Shown: in pieces, positions 1 through 55,090 of the stretch
How the letters are laid out: the number at the start of each line of letters is the position of its first letter
Position numbering within the stretch: the first letter of the stretch is position 1
DNA from: Aeromicrobium sp.
Lineage (GTDB): Bacteria; Actinomycetota; Actinomycetes; Propionibacteriales; Nocardioidaceae
Assembly: GCA_025965115.1 (NCBI GenBank)
Contig: JAOPXO010000053.1
Span: forward strand, 1 to 55,090
Length of the DNA: 55,090 nt
Direction of reading: 5' to 3'
Position numbers and translations under genes: made by a program
The notes under the pieces: generated by a model
Database searches by the model: none
What the model saw: the letters and a program-made list of their open reading frames with translations, nothing else
What the model was told of the DNA's origin: nothing

Positions 1-150
1 GTTCGCCCAGGCGGCGCCGAAGGGGCAATTCCTCCCCGGAACCTCTCAGGCACCAAGGACCACGCGACCGAGGCAATTCTGAAGCTCGATGACGGCTTGT
101 CCGGCAGGTGACAGAAGGGGAGGGGCAGTTCGACGCCTCTACCCTCAGGA
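1..150 (+). promoter_or_regulatory. Glycine riboswitch (5' end truncated by window) upstream of gcvP
   Basis: Conserved core GCGCCGAAGGGGCAA...CCGGAACCTCTCAGGCACCAAGGAC, then GGTGACAGAAGGGGAGGGG, directly upstream of glycine dehydrogenase. Confidence 0.85.
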
Positions 151-158
151 GTTCGCTC

Positions 159-2978
159 GTGTCATCCTTCGCCAGTCGCCACATCGGTCCGAGCCCCACC
201 GACCAGGACGCCATGGTGCGTCGAGTCGGATTCGACTCACTCGATGACTTGATGGCCGCAGCTGTCCCGTCGGGCATTCGCAGCGCGTCAGCACTCGGAC
301 TCCCGGCGGCGCTGAGCGAGACCGAGTCGCTCGCGACACTGCGCGAGCTCTCCGAACGCAACAATCCTGGCGTGGCGATGATCGGCCTCGGCTACCACCC
401 GACGGTCACTCCCGCGGTGATCCGCCGCAATGTGCTCGAGGACCCGTCGTGGTACACCGCCTACACGCCCTATCAGCCGGAGATCTCCCAGGGACGTCTC
501 GAGGCGCTGATCAACTTCCAGACGCTGATCTCGGACCTGACCGGCCTGCCGACCGCCAACTCCTCGCTGCTTGACGAGGGCACCGCCGTCGCGGAGGCGA
601 TGACCCTGATCCGACGGGCGACCAAGGGCAAGGACGAGTTGCCGATCGTCATCGACGCCGGACTCCTCCCGCAGACCCTCGCAGTCGTGCACACCCGCGC
701 TGAGGCGCTGGGCATCGAGCTGCACGAGGTCGATCTCGCGGCCGGTGTGCCCGACATCGATTCGGCCGGTGTGATCATCTCCTACCCTCGCGCCGACGGC
801 CAGATCTTTGATCCCCGACCCGCCATAGAGTCCGCCCACGCTTCCGGTGGCCTCGCGGTCGTCGCGGCAGATCCCTTGGCTCTGGTGCTGTTGGCTTCTC
901 CGGGCTCCCTTGGCGCCGATGTCGTGGTCGGATCGAGCCAGCGCCTTGGCGTGCCAATGTTCTACGGCGGCCCCCACGCCGGTTTCATGGCCGTGCGCGA
1001 AGGCCTCGAGCGGCACCTGCCCGGACGCCTGGTCGGCGTGTCGATCGACAGCGCAGGGCGCCCCGCATACCGATTGGCTCTGCAGACCCGTGAGCAGCAC
1101 ATTCGCCGCGAGAAGGCCACGTCCAACATCTGCACTGCCCAGGTGCTGCTGGCGGTTGCCGCATCGATGTATGCGGTCTATCACGGCCCGGACGGGCTCC
1201 GCGAGATCGCCGAGGGCGTCAATTCATCCGCGCGCACCCTTGCTGCCGGGCTGCGGGCCGGGGGAGTCACGGTGCCCGAGAGCGGCTTCTTCGACACCGT
1301 GATCGCCGAGGTCCCCGGAGCGGCGACGGGAATCGTCGCCAAGGCACGCGAAGCCGGCATCCACCTGCGTCTGGTCGATGCCGATCACGTGGGCATCACG
1401 ACGTCGGAGATCACGACCCGAGATCATCTCGACGCGGTGTGGAATGCCTTCGGAGTTGCGGGTGCCGAGGACGCGCCGGTCTCACTTCCGGAGTCGCTGC
1501 TGCGTACGACCGAGATCCTGACCCATCCGGTGTTCCACGAGCACCACAGCGAGACGCAGATGCTGCGCTATTTGCGTCGGCTCAGCGACCGCGACTATGC
1601 ACTTGACCGCGGCATGATCCCGCTCGGTTCGTGCACGATGAAGCTCAACGCCACCGCCGAGATGGAGCCGATCAGCTGGCCCGGGTTCGCGGACCTGCAT
1701 CCCTTCGTGCCGGCCGAGGACGCCGCCGGGATGATCGAGCTCGTCGAGACGCTCGAGTCCTGGCTGGCGGAGGTCACCGGTTATGCCGCGGTGTCGATCC
1801 AGCCGAATGCCGGCTCGCAAGGTGAATTCGCCGGGCTGCTGGCGATTCGCGCCTGGCACCTCAGCCGCGGTGACGACCATCGCAATGTCTGCCTCATCCC
1901 GAGCTCCGCGCACGGCACCAACGCCGCATCCGCCGTCATGGCAGGTATGCGGGTCGCGCTGGTGAAGTCGACCGACCAGGGCGAAGTCGATCTCGAAGAC
2001 CTGCGCGCGCAGTGTGACAAGCATTCGGCCGATCTCGCGGCGATCATGGTGACCTATCCGTCGACCCACGGTGTGTATGAACACGGCATCACCGAGCTCT
2101 GCGAGATCGTGCACAGCCACGGCGGCCAGGTCTACGTCGACGGCGCGAACCTCAATGCGCTGCTGGGCCACGCGGCGCCAGGGGAGTTCGGCGGCGATGT
2201 GTCGCACCTCAACCTGCACAAGACGTTCTGCATCCCGCACGGCGGCGGTGGGCCCGGTGTCGGTCCGGTCGCGGTCGCCGAACACCTCGTACCCTTCCTG
2301 CCGACGCATCCGCTGCACCCGGTGGAGAGCAAGCGGAAGGGCATCGGCGCGATCAGCGCGGCACCATACGGATCCGCCGGCATCTTGCCGATCCCCTACG
2401 CATACATCGCGATGATGGGTGGCGACGGCCTGACGGATGCGACGTCCGTCGCCGTGCTCTCGGCCAACTACATCGCCAAGCGGCTCGAGGGAGCCTTCCC
2501 TGTGCTTTACAGCGGCGATCACGGGCTCGTGGCGCATGAGTGCATCCTCGACCTCCGACCGCTGACCAAGGCATCAGGGCTGAGCATCGACGATGTCGCC
2601 AAGCGATTGATCGATTACGGCTTCCACGCCCCGACGATGAGCTTCCCGGTCGCCGGCACGCTGATGGTCGAGCCGACGGAGTCTGAGGATCTGGCCGAGC
2701 TGGACCGGTTCTGTGAGGCGATGCTGGCGATCCGTGCCGAGATCGACGCGGTGATCGCGGGCAAGTACGCCGACGGCGACAACCCGCTCGCGCACGCGCC
2801 GCACACCATGCGAGAGCTGGTCGACTGGAAGCACGCCTACTCAGTCGCTGAAGGCGCCTTCCCGAGCGGCAGCACCGAGGACAAGTACTGGCCGCCGGTC
2901 GGGCGCATCGACCAGGCCTACGGCGACCGCCACCTGGCCTGCTCCTGCCCGCCTGTCGAGGCATTCGCGGAGGTCTAG
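159..2978 (+). CDS. gcvP: Glycine dehydrogenase (aminomethyl-transferring), P-protein
   Basis: ORF 108..2978; [10 protein letters not shown]-terminus and PLP region ([16 protein letters not shown]). Start moved to GTG 159, which has AGGAG 7 nt upstream; GTG 108 lies inside the riboswitch. Confidence 0.95.
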
Positions 2979-3718
2979 AGCGAGTCCCACCAGTCGACAA
3001 CCTTGTCGACGACTGGGCCGGGAGTCTTGCCCCACAGGACGTGATGGGTGTTACCGCCCTCGGGCGCTGCGTCCTTGGTGTAGATCCACCGCGTGGTCTT
3101 CGCGGGGTCGAGGAACTTCGTGACGAACAATTGGTTGGCCTTGTCGACCGAGTAGGAGTCGCCCTCAAGCTTGATCACGAGTGATGGCGTCGTGATGAGG
3201 TGAGGCACCGTGAACGGCGGCTTGCCGGTGCGCACGAAGCGAGCCCATTCGCGCATCAGAGTGCGAGGACCGGGACCGCCGAACATCGGCTTGGGCACGA
3301 ACCCTCGTATGCGGGCGGCGACGGGAACGGTCAGGCCGACCAACAGCACTGGCAGGCCGCCGCGCGGATAGCTGCGGAAATACGGGACGCTGGCGCCGAT
3401 TGCGACGAAGCCGTCGGCCGGCGGGCGGTGCAACTGGTGACCTGCACAGATCTGCGAGCCGAGGCTGTGACCAAGCAGGATCACCGGTCGGTCAGGCGCC
3501 TCCGCACGAGCCTTGGCCACCGCATCCGCGACACGGGTCATCTCGTCGGCATAGCTCCAGTCGTTGGCACGCGAAGCCACGGGCTCGCCTCGCTCGAACC
3601 CGGCGTGAGGCAGTGCTCGGGAGTCCCAGCCGTGTGCCTCGAACGCGGCGACCACCGGACGGTAGAACGACGACGGCACGGCCATCGCCGATGAGATCAG
3701 GACGAGTGGCGCAGGCAT
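2975..3718 (-). CDS. Alpha/beta hydrolase
   Basis: [14 protein letters not shown] nucleophile elbow; ATG at 3718 (MPAPLVLIS). Confidence 0.8.
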
Positions 3719-3760
3719 GGCCACATTATGACAGCATCGCTGTCACGGTTGTGTCAGCGG

Positions 3761-4462
3761 TTAAACCGCGATCGTGCTGATCGGCGCCGTGGTCGGCTGC
3801 CTGGAGCCGCCCTTGGGCTCGACCGTGATCGCCACGTGATCGACTCCGACCAGGCCCTTCATGATCATTGCTCCGGAAGAGGCGAACGTGCCTTGGGACG
3901 TGGGGGAGTCGTCCTTGACCAGCCACACCTGATAGACCTTGCTGTTCTTCAGGGTCGGGAGATCACTTGCGACAATCACCGCCGAATTCTTCGAAGCGGA
4001 CGAGATCAGCTGGACCTTGCCGCCACCGCCGAATGTCTTGATCGATGTCTTCGCATCGGCCGCCGCCAGCACCGACGTGATGGTCTGGCTGTCGGCGCGG
4101 TAGTTGTCAGCCTGGTTCCGCTCCGCGACGTACCCGCCGACGCCAACGGTGCCGACCAGGAAGGCGGCAGCCATCGCGAGGCGGGGGAGCGTACGCCGAA
4201 GTCCTCTGCGTTGGGCGAGAGCCGTGACAACCGGGCGCTCCTGGGGAGTCGTCGCGGCTGCGGCGAGCAGTCGATCGCGCAGCTCTGCCGGAGGGGCCTG
4301 CTTCGCGGCTTCGCCGAGTCGTGCGGCGGTGGCGACGAAGCCGGCCAACTCGGCCCGGCAGTCGTCGCACTGCTCGAGGTGCGCCTCGAACGTCTCGCGT
4401 TCCCACGAGTCGAGCGCATTGAGCGCGTAGGGAGCCATGAGGGAATGCAGGTCGGTGGTCAT
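3761..4462 (-). CDS. rskA: Anti-sigma-K factor (RskA family)
   Basis: N-terminal HLEQCDDC anti-sigma motif, single TM, C-terminal RskA domain; overlaps sigma gene (ATGA). Confidence 0.85.
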   Translation of the reverse strand: MTTDLHSLMAPYALNALDSWERETFEAHLEQCDDCRAELAGFVATAARLGEAAKQAPPAELRDRLLAAAATTPQERPVVTALAQRRGLRRTLPRLAMAAAFLVGTVGVGGYVAERNQADNYRADSQTITSVLAAADAKTSIKTFGGGGKVQLISSASKNSAVIVASDLPTLKNSKVYQVWLVKDDSPTSQGTFASSGAMIMKGLVGVDHVAITVEPKGGSRQPTTAPISTIAV

Positions 4463-5070
4463 GCTCCAACTCCCATGCAGTCGCGCAGACGGACGATTCC
4501 GTCGCGCATCCGCGTCTTGACGGTGGCGGTGTTCGCTCCGAGGCTTTCGGCGACTTCGGCGTACGTGAAGCCCTTGTAGTAGGCCAGGTTGACGGCCTCG
4601 CGTTGGAGTTCGGTCAGGCCGTCGAGACAGCGACGCACCTGCTCGTGCTCAAGGCTGATCGTCACGGTTTCCTCGACCTCGTCGAAGTCGGGACCGTTGG
4701 ACCAGTCGTACTTGTTCTCGCGGTTGGTCGCCGCCTGGTCGTGCCTCACGGCATCAACAGCTCGGCGGTGCGCCAGGGTCAGGATCCAGCTCTTGGCGTT
4801 GCCTCGAGCTGGGTCGAACCGGGCAGCGGACTTCCACACCTGGATGAAGACCTCCTGGGAGATCTCCTCGGCCCGTGACGGATCGCGAACGACTCGACGT
4901 GCCAATCCATAGACCGAAGCGCCTAGGGCGTCGTAAATGGCTGCGAAGGCCTGCTCATCGCCGCGTGCGACCAGCAGGAGCAGATCGCCGAGATCGAGGG
5001 GGCCGCCGGCTTCCGGAGAATCTGCGAGCCGCAGGTGGGTCACAGCTGACTGAGACGCAGTGGGTGCCAC
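4459..5070 (-). CDS. sigK: ECF RNA polymerase sigma factor SigK type
   Basis: Sigma-70 regions 2 and 4 (AEEISQEVFIQVWKSAARFDPARGNAKSWILTLAHRRAVD). ORF extends to 5157, but GTG 5070 has a strong SD (AAAGGAGA). Confidence 0.85.
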   Translation of the reverse strand: MAPTASQSAVTHLRLADSPEAGGPLDLGDLLLLVARGDEQAFAAIYDALGASVYGLARRVVRDPSRAEEISQEVFIQVWKSAARFDPARGNAKSWILTLAHRRAVDAVRHDQAATNRENKYDWSNGPDFDEVEETVTISLEHEQVRRCLDGLTELQREAVNLAYYKGFTYAEVAESLGANTATVKTRMRDGIVRLRDCMGVGA

Positions 5071-5194
5071 GGGATTCTCCTTTCCACGGTCCTTGTTACG
5101 AGTCATTCGGTGCGAACCGCCGTCGGGATGGGTGGATTCCTCAGGAATTTGAGGCATGTCCTGAGTTGCATCCTAGGTTGGATAGCGTGGGGTC

Positions 5195-6382
5195 ATGGCG
5201 AAGACGACCTTTGACCCTATGGATCCACTCTCTCTCGACGATTTGCTGTCGCCCGAGGAGATCGCCGTGCGCGAGAGCGTACGCACGATGCTGGCGAAGC
5301 GGGTGCAGCCTCATATCGCCGAGTGGTTCGAAGCTGGGGGAGTGGAGAAGCCACGGGAGCTCTTCCGCGAGTTCGGCGCACTCGGTCTGCTGGGCATGCA
5401 CCTCGAAGGCTATGAACTGCCAGGTCTGTCCGCCGTCGACTACGGACTCGCGTGCGTAGAGCTCGAGGCCTGCGACTCGGGCATCCGATCGATGGTGTCG
5501 GTGCAGGGTTCTCTGGCGATGTACGCGATCTGGAAATTTGCCTCCGAGGAGGAGAAGCAGCGCTGGCTCCCGTCGATGGGCACGGGCGAGACCGTTGGCT
5601 GCTTCGGACTCACCGAGGCCGACTTCGGCTCCGATCCCGGCAGTATGCGCACCCGCGCGAAGCGTGACGGTGACGACTGGGTGCTCGACGGCTCCAAGAT
5701 GTGGATCAGCAATGGCACCTTCGCCGATGTGGCGGTCATCTGGGCGCAGACCGACGACGGCATTCGCGGCTTCGCCGTGCCGACCGATCTGCCTGGGTTC
5801 ACAGCCAAGGAGATCAAGCACAAGATGTCGCTGCGGGCCTCCGCGACCGCAGAGCTGGTGCTCGAGGGCGTGCGCGTGCCGTCCGGGGCGATGTTCCCTG
5901 AGGTTCGTGGGCTCCGCGGGCCGCTGTCGTGCCTCACCGAGGCGCGCTACGGCATCGTGTGGGGCTCGATGGGCGCCGCCCGATCGTCATTCGAGGCAGC
6001 GCTGGACTACTCCAAGACGCGCGAGCAGTTCGGCCGCCCGATCGGTGGATTCCAGCTGACCCAGGCCAAGCTCGCCGACATGTGTCTTGAGCTGCACAAG
6101 GGGCTTCTGCTCGCGCTGCACCTCGGTCGCCGCAAGGACTCGGTTGGCCTCAGCACTGAGCAGGTCAGCTTCGGCAAGCTCAACAATGTCCGCGAAGCCC
6201 TCGACATCTGTCGCACTGCGCGCACGATCCTGGGCGCCAACGGGATCTCACTCGAGTACCCCGTGATCCGCCACATGAACAACCTCGAGTCCGTGTTGAC
6301 GTACGAGGGCACGGTCGAGATGCACACCTTGGTGCTCGGCCAGGCCCTCACCGGCGAGAACGCCTTCGGCGCACGTGACTGA
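5195..6382 (+). CDS. gcdH: Acyl-CoA dehydrogenase, glutaryl-CoA dehydrogenase-like
   Basis: CFGLTEADFGSDPGSM and LGANGISLEYPVIRHMNNLESVLTYEGTVEMHTLVLG. Confidence 0.88.
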   Translation: MAKTTFDPMDPLSLDDLLSPEEIAVRESVRTMLAKRVQPHIAEWFEAGGVEKPRELFREFGALGLLGMHLEGYELPGLSAVDYGLACVELEACDSGIRSMVSVQGSLAMYAIWKFASEEEKQRWLPSMGTGETVGCFGLTEADFGSDPGSMRTRAKRDGDDWVLDGSKMWISNGTFADVAVIWAQTDDGIRGFAVPTDLPGFTAKEIKHKMSLRASATAELVLEGVRVPSGAMFPEVRGLRGPLSCLTEARYGIVWGSMGAARSSFEAALDYSKTREQFGRPIGGFQLTQAKLADMCLELHKGLLLALHLGRRKDSVGLSTEQVSFGKLNNVREALDICRTARTILGANGISLEYPVIRHMNNLESVLTYEGTVEMHTLVLGQALTGENAFGARD

Positions 6383-6740
6383 ATCTGTCGCCTATGGCCT
6401 TGCCATTGCGGCATTGGTTGCCGCGGCCTTCGCCGGGTGGCACACGCTGACCCAGCGCCCGTTCGGTAATCCGCTGTTCTACGTCATCGGCGTGCTCGAG
6501 ATTGCGCTGATCGCGCTGTTGGTCGGCGGGGTGGCGGCCCTGAGCATGACGTCGCGCGATGTCGACGGAGTGCTGTTCGTGTCCTACCTCGTGACAGTTG
6601 TGGTGATCCCGCCGGCCGCCGTCCTGTGGGGCATCGCCGAGAAGTCCCGATGGGGCACGGGGGTCGTCGTCGTGGCGATGCTGACGGTCGCCGTACTGTG
6701 TGTGCGACTCCTCGACATCTGGAAGGGCCCTCATGTCTGA
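6375..6740 (+). CDS. Small integral membrane protein
   Basis: Hydrophobic helices; overlaps upstream stop (GTGACTGA). Confidence 0.65.
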   Translation: MTESVAYGLAIAALVAAAFAGWHTLTQRPFGNPLFYVIGVLEIALIALLVGGVAALSMTSRDVDGVLFVSYLVTVVVIPPAAVLWGIAEKSRWGTGVVVVAMLTVAVLCVRLLDIWKGPHV

Positions 6741-7128
6741 CACCTCGCACGGGTTCGGCCGAGTGCTGGTTGCGGTCTATGCCGTGTTCGCACTGGCGGC
6801 TTCCGCGCGATCGATCGTGCAGCTGCTGACCAAGGCGAGTGACGCGCCCTTCGCGTACTCCCTGTCGGCCGTGGCGGGCGTGATCTACATCGTGGCAACC
6901 GTCGCGCTGGCACGCAGCTGGCGGCAGCTGGCACTGATCACGATCAGTGTCGAACTGCTCGGAGTCTTGACGACCGGCCTGCTCTCGGTGTTAGACGACA
7001 GCCTTTTCCCGGATCAGACCGTGTGGTCCGGCTTCGGGGAGGGCTATGGGTTCGTGCCGCTCGTGCTGCCACTGGTGGGCTTGTGGTGGCTCCGCCGGAC
7101 CGCATCAGGCGCCGATGGGCAGAGTTAA
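6733..7128 (+). CDS. Membrane protein of unknown function
   Basis: ATG 6733 overlaps upstream stop; four predicted TM stretches. Confidence 0.65.
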   Translation: MSDTSHGFGRVLVAVYAVFALAASARSIVQLLTKASDAPFAYSLSAVAGVIYIVATVALARSWRQLALITISVELLGVLTTGLLSVLDDSLFPDQTVWSGFGEGYGFVPLVLPLVGLWWLRRTASGADGQS

Positions 7129-7158
7129 GGCCCCACGCACTCATACCGCGCGGGGCCT
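7128..7158 (+). terminator. Hairpin terminator-like structure
   Basis: AGGCCCC...GGGGCCT inverted repeat just after the 7128 stop; no long T tract. Confidence 0.55.
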
Positions 7159-7215
7159 CAACCATTCAAACCCACCAGCACCACCAGACCCGGTAGCGAC
7201 ACGGACAGGGGCCGG

Positions 7216-7665
7216 ATGAATTCCGACTATGAGTTCCACTCCCGCTGGCTGATCGGCCGCAGTCGGGAGTCGCTCTGGGATGCGCTCGAGCTGCTCCTTG
7301 CGAGTGACGACCCGATGCCGTGGTGGCCATCAGTGCAGGTCACGGCCTATGACGGAAGTTCGCTGGATCTCCAGGCCAGGAGCCGGCTCGGGTATGCGTT
7401 GACGTTTCGGTTGTCGCACCTGCGGTCGGTGCGCCCGACCCGGCTGACGTTCGACTCGGACGGCGAGCTCCGGGGCAATGGTCTGGTGAAATTCGAGGAC
7501 TTGGGGGCGCGCGAATCAGCGATGGACATCGACTGGCTGGTGTCGACCGACAGGGCCTGGATGCGACGTACATCCTGGCTGCTACGCCCGGTCTTCGTCC
7601 TCGGTCACAACCTCGTCATGCGACAGGGCGAGAAGCATCTCAACGAGTGGCTTCGGGTGCACTGA
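7216..7665 (+). CDS. SRPBCC/polyketide cyclase-like protein
   Basis: 150 aa; YEFHSRWLIGRSRESLWDAL fold start. Confidence 0.6.
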   Translation: MNSDYEFHSRWLIGRSRESLWDALELLLASDDPMPWWPSVQVTAYDGSSLDLQARSRLGYALTFRLSHLRSVRPTRLTFDSDGELRGNGLVKFEDLGARESAMDIDWLVSTDRAWMRRTSWLLRPVFVLGHNLVMRQGEKHLNEWLRVH

Positions 7666-7679
7666 CCTGCGGTGATGGC

Positions 7680-8885
7680 TCAGTCGGCTTGCGGCCAGGC
7701 GGGGGAGAGTGTGACGACATCCCCGACGATCGTGACCGCGGGCGGCTGGGCATCGACCTCGCCAGCGCGATCGGCAATTGTGTCGAGCGTGCCGACCGTG
7801 ACGCGCTGGTCAGGGGTGCAGCCGCTCTCGACGATGGCGACCGGAGTCAAGCGATCGTGACCTGAATCCACGAGCTGGAGGGCCACCTCTCGGAGCCGCC
7901 GGACGCCCATCAACAGCACCAGCGTGTGCGCCCGGTCGTGTGGGAGGTCGCTCAGCTCCACGTGGCCGGTCACGACGGAGAATCCCCGGGCAATGCCGCG
8001 ATGGGTCACGGGAATGCCCGCCGCCGCGGCGACGGCGATCGCGCTGGTGACACCGGGCACGACCTCGACCGGAATGCCGGCTTCGCGGCAGGCGATCAGC
8101 TCCTCGCCACCACGGCCGAAGACGTAGGGGTCGCCGCCCTTGAGGCGTACGACGATCTTGCCCTGCTTCGCCCGGTCGATCAGGATCTCGTTGATCTCGT
8201 GCTGGGGGATCGGGTGGTGATCGGGCATCTTGCCGACGTCGATCACCTCGACGTCAGGTGCGAGCTCAGACAGCACTCCGTGCGGGGCCAATCGATCGAT
8301 CACGACGACGTCGGCCTCGGCGAGCAGGCGTCGCCCGCGGGTGGTCAGCAGTCCCGGATCTCCGGGGCCTCCGCCGACCAGCGCCACGAATCCCTCGGGG
8401 TGATGAGTGCGATGCCGCAGGGGGAGATCGCCCGACTGCAGTGCGGCAGCGACTCCGTCACGCAGCGACGACGCACGTCCGGCATCGCCTCCGCCGCTGA
8501 TCGCAACCGTCACGTCATCGATCCGTGCAACGGCGGGAACCCACGCAGTCGCATGGTCTGGGTCGCCGCCCTTCAGGCACCACGTCGACTGAGCCGCTGC
8601 GTCATCTGCCACCTGGCCGTCAACGTCCGGATCACCCGTGGCTGTTTGTACGAGCCAGGCGCCCTCAAGGTCTCCCGTGCGATAGACGCGCTGAATCCAC
8701 TCGACGTCGCCCCGGCCGATTGACGAAGCCAACGATGCCGACACGTCGGGTGAGACAACCACGAGGTCTGCTCCGGCATCCAGCAGGCTGAGCGTTCTCC
8801 GGGTGGCCACGTGTCCACCGCCGACGACAACCACCTTGCGACCGGCGATGCGCAGGGTCAGCGGAAAGTTTCCGCCGCTCACCAT
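7680..8885 (-). CDS. cysG: Siroheme synthase-like fusion: precorrin-2 dehydrogenase + uroporphyrinogen-III C-methyltransferase
   Basis: VVVVGGGHVATRRTLSLLDAGA and VALVGGGPGDPGLLTTRGRRLLAEADVVVIDRL. Confidence 0.9.
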   Translation of the reverse strand: MVSGGNFPLTLRIAGRKVVVVGGGHVATRRTLSLLDAGADLVVVSPDVSASLASSIGRGDVEWIQRVYRTGDLEGAWLVQTATGDPDVDGQVADDAAAQSTWCLKGGDPDHATAWVPAVARIDDVTVAISGGGDAGRASSLRDGVAAALQSGDLPLRHRTHHPEGFVALVGGGPGDPGLLTTRGRRLLAEADVVVIDRLAPHGVLSELAPDVEVIDVGKMPDHHPIPQHEINEILIDRAKQGKIVVRLKGGDPYVFGRGGEELIACREAGIPVEVVPGVTSAIAVAAAAGIPVTHRGIARGFSVVTGHVELSDLPHDRAHTLVLLMGVRRLREVALQLVDSGHDRLTPVAIVESGCTPDQRVTVGTLDTIADRAGEVDAQPPAVTIVGDVVTLSPAWPQAD

Positions 8886-8915
8886 CTCGCCATCACTGGG
8901 ACCCCGAAATCATGG

Positions 8916-10220
8916 TCAGATCGTAGCGGCTGCAGCGTCGATAACGCTGGCCCGAGCGTCGAGCAAGGCGTCGCCGACCATGCCGGCCGCGAGTGTGCCG
9001 CCGTCCTGCGCGTCGATCAGCAGGAATGCTCCGGTGCTCCGGGAGTGGAGGTACTCCTCGGCGGGGATCGGGGATGCGAGGCGCAGGTTGACGTGGCCGA
9101 TGTCGTTGAGCTCGAGCGAGTCGGCGGGCAGGAGCCGGGCGTTGTCGAGGTCGAGCTTCCCGCTGATGGCCTTGACGATCGCCTGCACGGTCTTGGTGCC
9201 GTGCTTGAGCAGCACCTTGGTGCCGGGCTGGAGGGCATGGTCGGCGAGCCACGCGATCGTCCCGTCGACATCCTGGGTGACAGGCGGGACGCTGCGCGAT
9301 GTCACGATGAGATCACCGCGCGCGATGTCGATGTCGTCCTCGAGGCGAAGCGTCACGGACTGGGGCGCGAACGCCTTGGAGAGCTCGCCGGAGGCGGTGT
9401 CGATCCCGGATACCTTGCTCGTACGCCCGCTGGGCTGGACCGTGACCGGATCGCCGACGCGGACAAGTCCGGAGGCGATCTGGCCGGCATAGCCGCGGTA
9501 GTCGCGGAACTCCTCGCCGGCGGCCGACTGCGGCCGGATGACGAGCTGCACGGGGAATCGCAGAGGCTCGGAGTGCGGGTCACCGATGGGGGAGATCTGC
9601 TCCAGATAGCTCAGCAGGCTCGGCCCGTCGTACCACGGAGTGCGCTCCGACCGTTCGACGACATTGTCACCCTCGAGAGCCGAGACCGGGATCGTCGCAA
9701 CGTCGTAGAGACCGAGGCCACGGGCCGACTCGAGCACCTCTTGGGAGACGCGCTCGTAGGTGTCCTCGTCGAAGTCGACGAGGTCGATCTTGTTGACGAC
9801 GACGATGACGTGCGGGACGCGCAGCAGCGATGCGACAGCAAGGTGTCGACGCGTCTGCTCCTGGATGCCGTGTCGCACGTCGACGAGGAGCACGACGCAA
9901 TCCGCCGTGCTGGCACCCGTGACGGTGTTGCGGGTGTACTGCACGTGGCCCGGGCAGTCGGCGAGGATGAACGACCGCTCGGCGGTCGCGAAGTAGCGGT
10001 ACGCGACGTCAATCGTGATGCCTTGTTCGCGCTCGGAGCGCAGGCCGTCCGTCAGCAGGGCGAGATCCGCGGAGGCGAGTCCGCGGTCGCGGCTGACGCG
10101 TTCGACCGCGTCGAACTGATCGGCGAGCACGGACTTCGAGTCGTACAGCAGGCGTCCGACGAGGGTCGACTTGCCGTCGTCGACCGAGCCTGCGGTTGCC
10201 AGACGAAGGAGAGTGCGCAT
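8916..10220 (-). CDS. cysN: Sulfate adenylyltransferase subunit 1 (no APS kinase domain)
   Basis: GSVDDGKSTLVGRLLYDSK P-loop, DCPGHVQYTRN G3 motif. Confidence 0.95.
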   Translation of the reverse strand: MRTLLRLATAGSVDDGKSTLVGRLLYDSKSVLADQFDAVERVSRDRGLASADLALLTDGLRSEREQGITIDVAYRYFATAERSFILADCPGHVQYTRNTVTGASTADCVVLLVDVRHGIQEQTRRHLAVASLLRVPHVIVVVNKIDLVDFDEDTYERVSQEVLESARGLGLYDVATIPVSALEGDNVVERSERTPWYDGPSLLSYLEQISPIGDPHSEPLRFPVQLVIRPQSAAGEEFRDYRGYAGQIASGLVRVGDPVTVQPSGRTSKVSGIDTASGELSKAFAPQSVTLRLEDDIDIARGDLIVTSRSVPPVTQDVDGTIAWLADHALQPGTKVLLKHGTKTVQAIVKAISGKLDLDNARLLPADSLELNDIGHVNLRLASPIPAEEYLHSRSTGAFLLIDAQDGGTLAAGMVGDALLDARASVIDAAAATI

Positions 10221-11131
10221 CAGAAGTAGCCCTCCTTCTTGCGGTCTTCCATCGCGGCTTCTGACGCCCGGTCATCGGCCCGCGTTGCCCCCCGCTCGGT
10301 GACGCGAGTGGCAGCGACCTCGGCAATCACGTCCTGGACGGTGATCGCATCGCTCGGGACCGCGCCTGTGCAGGACATGTCACCAACCGTGCGGTAGCGA
10401 ACCTGGCGCTTCTCGATGACCTCGCCGTCGCGAGGCTGGGAGAACTCGCCGATGCCGAGCAGCATGCCGTCGCGCTCGAAGACCTCGCGCTGGTGGGCGT
10501 AGTAGAGCTCGGGGAGTGGGATGTCCTCGGCACCGATGTACTGCCAGACGTCCAGCTCGGTCCAGTTGCTGAGCGGGAAGACGCGTACGTGCTCGCCGGG
10601 GCGATGACGTCCGTTGTAGAGATTCCAGAGCTCGGGACGCTGGTTGCGGGGATCCCATTGGCCGAATTCGTCGCGCAACGAGAAGACGCGCTCCTTGGCG
10701 CGAGCCTTCTCTTCATCGCGGCGGCCGCCGCCAAAGACTGCGTCGAACTTCAGATCGCTGATCGCATCGAGCAGCGGCTGAGTCTGGAGCTGATTGCGCG
10801 TGCCGTCGCTGCGTTCGCGGAGGCGTCCGTCGTCGATGTAGTCCTGGACGTATGCCACCTCGAGCCGCAGGCCAAGACGCTCGACCGTGGCGTCGCGATA
10901 GGCCAGCACCTCGGGAAAGTTGTGACCGGTGTCCACGTGGAGCACCGGGAACGGCACGGGTGACGGCCAGAACGCCTTGGCGGCGAGATGCAGCATCACC
11001 ACCGAGTCCTTGCCGCCCGAGAACAGCAGCACCGGCTTCTCGAACTCGGCGACGACCTCGCGAATGATGTGAATCGACTCGGATTCCAGCCACTCAAGCT
11101 GGGTCAGGCGGTGTTGGTCACTCAGGGTCAT
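10220..11131 (-). CDS. cysD: Sulfate adenylyltransferase subunit 2
   Basis: LFSGGKDSVVMLHLAAKAF PP-loop; coupled to cysN. Confidence 0.95.
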   Translation of the reverse strand: MTLSDQHRLTQLEWLESESIHIIREVVAEFEKPVLLFSGGKDSVVMLHLAAKAFWPSPVPFPVLHVDTGHNFPEVLAYRDATVERLGLRLEVAYVQDYIDDGRLRERSDGTRNQLQTQPLLDAISDLKFDAVFGGGRRDEEKARAKERVFSLRDEFGQWDPRNQRPELWNLYNGRHRPGEHVRVFPLSNWTELDVWQYIGAEDIPLPELYYAHQREVFERDGMLLGIGEFSQPRDGEVIEKRQVRYRTVGDMSCTGAVPSDAITVQDVIAEVAATRVTERGATRADDRASEAAMEDRKKEGYF

Positions 11132-11161
11132 CGGTGCCTTGTCGAATCGGGTTGGCGAGGC

Positions 11162-11959
11162 TCAAGCGTGCAGGCCGCACTCAGTCTTGTCGAGTCCGGT
11201 CCACCGCCCAGCGCGGGGGTCCTCGCCGGGAGCGACGCGGCGGGTGCAGGTGGCGCAGCCGATCGACGGGTATCCGTCGTTGACGAGCGGGTTGATGATG
11301 ACGTCATTTGCGTCGGCATAGTCGAGCAGCTCATCGAATGACCAGTCAGCGAGGGGGTTCACCTTCACGAGACCGTTCTTCTCGTCCCACGCGACGAATG
11401 GTGTGTTGGCGCGGGTCGGGCCCTCGTCCCGGCGTACGCCGGTGATCCAGACCTCGTAGCCCTGCAACGTCTCGCGCAGCGGCTGGACCTTACGCATGTC
11501 GCAGCACAGGGCGGGATCGCGCTCATAGAGTCTTTCGCCGAACTCGGCGTCCTGCTCTGCGACGCTTCGACGGGGCTTGACGTCGACGATCGTGAGCTGC
11601 ATCGAGGCCTCGACAGCGTCACGCGTGCCGATCGTCTCGGCGAAGTGATAGCCGGTCTCGAGGAACAGCGTGTCGACCCACGGCAGTTGCTTGGCAACGA
11701 CGTCTGGGAGCACCGCGTCGGCCATCGAGCACGCGACGGCGGTGCGGTAGCCGAACTCCTTGGCGACCCAGGCCAGGACTGTCTCGGTGTCTGCGTCGGC
11801 GAGCTCCACCGCGGCCGTCTCGGCCAGCGCGCGGAGCTCGTCGTTGGAGCGGCGCGGTGCGAGTAGAGCCTCGCGCTCGGCCAGGTGAGCGATGCGCTCG
11901 TCATCGTGCTCAATCTGACGCTCGCGACGTTCGGAGAGACTCAGGACTGCTTCTGGCAT
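11162..11959 (-). CDS. cysH: Adenylyl-sulfate reductase, Fe-S type
   Basis: PAPS/APS reductase family with CC...CxxC (LCCDMRKV, GCATC) and C-terminal ECGLHA; SD GGAGG before ATG 11959. Confidence 0.92.
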   Translation of the reverse strand: MPEAVLSLSERRERQIEHDDERIAHLAEREALLAPRRSNDELRALAETAAVELADADTETVLAWVAKEFGYRTAVACSMADAVLPDVVAKQLPWVDTLFLETGYHFAETIGTRDAVEASMQLTIVDVKPRRSVAEQDAEFGERLYERDPALCCDMRKVQPLRETLQGYEVWITGVRRDEGPTRANTPFVAWDEKNGLVKVNPLADWSFDELLDYADANDVIINPLVNDGYPSIGCATCTRRVAPGEDPRAGRWTGLDKTECGLHA

Positions 11960-12139
11960 GGCTAACCTCCTCCGAACACAACTCACGCAATCTTCGATCT
12001 ATGCCCAAGATTAGCCGTGCGTCCCAGCATGTGGAGAACCGTCCATATGGCGGAATCATCGCGTGCGCGTTAGAGCTGGCCGAAACGGGGTAGACAACCC
12101 GCGTGGCGACCGGCCACCAACTTGAGGGAGGACCAAACC

Positions 12140-12286
12140 ATGTGGGACACCATCTTGTGGATTGCCGCGGTGATCATCGGAATCTTCGGCGTGCTGCGAA
12201 TCATCCAGCGTGACTTCATCTATGGCGCAGTGTTGATCGTCATCGCCCTGCTGGTCGGTCCGGGAGGCGTGAGCATCTTCAGCTGA
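12140..12286 (+). CDS. GPGG-motif small membrane protein (48 aa)
   Basis: MWDTILWIAAVIIGIFGVLRIIQRDFIYGAVLIVIALLVGPGGVSIFS, SD GGGAGGACC; absent from the ORF track (<60 aa). Confidence 0.8.
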   Translation: MWDTILWIAAVIIGIFGVLRIIQRDFIYGAVLIVIALLVGPGGVSIFS

Positions 12287-12324
12287 CCCGCCCGTTGCGG
12301 GTCGTGAGGTCGTACGCTCCACGT

Positions 12325-12948
12325 ATGGCGCGGTTCATCGACATTCACCCCGACAATCCGCAACAACGCAATGTCGATCAGGCCGCCGCGATCCTCCAGG
12401 AAGGCGGCCTGATCGCCTATCCGACTGACTCGGGCTATGCCCTTGGAGCCCAGCTCGGCAACAAGGACGCACTCGACCGAATCCGTACGATCAGGCGGCT
12501 CGACGCCAAGCACCACTTCACGTTGGTCTGCAAGGACTTTGCCCAGCTCGGCCAGTTCGTGCACGTGGACAACTCGATCTTTCGGGCGATCAAGGCATCG
12601 ACGCCCGGTCCCTACACGTTCATCCTGCCAGCGACGTCTGAGGTTCCGCGCCGGCTCCTGCACCCCAAGAAGAAGACGGTGGGCGTACGCATCCCGGACC
12701 ACCGCGTCGTGCAGGCACTCCTGGCCGCACTTGGGGAGCCGCTGCTGTCGACCACGTTGATCCTGCCCGACACCGAGGCACCCATGACGACCGCGTGGGA
12801 GATCTCGGAGGCGCTGGATGGCCAGATCGACGCGGTGATCGACTCCGGCGAAGACATCCTGGCCGAGCCGACCACCGTGGTCGACTTCTCCGACGGTTTC
12901 GCGGAGGTCCTCCGGGTGGGTGCCGGCGACCCATCGAGGTTCGAGTGA
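12325..12948 (+). CDS. yciO: YrdC/Sua5-domain protein, YciO type
   Basis: FIDIHPDNPQQR...GLIAYPTDSGYALG...TPGPYTFIL...EVPRRLL resembles E. coli YciO. Confidence 0.85.
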   Translation: MARFIDIHPDNPQQRNVDQAAAILQEGGLIAYPTDSGYALGAQLGNKDALDRIRTIRRLDAKHHFTLVCKDFAQLGQFVHVDNSIFRAIKASTPGPYTFILPATSEVPRRLLHPKKKTVGVRIPDHRVVQALLAALGEPLLSTTLILPDTEAPMTTAWEISEALDGQIDAVIDSGEDILAEPTTVVDFSDGFAEVLRVGAGDPSRFE

Positions 12949-13619
12949 GCACACCGACCGTCGTGCTCGTGCCCGGCGCCGGGGGAGTGGCGGCCTTCTG
13001 GCACCTGGTTCAGGCGGGCTTGACCAGTCGGGGACTCGAAAGCATTGCGGTCGACCTCCCGGGTGATGACCCAGAGGCCGGACTACCTGCATACGTCGAT
13101 CTGATCACCGATGCGGCAGCCGGGCTCGACGAGGTGGTGATGGTCGCCCAGTCTCTGGGCGGGTTCAGTGCCTCGTGGGCGGCTGATCGGTTGCCGACGT
13201 CGGCACTCGTGCTGCTCAACGCGATGATTCCGCTGCCCGGCGAGACGGCAGGGGAGTGGTGGGGTGCCACGGGCTCGCAGGAGGCTCTGCGTGCCCTTGC
13301 ACTTCGTGAGGGCCGCGAGCCTGATCCGTTCGATGCGGACACGTACTTCCTCCATGACGTGCCGCCTGACGCGCTCGCTCCGGTCGGTGAGCGTGCCGAG
13401 AACGACGCGGTGTTCGTCACGCCGTGGGGTCTGACCGCCTGGCCGCCCGTGCCGACGAGAGTCCTGGCCGGCCGCGACGATCGGTTCTTCCCGTACGACT
13501 TCCAGCAGCGTGTGGCGCTCGAGCGACTCGGCCTCGACGTCGAGCCAGTTCCCGGCGGGCACCTCGCGGCACTCAGCAACCCCGATGCGGTCGTCGAGGC
13601 GATCGGCTCCAACATCTGA
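12945..13619 (+). CDS. Alpha/beta hydrolase
   Basis: LVPGAGGVAAFW...MVAQSLGGFSA; GTG overlaps upstream TGA. Confidence 0.82.
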   Translation: MSTPTVVLVPGAGGVAAFWHLVQAGLTSRGLESIAVDLPGDDPEAGLPAYVDLITDAAAGLDEVVMVAQSLGGFSASWAADRLPTSALVLLNAMIPLPGETAGEWWGATGSQEALRALALREGREPDPFDADTYFLHDVPPDALAPVGERAENDAVFVTPWGLTAWPPVPTRVLAGRDDRFFPYDFQQRVALERLGLDVEPVPGGHLAALSNPDAVVEAIGSNI

Positions 13620-13646
13620 TCCATCCATCACCACGAGAGGCACATC

Positions 13647-14018
13647 ATGGTCAGCTATCACCGCCCGTTCAGCGGATTCTCGGTCAGCGACATCGCCGCC
13701 GCGAAGGACTTCTACAGCAATGTCCTCGGCCTGGACTTCACTGAGTCAAACGGGATGCTCCAGCTCGATGTCGGCGACGGCCACACGGTGCTGGTCTACC
13801 CGAAGGGGGACGCCCACGTCCCGGCGACATTCACGGTGTTGAATCTGCCGGTCGACGATGTCACCGGCGCCGTGCGCGAGCTGGCCGGCAAGGGAGTGAC
13901 GTTCGCCCGCTATGACGGTATGACTCAGGACGAGGACGGCGTCATGAAGGGCAATGGACCCGATATCGCGTGGTTCACCGACCCGGCCGGCAATGTCATG
14001 TCGATTGTGGCGTCCTGA
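13647..14018 (+). CDS. VOC/glyoxalase family protein
   Basis: FSVSDIAAAKDFYSNVLGLDF...WFTDPAGNVMSIV. Confidence 0.85.
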   Translation: MVSYHRPFSGFSVSDIAAAKDFYSNVLGLDFTESNGMLQLDVGDGHTVLVYPKGDAHVPATFTVLNLPVDDVTGAVRELAGKGVTFARYDGMTQDEDGVMKGNGPDIAWFTDPAGNVMSIVAS

Positions 14019-14544
14019 GGTCGAGACCGTACAGCGCCTTGGTGCCGTCGATCTCCGGAGCGATGATCTGCCACCCGCGACCGGTGTAGAGGCGGGCGGC
14101 CGCGCCGCCATCGGGCTCGGTGGCCAGCAGCGCACGATCCTGCGGAAGCCCCGTGACGAGCTCGTCGTGCAGCAGGCCGGCGATGCCCTGGCCCCGGTGC
14201 GCGGGATCGACCACGATGTCCACGAGCTCGAAGTGGTTGCCGACCCACGCATCGACGATGTCGGCGGGCGCGGCGCCCGCGAGCCAGTCGCTCCAGAACT
14301 GACCGCGCTTGCCGGTGAAGCCATAGCCATACCCCGAGATCTCGTCGCCAGTCGTGGCGAGCACGAGCTTGAAGCCATCGCGCCGGGCGTGCCGCGGGAT
14401 CGTCGAGTTGGCGAAGTTCTGCGCGTCCAGCCGACTCTCGGGGAGGCCTGGGTCGCCGTACGCCGCAAGGTAGACGTCCGAGAGAGACTCCTGAACTGTC
14501 CGATTGACCTGCCTGCGGCCGAGCACCTTCACCGTGGTCGTCAT
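13996..14544 (-). CDS. GNAT family N-acetyltransferase
   Basis: VDIVVDPAHRGQGIAGLLHDELV; start at MTTTVKV (14544). Confidence 0.8.
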   Translation of the reverse strand: MTTTVKVLGRRQVNRTVQESLSDVYLAAYGDPGLPESRLDAQNFANSTIPRHARRDGFKLVLATTGDEISGYGYGFTGKRGQFWSDWLAGAAPADIVDAWVGNHFELVDIVVDPAHRGQGIAGLLHDELVTGLPQDRALLATEPDGGAAARLYTGRGWQIIAPEIDGTKALYGLDLRTPQST

Positions 14545-14573
14545 GACAGGTTCAAGCCGTTCGGGGCCCACAA

Positions 14574-15203
14574 TCATCCCTCCGAGGGTGTGAAGCGATC
14601 GACCAGGCGCCGGAACCACGACGTACGTGCGTCGCCGGCGGCCTGGCTGCGCTGTTGCGCGAGCACGTCCTGCTGGTGAGCGCGGCGGGTCGCTCGGCGT
14701 GACGACCACTCCGCGATCTCGTGATCGATATCGCGCAGGGGGGTGACGACCGGAGGACCACCGGTGAGCTGTCGGCGGGCGTCGATGATCCGAGCGTTGA
14801 AGTCTTCGAGCGTGCGACGGACGCCGTCCTCGGTCGCCTCGTTGTCGAGCACCTCGTTGAGCACATCGTTCTCCTTGCGTAGGGCAAGAGCGGGTGGGAG
14901 GACACCGGTGATGCGTTCACGTTCGATCAGGCGCTTGAGCCACCAGTCCGGATCGTGCGGTCCGTCAATGCCCGGAATCGGCTTGCCAGCCCCGGGGAGG
15001 TTGTCGAACTCGCCTCGGGCGATGGCCTCACGAATCTGTGCGTCGACCCAGAGCGTCTGATTTTCGACCCGTCGGGCGCGCTGGACTGCCGCATCAGCCT
15101 CTGGGGCAATGTCGTCAGGCGTTTCCGTGGCGGCTGAGGTCTCGGCGGCCTCTTCTTCGAGGCGCTGCTGGTATTCGAAGCGCTTGCGGTCGGCTGCGCT
15201 CAT
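14574..15203 (-). CDS. DUF1992 (DnaJ-C28 homologue) domain protein
   Basis: QIREAIARGEFDNLPGAGKPI...DPDWWLKRLIERE; SD AGGAGG before ATG 15203. Confidence 0.85.
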   Translation of the reverse strand: MSAADRKRFEYQQRLEEEAAETSAATETPDDIAPEADAAVQRARRVENQTLWVDAQIREAIARGEFDNLPGAGKPIPGIDGPHDPDWWLKRLIERERITGVLPPALALRKENDVLNEVLDNEATEDGVRRTLEDFNARIIDARRQLTGGPPVVTPLRDIDHEIAEWSSRRATRRAHQQDVLAQQRSQAAGDARTSWFRRLVDRFTPSEG

Positions 15204-15234
15204 CAGGATCACCCTCCTGGTCGTGTCTTCGAGC

Positions 15235-15867
15235 CTAGTCGCAGCGCCGCAAGCGGACCACCGCGTCGATCAGATCGGTCATCTCGCCGTGGTGCATTGC
15301 CGTACGTTCTCGGGTCTCCGCCACCTCGGTGACCCAGTCATCGGTCGAAAAGAGAGCAGTGATCTCGTTTGGTGTGTAGAACCGGCCGGCAAGCGTCGGT
15401 GTCATCGAGGGTGTCAGGCAATGGCCAACGATCAGGAGCTGGCCGCCCGGCTTGACGGCGTCTCCGAGGCCGCGCATGAAGATGCTGCGCTCCGGATCGG
15501 CAAGTTGAAAGAACTGAGCCGACACCAGGTCGTACGAGGCGGGGGACGGGGGAGCGGAGATCAGGTCGCGGACCTCGAAGGTCACGGAGACGCCGGCATC
15601 CGCGGCGTGCGCGCGGGCCCGGTCGAGTGCCAGCGGTGAGATGTCGACCGCTGTGACATCCCATCCGCACTGGGCGAGCCACACGGCATCGGCTCCTTCG
15701 CCGCAGCCGACATCGAGCGCGGAGCCGGGGGAGAGGTCCGTGACCTCGGCGAGGAGTTGGGCATTGGGCTGACCGCTCCAGATGGTCTGGCGCTCGGCGT
15801 ATGTCGCATCCCAGAATTCGCTGCCCATCTCCTCGATCGACGGTTCGTGGTGATCGTGGTGGGTCAT
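15235..15867 (-). CDS. Class I SAM-dependent methyltransferase
   Basis: ALDVGCGEGADAVWLAQCGWDVTAVDIS. Confidence 0.85.
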   Translation of the reverse strand: MTHHDHHEPSIEEMGSEFWDATYAERQTIWSGQPNAQLLAEVTDLSPGSALDVGCGEGADAVWLAQCGWDVTAVDISPLALDRARAHAADAGVSVTFEVRDLISAPPSPASYDLVSAQFFQLADPERSIFMRGLGDAVKPGGQLLIVGHCLTPSMTPTLAGRFYTPNEITALFSTDDWVTEVAETRERTAMHHGEMTDLIDAVVRLRRCD

Positions 15868-15874
15868 GCAGTCA

Positions 15875-15897
15875 TTGTCAGTGGCTCGGCCTAGCGT
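15875..15897 (+). promoter_or_regulatory. PafBC/RecA-NDp-type DNA-damage promoter motif
   Basis: TTGTCAGTG-GCTCGGCC(N8)-TAGCGT matches TTGTCRGTG-N8-TANNNT exactly. Confidence 0.7.
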
Positions 15898-15935
15898 GGG
15901 CAATGGATGGCGACCAACCAGCAGAGGAGATTGTC

Positions 15936-16490
15936 ATGACGAACCTGACCGATCGACCGACCACCGCCCTGATGGTGATCGACGTCCAGAACGGAGTCGT
16001 CGCCGAGGCACACCAGCGCGACGCGGTCGTTGCCAATATTCGAAGTCTCGTCGACAAGGCTCGTGACGAAGGCATTCCGGTCGTCTGGGTGCAGCACTCC
16101 GATGACGGGTTGGTGAAGGGGAGCGATGACTGGGCCTACGTCCCAGAGCTCCCGCGGCTCGACTCGGAGCCCTTGGTGCACAAGTCGTACGGCGACTCAT
16201 TTGAGGGCACTGATCTGGAGGACGTGCTGGCCAAGGCCGGGGTTGGTCGCCTGGTGGTGGCCGGAGCGGAGACGGATGCCTGCATACGCTCGACGATCCA
16301 TGGCGCGTTCACGCGCGGTTACGACGTGACGCTGGTGGGCGACGCGCATACGACCAATGACAACAGCGAATGGGGCGCGCCGCCGCCCGATCAGGTCATC
16401 GCGCACACCAACCTCTACTGGCAATATCACTCGGCGCCCGGCCGCACGGCCGGAGTATCAACGACCACGGACGTGAGCTTCAGCGTCTAG
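15936..16490 (+). CDS. Isochorismatase-family cysteine hydrolase
   Basis: ALMVIDVQNGVV...VAGAETDACIRSTIHGAFTRGYDVTLVGDAHTT; SD GAGGAG. In-frame alternative start ATG 15903. Confidence 0.85.
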   Translation: MTNLTDRPTTALMVIDVQNGVVAEAHQRDAVVANIRSLVDKARDEGIPVVWVQHSDDGLVKGSDDWAYVPELPRLDSEPLVHKSYGDSFEGTDLEDVLAKAGVGRLVVAGAETDACIRSTIHGAFTRGYDVTLVGDAHTTNDNSEWGAPPPDQVIAHTNLYWQYHSAPGRTAGVSTTTDVSFSV

Positions 16491-16543
16491 GTGGAGAGGG
16501 GATCCGAATCGCGGTCGATCGGCCAATACCTACGTTAGTTGAC

Positions 16544-16557
16544 ATAATGTGCATTAT
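16544..16557. promoter_or_regulatory. Operator-like palindrome ATAATG-TG-CATTAT
   Basis: Perfect 6-bp arms in an AT-rich patch upstream of the 16613 lipoprotein. Confidence 0.45.
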
Positions 16558-16612
16558 CGGACAAAGGGCGTTCGCGGGACGCCGGGCCTATGGTCCGGGT
16601 TCAATGAGAGCC

Positions 16613-17056
16613 ATGTGGCGACCCTCCCTAGCAATTTTCCTGCTTTCGATCGGAATCGCTGCGGTGCTTGTGGGATGCGGTGGATCGGACAAGGCGCCGT
16701 CGCCGCTGAACCCACTGAAATCGCTACAGGACCCGAGTTCCTCGGTGTTCGTCGACAAAAATCTCCACGCGGTGCTGAACAAACAGGGCGTCGGGCCGGC
16801 AACATTCACCTTTGCAAAACCCACGAGTCCAGACGTTCAGTTCTGGGTGAACTGCACCCCTGACAGCAAGTTCACGGTGACGATGGGCAGCTTTTTCAAG
16901 GCAGGATGCGAACGGGTGAACGGCGCATCTGGCGGGATTCCCGTGAAGGCCGAGTTGTCGCCTGACGGACGACTCACCGCAAAACTGGAGATTCCGCACG
17001 GCGTGCACTACTGGATCGTCGGAATCCCCTTTGATCCTGACAATCCTGACCAATAG
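16613..17056 (+). CDS. Putative lipoprotein
   Basis: MWRPSLAIFLLSIGIAAVLVGCGGSDK signal with lipobox. Confidence 0.7.
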   Translation: MWRPSLAIFLLSIGIAAVLVGCGGSDKAPSPLNPLKSLQDPSSSVFVDKNLHAVLNKQGVGPATFTFAKPTSPDVQFWVNCTPDSKFTVTMGSFFKAGCERVNGASGGIPVKAELSPDGRLTAKLEIPHGVHYWIVGIPFDPDNPDQ

Positions 17057-17116
17057 GCATCCGGCTGGAAGTCGCCCCATCTGTCACGTTCTGCCCGGCT
17101 ACCTCGTTTGTGGGGT

Positions 17117-17518
17117 ATGACCACACGCATTCATCAGGCGATTCTGCTGATTTTGGCCGGCACTGGCGCAATTGTCGGTGTCTGGGCGACCGGATGGCCC
17201 AAGGGTTTCTACGATGCATTTCCCGGCTTCGGCCGTCACTGGGTCAGCATGGACGGCCCGTACAACGAGCATCTTGTCCGCGACGTCGGGGCGGCCTATC
17301 TGGCGCTGACAGTCCTGGCCTTCTACGCGCTGCGCAAGGCGCTTCCCGAGCTCGTTCGTGCCGCCGGAGCTGCCTGGCTGGTCTTCGGCGTCCTACATCT
17401 CGCGTACCACGTGGGCCACCTGGGGATGTGTGGGACGACCGACAAGATCCTCAACGTGGTGGCGCTCGGCGGATCGGTCGTGCTCGCTGCGGCGCTTCTC
17501 GTCCGTGCGTGCGATTGA
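17117..17518 (+). CDS. Membrane protein of unknown function
   Basis: Start MTTRIHQAILLILAG at 17117; four hydrophobic segments. Confidence 0.65.
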   Translation: MTTRIHQAILLILAGTGAIVGVWATGWPKGFYDAFPGFGRHWVSMDGPYNEHLVRDVGAAYLALTVLAFYALRKALPELVRAAGAAWLVFGVLHLAYHVGHLGMCGTTDKILNVVALGGSVVLAAALLVRACD

Positions 17519-17551
17519 TCGCGAGCAGGACGCGAGCGTTGTTGGTGGGGT

Positions 17552-18184
17552 TCAGGCGCCGGGAGTGACCGGACCGAGATAGCTGAGTGTCATCTCGACC
17601 ATCTCGTCGATGAACTTCTCGCGCGGGATCGCCGGCTGCTCGAGCACGTATTGGATGGTCAGGTGCTCCACCATCCGCACCAGAATCCATGCTGACGTCG
17701 CGGGTTCATCCACCCGCGTCTGAGACTTGTTGATCGACAGATAGGCGGTCACCAGATCGCTGATGCGCTGCTCGAGGGCTGTGGTCCAGCTGCCGAACTG
17801 CGCGCGCGGCAGCACCTCCACGACGAGCCGCAGGTACTCGATGTTCTCGCTCAAGACATCGAGAAGTCCGGTGAATGCAGCGCGTACGAGCTCAGGCCCG
17901 GGCTCGTCAAGCCGGTCGGCGAGCACGGCGGTCAGTTCGGTCGACAGATCCGCGGCATACCGATCGATCACCGCGGCCAGGATCGTCTCTTTGTCGGGAA
18001 AATATTGATACAACGAGCCCGGGCTGATGTCGGCCTCATCGGCCACCCGGTTGGTGGTGGTCCGCTCATACCCGTCACGCAGAAGCACTCGCTGACCTGC
18101 AGCGATGATGCGTTCGACCATTTCGCGCGAACGTTCCTGCTGAGGTGTGCGGCGCAGATCGCGCGCTGTTGGAGGGCGTGGCAT
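17552..18184 (-). CDS. TetR family transcriptional regulator
   Basis: N-terminal HTH: RDGYERTTTNRVADEADISPGSLYQYFPDKETILAAVI. Confidence 0.9.
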   Translation of the reverse strand: MPRPPTARDLRRTPQQERSREMVERIIAAGQRVLLRDGYERTTTNRVADEADISPGSLYQYFPDKETILAAVIDRYAADLSTELTAVLADRLDEPGPELVRAAFTGLLDVLSENIEYLRLVVEVLPRAQFGSWTTALEQRISDLVTAYLSINKSQTRVDEPATSAWILVRMVEHLTIQYVLEQPAIPREKFIDEMVEMTLSYLGPVTPGA

Positions 18185-18198
18185 ATGCGAATTGTATG

Positions 18199-18212
18199 CG
18201 AGCAATTGCTCG
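18199..18212. promoter_or_regulatory. Perfect 14-bp palindrome, candidate TetR operator
   Basis: CGAGCAATTGCTCG between the divergent TetR and DUF2236 genes. Confidence 0.6.
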
Positions 18213-18227
18213 TGTCACGATCTAACG

Positions 18228-19445
18228 GTGACTACAGACACCAGCATGGCCCTGCCGACCCGGTTCCGCTCCGGCGAAGAACGTGGCGCACGACTCGGGC
18301 GGGTGCTCAAGACCGTCGGCCGGGTGAAGTCGGTCAACGAGGAACAGATGGCTCGGATCGGCACGCGATTCCTGGAGCGGGACGAGATCGGTGCAACTCT
18401 CGCCCTGGCGATGCGCTCCACCGGGGAGGACAAGGTCTCGATGGCGCAGTTCCATCAGGCGCTCGTCCATGGAATCGGCACGGTTGAGTCCGCTCCCCCG
18501 GCGCTCCGCGATTTCTTCGCGGCCGTTGACGCCGTGCCGGAGTGGCTGGACTTCGATCTGGTCAACGAGGGTGCACGCGTCTATCGACGGTCCGGCAAGA
18601 CCGGCGCGGACGTCCTGCTGCAGCTGTCATTGCTCGGGGGCTACCGATTCGGCGGTCCGACCGACTTGCTGGTCGCGACTGGTGGCCTCACCGGCGACAC
18701 GACGATGCGCCGCCTTGGCGAGACCCAGAAATGGGGCGTCGCGGTGTCCGAGCACGATGCGATGCGTCGGGACGGTGAAGGTTTCCAGCTCACGGTCCAC
18801 GTACGCCTGATGCATGCCCTGGTCAACCACCGGTTCGAAGGCGGGGATCGGTGGGACACCGCAACCTGGGGCCTGCCGATCAACCAATCGGATCAGGCCG
18901 CGACATTGGGGCTGTTCAACGGCGTCTTCTTGCTCGGTGTGCGCTCGCTGGGCGTGCGGATCACCGCCGCGGAGTCACGAGCCGTCATGCACCTGTGGAA
19001 ATACGTGGGTTGGCTGATGGGCGTCAACGATGACTGGTTGTTCGACGCCGAGCGCGATCAGCACGCGTTCAACTACCACGTACTTCTTGCGCAATCGGAC
19101 ATCACCGAGGCCGGTCCGCAGCTCGCGAACGGGATCCTCGACGCCCAGTCCCAGCTGCACTTCGCACGCTTCGAGCGTGTCGGTCGCGCGTACACGCGCG
19201 CTCGGCTGCTGAGCATGTTGCGGCCGTTCCTGGGCAAGGAGAGCATGCGCGAGCTCAGGCTGCCGGTCCGGTTGCCGTGGGCGACCTTCGTGGTGCTGGT
19301 GCCGAATCTGGTCAACCATCACCTGTTGGGACGGACGGCATGGGGCGAGCGACGACTGCAGGCCAGGGCGACGAAGGCGCGCAACACGATCATGTTTCGC
19401 CACTTCGGACCCGACGCTCCCGAGATCGGCAAGATCGCGGCCTGA
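18228..19445 (+). CDS. Oxygenase MpaB/latex-clearing-protein-like (DUF2236)
   Basis: TGDTTMRRLGETQKWGVAV...FQLTVHVRLMHALVNHRF...DAQSQLHF typical of DUF2236/Lcp family. Confidence 0.75.
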   Translation: MTTDTSMALPTRFRSGEERGARLGRVLKTVGRVKSVNEEQMARIGTRFLERDEIGATLALAMRSTGEDKVSMAQFHQALVHGIGTVESAPPALRDFFAAVDAVPEWLDFDLVNEGARVYRRSGKTGADVLLQLSLLGGYRFGGPTDLLVATGGLTGDTTMRRLGETQKWGVAVSEHDAMRRDGEGFQLTVHVRLMHALVNHRFEGGDRWDTATWGLPINQSDQAATLGLFNGVFLLGVRSLGVRITAAESRAVMHLWKYVGWLMGVNDDWLFDAERDQHAFNYHVLLAQSDITEAGPQLANGILDAQSQLHFARFERVGRAYTRARLLSMLRPFLGKESMRELRLPVRLPWATFVVLVPNLVNHHLLGRTAWGERRLQARATKARNTIMFRHFGPDAPEIGKIAA

Positions 19446-19477
19446 GCCGTCGGGCACCGCGGTCGTACACTCGCTGC

Positions 19478-19726
19478 ATGGCTACCGATCAATCGATTCA
19501 CGAGCACATCACCGCACTGGTTGACGAAGAGAAGAAGCTGCGCGAGCAGCTCGGTCATGGCGAGGTCACCCAGGGCGAAGAGCACGCGCGTCTTGCCAGC
19601 ATCGAGGTCGAGCTCGACCGTGCATGGGACCTGCTGCGCCAGCGCAAGGCACTCCGAGAGACTGGCGGTTCGCCCGACGACGCCGCCGAGCGATCGGCCG
19701 ACATCGTCGAGAAGTACCTGGGCTGA
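19478..19726 (+). CDS. DUF2630 family protein
   Basis: MATDQSIHEHITALVDEEKKLREQLGHGE...LDRAWDLLRQRKALR. Confidence 0.85.
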   Translation: MATDQSIHEHITALVDEEKKLREQLGHGEVTQGEEHARLASIEVELDRAWDLLRQRKALRETGGSPDDAAERSADIVEKYLG

Positions 19727-19729
19727 CCC

Positions 19730-20380
19730 GTGCAGATCACCCGTTTCGGCCACGCGGCCGTGCTCGTGGAGGTCGCCGACACCCGGATCCTGGTCGACCC
19801 CGGTGTGTTCAGTCCTGACGAGACCTTTGCCCTGGAAGGGCTCGACGCGATCGTCGTCACGCACCAGCACGCCGATCACATCGATCCGGCTCGCGGCGCG
19901 GGTCTCCTCGCGCTCAATCCGGACGCGACGTTGATCTGCGACCCGGAGACCGCAGCCACGTTGACGTTCGGCAGTTGGACGCCCAACTCAGACGGTGTCG
20001 CAACCCAGGTGAAGGGCGCCACGATCACCGGTGTGGGCGCGCAGCACGCCGTCATCGTGCCCGCACTCCCCCGCGTCGCCAATGTCGGCGTCCTCATCAC
20101 AGCGCCCGACGAGCCCGTACTTTTCCTCGCCGGGGACACGTATGAGTACGTGCCGAGCGGCGTCGACGTACTCGGCGTACCGCTGGCGGCGCCATGGGCC
20201 AAGATCAGCGAAACCGTCGAATTCGTGCAGCGCGTGGCGCCGCGGGTGATGTTCCCGGTGCACGATCGGACGATCGCCGATCTCGCGTACGGCATGTACT
20301 GGGGGCACCTCACGAATTTCGGGGGCGTCGAGGATGGCCGCATGTTGGGCCAGGGCGAGTCAACGACAGTCCCTGCCTGA
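19730..20380 (+). CDS. MBL-fold metallo-hydrolase (UlaG-like)
   Basis: VVTHQHADHID, FLAGDTYEY. Confidence 0.85.
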   Translation: MQITRFGHAAVLVEVADTRILVDPGVFSPDETFALEGLDAIVVTHQHADHIDPARGAGLLALNPDATLICDPETAATLTFGSWTPNSDGVATQVKGATITGVGAQHAVIVPALPRVANVGVLITAPDEPVLFLAGDTYEYVPSGVDVLGVPLAAPWAKISETVEFVQRVAPRVMFPVHDRTIADLAYGMYWGHLTNFGGVEDGRMLGQGESTTVPA

Positions 20381-20381
20381 C

Positions 20382-21368
20382 GTGGATTCCGCGTCGTCAC
20401 GGCTCCGCGCCGCGTCCGTTCCCCTGATGTTGCTGGGTGGGGCCCTGGTGGCGTGCCAATCGCAGATCAACAGCCGTCTGGCGCACGGTCTCGGAACCGG
20501 TCTGCGGTCGGGTGCGCTCGCGGCGGTCATCAGCTTTGGCAGTGGTCTGGTGATCCTCAGCATCGTCATTGCGATCCTGCCGGCAGGACGCCGCGGAGTT
20601 CGCCAGTTGCGCGACGGTGTCGTGACTCACCGCCTGCGGCCGATCGAGTTCCTCGGCGGGCTGTGTGGAGCATTCTTCGTCGCGTGCCAGGGCATCACGG
20701 TCGGCACGATCGGCGTGGCGCTGTTCATCGTCGCGTTCACGGCGGGCCAGTCGGCGAGCTCGCTCGCGGTTGATCACCTTGGGCTCTCACCCCGTGGGAA
20801 GCAGCCGATCACCGCCCCGCGGGTCGTTGCGGCGGCCTTCGCGGTTGGTGCAGTTCTCCTGACGGCTGCGGCCCGGTTGGCCAGCGACACGAGTGCGCTG
20901 GTGGCCTTCTTCGCAGCGCTGGCGCTTCTGGCCGGCACCCTCTCGGCGGTGCAGCAGGCGCTCAACGGTCGGGTGGCCGCCGTCGGTGGACCTTTGGCCA
21001 CGACCTGGAACAACTTTGTGGTCGGAACGTCCGCCCTGCTCGTCTTCCTCGCGATCAGCTTCACCGTGCATGGCCACGTCGTGGGACTCCCCCACACCTG
21101 GTGGCTCTATCTCGGTGGTCTGTTCGGGATGACGTTCATCTGGATCGCTGCGTGGACCGTACGCATCCACGGCGTGCTCGTCCTCGGCCTGTGTACGATT
21201 GCCGGACAGGTTGTCACGGCCGAATTGATCGATGCGCTGAGTGCGAATTCGCACGTGGGAGTCGCCGGCATCCTGGGCGGCGCCTTGACGATTGTCGGCG
21301 TACTGATCGCCCTCTCCATCCGCCCAAAAGTGCGTGACGAACGTTCCGTTGAATTATCTCACAACTGA
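20382..21368 (+). CDS. DMT family transporter
   Basis: About 10 TM segments; LLGGALVACQSQINSRLAHGLGTGLRSG. GTG 20382 start, shortly after upstream stop. Confidence 0.75.
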   Translation: MDSASSRLRAASVPLMLLGGALVACQSQINSRLAHGLGTGLRSGALAAVISFGSGLVILSIVIAILPAGRRGVRQLRDGVVTHRLRPIEFLGGLCGAFFVACQGITVGTIGVALFIVAFTAGQSASSLAVDHLGLSPRGKQPITAPRVVAAAFAVGAVLLTAAARLASDTSALVAFFAALALLAGTLSAVQQALNGRVAAVGGPLATTWNNFVVGTSALLVFLAISFTVHGHVVGLPHTWWLYLGGLFGMTFIWIAAWTVRIHGVLVLGLCTIAGQVVTAELIDALSANSHVGVAGILGGALTIVGVLIALSIRPKVRDERSVELSHN

Positions 21369-21376
21369 GATATGGT
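21349..21376 (+). promoter_or_regulatory. Promoter with embedded operator for HTH-MurA
   Basis: TTGAAT (21349-21354), perfect inverted repeat TATCTCA-CAAC-TGAGATA (21355-21372), TATGGT (21371-21376), then 7 nt to ATG 21384. Confidence 0.65.
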
Positions 21377-21383
21377 GGTGGAC

Positions 21384-22919
21384 ATGACCGTACGCGATGA
21401 CTATCTTTCTCGTATCGGTGTCCTGATCCGGGACGCCCGCCAGCACAGCGGCTGGACCCAATCCGAACTTGCCTCGGAGCTGAAGACCAGCCAGAGTGCC
21501 GTGAACCGCATCGAGAAGGGCCAGCAGAACTTGACGCTCGACATGCTCGCTCGCATCGGCGCAGCGCTCGACTCCGAGCTGGTCAGCGTTGGCGCCTCGG
21601 GCCCCAGCCACCTGCGTGTCGTGGGTGGGACGACCTTGTCGGGCTCGATCGACGTGAAGTCGAGCAAGAACGCCGGCGTCGCGCTGCTTTGCGCATCGCT
21701 GCTCAACGCGGGCACGACAGTACTGCGCAAAGTTGCCCGCATCGAGGAGGTCAATCGCCTGCTCGAGGTGTTGGAGTCGATCGGCGTCAAGACCACCTGG
21801 CTCAACGATGACAATGACCTCCAGCTGGTCGTCCCGGCAGAGCTCAACCTCGCCGCGATGGATGCTGACGCCGCGCGACGTACGCGAAGCATCATCATGT
21901 TCCTCGGTCCGCTGATGCACCGCTACGACGATTTCGAGCTGCCGTACGCCGGAGGTTGCGATCTCGGCACCCGCACGGTCGAGCCGCACATGACAGCGCT
22001 GCGTCCGTTCGGGCTCAAGGTCGTGGCAACGGAGGGCAGCTATCACGCGACGGCCGCCGCGGGCGTCGGCCCCGAGCGACCGATTGTGCTGACCGAGCGT
22101 GGCGACACCGTCACAGAGAACGCCCTGCTGGCCGCCGCGCGCGTCGACGGGGTCACCGTGATCCGCAATGCGAGCCCCAACTACATGGTCCAGGATCTGT
22201 GCTTCTTCCTGGTCAAGCTCGGGGTCGGCATCGAGGGCATCGGCACGACGACGCTGCGGGTCACCGGCAAGCCGGTCATCAACTGTGATGTCGACTATGC
22301 GCCGAGCGAGGATCCGATCGAGGCGATGAGCCTGGTCGCGGCGGCGATCGTGACGAAGTCCAACATCACTATCCGGCGTGTGCCGATCGAGTTCATGGAG
22401 ATCGAACTGGCGCTGCTGGAGGAGATGGGATTTCACTACGACCGGACGGACGAATACCCCGCCGAGAATGGTGAGACCCGACTGGTCGACATCACGACCC
22501 ATCCGTCTGCACTGCACGCCCCGATCGACAAGATCCACCCGATGCCGTTCCCCGGGCTCAACATCGACAATCTGCCCTTCTTCGCCGTCATCGCGGCGAC
22601 CGCAGAGGGCCAGACGATGTTGCACGACTGGGTCTATGAGAACCGCGCGATCTATCTCACCGAACTGAACAAGCTCGGTGCCTCGGTCAAGTTGCTCGAT
22701 CCGCACCGCGTGCTGATCGAAGGCCCGACTCACTGGAGCGGTGCGGAGTTGATCTGCCCGCCGGCCCTCCGGCCTGCCGTTGTGATTCTGCTCGCGATGC
22801 TCGCTGCCAAGGGCACCTCGGTGCTGCGTAGCGTTTATGTGATCAACCGCGGCTACGAAGACCTGGCCGAGCGGCTCAATGACCTCGGCGCGCAGATCGA
22901 GACCTTCCGCGACATATAG
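21384..22919 (+). CDS. XRE-family HTH domain fused to UDP-N-acetylglucosamine 1-carboxyvinyltransferase (MurA paralogue)
   Basis: HTH: WTQSELASELKTSQSAVNRIEKGQQNLTLDMLARIGAAL. MurA: SSKNAGVALL, GGCDLGTRTVEPH (catalytic Cys region), FPGLNIDNL, RGYEDLAERLNDLGA. Confidence 0.9.
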   Translation: MTVRDDYLSRIGVLIRDARQHSGWTQSELASELKTSQSAVNRIEKGQQNLTLDMLARIGAALDSELVSVGASGPSHLRVVGGTTLSGSIDVKSSKNAGVALLCASLLNAGTTVLRKVARIEEVNRLLEVLESIGVKTTWLNDDNDLQLVVPAELNLAAMDADAARRTRSIIMFLGPLMHRYDDFELPYAGGCDLGTRTVEPHMTALRPFGLKVVATEGSYHATAAAGVGPERPIVLTERGDTVTENALLAAARVDGVTVIRNASPNYMVQDLCFFLVKLGVGIEGIGTTTLRVTGKPVINCDVDYAPSEDPIEAMSLVAAAIVTKSNITIRRVPIEFMEIELALLEEMGFHYDRTDEYPAENGETRLVDITTHPSALHAPIDKIHPMPFPGLNIDNLPFFAVIAATAEGQTMLHDWVYENRAIYLTELNKLGASVKLLDPHRVLIEGPTHWSGAELICPPALRPAVVILLAMLAAKGTSVLRSVYVINRGYEDLAERLNDLGAQIETFRDI

Positions 22920-22954
22920 CAGGGCTGCACCTGACAGGGCATAGCGTGTGGCCT

Positions 22955-23731
22955 GTGTCCGGCAGCTACCTCGACTCCCCCACTCCCCTGGCATTCGCGC
23001 ATCGTGGCGGTTCGGGGGTCAAGGACAACCTCGGCATCGAGAACTCGCTGGCCGCGTTCACCCACGCGTATGCCCTGGGCTATCGCTACCTCGAGACGGA
23101 TGTGCGTTGCACCTCTGACGGCGTGGTCCATGTCTTCCACGATGAAACGCTCGAACGGATGACCGGCAGCTCCGACAGCTTCGTCTCGCTGACCTCAGCG
23201 CAGGTCGAGGCCGAGCGCCTGGGCGGGCGCGAATCCATTCCGACACTCAGCTCGCTCTACGACGCGTTCCCGGACGCTCGCTTCAATATCGATGTGAAGT
23301 CCGACGACGCGGTGGATGCGACCTGCGCGGTGATCGAAGCGCATGGAGCAGTGGAGCGTACGTGCCTGGCGTCCTTCTCGCACTCCCGCCTGAGTCGCAT
23401 TCGCCGACGACTCCCCGCGGTGGCGACCTCGGCATCGACTCGCGAGGTCACCTTGGTCAAGCTCCTGCCGACGTTCCTGCTGCGGGCCTGGGGCGTGCCG
23501 AAGAGCGTATGTCTGCAGGTCCCGGCGAGACACAACGGCATCACGGTCGTCACCCGGCGCTTCGTCACGCGCGCGCACTCGCTGCACCAACAGGTTCACG
23601 TGTGGACCATCGACGACGCAGCCGAGATGACTCGGCTGCTCGATCTTGGCGTCGACGGCATCATCACCGACCGCACGGACATCCTGAAGGACACGCTCGT
23701 CGCCCGTGGCAGCTGGAGGGATCCCGCATGA
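22955..23731 (+). CDS. Glycerophosphodiester phosphodiesterase family protein
   Basis: AFAHRGGSGVKD.LGIENSLAAFTHAYALGYRYLETDVRCTSDGVVHVFHDETLERMTG. Confidence 0.9.
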   Translation: MSGSYLDSPTPLAFAHRGGSGVKDNLGIENSLAAFTHAYALGYRYLETDVRCTSDGVVHVFHDETLERMTGSSDSFVSLTSAQVEAERLGGRESIPTLSSLYDAFPDARFNIDVKSDDAVDATCAVIEAHGAVERTCLASFSHSRLSRIRRRLPAVATSASTREVTLVKLLPTFLLRAWGVPKSVCLQVPARHNGITVVTRRFVTRAHSLHQQVHVWTIDDAAEMTRLLDLGVDGIITDRTDILKDTLVARGSWRDPA

Positions 23732-25080
23732 ACAAGACGGCCAATGCCGAGCAGAAATCGTGGTTCTACTACGACTGGGCCAACTCGGCCTACATCACCA
23801 CGATCGGCACCGTGCTCTACGCGCCGTACCTCACGAGTGTGGCCGAGAAGTCGGCGTGCGGCTTCGCCGGCACCGACGACCACAAGTGCACGACCAATCT
23901 GCACGTCCTGGGGCTGTCGGTGTCCGCCGGCTCGCTGGTCTTCTACATCGTCACGGTCTCGACGATCATCTCGGCATTTGTGCTGCCGATCGTGGGCGCG
24001 ATCGCCGACCGGGTCGAGTCCAAGAAGACGATGATGGCCCGCCTGGCCTGGGCCGGCTCGTTCTTCGCCGCATTGATGTTCTTCGTCACCGGCAGCAACT
24101 GGCAGTTCGGCGCCGCCCTCCTGCTGGTTGCCAATTTGTTCTACGCATCGTCGTTGGTGGTCTATGACGCGATCCTGATCGACGTCGCGCCGCCCGACGA
24201 CCGCGACCGCATCTCGTCGCAGGGCTGGGCCTTCGGTTACCTCGGTGGTGGGTTGCTGCTCGCGCTCAATCTGGCGCTCGTGACAGTGAAGCCGTTCGGG
24301 CTCTCCACAGAGTTCGCCGTGCGCATCAGCCTGCTCTCGGCGGCGATTTGGTGGGCATACTTCACGCTCGTTCCATATCGCGGCATCAGGGACCGGGCGC
24401 CCACCGGCGTCGTGCCGGCCGAAGGCGCGACGTTGCTGCAGCGCAGCTTCGGACAGCTTTATCGAACCCTCAAGGAGCTGCGTCGCTATCCGCAGACGCT
24501 GCTGTTCCTGGTCGCCTACCTGTTCTACAACGACGGCATCCAGACGGTGATCTACTCGGCGTCCGTCTATGGCGACAAACAGCTCGGCTTCGGCACCAGC
24601 GTGTTGATCGCGGTGATCTTGATCGTGCAGTTCGTGGCCTTCGCCGGAGCATTGATCTTTGGCCGACTCGCGGCCAGGATCGGCAGCCACCGTACGATCC
24701 TCGGCGGCCTCGCCGTATGGGTCCTGGTGGTGTGTCTCGCGTACTTCCTGCCGGTCAAGCAGATCGCGCCCTTCCTGGTGCTGGCGGTGGCGATCGGACT
24801 CGTGCTGGGCGGCACCCAGGCGCTCTCGCGGTCGTTCTTCTCCCAGCTCATCCCGCGCGGGCGTGAGGCCGAGTACTTCAGCCTCTATCAGGCCTGCGAG
24901 CGTGGCACGAGCTGGCTGGGCACCCTGGTCTTCGGCGTCGTGCACCAGCTCACCGACTCGTACCGTCCCGCGATTCTGGCCCTGATCGCCTTCTTCGTGA
25001 TCGGTGGAGCCTTGCTCTGGAAGCTCGACCCCGACCGAGGAATCGTGGAGGCGGGCAACAAACCACCCTCGCTGGTGTGA
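23728..25080 (+). CDS. UMF1/Atg22-like MFS transporter
   Basis: SWFYYDWANSAYITTIGTVLYAPYL; 12 TM segments; ATG 23728 overlaps upstream TGA. Confidence 0.88.
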   Translation: MNKTANAEQKSWFYYDWANSAYITTIGTVLYAPYLTSVAEKSACGFAGTDDHKCTTNLHVLGLSVSAGSLVFYIVTVSTIISAFVLPIVGAIADRVESKKTMMARLAWAGSFFAALMFFVTGSNWQFGAALLLVANLFYASSLVVYDAILIDVAPPDDRDRISSQGWAFGYLGGGLLLALNLALVTVKPFGLSTEFAVRISLLSAAIWWAYFTLVPYRGIRDRAPTGVVPAEGATLLQRSFGQLYRTLKELRRYPQTLLFLVAYLFYNDGIQTVIYSASVYGDKQLGFGTSVLIAVILIVQFVAFAGALIFGRLAARIGSHRTILGGLAVWVLVVCLAYFLPVKQIAPFLVLAVAIGLVLGGTQALSRSFFSQLIPRGREAEYFSLYQACERGTSWLGTLVFGVVHQLTDSYRPAILALIAFFVIGGALLWKLDPDRGIVEAGNKPPSLV

Positions 25081-25101
25081 CCCACGCCCCGCTCACTTAG
25101 G

Positions 25102-25127
25102 GGAATCTCATGTGCGTCCCCTACGTT
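25102..25127 (+). promoter_or_regulatory. SigR/SigH-type promoter of rbpA
   Basis: GGAAT (25102-25106) - 18 nt - GTT (25125-25127). Confidence 0.7.
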
Positions 25128-25163
25128 GAAGAGGTTGAAGGCCTATGAGAGGGGACGCACATG
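25109..25163 (+). repeat. Perfect 14-bp inverted repeat enclosing rbpA SD and start codon
   Basis: CATGTGCGTCCCCT (25109-25122) and AGGGGACGCACATG (25150-25163), 27-nt loop; right arm contains AGGGGA and the ATG. Confidence 0.9.
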
Positions 25164-25541
25164 GCTGAACGTGCATTGCGAGGTGCTCGACTCGGAACTC
25201 AGAGTTTCGAGGATGAGCGCGGAGTGGAGATGGCTCCCCGCCAGCAGGTCGAGTACGTCTGCGCCGATGGGCACACGTTCTCGGTGACGATGGCTGACGA
25301 GGCCGATATTCCATTCGAATGGGAAGACCCCAAGACGGGGATGGTCGGTCAGCGCGTCGAAGGTGGCGAACCGCTCATCAAGAATGAGAAGCCGGTCCGC
25401 ACCCACTGGGACATGCTGTTGGAGCGACGCTCGGTTGACGAGCTCGAAGAAATCCTCACTGAGCGGCTTGAGCTGCTCCGTGGTGGTGAGATCGGACCGC
25501 CACACCTGCACCGACCCAGCAAGAAGAAGAAATCTGCCTGA
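25161..25541 (+). CDS. rbpA: RNA polymerase-binding protein RbpA
   Basis: MAERALRGARLGTQSFEDERGVEMAPRQQVEYVCADGHTFSVTMADEADIP. Confidence 0.96.
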   Translation: MAERALRGARLGTQSFEDERGVEMAPRQQVEYVCADGHTFSVTMADEADIPFEWEDPKTGMVGQRVEGGEPLIKNEKPVRTHWDMLLERRSVDELEEILTERLELLRGGEIGPPHLHRPSKKKKSA

Positions 25542-25554
25542 CAAAGCACAGATG

Positions 25555-25580
25555 AGGACCCCGGCTTCGGCTGGGGTCCT
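25555..25580. terminator. Bidirectional hairpin terminator (rbpA / ppm1)
   Basis: AGGACCCC-GGCTTCGGCT-GGGGTCCT between convergent genes. Confidence 0.85.
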
Positions 25581-25597
25581 TGCCTGTTGGGCGGGCG

Positions 25598-26347
25598 TCA
25601 GGAGCCGACCGTGGCCTTGCGCCGACGCTTGCGGCGACTCGGCAGGAGCCGTTGGAATCCCCACACCGTCACCCGCCACAAGGCCTCGCGAACGATGCCG
25701 CCACTCATCTTGGACTCGCCGCGCACGCGCTCGACGAAGGTGATGGGCACCTCGACGATCGACATACCGGCGTCGAGCACGCGCCGTGCCATGTCGATCT
25801 GGAAGCAGTATCCCTGGGAGGCGACCTCGTCGAGGGGCAAGCGCTCGAGGGTGCTGCGGCGAAATGCGCGGTAGCCGCCGGTGGCGTCCTTGATCGGGAT
25901 GCCGAGCATCAGCTGGGCGTAGAACGTGCCGCCCCGCGAGATCATGCGGCGATACCAGGGCCAGTTGACGACACCACCGCCCGGGACCCAGCGTGAGCCG
26001 AGCACGAGGTCAGCACCTTGCGCGCTCGCCTCAAGAAGTCGGCCGAGATCCTCGGGTCGGTGCGACCCATCGGCATCCATCTCGACCAACACGTCAAAGC
26101 CGCGCTCGATGCCCCAGGCAAATCCGGCGCGATAGGCCGAGCCGAGACCCTGCTTTCCCGAGCGGTGCATCACGTGGACGCGAGCGTCGTCGACTGCCAG
26201 GCGATCGGCGATGTCACCGGTGCCGTCGGGCGACCCGTCATCGGCAATAAGGATCTCGACGCCAGGCTGCCGCTCGAGCACGCTGCTGACAATCCATTCG
26301 ACGTTGTCGGCCTCGTCATAGGTCGGAATGATGACCAGCGTCCGCAT
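25598..26347 (-). CDS. ppm1: Polyprenol monophosphomannose synthase
   Basis: IIPTYDEADNVEWIVSSVLE...ADDGSPDGTGDIAD...MDADGSHRPEDL. Confidence 0.9.
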   Translation of the reverse strand: MRTLVIIPTYDEADNVEWIVSSVLERQPGVEILIADDGSPDGTGDIADRLAVDDARVHVMHRSGKQGLGSAYRAGFAWGIERGFDVLVEMDADGSHRPEDLGRLLEASAQGADLVLGSRWVPGGGVVNWPWYRRMISRGGTFYAQLMLGIPIKDATGGYRAFRRSTLERLPLDEVASQGYCFQIDMARRVLDAGMSIVEVPITFVERVRGESKMSGGIVREALWRVTVWGFQRLLPSRRKRRRKATVGS

Positions 26348-26353
26348 ACGACA

Positions 26354-27892
26354 TCACCCTTCCTTCTTGCGTGTGCCGAGGAACCATCCTCCCAGACCGA
26401 GGGCCACCAGAATGTACTCGAGGGGTGCACCGATCTTGAGCGCCGGCGTCGTCCCGGAAGCGAGCTCGACACGTGCGCTGAGAGTCGCAGGCTGGTGCAT
26501 CGGTGCGCGCTTCACGCTGTGGCCGTGCGGGTCGACGAAACCGCTGATCCCGTTGGTGGATGGAACCGCGACCCACCGTCCCGTTTCGATAGCGCGCAGC
26601 CGCGAGATGTCCCACTGTTGCTCGGGCTGCGCCGTGCCGGTGAACGCCGCATTGCTGGTCTGGACCACCAGCAGCTGCGCGCCGCCGTTGACCGCTTGGC
26701 GGGTCACATCGTCGTAGGCGATGTCGTAGCAGATCGTGTCACCGATCAGGGTGTCACCGATCTCGATGGCGCCGGGCTCGTGACCGGCAAGCATGTCGCG
26801 TGGGATGTCGCGGGCGAAGCGGTTGACGATCACGCTGGCCTCGCGTCGGAAGGGTACGTACTCACCGAACGGCACCGGCTTGCGCTTGACGTATTCAGCA
26901 CCGGGGCCATTCGCGTCCCAGACCACGCCGGCGTTGTAGGCCGTGTCGACCGTGGGCCCGTCGAAGATTCCGCCGACCAGGATCGGTGCGTCCAGGCGGG
27001 CTGAGAGCTGCTGGATGCGATCGCGTTCGACCTGGTCGTGATAGGGATCGGTGTCCGTGGAGTTCTCCGGCCACAGCACCATGTCGGGATGCGGGACAGC
27101 GCCCGACTCGATCTGGTCGGCGAGATGGTCGGTCTCCTTGGCGTGCAGCTTGAAGATCTCGCCGAGTGGCCAGGTCAGGAACACCCCGGGCACATCTCCC
27201 TGGACGAGCGCGACCTGACGTGTGCCCTCTGCGCCGGCGATACCGGTCGGCAGCAGCACCCCGATGCCGACGAGGCCGAGGATCGCGAGCACGCCCCAGA
27301 CACGCGGCCCCCACGTGGACGCAGTGGCGATCACGACGAGCAGTGCGGCAACGACGAACAGCACGGCAGTGGTGCCTGGCATCGCGATGAGCCGGGAGTA
27401 TGACTCGAATGGCGTGTCGATCGAGGTGTGCGCGAGACGGCCCCACGGGAATCCGGTGAATGGGAACCGTCCGCGTGCGTACTCACCGGCAACCCATACC
27501 CCAGCTCCCCACAGCGGCCATGCCTTGAGCCGCGCGGCAGCGCGCAGGGCAAGCATGATCGGCACGTAGAACGCGGTCTCCGCCAGCACGAGGCCGATGT
27601 ACGCACCGTGACTGACGGCGTTCATCCACCAGATGAGTGGCCCCATGAACGACAACCCGTAGAGGATGCCGGCCGTGGCGACCGTACGTTTGCGAGCGTC
27701 GCGAAGGACGCGTGCCAGCCAGATCAGCCCGGCGACGCTCACCACCATCGCGAAGGGGATGTCGACTGGTTCGAACCCCAAGGAGCTCAGCACGCCGAGG
27801 CCCGCCGCTGTGGGCCAGGCGTAGCGCGCTGTCGCCCAGCGAGATGTCACCGGCCCGGGTGCGACCGGGCTCGATGTCACCGCACCCGACAT
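26354..27892 (-). CDS. lnt: Apolipoprotein N-acyltransferase
   Basis: N-terminal TM bundle plus CN-hydrolase domain (DMVLWPENS, GDTICYDIAY); start MSGAVTSS at 27892. Confidence 0.92.
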   Translation of the reverse strand: MSGAVTSSPVAPGPVTSRWATARYAWPTAAGLGVLSSLGFEPVDIPFAMVVSVAGLIWLARVLRDARKRTVATAGILYGLSFMGPLIWWMNAVSHGAYIGLVLAETAFYVPIMLALRAAARLKAWPLWGAGVWVAGEYARGRFPFTGFPWGRLAHTSIDTPFESYSRLIAMPGTTAVLFVVAALLVVIATASTWGPRVWGVLAILGLVGIGVLLPTGIAGAEGTRQVALVQGDVPGVFLTWPLGEIFKLHAKETDHLADQIESGAVPHPDMVLWPENSTDTDPYHDQVERDRIQQLSARLDAPILVGGIFDGPTVDTAYNAGVVWDANGPGAEYVKRKPVPFGEYVPFRREASVIVNRFARDIPRDMLAGHEPGAIEIGDTLIGDTICYDIAYDDVTRQAVNGGAQLLVVQTSNAAFTGTAQPEQQWDISRLRAIETGRWVAVPSTNGISGFVDPHGHSVKRAPMHQPATLSARVELASGTTPALKIGAPLEYILVALGLGGWFLGTRKKEG

Positions 27893-28971
27893 CACAGTGC
27901 GACGAGCCCGCGCGGCGTGTTGTTGAGCACCTCGAGCCCATCGGCGGTGCACACCACGATGTCCTCGATGCGGGCGCCGAACTGCCCTTCGAGGTAGATG
28001 CCTGGCTCGATCGAGAACGCCATGCCCTCCTCGAGCACCGTCGCATTGCCTTCGACGATGTACGGCTCCTCGTGCGTCTCCTGGCCGATGCCGTGGCCGG
28101 TGCGGTGGATGAACCGGTCACCGAACCCTGCCTCGGCGATCAGGGTGCGTCCTATCGCGTCGACCGACTCCGCGGTCACCCCGGGGCCGGCGTAGTCGAG
28201 CTGCGCGCGCTGGGCGCCCTCAAGGACGGCATAGAACTCCGCATACTCACTCGGGACAGTGCCGCCGGCGAGGTAGTTGCGGGTCGAGTCCGAGCAGTAG
28301 CCGAGCTCGGTGGTGCCGCCAATGTCGATGACAACCGGATCGCCTTCCTCGATGACCCGGTCGGACAGCTCATGATGTGGCGAGGCGCCATTGGGTCCGG
28401 AGCCGACGATCACGAAGTCGACGGTCACGTGGCCCTCGTCCACAATCGCTCGGGCGATGTCGGCGCCGACCTCGCGCTCGGTGCGACCGGGCCGGAGCCA
28501 CTCCCCCATACGCGCGTGCACGCGGTCGATTGCGAGCCCGGCGTCGCGCAGCGCGGCCACCTCGTCAGGGTCCTTGCGTATGCGCAGCTGCTGCACGAGC
28601 GATCCGGCGAGCACCTGCAGGGCACCAGGCAGTGCCTCCCGGAGCGCGAACACCCGTGATGCCCACATGTGATCGTCGATCCCGATGGTCGCGGCATCCC
28701 CCACCAGCTCGGTGACCAGCGCGAATGGGTCATCGAGCTCCCCCCAGGTGGCGATCTCGACATCAACTCCGGAGGCCGCTGCGGCGGGACCCTCAAGGGC
28801 CGGCACGATCAAGGTCGGATCACCGTCGGCGGGCAGCACGAGGCAGGTCAGGCGCTCCAGCGGCAGGGCGGCGTATCCGGTCAGATAGCGCAGATCAGCA
28901 CCCGGTGTCACCAGCAGCGTGTCGATGCCGCTCGAGGCGGCCAGTTCTTGTGCCTTGCGCCATCTGCTCAC
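27892..28971 (-). CDS. M24 family Xaa-Pro peptidase
   Basis: DIGGTTELGYCSDSTRN...FIHRTGHGIGQETHEEPYI...FSIEPGIY. GTG 28971 preceded by TATCGT-N6. Confidence 0.9.
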   Translation of the reverse strand: MSRWRKAQELAASSGIDTLLVTPGADLRYLTGYAALPLERLTCLVLPADGDPTLIVPALEGPAAAASGVDVEIATWGELDDPFALVTELVGDAATIGIDDHMWASRVFALREALPGALQVLAGSLVQQLRIRKDPDEVAALRDAGLAIDRVHARMGEWLRPGRTEREVGADIARAIVDEGHVTVDFVIVGSGPNGASPHHELSDRVIEEGDPVVIDIGGTTELGYCSDSTRNYLAGGTVPSEYAEFYAVLEGAQRAQLDYAGPGVTAESVDAIGRTLIAEAGFGDRFIHRTGHGIGQETHEEPYIVEGNATVLEEGMAFSIEPGIYLEGQFGARIEDIVVCTADGLEVLNNTPRGLVAL

Positions 28972-29081
28972 GGCATGACGATACCCGCGCACTGGGCGCG
29001 TACGCGCGTCGCCGTCGTCGCGCGAATCACCCGTGGCGCCCCCTCATGCATGCCATGATGTGGCCACCTAGGCGCGAGTGA

Positions 29082-29489
29082 ATGGGGACAACGATGTTGG
29101 AGCTGGACGGACTGGCCGCACTTGTCGTGCTCGGATTGTGGATCTTCTGCCTGATCGACGTCATCACGACCGATGAAGGCTCCTGCCGCAATCTCGCGAA
29201 GACGATGTGGCTGCTGCTCGTGCTGTTCCTGCCCGCGATCGGTTCGATTGCCTGGCTGGTGGCCGGGCGTCCCCAGGCGCCGAAATCCATGCCGTACAAG
29301 GGAAATCATGGCTCGGCCTTTCCCGAGTACGAGCGTCCCGGACGGGCTGTTGCGGCAAATCCCGAGGATGACGAGGCCTTCCTGCGTGGGCTGCGCGAAC
29401 GCGCCGAGGAGCAGCGGGCGATCTACCGCGCCAAGAAGCGCCAGGAGCTGGGCGAACTCGGCGAACCCGATCCCCCGCCGTCGACCTGA
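29082..29489 (+). CDS. PLD nuclease N-terminal domain membrane protein
   Basis: LWIFCLIDVITTDEGSCRNLAKTMWLLLVLFLPAIGSIAWLVAGRP. Confidence 0.8.
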   Translation: MGTTMLELDGLAALVVLGLWIFCLIDVITTDEGSCRNLAKTMWLLLVLFLPAIGSIAWLVAGRPQAPKSMPYKGNHGSAFPEYERPGRAVAANPEDDEAFLRGLRERAEEQRAIYRAKKRQELGELGEPDPPPST

Positions 29490-29497
29490 CTCGTTCG

Positions 29498-29752
29498 ATG
29501 AGCCCGGAACTCGCCGACGCGATCTTCACTGCGGTCACCACTGCCCTCTCGGTGGCCGTGGCAATCGCCAGCTTCAGGCGCAGCCGTTGTCTCAGTCGTT
29601 ATTCCATACCGAGGAGCCTGCTCATCGGGGCCGTGTCCGCGAGCTTCATGGAGTTGTGGCTCATCGTGTGGTGGGTCAACCGCAAGAGGATCGCGGACGA
29701 GTGGGATATGTGGCGGCGCGAGCGATCGGAACGCGACAAAGTCACCACGTAG
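29498..29752 (+). CDS. Small hypothetical membrane protein
   Basis: 84 aa between flanking genes; hydrophobic start. Confidence 0.5.
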   Translation: MSPELADAIFTAVTTALSVAVAIASFRRSRCLSRYSIPRSLLIGAVSASFMELWLIVWWVNRKRIADEWDMWRRERSERDKVTT

Positions 29753-29761
29753 GGTTCTGTC

Positions 29762-30676
29762 ATGCCCACTGGTCGTCTGATCCTGCTCGACAGCGCAAGT
29801 CTCTACTTCCGTGCGTTCTTCGGCGTACCGACCACGATGACGGCGCCCGACGGCACGGTCGTCAACGCCTTGCGCGGCATGGTGGACTTCGTCGCAACGC
29901 TCAACACCAACTTCGAGCCCCAGGCGATCATTGCCTGCTGGGATGACGACTGGCGTCCGCAGTGGCGCGTTGACCTGCTCGAGTCCTACAAGACCCACCG
30001 GCTCGGCGAGGACGGCGCAGAGGGCGACACGACCGATGGGCTGCTCGGCCCGCAGGTGCCCCTCATCGCCGAGGCGCTCGGACTGCTCGGCATACCAGTC
30101 GTGGGGGCAGCGGGTGCCGAGGCCGATGACATCATCGGCACCCTGAGCGCGTCCTGGAAGGGCCCGGTGGACGTCGTCACCGGCGACCGCGACTTGTTTC
30201 AGCTCGTCGATGACGCCAAGCCCGTACGTGTGCTCTACACGTCTCGTGGTGGGGTGTCCGACCCTGATCTCGTCGACAACGCCTGGCTGCGAGCGAAGTA
30301 CGGCATCGATGCCGCGCAGTACGTCGACTTCGCGGTGATGCGAGGCGATCCGTCGGACGGCATCCCCGGAGTTGCCGGCATTGGCGACAAGACCGGTGCC
30401 GTGCTGCTCAACGAGTTCGGCGACCTCGACGGCATCCTGGCTGCCGCACAGGATCCGTCGAGCAGCATCAAGCCGCGTGTGCGCCAGTCGCTTCTGGACT
30501 CTGGCCCGTACATCACCGCCGCCCGCGTCGCGGTGAAGGTGCTCGGGGACGCCTGCGAGCCACCGGTGCTGCCCGCGAGGCCACTCACCAGCGAGCAGCA
30601 GACTGCGTTTCGTGCCTTCGGCGAGAAATGGGGCCTCGGCGGTGCCACCGATCGCGTGCTGAAGGCGCTGGGCTGA
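29762..30676 (+). CDS. 5'-3' exonuclease (PolA N-domain-like/FEN)
   Basis: LILLDSASLYFRAFFG...EADDIIGTL...GDRDLFQLVDD...GDPSDGIPGVAGIGDKTGA. Confidence 0.9.
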   Translation: MPTGRLILLDSASLYFRAFFGVPTTMTAPDGTVVNALRGMVDFVATLNTNFEPQAIIACWDDDWRPQWRVDLLESYKTHRLGEDGAEGDTTDGLLGPQVPLIAEALGLLGIPVVGAAGAEADDIIGTLSASWKGPVDVVTGDRDLFQLVDDAKPVRVLYTSRGGVSDPDLVDNAWLRAKYGIDAAQYVDFAVMRGDPSDGIPGVAGIGDKTGAVLLNEFGDLDGILAAAQDPSSSIKPRVRQSLLDSGPYITAARVAVKVLGDACEPPVLPARPLTSEQQTAFRAFGEKWGLGGATDRVLKALG

Positions 30677-30677
30677 C

Positions 30678-33392
30678 TCAGCTCGTGATGCTGGTGTAGG
30701 ACACGACTCCGTGTCGCAGCAGGTCGAGCGCCTCGCGGGCTGTGTCGCGAAGCGGTGAGGCGCCCGCAGCGTCAGCGATCTGCGCAGTGACATCGATCAG
30801 CTGCTTCATGGCGCGGACGAAGTCTCCGGCCGCGAGCTCCATCTCGCCCAGCACGTCGTCGAGTGACGCGTCGTTGCACCATTGCCAGACGGCCTGCGAG
30901 AAGCCGAAGTCGGGTTTGTGCAGGAACCTCAATCGATGTTCGCGCTCGAGCCGCTCGAGATCGGCGCCAAGGTCGGTCATCCTGTCAGCCACGACGCGCA
31001 CCTGCTTCGTGGGATAGCGCGGTGCGGGGGCATCGTCGGAGTTACGGGTCTCGAACGTCAACGCGCTCACGGCGGCTGCGAGCTCAGCTGCGTCAAGGCC
31101 GTCCCATACGCCCGTGCGTATGCACTCACTGACCAACAGGTCGAGCTCGCTGTAGAGGCGCTGGAGCTTCTTGCCATCTGGAGTGACCTCGTCGCCGTCG
31201 AGGTAGCCAAGCACATCGAGCACCTCGCACACGCGGTCGAACTGGCGGGCGACAGTGTTGGTGCGCCCTTCGATCCGGTTGCGCTGCTGCTGGGTGTCGC
31301 GCTCCAGCTTGACGTAGCGCTCGGCCCAGCGGGCGTGGGACTCGCGGTCCGGGCAGGCGTGGCACGGGTGAGCACGCAACTTCTCGCGTAGTGCGTCGAT
31401 GCGTGGATCCTGGCGTGGATTGTGCTCCCGGTAGGGCTTGTCCTGCTTCCAGGCGACACCCTGTGCATGGTTGCGCAGGCTCGACGCCAGATCGCGACGT
31501 GACTGTGGGTTGCGGGCATTGAACGACTTCGGGATGCGGATGCGGGTGATGGCCTGGATCGGCGTCGGGAAGTCGACCATCGCCAGTCGACGCGCGTGCC
31601 GGTTGGCCGTGAGCACCATCGGACGCGGTCCCTCGCTGTCGGTCCTCCGTCCGGGATCGAGTACGACGGCAATGCCGGCCCAACGGCCGACTGGGACGTT
31701 GATGACGTCGCCGGGCTGGAGCGCGACCAACGAATCGATCACGACCTCGCGGTCGGCGGACCGGCGCTCTCTCGATCCGGAGGCCTCGATATCGCTCAGC
31801 TCGCGACGCAACCCGGCGTACTCGATGAAGTCGCCACGATCGCACTGGGCCGACTCGCGATAGCCCTCCAGCGCTTCCTCGGCCTTGCGAACCTGTGTCG
31901 CCATGCCGACCACACCACGATCGGCCTGGAACTGGGCGAAGGACTGTTCCAGCAGCTCGCGGGCGATCGTACGACCGACTTGCCCGACCAGGTTGACCGC
32001 CATGTTGTACGAGGGCTGGAACGAGGAGTTGAGTGGATACGTACGTGTGGAGGCGAGTCCGGCTACCTGCTTGGGGTCGAGACCGGGCTGCCACAGCACG
32101 ACGCCATGTCCTTCGACGTCGATGCCACGGCGTCCGGCGCGGCCGGTCAGCTGGGTGTATTCGCCGGGCGTGATGTTGGCGTGCGTCTCGCCGTTCCATT
32201 TCGACAGTTTCTCGATGACGACTGAGCGGGCCGGCATGTTGATCCCGAGCGCGAGGGTCTCCGTGGCGAAGATGATCTTGACGAAGCCCTGGCTGAACAG
32301 GTCTTCGACGCATTCCTTGAACGTCGGTAGCATGCCGGCGTGGTGGGCGGCGATGCCCCGCACGAGCGCTTCGCGGAACTCGTAGAAGCCCAGCACGTGT
32401 AGGTCCTCCTCGGGCAGGTGCGAGCACCTGGCGTCGACGACCGCGCCGATCTCGGCCTGCTCCTCCGGGGTCGTGAGGTTGAGCCGCGCATCGAGGCACT
32501 GCTGCACCGCTGCGGCGCATCCGGCCCGGCTGAACACGAACGCGATCGCCGGCAGCAGTCCTTCGGACTCGAGCCGCTCGACCAGCTCGACCCGACCGGG
32601 TGTGCGGTGACGGCTCCGCGGGCGGTGTCCACCCTTGCCCGGTCGACCCTTGCTCATCCGTGACTGCTGCCAGTCCTCGCGGGCGATTCGTTCGAGAGCA
32701 CGGTTGACCTGGTCTCCACCGGACTCGAACAGCGGGAACAGCTTGCGTCCGACGAGTACGTGTTGGTGCAACGGGACCGGTCGCCGCTCTTCGACGATCG
32801 TGACCGTGTCGCCACGCACCTCGGTGAGCCAGTCGCCGAACTCCTCGGCATTGGAGACCGTTGCCGACAGCGAAATCACCGACACCGACTCCGGCAGGTG
32901 GATGATGACCTCCTCCCACCCGGCGCCACGCATACGGTCGGCGAGGTAGTGCACCTCGTCCATCACGACGAAGCCGAGGCCGCTGAGGGTGTGCGAGCCG
33001 GCGTAAAGCATGTTGCGGAGCACTTCGGTCGTCATGACGACGACGGGCGCCTCACCGTTGATCGTGTTGTCACCGGTCAGTAGCCCGACGTTCTCGGCGC
33101 CGTATCGCGTGACGAAGTCGGCAAACTTCTGGTTCGACAGGGCCTTGATCGGGGTCGTGTAAAAGCATTTGCGGCCGGTGGCGAGGGCCATGTGCACCGC
33201 GAACTCCCCCACCAGTGTCTTGCCCGAGCCGGTCGGGGCCGCAACGAGCACGCCGTGGCCGTCCTCGACGGCTCGACAAGCCTCGATCTGGAACTCATCG
33301 AGCGCGAAATCGTAGTGGCCGCGGAATTCTCCGAGGTGTGGGTATGCCAGATCAGCCCGGGATTTTGCGTACCGCTCAGCCGGGGATGTCAT
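30678..33392 (-). CDS. helY: DEAD/DEAH-box RNA helicase, HelY/Ski2-like
   Basis: APTGSGKTLVGEFAVHMAL, MDEVHYLADRMRG, QLTGRAGRRGID, C-terminal DSHCT domain. Confidence 0.93.
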   Translation of the reverse strand: MTSPAERYAKSRADLAYPHLGEFRGHYDFALDEFQIEACRAVEDGHGVLVAAPTGSGKTLVGEFAVHMALATGRKCFYTTPIKALSNQKFADFVTRYGAENVGLLTGDNTINGEAPVVVMTTEVLRNMLYAGSHTLSGLGFVVMDEVHYLADRMRGAGWEEVIIHLPESVSVISLSATVSNAEEFGDWLTEVRGDTVTIVEERRPVPLHQHVLVGRKLFPLFESGGDQVNRALERIAREDWQQSRMSKGRPGKGGHRPRSRHRTPGRVELVERLESEGLLPAIAFVFSRAGCAAAVQQCLDARLNLTTPEEQAEIGAVVDARCSHLPEEDLHVLGFYEFREALVRGIAAHHAGMLPTFKECVEDLFSQGFVKIIFATETLALGINMPARSVVIEKLSKWNGETHANITPGEYTQLTGRAGRRGIDVEGHGVVLWQPGLDPKQVAGLASTRTYPLNSSFQPSYNMAVNLVGQVGRTIARELLEQSFAQFQADRGVVGMATQVRKAEEALEGYRESAQCDRGDFIEYAGLRRELSDIEASGSRERRSADREVVIDSLVALQPGDVINVPVGRWAGIAVVLDPGRRTDSEGPRPMVLTANRHARRLAMVDFPTPIQAITRIRIPKSFNARNPQSRRDLASSLRNHAQGVAWKQDKPYREHNPRQDPRIDALREKLRAHPCHACPDRESHARWAERYVKLERDTQQQRNRIEGRTNTVARQFDRVCEVLDVLGYLDGDEVTPDGKKLQRLYSELDLLVSECIRTGVWDGLDAAELAAAVSALTFETRNSDDAPAPRYPTKQVRVVADRMTDLGADLERLEREHRLRFLHKPDFGFSQAVWQWCNDASLDDVLGEMELAAGDFVRAMKQLIDVTAQIADAAGASPLRDTAREALDLLRHGVVSYTSITS

Positions 33393-33439
33393 GTCGTCAC
33401 CTCCACCAAAAACCCACGATACGGAGCTGACGACATGAC
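33388..33439 (-). repeat. Inverted repeat enclosing helY SD and start codon
   Basis: GTCATGTCGTCA / TGACGACATGAC (12 bp perfect), one mismatch, CTCC/GGAG (4 bp), 18-nt loop. Confidence 0.88.
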
Positions 33440-33471
33440 CGACCCATGGTTCGCTCGCTCCGCTCGCTCAT
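33397..33471 (-). CDS. Leader ORF (24 aa) upstream of helY, putative
   Basis: MSERSERTMGRSCRQLRIVGFWWR*; starts 9 nt after the dagK stop and ends 4 nt before the helY ATG; SD weak. Confidence 0.35.
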   Translation of the reverse strand: MSERSERTMGRSCRQLRIVGFWWR

Positions 33472-33480
33472 GTCCCAAGC

Positions 33481-34362
33481 CTACGCGGGCGCAGGTGGTG
33501 CAAAGACGCGCAGCGCGCCAGGACAGACCCTTGTCGTCATCGGCAGCGCGCCGAGGCGTTCGCCATCTCCGTACGCCACGATGCCGGGCGACGAGATGGT
33601 CGCCTCCCGCACCAGGTGGCGTTCGAACTCCGGCAGGCTCACGTGCGTGCCCTTGTAGAGCTTGGGGAACACGCGGAGCAGCTTGAGCTTGCTGACCGGG
33701 TTGATGATCACGACGTCGAGCAGTCCGTCATCGAGCTTCGCGCCCTCGCACAGCCGGATGCCACCTCCGTAGGACGAGCCGTTGCCGACCGCGACCAGCA
33801 TGGCCTCACGCTCGATCGTCTCGCCATCCAAGGTCAGCGTGAATGGCAGCGGCTGGAAGGTCCTGAGCTCGGCGACGATGCCGATGTTGTAGCGCATGTT
33901 GCCTTTCGGCCACCGCATGGCATTGGCGCGCTCGTTGACCTTGGAGTCGAAGCCAGAGGCGATCACCGTGGCCACATAGGTCTCATCGGCTCGAGCGAGA
34001 TCGATCGTGCGTACGTGACCCGCGATCACCAGATCGACGGCAGCGTCCGGGTCCTTGACTGGTATGCCCAGGGACCGAGCCGTGTCGTTGCCCGTGCCGG
34101 CGGGGATCAGCCCGAAAATCAGATCGGAGTCCGCGACGTGGTCGAGCACCGCGTGCAGTGCACCGTCGCCGCCGACCACGAGCACTCCGTCGAGGCCGGT
34201 GTCGATCGCCTGCTTCAGCTGGTCGCGCGCTGCGGCAACGTCTGCGCCCTGAACGGTGATCGTGGTGTGGCCGGCCTGTGTCAGGCGCTCGGCGGCGCGG
34301 GACGCGATCGACTCACCGTGACGCTTCCCCGAGGTGGGATTGACGACGAGGGCGAAATGCAT
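33481..34362 (-). CDS. Diacylglycerol kinase family lipid kinase
   Basis: MHFALVVNPTSGKRHG...VVGGDGALHAVLDHV...GLIPAGTGNDTARSLGIP. Confidence 0.92.
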   Translation of the reverse strand: MHFALVVNPTSGKRHGESIASRAAERLTQAGHTTITVQGADVAAARDQLKQAIDTGLDGVLVVGGDGALHAVLDHVADSDLIFGLIPAGTGNDTARSLGIPVKDPDAAVDLVIAGHVRTIDLARADETYVATVIASGFDSKVNERANAMRWPKGNMRYNIGIVAELRTFQPLPFTLTLDGETIEREAMLVAVGNGSSYGGGIRLCEGAKLDDGLLDVVIINPVSKLKLLRVFPKLYKGTHVSLPEFERHLVREATISSPGIVAYGDGERLGALPMTTRVCPGALRVFAPPAPA

Positions 34363-34381
34363 GAGCAAAGCCTAGGGGTTG

Positions 34382-35206
34382 TCAGTCGTCCAGCGGGGAC
34401 GCTTCGTCATCGTCGAGCTCATCGGGTATGCCGCGAGCCTTGCGACGGTCGGTGAACTTGGCGATGAGCTCGGACACCAGATAGAGGAAGGTCATCGGGA
34501 TCGCGAGGAACAACATCGTCAGCGGGTCGGTGCTGGGGGTGGCGACCGCGGCGAAGACGAAGATGCCGATGACGGTCCAGGGCCGCGCCTTCGCCAGCTG
34601 TCGGGCGCTCACGATGCCGAGTCGGTTGAGCAGTACGACGACCAGCGGGATCTCGGCGGCCACGCCGAAGACCAGGACGGTGCGGATCACGAAGTTGAGA
34701 TAGTCACTGAGCGACAGCAGCACATTGACCGATGACGGCGCGAAGCTGATCAGCACCTGGATGCCCTTGGGCAGCACGAGGTAGCCGACTGCGACGCCAC
34801 CCGCGAACAATGGCGCGCCGGTCGCCGTCAGCAGGAAGGCCCAACGCTTCTCGTTGCGGTGCAGAGCCGGAAGGATGAAGCCCCAGAGCTGCATGAGCCA
34901 GATCGGGCTCGAGATGACCAGACCGATCGCCAGTGAAAGCTTGAGGCGGAAGCTGAAGGCGCTGGCGACGCCACCGTTCAGGACCAGCTCGGCCTTGAAG
35001 CCCTTGCGCTCAAGGAGTGGCTGGATGCCGTCCACATACGGCTGTTTGAGGAAGTCGAAGGCCTGCGGATAGATGTACCAGCCGACGATGGTGCCGACAA
35101 AGATCGCCAGCGAGGCAATGACAAGTCGTCGACGGAGCTCACGCAGATGTTCGACGAGCGGCATTGCGCCGCCGGCTGGTGGGGGCGTGCCGCGGCGAAG
35201 CGCCAA
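34382..35206 (-). CDS. tatC: Sec-independent translocase TatC
   Basis: MPLVEHLRELRRRLVIASLAI...VFGVAAEIPLVVVLL. Confidence 0.95.
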   Translation of the reverse strand: MALRRGTPPPAGGAMPLVEHLRELRRRLVIASLAIFVGTIVGWYIYPQAFDFLKQPYVDGIQPLLERKGFKAELVLNGGVASAFSFRLKLSLAIGLVISSPIWLMQLWGFILPALHRNEKRWAFLLTATGAPLFAGGVAVGYLVLPKGIQVLISFAPSSVNVLLSLSDYLNFVIRTVLVFGVAAEIPLVVVLLNRLGIVSARQLAKARPWTVIGIFVFAAVATPSTDPLTMLFLAIPMTFLYLVSELIAKFTDRRKARGIPDELDDDEASPLDD

Positions 35207-35209
35207 GCG

Positions 35210-35428
35210 TCAGCCCTGTTCGGGCTTCTTGTCCGCCTCGGCGGCCTCGAGGGCCTCGGTCTTGTTGTCCGGATCGTCATCGTCCGACAGGCTCTTGACC
35301 TCGGACTTGAAGATGCGGAGCGCACGTCCTGAGCCGCGCGCGAGCTCGGGAAGCTTCTTGCCACCGAACAGGAGCAGCACGACTCCAAGCAGGACCAGGA
35401 TCTCGGGCGCGCCAATCTGACGGAACAT
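35210..35428 (-). CDS. tatA: Sec-independent translocase TatA
   Basis: IGAPEILVLLGVVLLLFGGKKLPELARGSGRALRIFKSE. Confidence 0.95.
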   Translation of the reverse strand: MFRQIGAPEILVLLGVVLLLFGGKKLPELARGSGRALRIFKSEVKSLSDDDDPDNKTEALEAAEADKKPEQG

Positions 35429-35449
35429 GACTACTCCTTGTAAGAAGAA

Positions 35450-36406
35450 CTACTGGACATCGTACGCGCGAAGCGCAATAGCAGCTTGACTGGACACATC
35501 GGCGGCGAGTTCGGCGGGCTCGACCACGGAGACCGACCCGGCATTGCGCAGCACCAGCCGGCGCAGCCAGGCCCAATCGGCACCGTAGAGCCGTGCTCGC
35601 CACACACCGTCTTCGCGTTGCTCGAGCAGGTCGACCTGGTAGTACTCGGTCAGCCAATGGGCTCGCGGGTGCAGGTCGACGAGCGCGTACGGCGTCGCCT
35701 CGCCGACCGTGAAGAACCCGGCGGACAGATCGCGCGGGTCGACCTCGTGATCCTCGGCATCGAATGAGGTCAGCTCCGCCGCGAGTATGCGATCGAGTCG
35801 GAAGAATCGCAGGTCCTCGGCCTTGAGACACCACGCTTCGAGGTCGAGCTTGCCCTGCTCGGTGAACAGCCGGCGCGGGTCCACCTGCCGGTCTGTCTGC
35901 TCATCACGCGATGCCGTGGCATACGTCAGCTCGAGCCGTTTGCCCTGCGCGAGGGCGTGTACGACTGTCGAGTGGATCGTCGGGTCGACCTCATCGAGCA
36001 ACACGTCCACGGGGGCCGAGACGGTGTCGCCGACAGCACTTTCAAGTTTGGAGAGCGCGCTGTCGATGACGGTGAGCTCGGACCCGCTCGCCGAGGCCCG
36101 CAGCGTGCGCAGCGCGACGATCAGTGCGACGCCCTCGCGAGTGCTGATGCGCAGCGGGCGGGTCATGAACTCGGCGTCGTGGATGTGCACCACGCCATCG
36201 TCTTCGAGCGCGGTGAGGTCGAAGTCGATCAACTCGCCGGCGTACTCCCCCGTGCCGGTGTACATCAGCAGTCGGAGGTCGTCGCGGATCTGCTTGGGCG
36301 TGACGCCGAATTCGGCGGCCACGTCATTGACGGGAATGCCACCGTGCGCCTGGAGATACGGCACCAGAGCCAGCATGCGCACCACCTGCTGCCGGGATCT
36401 GCTCAT
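35450..36406 (-). CDS. pafC: WYL-domain regulator PafC
   Basis: HTH plus WYL domain; overlaps pafB; near tatA and pafA as in other actinobacteria. Confidence 0.9.
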   Translation of the reverse strand: MSRSRQQVVRMLALVPYLQAHGGIPVNDVAAEFGVTPKQIRDDLRLLMYTGTGEYAGELIDFDLTALEDDGVVHIHDAEFMTRPLRISTREGVALIVALRTLRASASGSELTVIDSALSKLESAVGDTVSAPVDVLLDEVDPTIHSTVVHALAQGKRLELTYATASRDEQTDRQVDPRRLFTEQGKLDLEAWCLKAEDLRFFRLDRILAAELTSFDAEDHEVDPRDLSAGFFTVGEATPYALVDLHPRAHWLTEYYQVDLLEQREDGVWRARLYGADWAWLRRLVLRNAGSVSVVEPAELAADVSSQAAIALRAYDVQ

Positions 36407-37377
36407 GCGAACCCGGCCAGGCTGCCGCTGACCGCAGCCTCAAGCCGCTTGACCACCGCAGCGCGCACATTGTCGGGCGAGACGACGACCACATCGGGTC
36501 CGTAGGACGCCACTTCCGAGGCGAGCTCCCAGTGCGAGGAGTAGCGGACCTCCACCTCGTCGACGCCGTCGCCGAGCGGGGTGACGCGCTCGGCCAGCCG
36601 ACGCAACGCCTGACCGCGTCCTTCCCTGATGTGGAGGACTGCGGCCTCAGACGGGGGTGGTGGGAACAGGTCGCGAGCGACGTCCTTCATGTCCGTGCCT
36701 TCGGGAATTTCGTACGATCCCGGGGCGCCCGCGTTGTCGACGGCACCGATCACCCGGGACAGCCGGAAGATCCGCGGTTCGTCGCGGTCGAGGTCAAAGC
36801 CACCGACGTACCAACGGTCGTGCCACGAGATGATGCCCCACGGCTGGATGTGGCGCTGCATGGCCTCGGCGCCCGGGCGGCGATAGACGAACGACACGGG
36901 TATGCGGCGGGTGACCGCCTCCCACATCGCGTCGAAGGAGGGCTCGTCCGTCGAGAGCTTGGGCTCGGCCATGCGGAGGACGCTGGTGTCGACGTCGACA
37001 CCGATGGCCTTGAGCTTGACCAGCGCTGTGGTCGAGTCGTTGGCGAGTCCTGCGTGTTCCCACACCTGGGTCGCCAAGCCGATGACGGCTGCCTCCTCGC
37101 GGGTCAACGCGAGATCGGGCAGCTCGGCTTCATCACGACGGATGCGGTAGCCCGGCTCGTCGGAGAAGTATTTGTCGTTCTGACCCATCTCGACGTTGAT
37201 GCCGAGCTCGCGCAGCTCTTCCTTGTCGCGCTCGAACATCCGGTCAAATGCCTGATCGGTTGTCGAGTCACGGTAGTCGGCGATGGCCTCGCGGATCTGA
37301 TCCTTGGTGAGGTACTGCTTGCTCACCAACAGAGCGAAGATGAGGTTCATCAACCTCTCGGTCTTGCGCTCGGCCAT
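36403..37377 (-). CDS. pafB: WYL-domain regulator PafB
   Basis: MAERKTERLMNLIFALLVSKQYLTKDQIREAI...PWGIISWHDRWYVGGFD. Confidence 0.9.
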   Translation of the reverse strand: MAERKTERLMNLIFALLVSKQYLTKDQIREAIADYRDSTTDQAFDRMFERDKEELRELGINVEMGQNDKYFSDEPGYRIRRDEAELPDLALTREEAAVIGLATQVWEHAGLANDSTTALVKLKAIGVDVDTSVLRMAEPKLSTDEPSFDAMWEAVTRRIPVSFVYRRPGAEAMQRHIQPWGIISWHDRWYVGGFDLDRDEPRIFRLSRVIGAVDNAGAPGSYEIPEGTDMKDVARDLFPPPPSEAAVLHIREGRGQALRRLAERVTPLGDGVDEVEVRYSSHWELASEVASYGPDVVVVSPDNVRAAVVKRLEAAVSGSLAGFA

Positions 37378-37389
37378 GTCCGGAGGATG

Positions 37390-38307
37390 TCAGAAAGCGT
37401 CGAGCAAGTCGATTGAGAAGATCAGCGTGTCGCCGCCCTTGATGTCCGGCGGGCTGCCCGCAGCCTTGTAGGCAACGCTGGCGGGACAGACGAGCACGAC
37501 GCGACTGCCGACCTTCTGGCCGACGAGCTCATCGGTCCAGCACTTGATCAACTGGCCTTCAGTGAGCTGGAACGACGACGCTGCGCCGCGCGCCCAAGAG
37601 GAGTCGAAGACCTTGCCGGCCGGGTAGATCTGTCCGACGTACTGAACGCTGAGGGTCTGGCCGGTCTTGACCGTTGCGCCGCTGCCCTGGATCACGACGT
37701 GCGCGCTCTCCTTGGTCTGCTTGGCTGCGGTCTTGCTCGTCTTGGCGAACTTGTCGGGCTGGTTCTTGGCGTCCAGCACGAGCTTGGGCAGATCACTCGG
37801 CAGGCTCTTTGCCTTGCCGGCAGCCATCGGCGGCACCTTGGCCACGATGTCGAACAGGAAGACCATCGTGTCGGTCTTCTTCATGTCGAGATCGGGCTGG
37901 GCCTTGCCGAAGCCATCCTTTGGCGGAATCGCGACGAGCACCCTGCTGCCGACGGTCTGGTTGGTCAGGCCCTTGACGAAGCCGGGCAGAATCGTCGTCG
38001 GCGACAGTGTGATGGTCAGCGGCTTGTTACTCGTGAATGAGTTGTCGAACTGCTTGCCGGTGCGGCCGTTGACGGCGACGTAGTTGACCTTCACCGAATC
38101 GCCTGCGACCACCTTGACGCCGCCACCCTTGTTGAGCACGCGAGTCGTGGTCTTGGTGGCCTTGAAGCCCTTGCCGACCTTGACCTTCGGGCTGGCCGCC
38201 TTGCTCACGGTGACCTTGTCGAGGCTGCCGCCGGACGAGTCACTTCCGCCACAGCCCGCGAGGACAAGACTGGCAGCGGCAAGTGTTGCCAGGAGAGTAC
38301 GACGCAC
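37390..38307 (-). CDS. FKBP-type peptidyl-prolyl isomerase lipoprotein, tandem FKBP domains
   Basis: Lipobox LVLAGCGGSDSSGG; two FKBP-like repeats (SVKVNYVAVNGRTGKQFDNSF; TLSVQYVGQIYPAGKVFDSSW). Confidence 0.88.
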   Translation of the reverse strand: MRRTLLATLAAASLVLAGCGGSDSSGGSLDKVTVSKAASPKVKVGKGFKATKTTTRVLNKGGGVKVVAGDSVKVNYVAVNGRTGKQFDNSFTSNKPLTITLSPTTILPGFVKGLTNQTVGSRVLVAIPPKDGFGKAQPDLDMKKTDTMVFLFDIVAKVPPMAAGKAKSLPSDLPKLVLDAKNQPDKFAKTSKTAAKQTKESAHVVIQGSGATVKTGQTLSVQYVGQIYPAGKVFDSSWARGAASSFQLTEGQLIKCWTDELVGQKVGSRVVLVCPASVAYKAAGSPPDIKGGDTLIFSIDLLDAF

Positions 38308-38373
38308 GACACAACCTTTGATGGTGAGGACAGGCCGTGGTCATCCTAACGACCTCGGCCAAGATGCTGACGG

Positions 38374-39735
38374 TCACATACCGTCGATGAGGCGTTGCAC
38401 CCGCTCGTCGTGGGACCGAAATGGATCTTTGCAGAGCACGGTGCGTTGGGCCTGATCGTTGAGCTTGAGATGCACCCAGTCGACGGTGAAGTCGCGTCGG
38501 CGCTCCTGGGCGCGTTTGATGAAGTCTCCGCGTAGTCTGGCGCGCGTCGTCTGTGGCGGCACCGACTTGGCTTGGAAGACATCGAGGTCATTCGTCACCC
38601 GGGCGACAGCACCCTGCTTCTCCAGCAGGTAGAAGATTCCGCGGTCGCGACGGATGTCGTGATAGGCGAGGTCGAGCTGTGCGATGCGTGGATCGCCCCA
38701 GCTCATGCCGTGAACTGTGCGGTAGCGGTCGAGCAGCTTGTATTTGATGACCCAGTCGATCTCTCGCTCGACGAGTGAGAGATCTTCGGACTCCACGGCC
38801 TTGAGGGTCCGCTCCCACAGATCGAGGACCCGGGTGATGGTGGGCGTGTGCAGGCCGTGGCGGTCGACGAACTCAGCGGCTTTCCCGAAGTACTCGGCCT
38901 GAATCTCCAACGCAGACAGCTCGCGGCCATTCGCGAGCTGAACCTTCTTGCGGCCGGTCATGTCGTGGGCGATCTCGCGGATCGCCCGGATCGGGTTGTC
39001 GAGCGTCATGTCGCGCATCGAGACACCGCCCTCGATCATCCGCAGCACGAGGTCGGTCGTCGCCACCTTGAGCAGCGTGGTGGTTTCGCTCATGTTGGAG
39101 TCGCCGACGATGACGTGCAGACGCCGGAAGCGCTCGGCATCGGCATGCGGCTCGTCGCGGGTGTTGATGATCGGCCGTGAGCGCGTGGTGGCGCTCGAGA
39201 CGCCTTCCCAGATGTGCTCGGCGCGCTGGCTGACCGAGAAGATCGTGCCGCGCGGCGTCTGCTGGATCTTGCCGGCACCGCAGATGATCTGACGTGACAC
39301 CAGGAACGGTATGAGGACGTCGGCAAGGCGGCTGAACTCCCCGGCACGGCTCACGAGGTAGTTCTCATGGCAGCCGTATGAGTTGCCGGCGGAGTCGGTG
39401 TTGTTCTTGAACAGGTAGATGTCGCCCTCGACGCCGTCATCGGCAAGCCGTTGCTGGGCGTCGATCATCAAGCCCTCGAGGATGCGCTCCCCCGCCCGAT
39501 CGTGGGTGACCAGATCGACGAGGTCATCGCATTCGGGCGTCGCGTACTCGGGATGGCTGCCGACATCGAGGTACAGGCGTGCCCCATTGCGCAGAAACAC
39601 ATTGCTGCTGCGGCCCCACGAGACCACGCGGCGGAACAGATAGCGGGCGACCTCGTCGGGCGACAGGCGGCGCTGCCCCTTGAACGAGCACGTCACGCCG
39701 TACTCGTTCTCGATACCGAAGATTCGGCGGTCCAT
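38374..39735 (-). CDS. pafA: Pup-protein ligase PafA
   Basis: [16 protein letters not shown]...[14 protein letters not shown]. Confidence 0.95.
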
Positions 39736-39785
39736 ACGCTCAGCCTAGTCGGGCGAACACGTGCTGGCCGCGCGGCGCGCAAACG

Positions 39786-41567
39786 TCACAGTGTTGTAGC
39801 CGGCGCATACTCGCGCAGAAGCAGCAGCATTTCCTCGTACGGACCGATCACGTACGCAAGATCACCGGAGGCGAATCTTGTGTTGCGGCGCGGCGGGTGC
39901 TCGGTCGATCCATCGGTGCGGCGCAGCGAGACGACCCGCACGCGAGCCGACAGCTCGACCATCGCGAGTCCGTCGAGCCCGCTGCGTGGCTCCACGCCGA
40001 CGCTCGCGACAACGAGCGGCTGATCGCCAACGTAGAACGTGCTCAGGATGTTGAGTCCGAGAGCGGCACCGACGAACCACGGTGCAGCCAGCGCGGCCGG
40101 CGAGCGTACGTAGCGAAAGTCGAAGCTGCTCTCGACGGTTTGTGCAAGGCGGCGGTCGAACAGTCGCAGCACGACCGGGACGTCCGACCATCGATCGGCC
40201 AACAGATCGCGCACGGCAAGACCGGTCTCGATGTTCGCGAGGTCGTCGCTGGTCATGACCGCGACCGCCCGCGCCGCACCGAGCCGTACCGCCGACAACG
40301 TCTCGGGCAGCGTTGCGTCGGCCACCAGGAGGGGAACCTTGGCCCGGGACAGCTGTGCCAGGAAGCGATTGTCCTCGTCGGACTCCACGACGACGACGTC
40401 GACACCGGCCGCCCTGAGACCGTCGACGATCGCGATGCCGATCGATCCCAGGCCCACCACGATCACGTGATCCGACAGTCCGTCGACCTTGCGACGACCG
40501 AGTGTCTGCTGGATGGTCCGACTGATCAGGGCGTTCGTGAGCAGGGCAAAGAACACTGTCGCCAGCGTCGCGCCGACCACCATCAGCAAGATTGCCCAGA
40601 GACGGAGCCACGAGTGCTGGTCACGGAAATAGAAGTCGCCGTAGCCGACCGTCCCGATCGTCTCGACCGTGAAGTACAACGCGTCGAGGGGCGACATGCG
40701 GGTGCCGTCAGGCTCTCTGTAGCCCACGATGAGGACGGCGATCGAGGTCCCAGTGAGCACGGCGAGCGCGACCAGGGCGCGCTTGAGCCGACGATCCATC
40801 CCGGAGATCACGGCCCGGAGCAGCGAGGCGCGGCCCTTTGCCTCCGTACGAGGCGCACGAGCGCCGATGAAGGCCAGAGGAGCGGCTTTGCGCTGCTGGG
40901 GCGCAATATCAGCAGCGAGCAGATCCTCGGCGGTCCCGATCATGACGGCGGTGTCTCCAGCTGCGATCAACTCGTCGCGGCCGGGGGCAATGATGACCTG
41001 CGCACTGCCGGCGGGGATGATCGCAATCGGTGCAAGATCGCCGTACACGTCGCGCAATGATCCCGACGTCGAGCACACCGTCTCGGTGACCACGAGCCGG
41101 TCGTCACCCAGCACGAGTCGCTGTACCCCCGTACGAACACAGGCTTCGACCACCGACGGAGCCGAGAGACTCGCGACGTCCAGCACAGCTACGCCGATGT
41201 CCTCGAGTGCGCGACCCACTGATGCGTTGCGCAGCTGTACGACCACGCGGACGGAAGGTCGCAGCTCTCGTACTAGAAGTGCGGTTGCGAGGGTGTGGAG
41301 GTCACTGGATTCCACACAGACGAGAGCCTGTGCCCCGCCGAGGCCGGCTGTCACCAGAGTCTCGTGTTGTCGCGAGTCACCAGCGATGTGGGGTACGCCG
41401 AGCGCTGCCAGCGCTGGAAGTAGTCGCGCGTCCGGAAGGTCGTCCACCACGACTACGGCGACGCCGGCAAGGTCGAGCTGCTCCACTATCCGGAGACCCT
41501 CGTCGTGCAGGCCGCACACGATGACGTGTCCGGTCAGAGCCTCGGTGTCAGGTGGCGAGGCGGACAT
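39786..41567 (-). CDS. RCK - 2TM pore (TVGYGD) - RCK potassium channel-like protein
   Basis: HVIVCGLHDEGLRIVEQLDLAG; TVETIGTVGYGDFYF; HVIVVGLGSIGIAIVDGLRAAG. Confidence 0.88.
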   Translation of the reverse strand: MSASPPDTEALTGHVIVCGLHDEGLRIVEQLDLAGVAVVVVDDLPDARLLPALAALGVPHIAGDSRQHETLVTAGLGGAQALVCVESSDLHTLATALLVRELRPSVRVVVQLRNASVGRALEDIGVAVLDVASLSAPSVVEACVRTGVQRLVLGDDRLVVTETVCSTSGSLRDVYGDLAPIAIIPAGSAQVIIAPGRDELIAAGDTAVMIGTAEDLLAADIAPQQRKAAPLAFIGARAPRTEAKGRASLLRAVISGMDRRLKRALVALAVLTGTSIAVLIVGYREPDGTRMSPLDALYFTVETIGTVGYGDFYFRDQHSWLRLWAILLMVVGATLATVFFALLTNALISRTIQQTLGRRKVDGLSDHVIVVGLGSIGIAIVDGLRAAGVDVVVVESDEDNRFLAQLSRAKVPLLVADATLPETLSAVRLGAARAVAVMTSDDLANIETGLAVRDLLADRWSDVPVVLRLFDRRLAQTVESSFDFRYVRSPAALAAPWFVGAALGLNILSTFYVGDQPLVVASVGVEPRSGLDGLAMVELSARVRVVSLRRTDGSTEHPPRRNTRFASGDLAYVIGPYEEMLLLLREYAPATTL

Positions 41568-41638
41568 CCCGCCAGCGTGGCCGCCCGATGTTGCCGGCCG
41601 GTTCCGTGCGGGTTAACCCCAGTTGCGCATGTGGGCGA

Positions 41639-42334
41639 TCACGAACCGAGTGCGGCGGTGACATCGACGTCGCTCAGCCGCCGGAACTTGCGGGGTTGCG
41701 ATCGGGTGCGGGTCAGGACTGCCACCTCGAGCGCGGACGCCTCGACCGTGCGAGCCGGCTCGACATCCTGGCCGAGCGCGGTCACGGCGATACTCATCGC
41801 CTTCCCGAGTTTCAGACCGGCCTTGTAGTGCTCACCGAGATGAGCCTCAACCTCTTCGCTCTGACCACCCATGACGCCAAAGCCCTGCACGTCGGCAACT
41901 GAGCCGTCATACATCAGCCGATAGATCTGGTCTTCCTCGCTGGTGTCGCCGACCTCGGCGACGAAGATCTCGACCTCGTAGGGCTTCTCACCGCCGGAGG
42001 AGAAGATCGTGCCGAGCGTCTGGGCGTAGGCGTTGGCCAGTCCCCGGCCGGTGACATCCCGACGGTCATAGGAATAGCCGCGCAGGTCGGCAAGGCGCAC
42101 GCCCGCAATGCGGAGGTTCTCGAACTCGTTGTAGCGACCCACCGCGGCAAAGCCGATGCGGTCGTAGATCTCGCTGATCTTGTGCAGTGCGCGCGAAGGG
42201 TTCTCCGCGACGAACAAGATGCCGTCGGCGTACTGCACGACAGCGACGCTTCGACCCCGGGAGATGCCTTTGCGCGCGAAGTCGGCGCGGTCCTTCATCA
42301 GCTGTTCGGGCGAGACGTAGAACGGTTGCGTCAT
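41639..42334 (-). CDS. prcA: Proteasome alpha subunit
   Basis: [45 protein letters not shown]; start placed at 42334. Confidence 0.95.
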
Positions 42335-42362
42335 CGTTGGCCTCCAGACATGGTGCGCATCA

Positions 42363-43187
42363 TCAGCTGAGAGGGGCGTTGGGGCCGTCGGGACGGGCCA
42401 TCCGGCCGCCAATGACGTCATCGGCGATCGCGCCGACCTCGTCATCGGAGAGTCGGCGGTAGCCCTCGGCAGTGACCACGGCGACGACCGGGAAGATGCG
42501 GCGGGTCAGATCGGGGCCGCCGGTGGCCGAATCGTCATCGGCCGCGTCGTAGAGGGCCTGGATCGTCGCCGTGACGCAATCGGCCTCGGTCAGATCGGGT
42601 CCGTAGATCTTCTTGAGCGAGCCGCGGGCGAACATCGAGCCGGAGCCGACCGAGTGGAAGCCGCTGAACTCCTCGTAGCGGCCGCCAGTGACGTCATAGG
42701 AGAAGATGCGGCCCTGCTGGGTCTCGAGGTCGAAGCCGGCGAACAGCGGCACCACGGCGAGCCCCTGCATTGCGAGACCGAGGTTGCCGCGGATCAGTGC
42801 GGCGAGGCGGTTGGCTTTGCCGTCGGCCGACAACACCATGCCTTCGATTTTTTCGTAGTGCTCGAGCTCGACCTGGAACAGCCGGACCAGCTCGATTGCC
42901 AGGCCGGCACTGCCGGCGATGCCGATGCAGGAGTATTCGTCGGCCGGGAAGACCTTCTGGATGTCGCGCTGCGCGATGACATTGCCCATCGTGGCGCGAC
43001 GGTCGCCGGCCATCACGACTCCGCCGTCGAACGTCGCTGCGACGATCGTCGTGCCATGCGGGGCGAGGTCGCCGTGCGCGCCTTCGCCGCGGGTCGCAGC
43101 GCCTGGCATCAGATCTGGCGCCTGGGAGGCGAGGTAGTCGGCGAAGGAGGATGAACCCGACAGGCGGTTGCCGTCAGGCAGCATCAC
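42363..43187 (-). CDS. prcB: Proteasome beta subunit
   Basis: Propeptide ending [23 protein letters not shown]. Confidence 0.96.
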
Positions 43188-43378
43188 TGCCCGCCCTTCT
43201 GCACGAAGCTGCGCACGAACTCCTCGGCATTTTCCTCGAGCACGTCGTCGATCTCGTCGAGGATCGAGTCGACGTCGTCATCGAGCTTGACCTTCTGCTC
43301 CGTGTCGACCTCGGTCGAATCGACCTGAGCCTCGGCCTCGGTGGATTTGCGGGTGCTCTTGTGCTGCTGTTCGGACAT
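43184..43378 (-). CDS. pup: Prokaryotic ubiquitin-like protein Pup
   Basis: 64 aa ending [11 protein letters not shown]; overlaps prcB. Confidence 0.96.
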
Positions 43379-43431
43379 ACGCCAACCCTATCTCGCGCGA
43401 CTGACTTGCACGGGCCGTAGCCACCGGATTC

Positions 43432-44934
43432 TTAGCGCTTGGTGATCGCCGCGAACAGGTCTGCTGCCGTGCCGCTGGTCTCGAACAGCTCGCCGACGTG
43501 CTCGGCGGTGCCTCTCAGGGGCTCCATCGTCGGTATGCGTTGCAGCGAATCGTGGCCTGGGAGGTCGAAGATCACCGAGTCCCACGAGGCCGCGGCGATG
43601 TCCTTGGCGAACTTCGTGAGGCACATACCGCGGAAGTAGGCGCGGGTGTCCTGCGGTGGGTCAGTCACCGCTGCCGCGATCTGGGCCTCGGTGATCAATC
43701 GGTCGATCCGGCCCGTGCGTACGAGCTGGTGGTAGAGCCCTTTGTGCAGCCGGATGTCGTGGTACTGGACGTCGACGAGGTGCAGCTTCGCGTGATCCCA
43801 CTCGAGCCCGTCACGTTCGCGGTAGCGCTCAAGCAGGGCCAGCTTGGCTACCCAGTCGAGCTCGCGTACGCACTCCATCGGATCACGTGCCAGGCGGTCG
43901 AGGACGCTCTCCCAACGGCTCAGGATGTCATCGGTCTGCTCGTCCGACCCCTCGCGCTCCACGAACGCCTTGGCCTGGGTGAGGTAGTGCCCCTGAATCT
44001 CCAGCGCCGTCATCGAGCGTCCGTCGGCAAGCTGCACGGTCGTCGTCAGTGTCGGGTCGTACGAGATCTCGTGCAGGGCGGTGACCGGTGTGGCCAGCGC
44101 AAGGTTGCCGGTCAGGAAGCCGGCTTCAATCATCGCGAGCACCAGTGAGGTGGTGCCGTGCTTGAGGTAGATCGCCGTCTCGGAGCAGTTGGCATCGCCG
44201 ATGATCACGTGCAGGCGGCGGTACTTCTTCGGATCGGCATGGGGTTCGTCGCGGGTGTTGATGATTGGCCGCTTGAGCGTGGTCTCGAGCCCGACACCGA
44301 CTTCGAAGTAGTCGGCGCGCTGGCTGATCTGGAAGGCGTGGACGCTGCCGTCCTGCTTCTGGCCGACCCGTCCGGCGCCGGTGAACACCTGGCGCGAGAC
44401 GAAGAACGGCGTGAGGTGCTCGACGATTTTGTCGAACGGCACGTCACGGCGCATCAGATAGTTCTCATGCGCTCCGTAGGAGGCGCCCTTGTTGTCGATG
44501 TTGTTCTTGTAGAGCACGATCGGCGCGGTGTTGGGGATCTGCGCTGCGAGCTCGGCACCCAGCCGCATGACGTTCTCGCCGGCCTTCTCCCAGATCACCA
44601 CATCCATCGGATTGGTGACCTCGGGGCTGGAGTACTCCGGGTGTGCGTGATCGACATAGAGCCGCGCGCCGTTGGTGAGGATGATGTTGGCCAGACCCAT
44701 GTCCTCGTCGGTGAGCTGGGACGGGTCGGCGACCTCACGGCTCAGGTCGAATCCGCGCGCGTCACGCAGCGGGTTCTCCTCCTCGAAGTCCCAGCGGGCG
44801 CGGCGGGTCAGGCCGTGTGCGGCGGCGTACGCGTTGACGACGTGAGTCGACGCGACCATCGGGTTGGCGTGCGGCTGTCCTTGCACGGCGATGCCGTACT
44901 CGACCTCACTCCCCTGCACCCGTCTCACGCTCAT
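43432..44934 (-). CDS. dop: Depupylase/deamidase Dop
   Basis: [19 protein letters not shown]...[15 protein letters not shown]. Confidence 0.95.
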
Positions 44935-45061
44935 GCGGCCAGCCTACGGTCACGCATGTGGCGTCCGAGTCGTTGGTCACACTGGAGCAACGTGGCTCGT
45001 CACGTTCCTGGGTCAGGGCTAGCATTCTGGTTGCACGCCGCAACAACAGACGAGGACAACG

Positions 45062-46810
45062 TTGAGCACACCGACCCGTACTCCCTCACGCTGGGCCGCC
45101 GACCATCCGCACTACCGCTGGATCGCCCTGTCGAACACGACCCTGGGCATGCTCATCGTGACGATCAATTCGTCGATCGTGATCATCTCGCTGCCGGCGA
45201 TCTTCCGCGGCATCTCGCTCGATCCGCTGGCCCCCGGCAATGTCAGCTATCTGCTGTGGATCCTGATGGGCTTCCTGCTGGTGTCGGCCGTACTCGTGGT
45301 GTCACTCGGCCGGCTCGGTGACATCTACGGCCGGGTGAAGATCTACAACGGCGGCTTCGTGGTGTTCTCTATCGCCTCGGTGGCGCTCGCTCTCGACCCG
45401 TTCCAGCACGGCTCGGGTGCGATGTGGCTGATCATCTGGCGGCTCGTTCAAGGCGTCGGCGGCGCGATGCTGTTCGCCAATTCGACCGCGATCCTGACCG
45501 ATGCGTTCCCGTCCAATCAGCGCGGTATGGCGCTCGGCATCAACCAGGTGGCGGCGCTTGGCGGGTCCTTCATCGGGTTGATCCTGGGCGGAGTCCTCGC
45601 CGAATGGCATTGGCGCGCGGTGTTCTGGGTGAGTGTCCCGGTTGGCATCGTCGGCACGATCTGGGCATACCGATCGCTCCACGAGCTGGGCGAACGACGT
45701 CCTGCCAAGCTCGACATCCCCGGAAACCTCGCGTTCGGCGTGGGCCTGTCGGCGCTTCTCGCTGCCATCACATACGGGATCCAGCCCTATGGCAGCCACA
45801 CGATGGGCTGGCTCAATCCCTGGGTCCTCGCAGGACTGATCGGCGGTCCGCTCCTGCTCGTGGTGTTCTGCATCATCGAGACCAAGGTCGCCGAGCCGAT
45901 GTTCGATCTGGGACTGTTCAAGATCAAGGCCTTCAGCGCCGGCAACTTCGCGGGTCTTCTCGCCTCGATGGGTCGCGGCGGCCTGCAGTTCATGCTGATC
46001 ATCTGGCTCCAGGGGATCTGGCTGCCGCTGCACGGCTATTCGTTCGAGTCCACTCCCCTGTGGGCCGGTATCTATCTGCTGCCGCTGACACTGGGCTTCC
46101 TCGTCGCCGGCCCGCTGTCGGGGTTCTATTCGGACCGGTTCGGCGCTCGTGCCTTCGCGACCGGTGGGCTCCTGCTCGTCGCGGCGTCCTTCGTCGGCCT
46201 GATGATCATCCCGACCGACTTCATCTACTGGCAGTTCGCGGCGATCATCGCGCTCGCCGGCATCGGATCCGGACTCTTCTCGGCACCCAACACGACCGCG
46301 ATCATGAACAGCGTCCCGGCCCGTCAACGCGGCGCGGCCGCCGGTATGACCGGCACCTTCTTCAACTCGGGCTCGTCGCTGTCGATCGGCATCTTCTTCT
46401 CACTGATGATCGCCGGCCTGGCCAGCGCCCTGCCGAAGACGTTGACGAACGGTCTGGCCGCTCAAGGGGTGTCGCACACGACCGCGGCACAGATCGGCAA
46501 TCTGCCTCCTGTGGGTTCCCTGTTCGCAGCATTCCTCGGCTACAACCCGGTCGAGAGCTTGCTGGGACCTTCCGGCACGCTCAAGACACTCCCGAAGGCC
46601 AATGTCGACAAGCTGACCGGCAAGGAGTTCTTCCCGCACCTGATCTCGCAGCCGTTCCACCACGGACTGGTGATCGTGTTCGGCGCAGCCGCGATCATGA
46701 TGGTGGTCGCCGCGGCAGCATCCCTGACCCGTGGCACGCGCTACATCCACGACGACTCGTCCGACCGGGGCACGGCCGAGGCGGAGATCAACGAGTCCCG
46801 GGCGCTCTAG
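45062..46810 (+). CDS. DHA2/EmrB-type MFS transporter
   Basis: 14 TM-type layout; SLPAIFRGI..., LGRLGDIYGRVKIYNGGF, ILTDAFPSNQRGMALGINQVAALGGSFIGLILGGVLAEWHWRAVF. Confidence 0.88.
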   Translation: MSTPTRTPSRWAADHPHYRWIALSNTTLGMLIVTINSSIVIISLPAIFRGISLDPLAPGNVSYLLWILMGFLLVSAVLVVSLGRLGDIYGRVKIYNGGFVVFSIASVALALDPFQHGSGAMWLIIWRLVQGVGGAMLFANSTAILTDAFPSNQRGMALGINQVAALGGSFIGLILGGVLAEWHWRAVFWVSVPVGIVGTIWAYRSLHELGERRPAKLDIPGNLAFGVGLSALLAAITYGIQPYGSHTMGWLNPWVLAGLIGGPLLLVVFCIIETKVAEPMFDLGLFKIKAFSAGNFAGLLASMGRGGLQFMLIIWLQGIWLPLHGYSFESTPLWAGIYLLPLTLGFLVAGPLSGFYSDRFGARAFATGGLLLVAASFVGLMIIPTDFIYWQFAAIIALAGIGSGLFSAPNTTAIMNSVPARQRGAAAGMTGTFFNSGSSLSIGIFFSLMIAGLASALPKTLTNGLAAQGVSHTTAAQIGNLPPVGSLFAAFLGYNPVESLLGPSGTLKTLPKANVDKLTGKEFFPHLISQPFHHGLVIVFGAAAIMMVVAAAASLTRGTRYIHDDSSDRGTAEAEINESRAL

Positions 46811-47268
46811 ACCAGTTTGGCGAGGTGGACGCTGATTTCCTCGTCGGCATAAAAGCCGAACGGCTCGATATCGGTGTAGCCCGACGAACGATAGAGGCCG
46901 ATTGCCTCGGGCTGCGGCTGTCCGGTCTCGAGGATCAGCCTGGTGATGCCGGCCTCCGCCGCGGAACGTTCGAGCTCCGCCAGCACGGCCCTCGCCAGGC
47001 CGAGACCGCGGAACTGATCGCGTACGTACATCCGCTTGATCTCGGCGTCAGTGCCGTGCCGTCGCCAGCCACCCATCGCCGCCGGGACACCGTCGACGTA
47101 CGCCATCACGAATCGGCCGCCAGGGCCCACGAATTCCGTGGTGTCGATCGGAGCGATGTCGTTGCCGCCGTAACGACGGACGTACTCCTGCTGCACCTCG
47201 TCAGTCAGCAACTGTGCGTCGGCGCTGTCGTAGGCAACGTCGCGAATGTCGTGCTTCAGCGTTGCCAA
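46807..47268 (-). CDS. GNAT family N-acetyltransferase
   Basis: MYVRDQFRGLGLARAVLAELERSAAEAG...LYRSSGYTDIEPFG. Confidence 0.85.
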   Translation of the reverse strand: MATLKHDIRDVAYDSADAQLLTDEVQQEYVRRYGGNDIAPIDTTEFVGPGGRFVMAYVDGVPAAMGGWRRHGTDAEIKRMYVRDQFRGLGLARAVLAELERSAAEAGITRLILETGQPQPEAIGLYRSSGYTDIEPFGFYADEEISVHLAKLV

Positions 47269-47280
47269 GAATCAATGCGG

Positions 47281-49005
47281 CTAGAGGTACTGGCCGGTGT
47301 TGGCGACCGTGTCGATCGACCGTCCGGGCTCATTGCCGCTCTTGCCGGAGATGAGGGTGCGGATGAACACGATGCGCTCACCCTTCTTGCCCGAGATCCG
47401 CGCCCAGTCATCGGGGTTGGTCGTGTTGGGCAGGTCCTCGTTCTCCTTGAACTCATCGAGGCACGCCTGCAGCATGTGCTGCACCCGCAGGCCCCGCTGG
47501 CCGGTGTCGAGAAGATCCTTGATCGCCATCTTCTTGGCCCGGTCGACGATGTTCTGGATCATGGCGCCGGAGTTGAAGTCCTTGAAGTAGAGGACTTCCT
47601 TGTCGCCGTTGGCGTAGGTGACCTCGAGGAACTGGTTGTCCTCGGACTCGGTGTACATCCGCTCGACGGTGCGCTGGATCATCCCCGTCACACAAGCCTG
47701 ACGGTCGCCCTTCCACTCGGTGAGGTCGTCGGCGTGCAATGGCAGATTGACCGTGAGGTACTTGCTGAAGATGTCGCGAGCCGACTCGGCATCGGGACGC
47801 TCGATCTTGATCTTCACGTCGAGGCGGCCGGGCCGGAGGATCGCCGGGTCGATCATGTCCTCGCGGTTGGAGGCGCCAATCACGAGGACGTTTTCGAGAC
47901 CCTCGACGCCGTCGATCTCGCTCAGCAGCTGCGGGACGATGGTGTTCTCGACATCGGAGGAGACGCCCGATCCGCGCGTGCGGAACAACGAGTCCATCTC
48001 GTCGAAGAACACGATGACCGGGGTGCCCTCGCTCGCCTTCTCACGAGCCCGCTGGAAGACCAGGCGGATGTGCCGCTCGGTCTCGCCGACGTACTTGTTG
48101 AGCAGCTCGGGACCCTTGATGTTGAGGAAGTATGAGCGGCCTTCCTCGCCGGTGCGCTCGGAGACCTTCTTGGCCAGCGAGGCCGCGACCGCCTTGGCGA
48201 TCAGCGTCTTGCCGCAGCCGGGAGGGCCGTAGAGGAGCACGCCCTTGGGCGGCTTCAGCTCGTGCTCGATGAACAGCTCCGGGTGGAGATAGGGCATCTC
48301 GACGGCGTCGCGGATCGACTCGATCTGCTGCTTGAGTCCACCGATGCTGTCGTAGTCGATGTCGGGGACCTCCTCGAGGACGAGCTCCTCGACCTCGCTC
48401 TTAGGTACGCGCTCGTAGACGTAGCCAGAGCGGCTGTCGAGCAGCAGGGAGTCACCAGGACGGATCTTGAGTCCGAGCAGTGGGTCAGCCAGGCGCACGA
48501 CGCGTTCCTCGTCGGCGTTGCCCATGACCAAGGCGCGTTGGCCGTCCGCAAGGATCTCCTTGAGCGACACGACCTCGCCGGTCTGCTCGAAGTCGAGCGC
48601 CATCACGACATTCATGGCCTCGTTGAGGATGACCTCCTGGCCCTTGCGCAGGGTGTCCTTGTCGACCGCCGGGCTCACGTTGACGCGCAGCTTGCGTCCG
48701 CCGGTGAAGACGTCGATCGAGTCATCGTCATTGCGCTGGAGGAATGTGCCGAAGCCGGTCGGCGGCTGCGCCAACCGGTCGACTTCTTCCTTCAGGGTCA
48801 CGATCTGGTCACGCGCCTCGCGCAGCGTGGACGTCAGACGTTCGTTCTGGGAGCTGGTGGCAGAGAGCTTCGCCTCGATGTCGGCAAGACGCGAATCGGT
48901 GGAGCCTTCGGATCCGAGACGGCGGCGCAGATGTTCGACCTCCGCGCGCAAGTAGGCAAGCTCCTGGTCGGAACCACTCGTGTGGATGGACTCGTTGTCG
49001 GTCAT
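47281..49005 (-). CDS. arc: Proteasome-associated AAA+ ATPase ARC/Mpa
   Basis: N-terminal coiled coil, [31 protein letters not shown]-terminal [12 protein letters not shown] (gate-opening QYL). Confidence 0.95.
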
Positions 49006-49101
49006 GGCCACCTCCTGCTTGTAGCCACGACCCTACCTGTCTGTGCCCACACGATGGATGTCATCTCGCACACACCGAGAATGTCGTTTAGGTGACTTTG
49101 G

Positions 49102-49992
49102 TCATTCGAGCTCGAGGCCGGCCGGCCGGGGTCCGCGGTAGTCCGGACCGTATGCACCCGGAGCGGGACGTCGGGACTTCTCCAGCGAGCGCTGTCCGGG
49201 CGCCATGCGGCGGGCCGTGACCAGGAATGCGGTGTGCCCGATCATCTTGTGATCGGGACGCACGGAGAGCCCCTCGAGGTGCCAGTCGCGCTGGATCGTC
49301 TCCCACGCATGCGGCTCGGTGAATCCGCCTTCGGCGCGGACGCTCTCGACGAACATCGACAGCTGGGTCGTCGTGGCGACGTAAGCACAGACAATGCCGC
49401 CGGGTACGAGACGCTCGGCCGCGAGCGGGATGCAGGTCCACGGATCGACCATGTCGAGGATCAGCCGGTCAATCTCGGTCTCGGTGATGACCTCGCGGAC
49501 GTCGCCAACCGTGAGCGTCCAGCCGGGCACGTCAGGGCCGGTGATCTGCTCGACATTGCGTCGGACGTCCTCGGCGAAGTCCTCGCGGATCTCATACGAG
49601 CCGAGCCGGCCCTCAGCGCCGATCGCCCGCAGCAGGTATGACGTGAGGCTTCCCGATCCGGCTCCCGCCTCCACGACGCGTGCCCCCGGGTAGATGTCGG
49701 CCATCGCGATGATCTGCGCGGCGTCCTTGGGGTAGATGATCGCCGCGCCGCGAGGCATCGAGACGACGTACTCGAACAGCAACGGACGGAACACCTGATA
49801 GTCGGCATCCATCGACGACTTGATGACGATGCCTTCGGGGTGGCCGATCATGTCGTCGTGGCTGATCTGGCCCTTCTTGGTGGAGAAGGCTGCACCGGCC
49901 TCAAGCCGCACATTGTGTTTGCGGCCCTTGGGGTCGGTCAACCGAACCCACTCCCCCGGCTGGAGTGGCCCGCTGCGCATGCTGGCGCTCAT
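49102..49992 (-). CDS. trmI: tRNA (adenine-N1)-methyltransferase
   Basis: VVEAGAGSGSLTSYLLRAIG...LILDMVDPWTCIP. Confidence 0.92.
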   Translation of the reverse strand: MSASMRSGPLQPGEWVRLTDPKGRKHNVRLEAGAAFSTKKGQISHDDMIGHPEGIVIKSSMDADYQVFRPLLFEYVVSMPRGAAIIYPKDAAQIIAMADIYPGARVVEAGAGSGSLTSYLLRAIGAEGRLGSYEIREDFAEDVRRNVEQITGPDVPGWTLTVGDVREVITETEIDRLILDMVDPWTCIPLAAERLVPGGIVCAYVATTTQLSMFVESVRAEGGFTEPHAWETIQRDWHLEGLSVRPDHKMIGHTAFLVTARRMAPGQRSLEKSRRPAPGAYGPDYRGPRPAGLELE

Positions 49993-50945
49993 CGGCGGCT
50001 CGAGCGGTACGCCTCGTCGACCGCGCGGGCCGTGAGGACGCCGAAGACCGAGCCGTCGGCCTCCGTCAACGCGTAGGCCTCTGCGGGCCTGGCAGCCATG
50101 GCACGCAACAGGTCTCCTCCTCGGAGATCAACCGAGAGGTGCTCGGCGTTGGGGGGCGGTGTCGCTCCGGGGAATCCGATGTCACGGGCGACCAGCTTGT
50201 TGATCCGGGACGTCCGGTTGGCGTTCTTCAGCGCGTCTCCGGCGCCCTGCCACAGGAACCAGGCGACCAACAGGCCGATCAGGAGGTTGACGCTGGACTG
50301 GCTGTCGCTGCCACGGTCGAGCACGGCGAAGACGACCACACCGACTGCGGCGGCACGACCGATCCAGGCGGCGATACGTACGCCCGTCTCCTCGTTGCCG
50401 GTGACCTGCCAGATGATCGCTCGGAACACCCGGCCACCGTCGAGCGGGAGTCCGGGAAGCATGTTGAAGATTGCGACCAGGATGTTGACGTAGGCAATTG
50501 AGTACAAGACGTCGGAAGCTGTCCCGTCCGTCCACGAGTCGGCTTGTAGGCCGACGAGTCCGATGACCAGCGAAGCGATGGGGCCGGCAATCGATGTGGC
50601 CAGCTCCTGCCACGGGGTGCGGCTCTCGCCCTCGATCAGGGTCTCGCCGCCGAGCAGGTGCAGCGTGACCGACTGGACTCGCATACGGAAGCGTCGTGCG
50701 ACGGCGACATGGGCGAGCTCGTGCACGAGCACAGAGATGTAGAGAGCGACCACGAAGGCCGCCGACAGGACGTACGGATTGCTGTCCGATCGGCCGTCGA
50801 ACCTCGGGGCGAACACCACCACGAGCACCGCGCCCATCAAGAGCAGCGACGGCCTGATCAAGAGGTCGACCCCGGCGAAGCGGCCGATCCGCCAGGTGCC
50901 TGCAGGAGCGGCCGTCCTGTCGATTCGCTCGCTGCGCTCGTTCAC
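49989..50945 (-). CDS. Site-2 protease (M50) family metalloprotease with CBS-like C-terminus
   Basis: VLVHELAHVAVARRF (HExxH), NMLPGLPLDGGRVFRAI. Confidence 0.9.
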   Translation of the reverse strand: MNERSERIDRTAAPAGTWRIGRFAGVDLLIRPSLLLMGAVLVVVFAPRFDGRSDSNPYVLSAAFVVALYISVLVHELAHVAVARRFRMRVQSVTLHLLGGETLIEGESRTPWQELATSIAGPIASLVIGLVGLQADSWTDGTASDVLYSIAYVNILVAIFNMLPGLPLDGGRVFRAIIWQVTGNEETGVRIAAWIGRAAAVGVVVFAVLDRGSDSQSSVNLLIGLLVAWFLWQGAGDALKNANRTSRINKLVARDIGFPGATPPPNAEHLSVDLRGGDLLRAMAARPAEAYALTEADGSVFGVLTARAVDEAYRSSRR

Positions 50946-51012
50946 TGGCCCAACCTATCTGGTCGGCGAGTGCTCCCGGGCTTGTGTCGGTGTCGCGGTC
51001 TAGCCTGCAGAC

Positions 51013-51879
51013 ATGGACGAACCGCAGCTCGAGCTCGCTGATGACGCAGGGCCTGTCGACGTGCGCATGTCGCTGTCGCCGAGTCGCGCCGGTGACTTCC
51101 AGAACTGCCCACTGCTGTTTCGGTTCCGCGTCATCGATCGACTGCCCCAGCCGGCCGATCCGGTCATGGTGCGCGGCACTCTGGTGCACGCCGTGCTCGA
51201 GGACCTGTTCGCCGAGGCCGCGGACGGCCGCACGCTGGACCGGGCGGTGGAGCTCCTGCCGACCGAGTGGGAGCAGCTGCGCGAGGCTGAGCCACGGCTT
51301 GCTGAGCTGTTCACCGCCGAGCAGGCCGCCGATGAGACGGCATGGCTGGCCTCGTGTGTCGAGCTGCTCGGCACCTACTTCGGCATGGAAGACCCTCGAT
51401 ACCTCGAGCCGGCCTCTCGCGAGGAGCGGGTTTCCTACGAGGTGGCGTCGGGGCTGACGCTCGCCGGCATCGTCGACCGCATCGACATCGCTCCCGACGG
51501 TCGCATCCGAGTGGTGGACTACAAGACCGGCCGGTCGCCAGACCCTCGCTATGAGGACAAGGCACTGTTCCAGATGAAGTTCTACGCGTTGGTCATCTGG
51601 CGCACCCGTGGAGTCATTCCAACTCTGCTGCAGCTGATGTATCTCGCCGACGGGTCGTTCCTGACCTATGAGCCTCAGGAGCAGGACCTGTTGGCGACCG
51701 AGCGCAAGCTCATCGCCCTGTGGGACGCCATCGCGCAGGCCATCGAGCAGCGTGACTTTCCGGCTCGCAAGAGCGGGCTGTGCCGGTGGTGCGCTCACCA
51801 GGACATCTGCCCCGAGTGGGGCGGCACGCCACCTGAGATGCCGCTGCTCCAGATCGTCCCCGTCGAGGCAGTCGCCTGA
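51013..51879 (+). CDS. RecB-family PD-(D/E)XK nuclease with C-terminal Cys cluster
   Basis: RIDIAPDGRIRVVDYKTGRSP; C-terminal CRWCAHQDIC. Confidence 0.88.
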   Translation: MDEPQLELADDAGPVDVRMSLSPSRAGDFQNCPLLFRFRVIDRLPQPADPVMVRGTLVHAVLEDLFAEAADGRTLDRAVELLPTEWEQLREAEPRLAELFTAEQAADETAWLASCVELLGTYFGMEDPRYLEPASREERVSYEVASGLTLAGIVDRIDIAPDGRIRVVDYKTGRSPDPRYEDKALFQMKFYALVIWRTRGVIPTLLQLMYLADGSFLTYEPQEQDLLATERKLIALWDAIAQAIEQRDFPARKSGLCRWCAHQDICPEWGGTPPEMPLLQIVPVEAVA

Positions 51880-51917
51880 TTCGCCCACACCCGCGGCGGT
51901 CGGCGTAGTTTGGCCCC

Positions 51918-52388
51918 ATGACCACGCCGATCGCCGAGCTTTTGGGCGCCGTTCCGTCCCTCAATGACCCGACTGAGCCGTTCACCTACGAGGTACGGGA
52001 TGGAACGATCGTCGGCAGTTGGGACATTGTCCGGGCGACGACGCTCTATCCGACCGAGATCGAGTCGATCGACAAGGACTATCACATCACCGTGACACTC
52101 GATGCGGCCAAGCACACGTACGAGTTCAACGAACGCAAGACCTCATCGGAGGGTTCGGTCAGCGGTGATGGCGCCGGCTTCAGCAAGGACTTCTTCTCGG
52201 GCAAGAGCACGAGCAAGGAGTTCAGCTTCTCGATCGGAGGTGTGAGCAAGACCGACGACGGCGTCTCGATGAAGCCGGTCGCCTACACCTTTTCGACGAG
52301 TCGCATCAAGGATCCTTTGTTCACATTCCTCCAGCAGCACGGATGGCAGCGCAAGAAGGGGCTACTGAGCGGCCTGTTCAATCGCTGA
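51918..52388 (+). CDS. Hypothetical protein, no family recognised
   Basis: 156 aa ORF with TAGTTT-N6-ATG start context. Confidence 0.7.
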   Translation: MTTPIAELLGAVPSLNDPTEPFTYEVRDGTIVGSWDIVRATTLYPTEIESIDKDYHITVTLDAAKHTYEFNERKTSSEGSVSGDGAGFSKDFFSGKSTSKEFSFSIGGVSKTDDGVSMKPVAYTFSTSRIKDPLFTFLQQHGWQRKKGLLSGLFNR

Positions 52389-52400
52389 GATGCCTCAGCG
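52383..52400. terminator. Short bidirectional hairpin containing both convergent stop codons
   Basis: CGCTGAG-ATGC-CTCAGCG; TGA of 51918..52388 in one arm, TGA of the HAD gene in the other. Confidence 0.5.
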
Positions 52401-53036
52401 GAAGAGTGCGTCGAGGTCAGCAGGCTGCAGGCCCAGGAGGCTCGCGATCTGGACGCGACGCTCCGCCTCCGGCACATTGACGAAGTGCGGCACGACGAGG
52501 ACATCGCACCCGGCTGCATTTGCCGACGCGGCGCCGGTGCCGGAGTCCTCGATTGCCAAACAGTCGGTGGCATCGACTCCCAGCAGCTCGGCGGCCAGCA
52601 GGTATGGGTCCGGGTGCGGCTTGGGACGGGACACCGCATCACCGGTCACGACCGCAGCGAATGGCAGCGAGGCGGCGACCGGCTCGGCTATCGACACGTA
52701 CGACATCGTGACGAGCGCTTGTGGGACTCCTTCGGCAGCAAGTGCGGTGATCAACTCGCGAGCCCCAGGGCGCCAGTCGATGTGGTCTCGCAGGGAGGCC
52801 GCAAGTCGCTCCACGAGGTAGTCGACAACGTCCTCCGCGGCCATCTCGATGCCGAGCTTCTCGCGGATGTACTGACCCGAGGCAATCAGCGAGTTTCCGA
52901 CCAGCGCCAGGCCGTCCTCCTCCGTCCAGATTGCGTCATGCTCGGCCGCGAGCTCATGCTCGGCGGCCATCCAGAGCGGCTCTGTGTCGACGATCGTGCC
53001 GTCGAGGTCCCACAGGACGGCTGCGTAGTCGGTCAC
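52395..53036 (-). CDS. HAD family hydrolase (beta-phosphoglucomutase-like)
   Basis: VLWDLDGTIVDTEPLWM...LAIEDSGTGAASANAAGC. Confidence 0.9.
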   Translation of the reverse strand: MTDYAAVLWDLDGTIVDTEPLWMAAEHELAAEHDAIWTEEDGLALVGNSLIASGQYIREKLGIEMAAEDVVDYLVERLAASLRDHIDWRPGARELITALAAEGVPQALVTMSYVSIAEPVAASLPFAAVVTGDAVSRPKPHPDPYLLAAELLGVDATDCLAIEDSGTGAASANAAGCDVLVVPHFVNVPEAERRVQIASLLGLQPADLDALFR

Positions 53037-53056
53037 CGGACCACCGTATCGACCGG

Positions 53057-53503
53057 TCAGGCGCCGACATCCTTCGCCATGTGCACCCTCTCGCCCTTGG
53101 GCAGTGGCTCACGACCCGTCTCGACGAATCCCAGCGAGGCATACCAGGTGATGTTGTCGGTCATCATCGAGTGCGTGTAGAGCCGCACGCTCCGCGCACC
53201 CCTGTCCACCGCCTGCTCGAGCGCAAAGGACATCAGCCGTCGGCCGATCCCCTGTCGCTGCGCATCGGGATGGACGGCCACATTGTCGACGCCGAGTGCG
53301 TGTGGCTCTGAGGAGAGAACCAGCACGCCGGTGATCTCCGGGACCGTCACGTGAACATGTCCGGCCCCAATCAGGCTCGAATAGTCCGCGTCCAACGGCA
53401 ACGGTCGAATGCCGATGCGCTCAGCCCACGGTTCGTACGCAGCGCGTACGACGTCCTCGACGGCCGCCGCGTCCTCCGACGTCGCGATTCGGATGCCGAT
53501 CAC
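53057..53503 (-). CDS. GNAT family N-acetyltransferase
   Basis: DNVAVHPDAQRQGIGRRLMSFALEQA; GTG 53503 with SD GAGGAG. Confidence 0.82.
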   Translation of the reverse strand: MIGIRIATSEDAAAVEDVVRAAYEPWAERIGIRPLPLDADYSSLIGAGHVHVTVPEITGVLVLSSEPHALGVDNVAVHPDAQRQGIGRRLMSFALEQAVDRGARSVRLYTHSMMTDNITWYASLGFVETGREPLPKGERVHMAKDVGA

Positions 53504-53681
53504 CAATCGCTCCTCAGCCGTCCCATGGTGGATACGTCCACGAGTTGTCACCATCACGGCCCGCACTCCCACTCCGTGAGATACTTGTATCACCGTTCGG
53601 GATCTCCCGAGGCCGAGGCGAGCCCGCCGCAGGCTGGAGACCCCCAGCATTCCTACCGATCGAACCACCTGAGGATTGCTT

Positions 53682-55090
53682 GTGTCTCAAAAGACGTCAG
53701 CCGACGCGACCCAGCTTCGTCCCGATGCAACAGATGCCCTGACGGCCATCCTGCGCGAACGCATCCTGGTCCTCGACGGTGCAATGGGCACCGCGATCCA
53801 GCGTGATCGACCCGACGAGGCCGGCTATCGCGGCGAACGATTCGTCGACTGGCCGAGTGACGTGCAGGGCAACAACGACCTCCTGACGATCACGCAGCCC
53901 GAGATCATCGCTGGCATCCACCGCGAATATCTCGAGGCCGGTGCCGACATGATCGAGACCAATACGTTCAACGCCCAGGAGATCTCCCTCGGCGACTACG
54001 GCATGGAAGAGCTTGCCTACGAGCTCAACTTTGAGTCGGCAAAACTGGCTCGACGCGAGTGTGATGCGATGACCGAGCGCACGCCCGACAAGCCGCGTTA
54101 TGTGGCTGGGGCACTCGGGCCAACGACCCGCACGGCATCGATCTCCCCTGACGTCAACGACCCGGGCGCCCGCAACATCACGTATGACCAGCTCGTCGAT
54201 GCCTACAAGACCGCGACGAAGGGTCTCCTCGACGGCGGATCCGATGTCATCTTCGTCGAGACGATCTTCGACACCCTCAACGCCAAGGCCGCGATCTTCG
54301 CGGTCGAGACGGTCTTCGAGGAGTACGGCCGCCGTTGGCCCGTCATCATCTCGGGCACGATCACCGATGCCTCCGGACGTACCCTCTCCGGACAGGTGAC
54401 CGAGGCGTTCTGGCACTCCGTACGCCATGTGAAGCCGCTGCTCGTCGGCCTCAACTGTGCTCTCGGCGCAAAGGAGATGAGGCCCTACATCGCGGAGATC
54501 TCCCGCATCGCCGACACGTTCGTGTCGTGCTATCCCAACGCCGGCCTGCCCAATGCTTTCGGCGAGTATGACGAGGAGCCCGAGCAGACCGCCGCGATCA
54601 TCGCGGAGTTCGCCGACAGCGGATTCGTGAACCTTGTCGGCGGTTGTTGTGGCACCACCCCCGCACACATCGCGGCAATCGCGAATGCAGTCGCAGGCAA
54701 GGCCCCACGTACGCCGGTCGAGACCGTGCCGGCGTTGCGCCTGTCCGGACTCGAGCCGGTGATCGTGGTCGAGGACACCTTGTTCGTCAACGTCGGCGAG
54801 CGCACCAACATCACCGGTTCGGCACGCTTCCGCAATCTGATCAAGGCCGGCGACTACACCGCGGCGCTTGCGGTGGCCCGCCAGCAGGTCGAGGCCGGCG
54901 CGCAGGTCATCGACATCAACATGGACGAGGGCATGATCGACGGCATTGCCGCGATGGACCGCTTCGCCAAGCTGATTGCGACTGAGCCGGACATCTGCCG
55001 GGTCCCGACGATGATCGACTCGTCGAAATGGGACGTCATCGAGGCCGGACTCAAGTGCGTGCAGGGCAAGCCGATCGTCAATTCGATCTC
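53682..55090 (+). CDS. metH: Methionine synthase (B12-dependent), N-terminal part; runs off window
   Basis: Translated by eye: [80 protein letters not shown]...; absent from ORF track because no stop in window. Confidence 0.92.

Follow-up and report, generated by a model that had tools for sequence, protein, structure and literature searches.

We asked whether the promoter of rbpA, the gene for an RNA polymerase-binding protein, could also determine which rbpA messages are translated in a species of Aeromicrobium. The window, meaning the whole 55,090-nucleotide stretch of DNA that was analysed, corresponds to contig C92 in the host genome, G000, a MAG of Aeromicrobium (3.03 Mb, 88% complete). 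Around position 25,100 it contains a promoter, an inverted repeat and the rbpA start site in overlapping arrangement, made up of the following elements, all on the plus strand:

23731..25080, +, co-directional MFS (Atg22-like) gene, from which read-through would enter rbpA
25102..25127, +, SigR/SigH-type promoter of rbpA (-35 GGAAT at 25102-25106, N18, -10 GTT at 25125-25127)
25109..25122, +, left (sequestering) arm CATGTGCGTCCCCT, within the promoter spacer
25110..25148, +, possible 12-codon uORF, sequence MCVPYVEEVEGL and stop, which would occur on long transcripts only
25123..25149, +, 27-nt loop, within which lie the -10 element, the putative TSS and the greater part of the short leader
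25150..25163, +, right arm AGGGGACGCACATG, holding the SD AGGGGA and the rbpA start codon (ATG at 25161)
25161..25541, +, rbpA, RNA polymerase-binding protein, 126 aa (PF13397, E 8.8e-40)

The initial annotation had described a perfect 14-bp inverted repeat holding the rbpA SD and ATG, and all of its coordinates were confirmed: the arms are complementary at 14/14 bp (100%). The direct repeat GTTGAAG-AG-GTTGAAG that it placed in the loop is likewise present, at 25125-25140, and relatives are without it. A point it missed is that the -35 region AGGGGAATCTCATG (25100-25113) itself resembles the SD-ATG block; the -35 AGGGGA is able to compete for TCCCCT (repeat I2). Matches to Rfam leader families were sub-threshold and at chance level, and none reached the gathering score.

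A search of 400 kb from a sister genome for perfect inverted repeats, 14 bp or longer and with a loop of at most 60 nt, gave two, and a Markov control gave none. With chance rates drawn from those 400 kb and the window, and a few percent allowed for overlap with a start codon, we estimate about 0.01 such repeats per window of 55-kb size. A perfect repeat over a start codon is therefore unlikely in this one window, yet would not be astonishing had a large number of windows been scanned.

The SigR-type promoter of rbpA

All 47 Aeromicrobium leaders that we examined carry the motif GGAAT-N18-GTT in front of rbpA, in most cases at 26-54 nt from the ATG. On the tree of an 18-genome clade, the -35 columns have 0 changes and the columns around GTT 0-1 each, compared with about 6 per column upstream. 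Genes for SigR (TIGR02947, 350.9 bits) and RsrA (TIGR03988, 86.5 bits), both exceeding the cut-off, are adjacent on contig C217. A strict form of the motif occurs six times in the host genome versus 0 times for a reversed-pattern control, and SigR-type motifs also lie upstream of thioredoxin, alternative ribosomal protein L36/L33-like and MFS exporter genes in the host and its relatives, product likeness being judged from N-terminal sequence. Because the motif is common to all 47 leaders, the case from sequence for assigning the rbpA promoter to SigR is strong, and it is the firmest part of our analysis. Thus, the SigR/SigH-type promoter proposed in the initial annotation, with the left arm inside its spacer, stands. 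So does the statement that rbpA is under SigR control in Streptomyces: in Streptomyces coelicolor, a RIViT-seq study verified rbpA biochemically, in vitro, as a gene that SigR targets directly (PMC9205884). In Mycobacterium tuberculosis, rbpA belongs to the SigE regulon (PMC10027907).

The position of the promoter would place the TSS at about 25133-25136; our search for literature on rbpA 5' ends in Aeromicrobium found none. Upstream, the MFS stop codon at 25080 lies 20 nt before GGGAAT. No terminator was found between the two, and a consensus search found no Sigma-70-type promoter in the region. Because the MFS stop is close and a recognisable terminator is absent, we infer that long RNAs reach rbpA from upstream.

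Four further features were observed in the course of this analysis. The SigR -35 sits in a longer block, at 25097-25110 near CTCAGGGGAATCTCA (TTAGGGGAATCTCA in the host), that is almost invariant before rbpA across Aeromicrobium and also in some other genera of the family, and is absent from the other SigR-type promoters of the clade; the block may reflect an extended -35 or contain an additional binding site. At locus L129, an MFS exporter gene stands behind a SigR-type promoter; the palindrome TACCGTCCAGACGGTA directly follows that promoter and a small helix-turn-helix-like regulator gene is placed divergently, an arrangement that suggests an efflux gene under double control. Another RbpA paralogue, divergent at 42% identity (L002, G000:C148:20781-21104, minus strand), has counterparts in nearly every searched genome of the family. 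The window also carries a further ECF sigma-like gene (4471-4917, minus strand) with a weak TIGR02947 match of 49.9 bits.

Predicted occlusion of the rbpA start site

These elements suggest a mechanism in which a SigR-dependent promoter drives rbpA and has in its spacer a stretch that can pair with the rbpA SD and start codon. Messages started at the putative TSS would be without the left arm and would be translated. RNA entering from upstream, whether by MFS read-through or from any earlier promoter, would carry both arms, and the 14-bp stem formed across SD and AUG would make it a poor template. The net effect would be that SigR gates RbpA output in the host species.

Folding predictions agree with this scheme. 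On the long RNA, the SD and start codon fall within a predicted stable stem. No part of the left arm extends outside the interval from -35 to -10, which would leave the promoter's own transcript without the 5' arm. The 120-nt leader has an MFE of -48.6 kcal/mol, 2.9 sd below dinucleotide shuffles (z -2.9). The initial annotation had argued that RNA with the left arm hides the SD and that RNA starting after GTT leaves it free, and this was borne out in silico: the mean unpaired probability of the SD/AUG is predicted to stay at 0.04 wherever the 5' end lies from -250 to -52, and to climb to 0.35-0.48 once the 5' end is past the left arm. None of 100 spacer shuffles was as closed as wild type, and none of 120 other gene starts from the window and sister genome, where gene calls are rough, was as closed as rbpA. 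The arm duplex, at -30.2 kcal/mol, beats all 46 other genus spacers tested on the host start site. Because this predicted closure is unmatched by shuffles or other starts, and because perfect repeats of this kind are rare, any long rbpA RNA of the host species is probably a poor translation template. For occlusion of long rbpA transcripts in the host species as a whole statement, we put the chance only just short of even.

The stem among relatives and competing explanations

A perfect stem was found in the host alone, 1/18 clade genomes. G021 (Aeromicrobium sp. Root472D3) has 14 pairs, one of them G-U, and most clade members keep 11-13 of the 14, G044 for example 13 and G047 11. Predicted closure exceeds that of spacer shuffles in most members; in G047 and G025 the start site is predicted to be no more closed than in controls. 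Standard pairs make up 87.7% of clade pair cells, versus 31-64% in slid controls. The right arm is identical in 15/18 members, and the three lineages in which it has changed all have fewer co-linear pairs. The left arm shows 1.6 changes per column in the clade versus 6.1 upstream, and its most variable columns, 18-20, face the SD G-run. Both arms have changed in G013, which we considered as a case of compensatory evolution and found suggestive only: 13 pairs can be drawn by eye with two bulges, at a predicted openness of 0.26 versus 0.52 in controls.

The main rival explanation is coincidence among parts that are constrained anyway. The -35, the AGGGGA SD and two CATG tetramers would be fixed for other reasons, and slow spacer evolution in the clade would leave a few species with strong complementarity that regulates nothing. 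We regard this as a serious possibility, though below an even chance, and several comparisons agree with it. Pairing was preserved no better than under simulated independent evolution (P 0.21-0.34). Covariation in the clade alignment came to a single two-sided change, a G-U switch in G030, and 49/500 shuffles scored equally high. Spacers outside the clade are likewise slow relative to their flanks. Beyond the 18 genomes no stem was found, and foreign spacers pair with the start sites there as well as the native ones do. The gene context is nonetheless the same: the stem-less rest of the genus retains GDPD-MFS-rbpA as its gene order, and wherever the flank was long enough to check, the MFS gene before rbpA is co-directional with it. 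Spacer-SD pairing as a general feature of the SigR regulon was also rejected, other SigR-type promoters of the clade having none. The signature expected of a maintained RNA switch is absent from these alignments, in a sample whose power is low because the right arm hardly varies.

Three features are set against coincidence. A perfect 14-bp stem across SD and AUG is rare. Spacer positions 10-17, a range picked post hoc, have 12 changes in the clade, where the remainder of the genus would predict 22.5 (p 0.06 when scaled by tree length, 0.008 when taken as an upstream-normalised share). G021 has TCCCCT amid a group with TCATCT, and its SD-pairing bases (CCCC) were therefore gained separately. 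The slow positions and the separate gain would favour selection.

Two unrelated types of MFS gene occupy the position before rbpA, with about 80% or about 27% identity to the window copy depending on the Aeromicrobium species, as if one had replaced the other in situ. A link between stem and MFS type was rejected, as stem-bearing genomes have both types and stem-less genomes share the layout.

Taken together, the sequence comparisons argue weakly for a selected regulatory switch, and we consider such a switch rather unlikely. The initial annotation had read the repeat as a promoter-choice switch that insulates rbpA from read-through. The promoter and the occlusion in silico uphold that reading, and conservation speaks against it, the stem being confined to one clade, mostly imperfect and paired no better than simulation. 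Of the conservation and covariation in close relatives that the annotation had named as a check, the former is seen in part, as the mostly imperfect stem of the clade, and the latter amounts to the one two-sided change. Our best reading from the comparisons is a lineage-specific arrangement that would represent a recent refinement or a coincidence rather than an established switch. The fullest proposal is that the spacer of an ECF-sigma promoter doubles as a start-site complement, that only SigR-initiated rbpA messages are translated and read-through is silenced, that the -35 mimics the SD-start block, and that the whole arose recently within Aeromicrobium, giving a chromosome the kind of switch that T4 has in its late genes. 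In this complete form we think it unlikely.

Two other readings are minor. On the long RNA, the -35 AGGGGA could act as the SD for the ATG at 25110, with AGGGGA-N5-ATG spacing identical to that of rbpA itself; ribosomes on the 12-codon uORF would open the stem and stop at 25148, beside the rbpA SD and 12 nt upstream of the rbpA ATG, and rbpA would be translated by coupling. However, stop and frame vary among relatives, and the uORF start itself lies within the stem. A frame ending just before the rbpA SD exists in the host genome only, most clade members running out of frame into rbpA and two being without the ATG, and we rejected a conserved uORF. Coupling is thus very unlikely; that ribosomes starting in the left arm could open the stem was nonetheless counted against the occlusion reading. 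Least probable of all, and without support for its place as the alternative in the initial annotation, is a DNA operator at which a repressor binds the inverted arms over promoter spacer and start codon: the arms do overlap with the promoter, and their starts are separated by 41 bp, close to four turns of the helix, but they are not palindromic in themselves, the left varies among relatives while the right does not, and the arm sequence recurs in the genome just once, with a single mismatch.

Were the switch reading of occlusion true, SigR would gate RbpA output at two levels, transcription and translation, and rbpA would be insulated from the neighbouring gene, with both jobs done by one promoter spacer. 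Promoter spacers, usually regarded as free sequence, would then be able to carry RNA-level information. The clade provides a natural set of long and short, paired and unpaired variants for a direct test.

Comparison with known systems

IS10/Tn10 is protected from external promoters through fold-back of read-through RNA, and rbpA read-through RNA is similarly predicted to hide its own start site. Unlike rbpA, IS10/Tn10 is a mobile element, its arms come from the IS end and it has no nested alternative-sigma promoter. Promoters of the Streptomyces SigR regulon (GGAAT-N18-19-GTT) share the motif, its spacing, the target gene and the SigR/RsrA pair with the host; a sequestering arm, which the host has, is not described in the accessible portion of that work (PMC9205884).

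The closest likeness is to phage T4 gene e (lysozyme) and its relatives soc, I-TevI, segB and mobE, in which an RBS-sequestering hairpin has a late promoter nested within its 5' strand (PMC3014915, PMC2988022). RNA from the nested promoter of gene e is without the 5' strand, and repression of the longer RNAs made early is about 100-fold (PMC3014915); similar arrangements of hairpin and promoter occur at I-TevI, segB and mobE (PMC2988022). As in gene e, the rbpA promoter lies in or near the DNA of the 5' strand, a long RNA would contain the full hairpin, and the SD and start codon are in the stem. For gene e, the long RNA, its 5' ends and its repression were measured and the structure is kept in related phages, whereas the rbpA case is known from sequence and folding prediction. 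Further differences are that rbpA is cellular, that its promoter is of the ECF sigma type and that the stem is clade-limited. The nested-promoter hairpin is already known from phage T4, and what rbpA would add is a clear chromosomal case with an alternative sigma factor.
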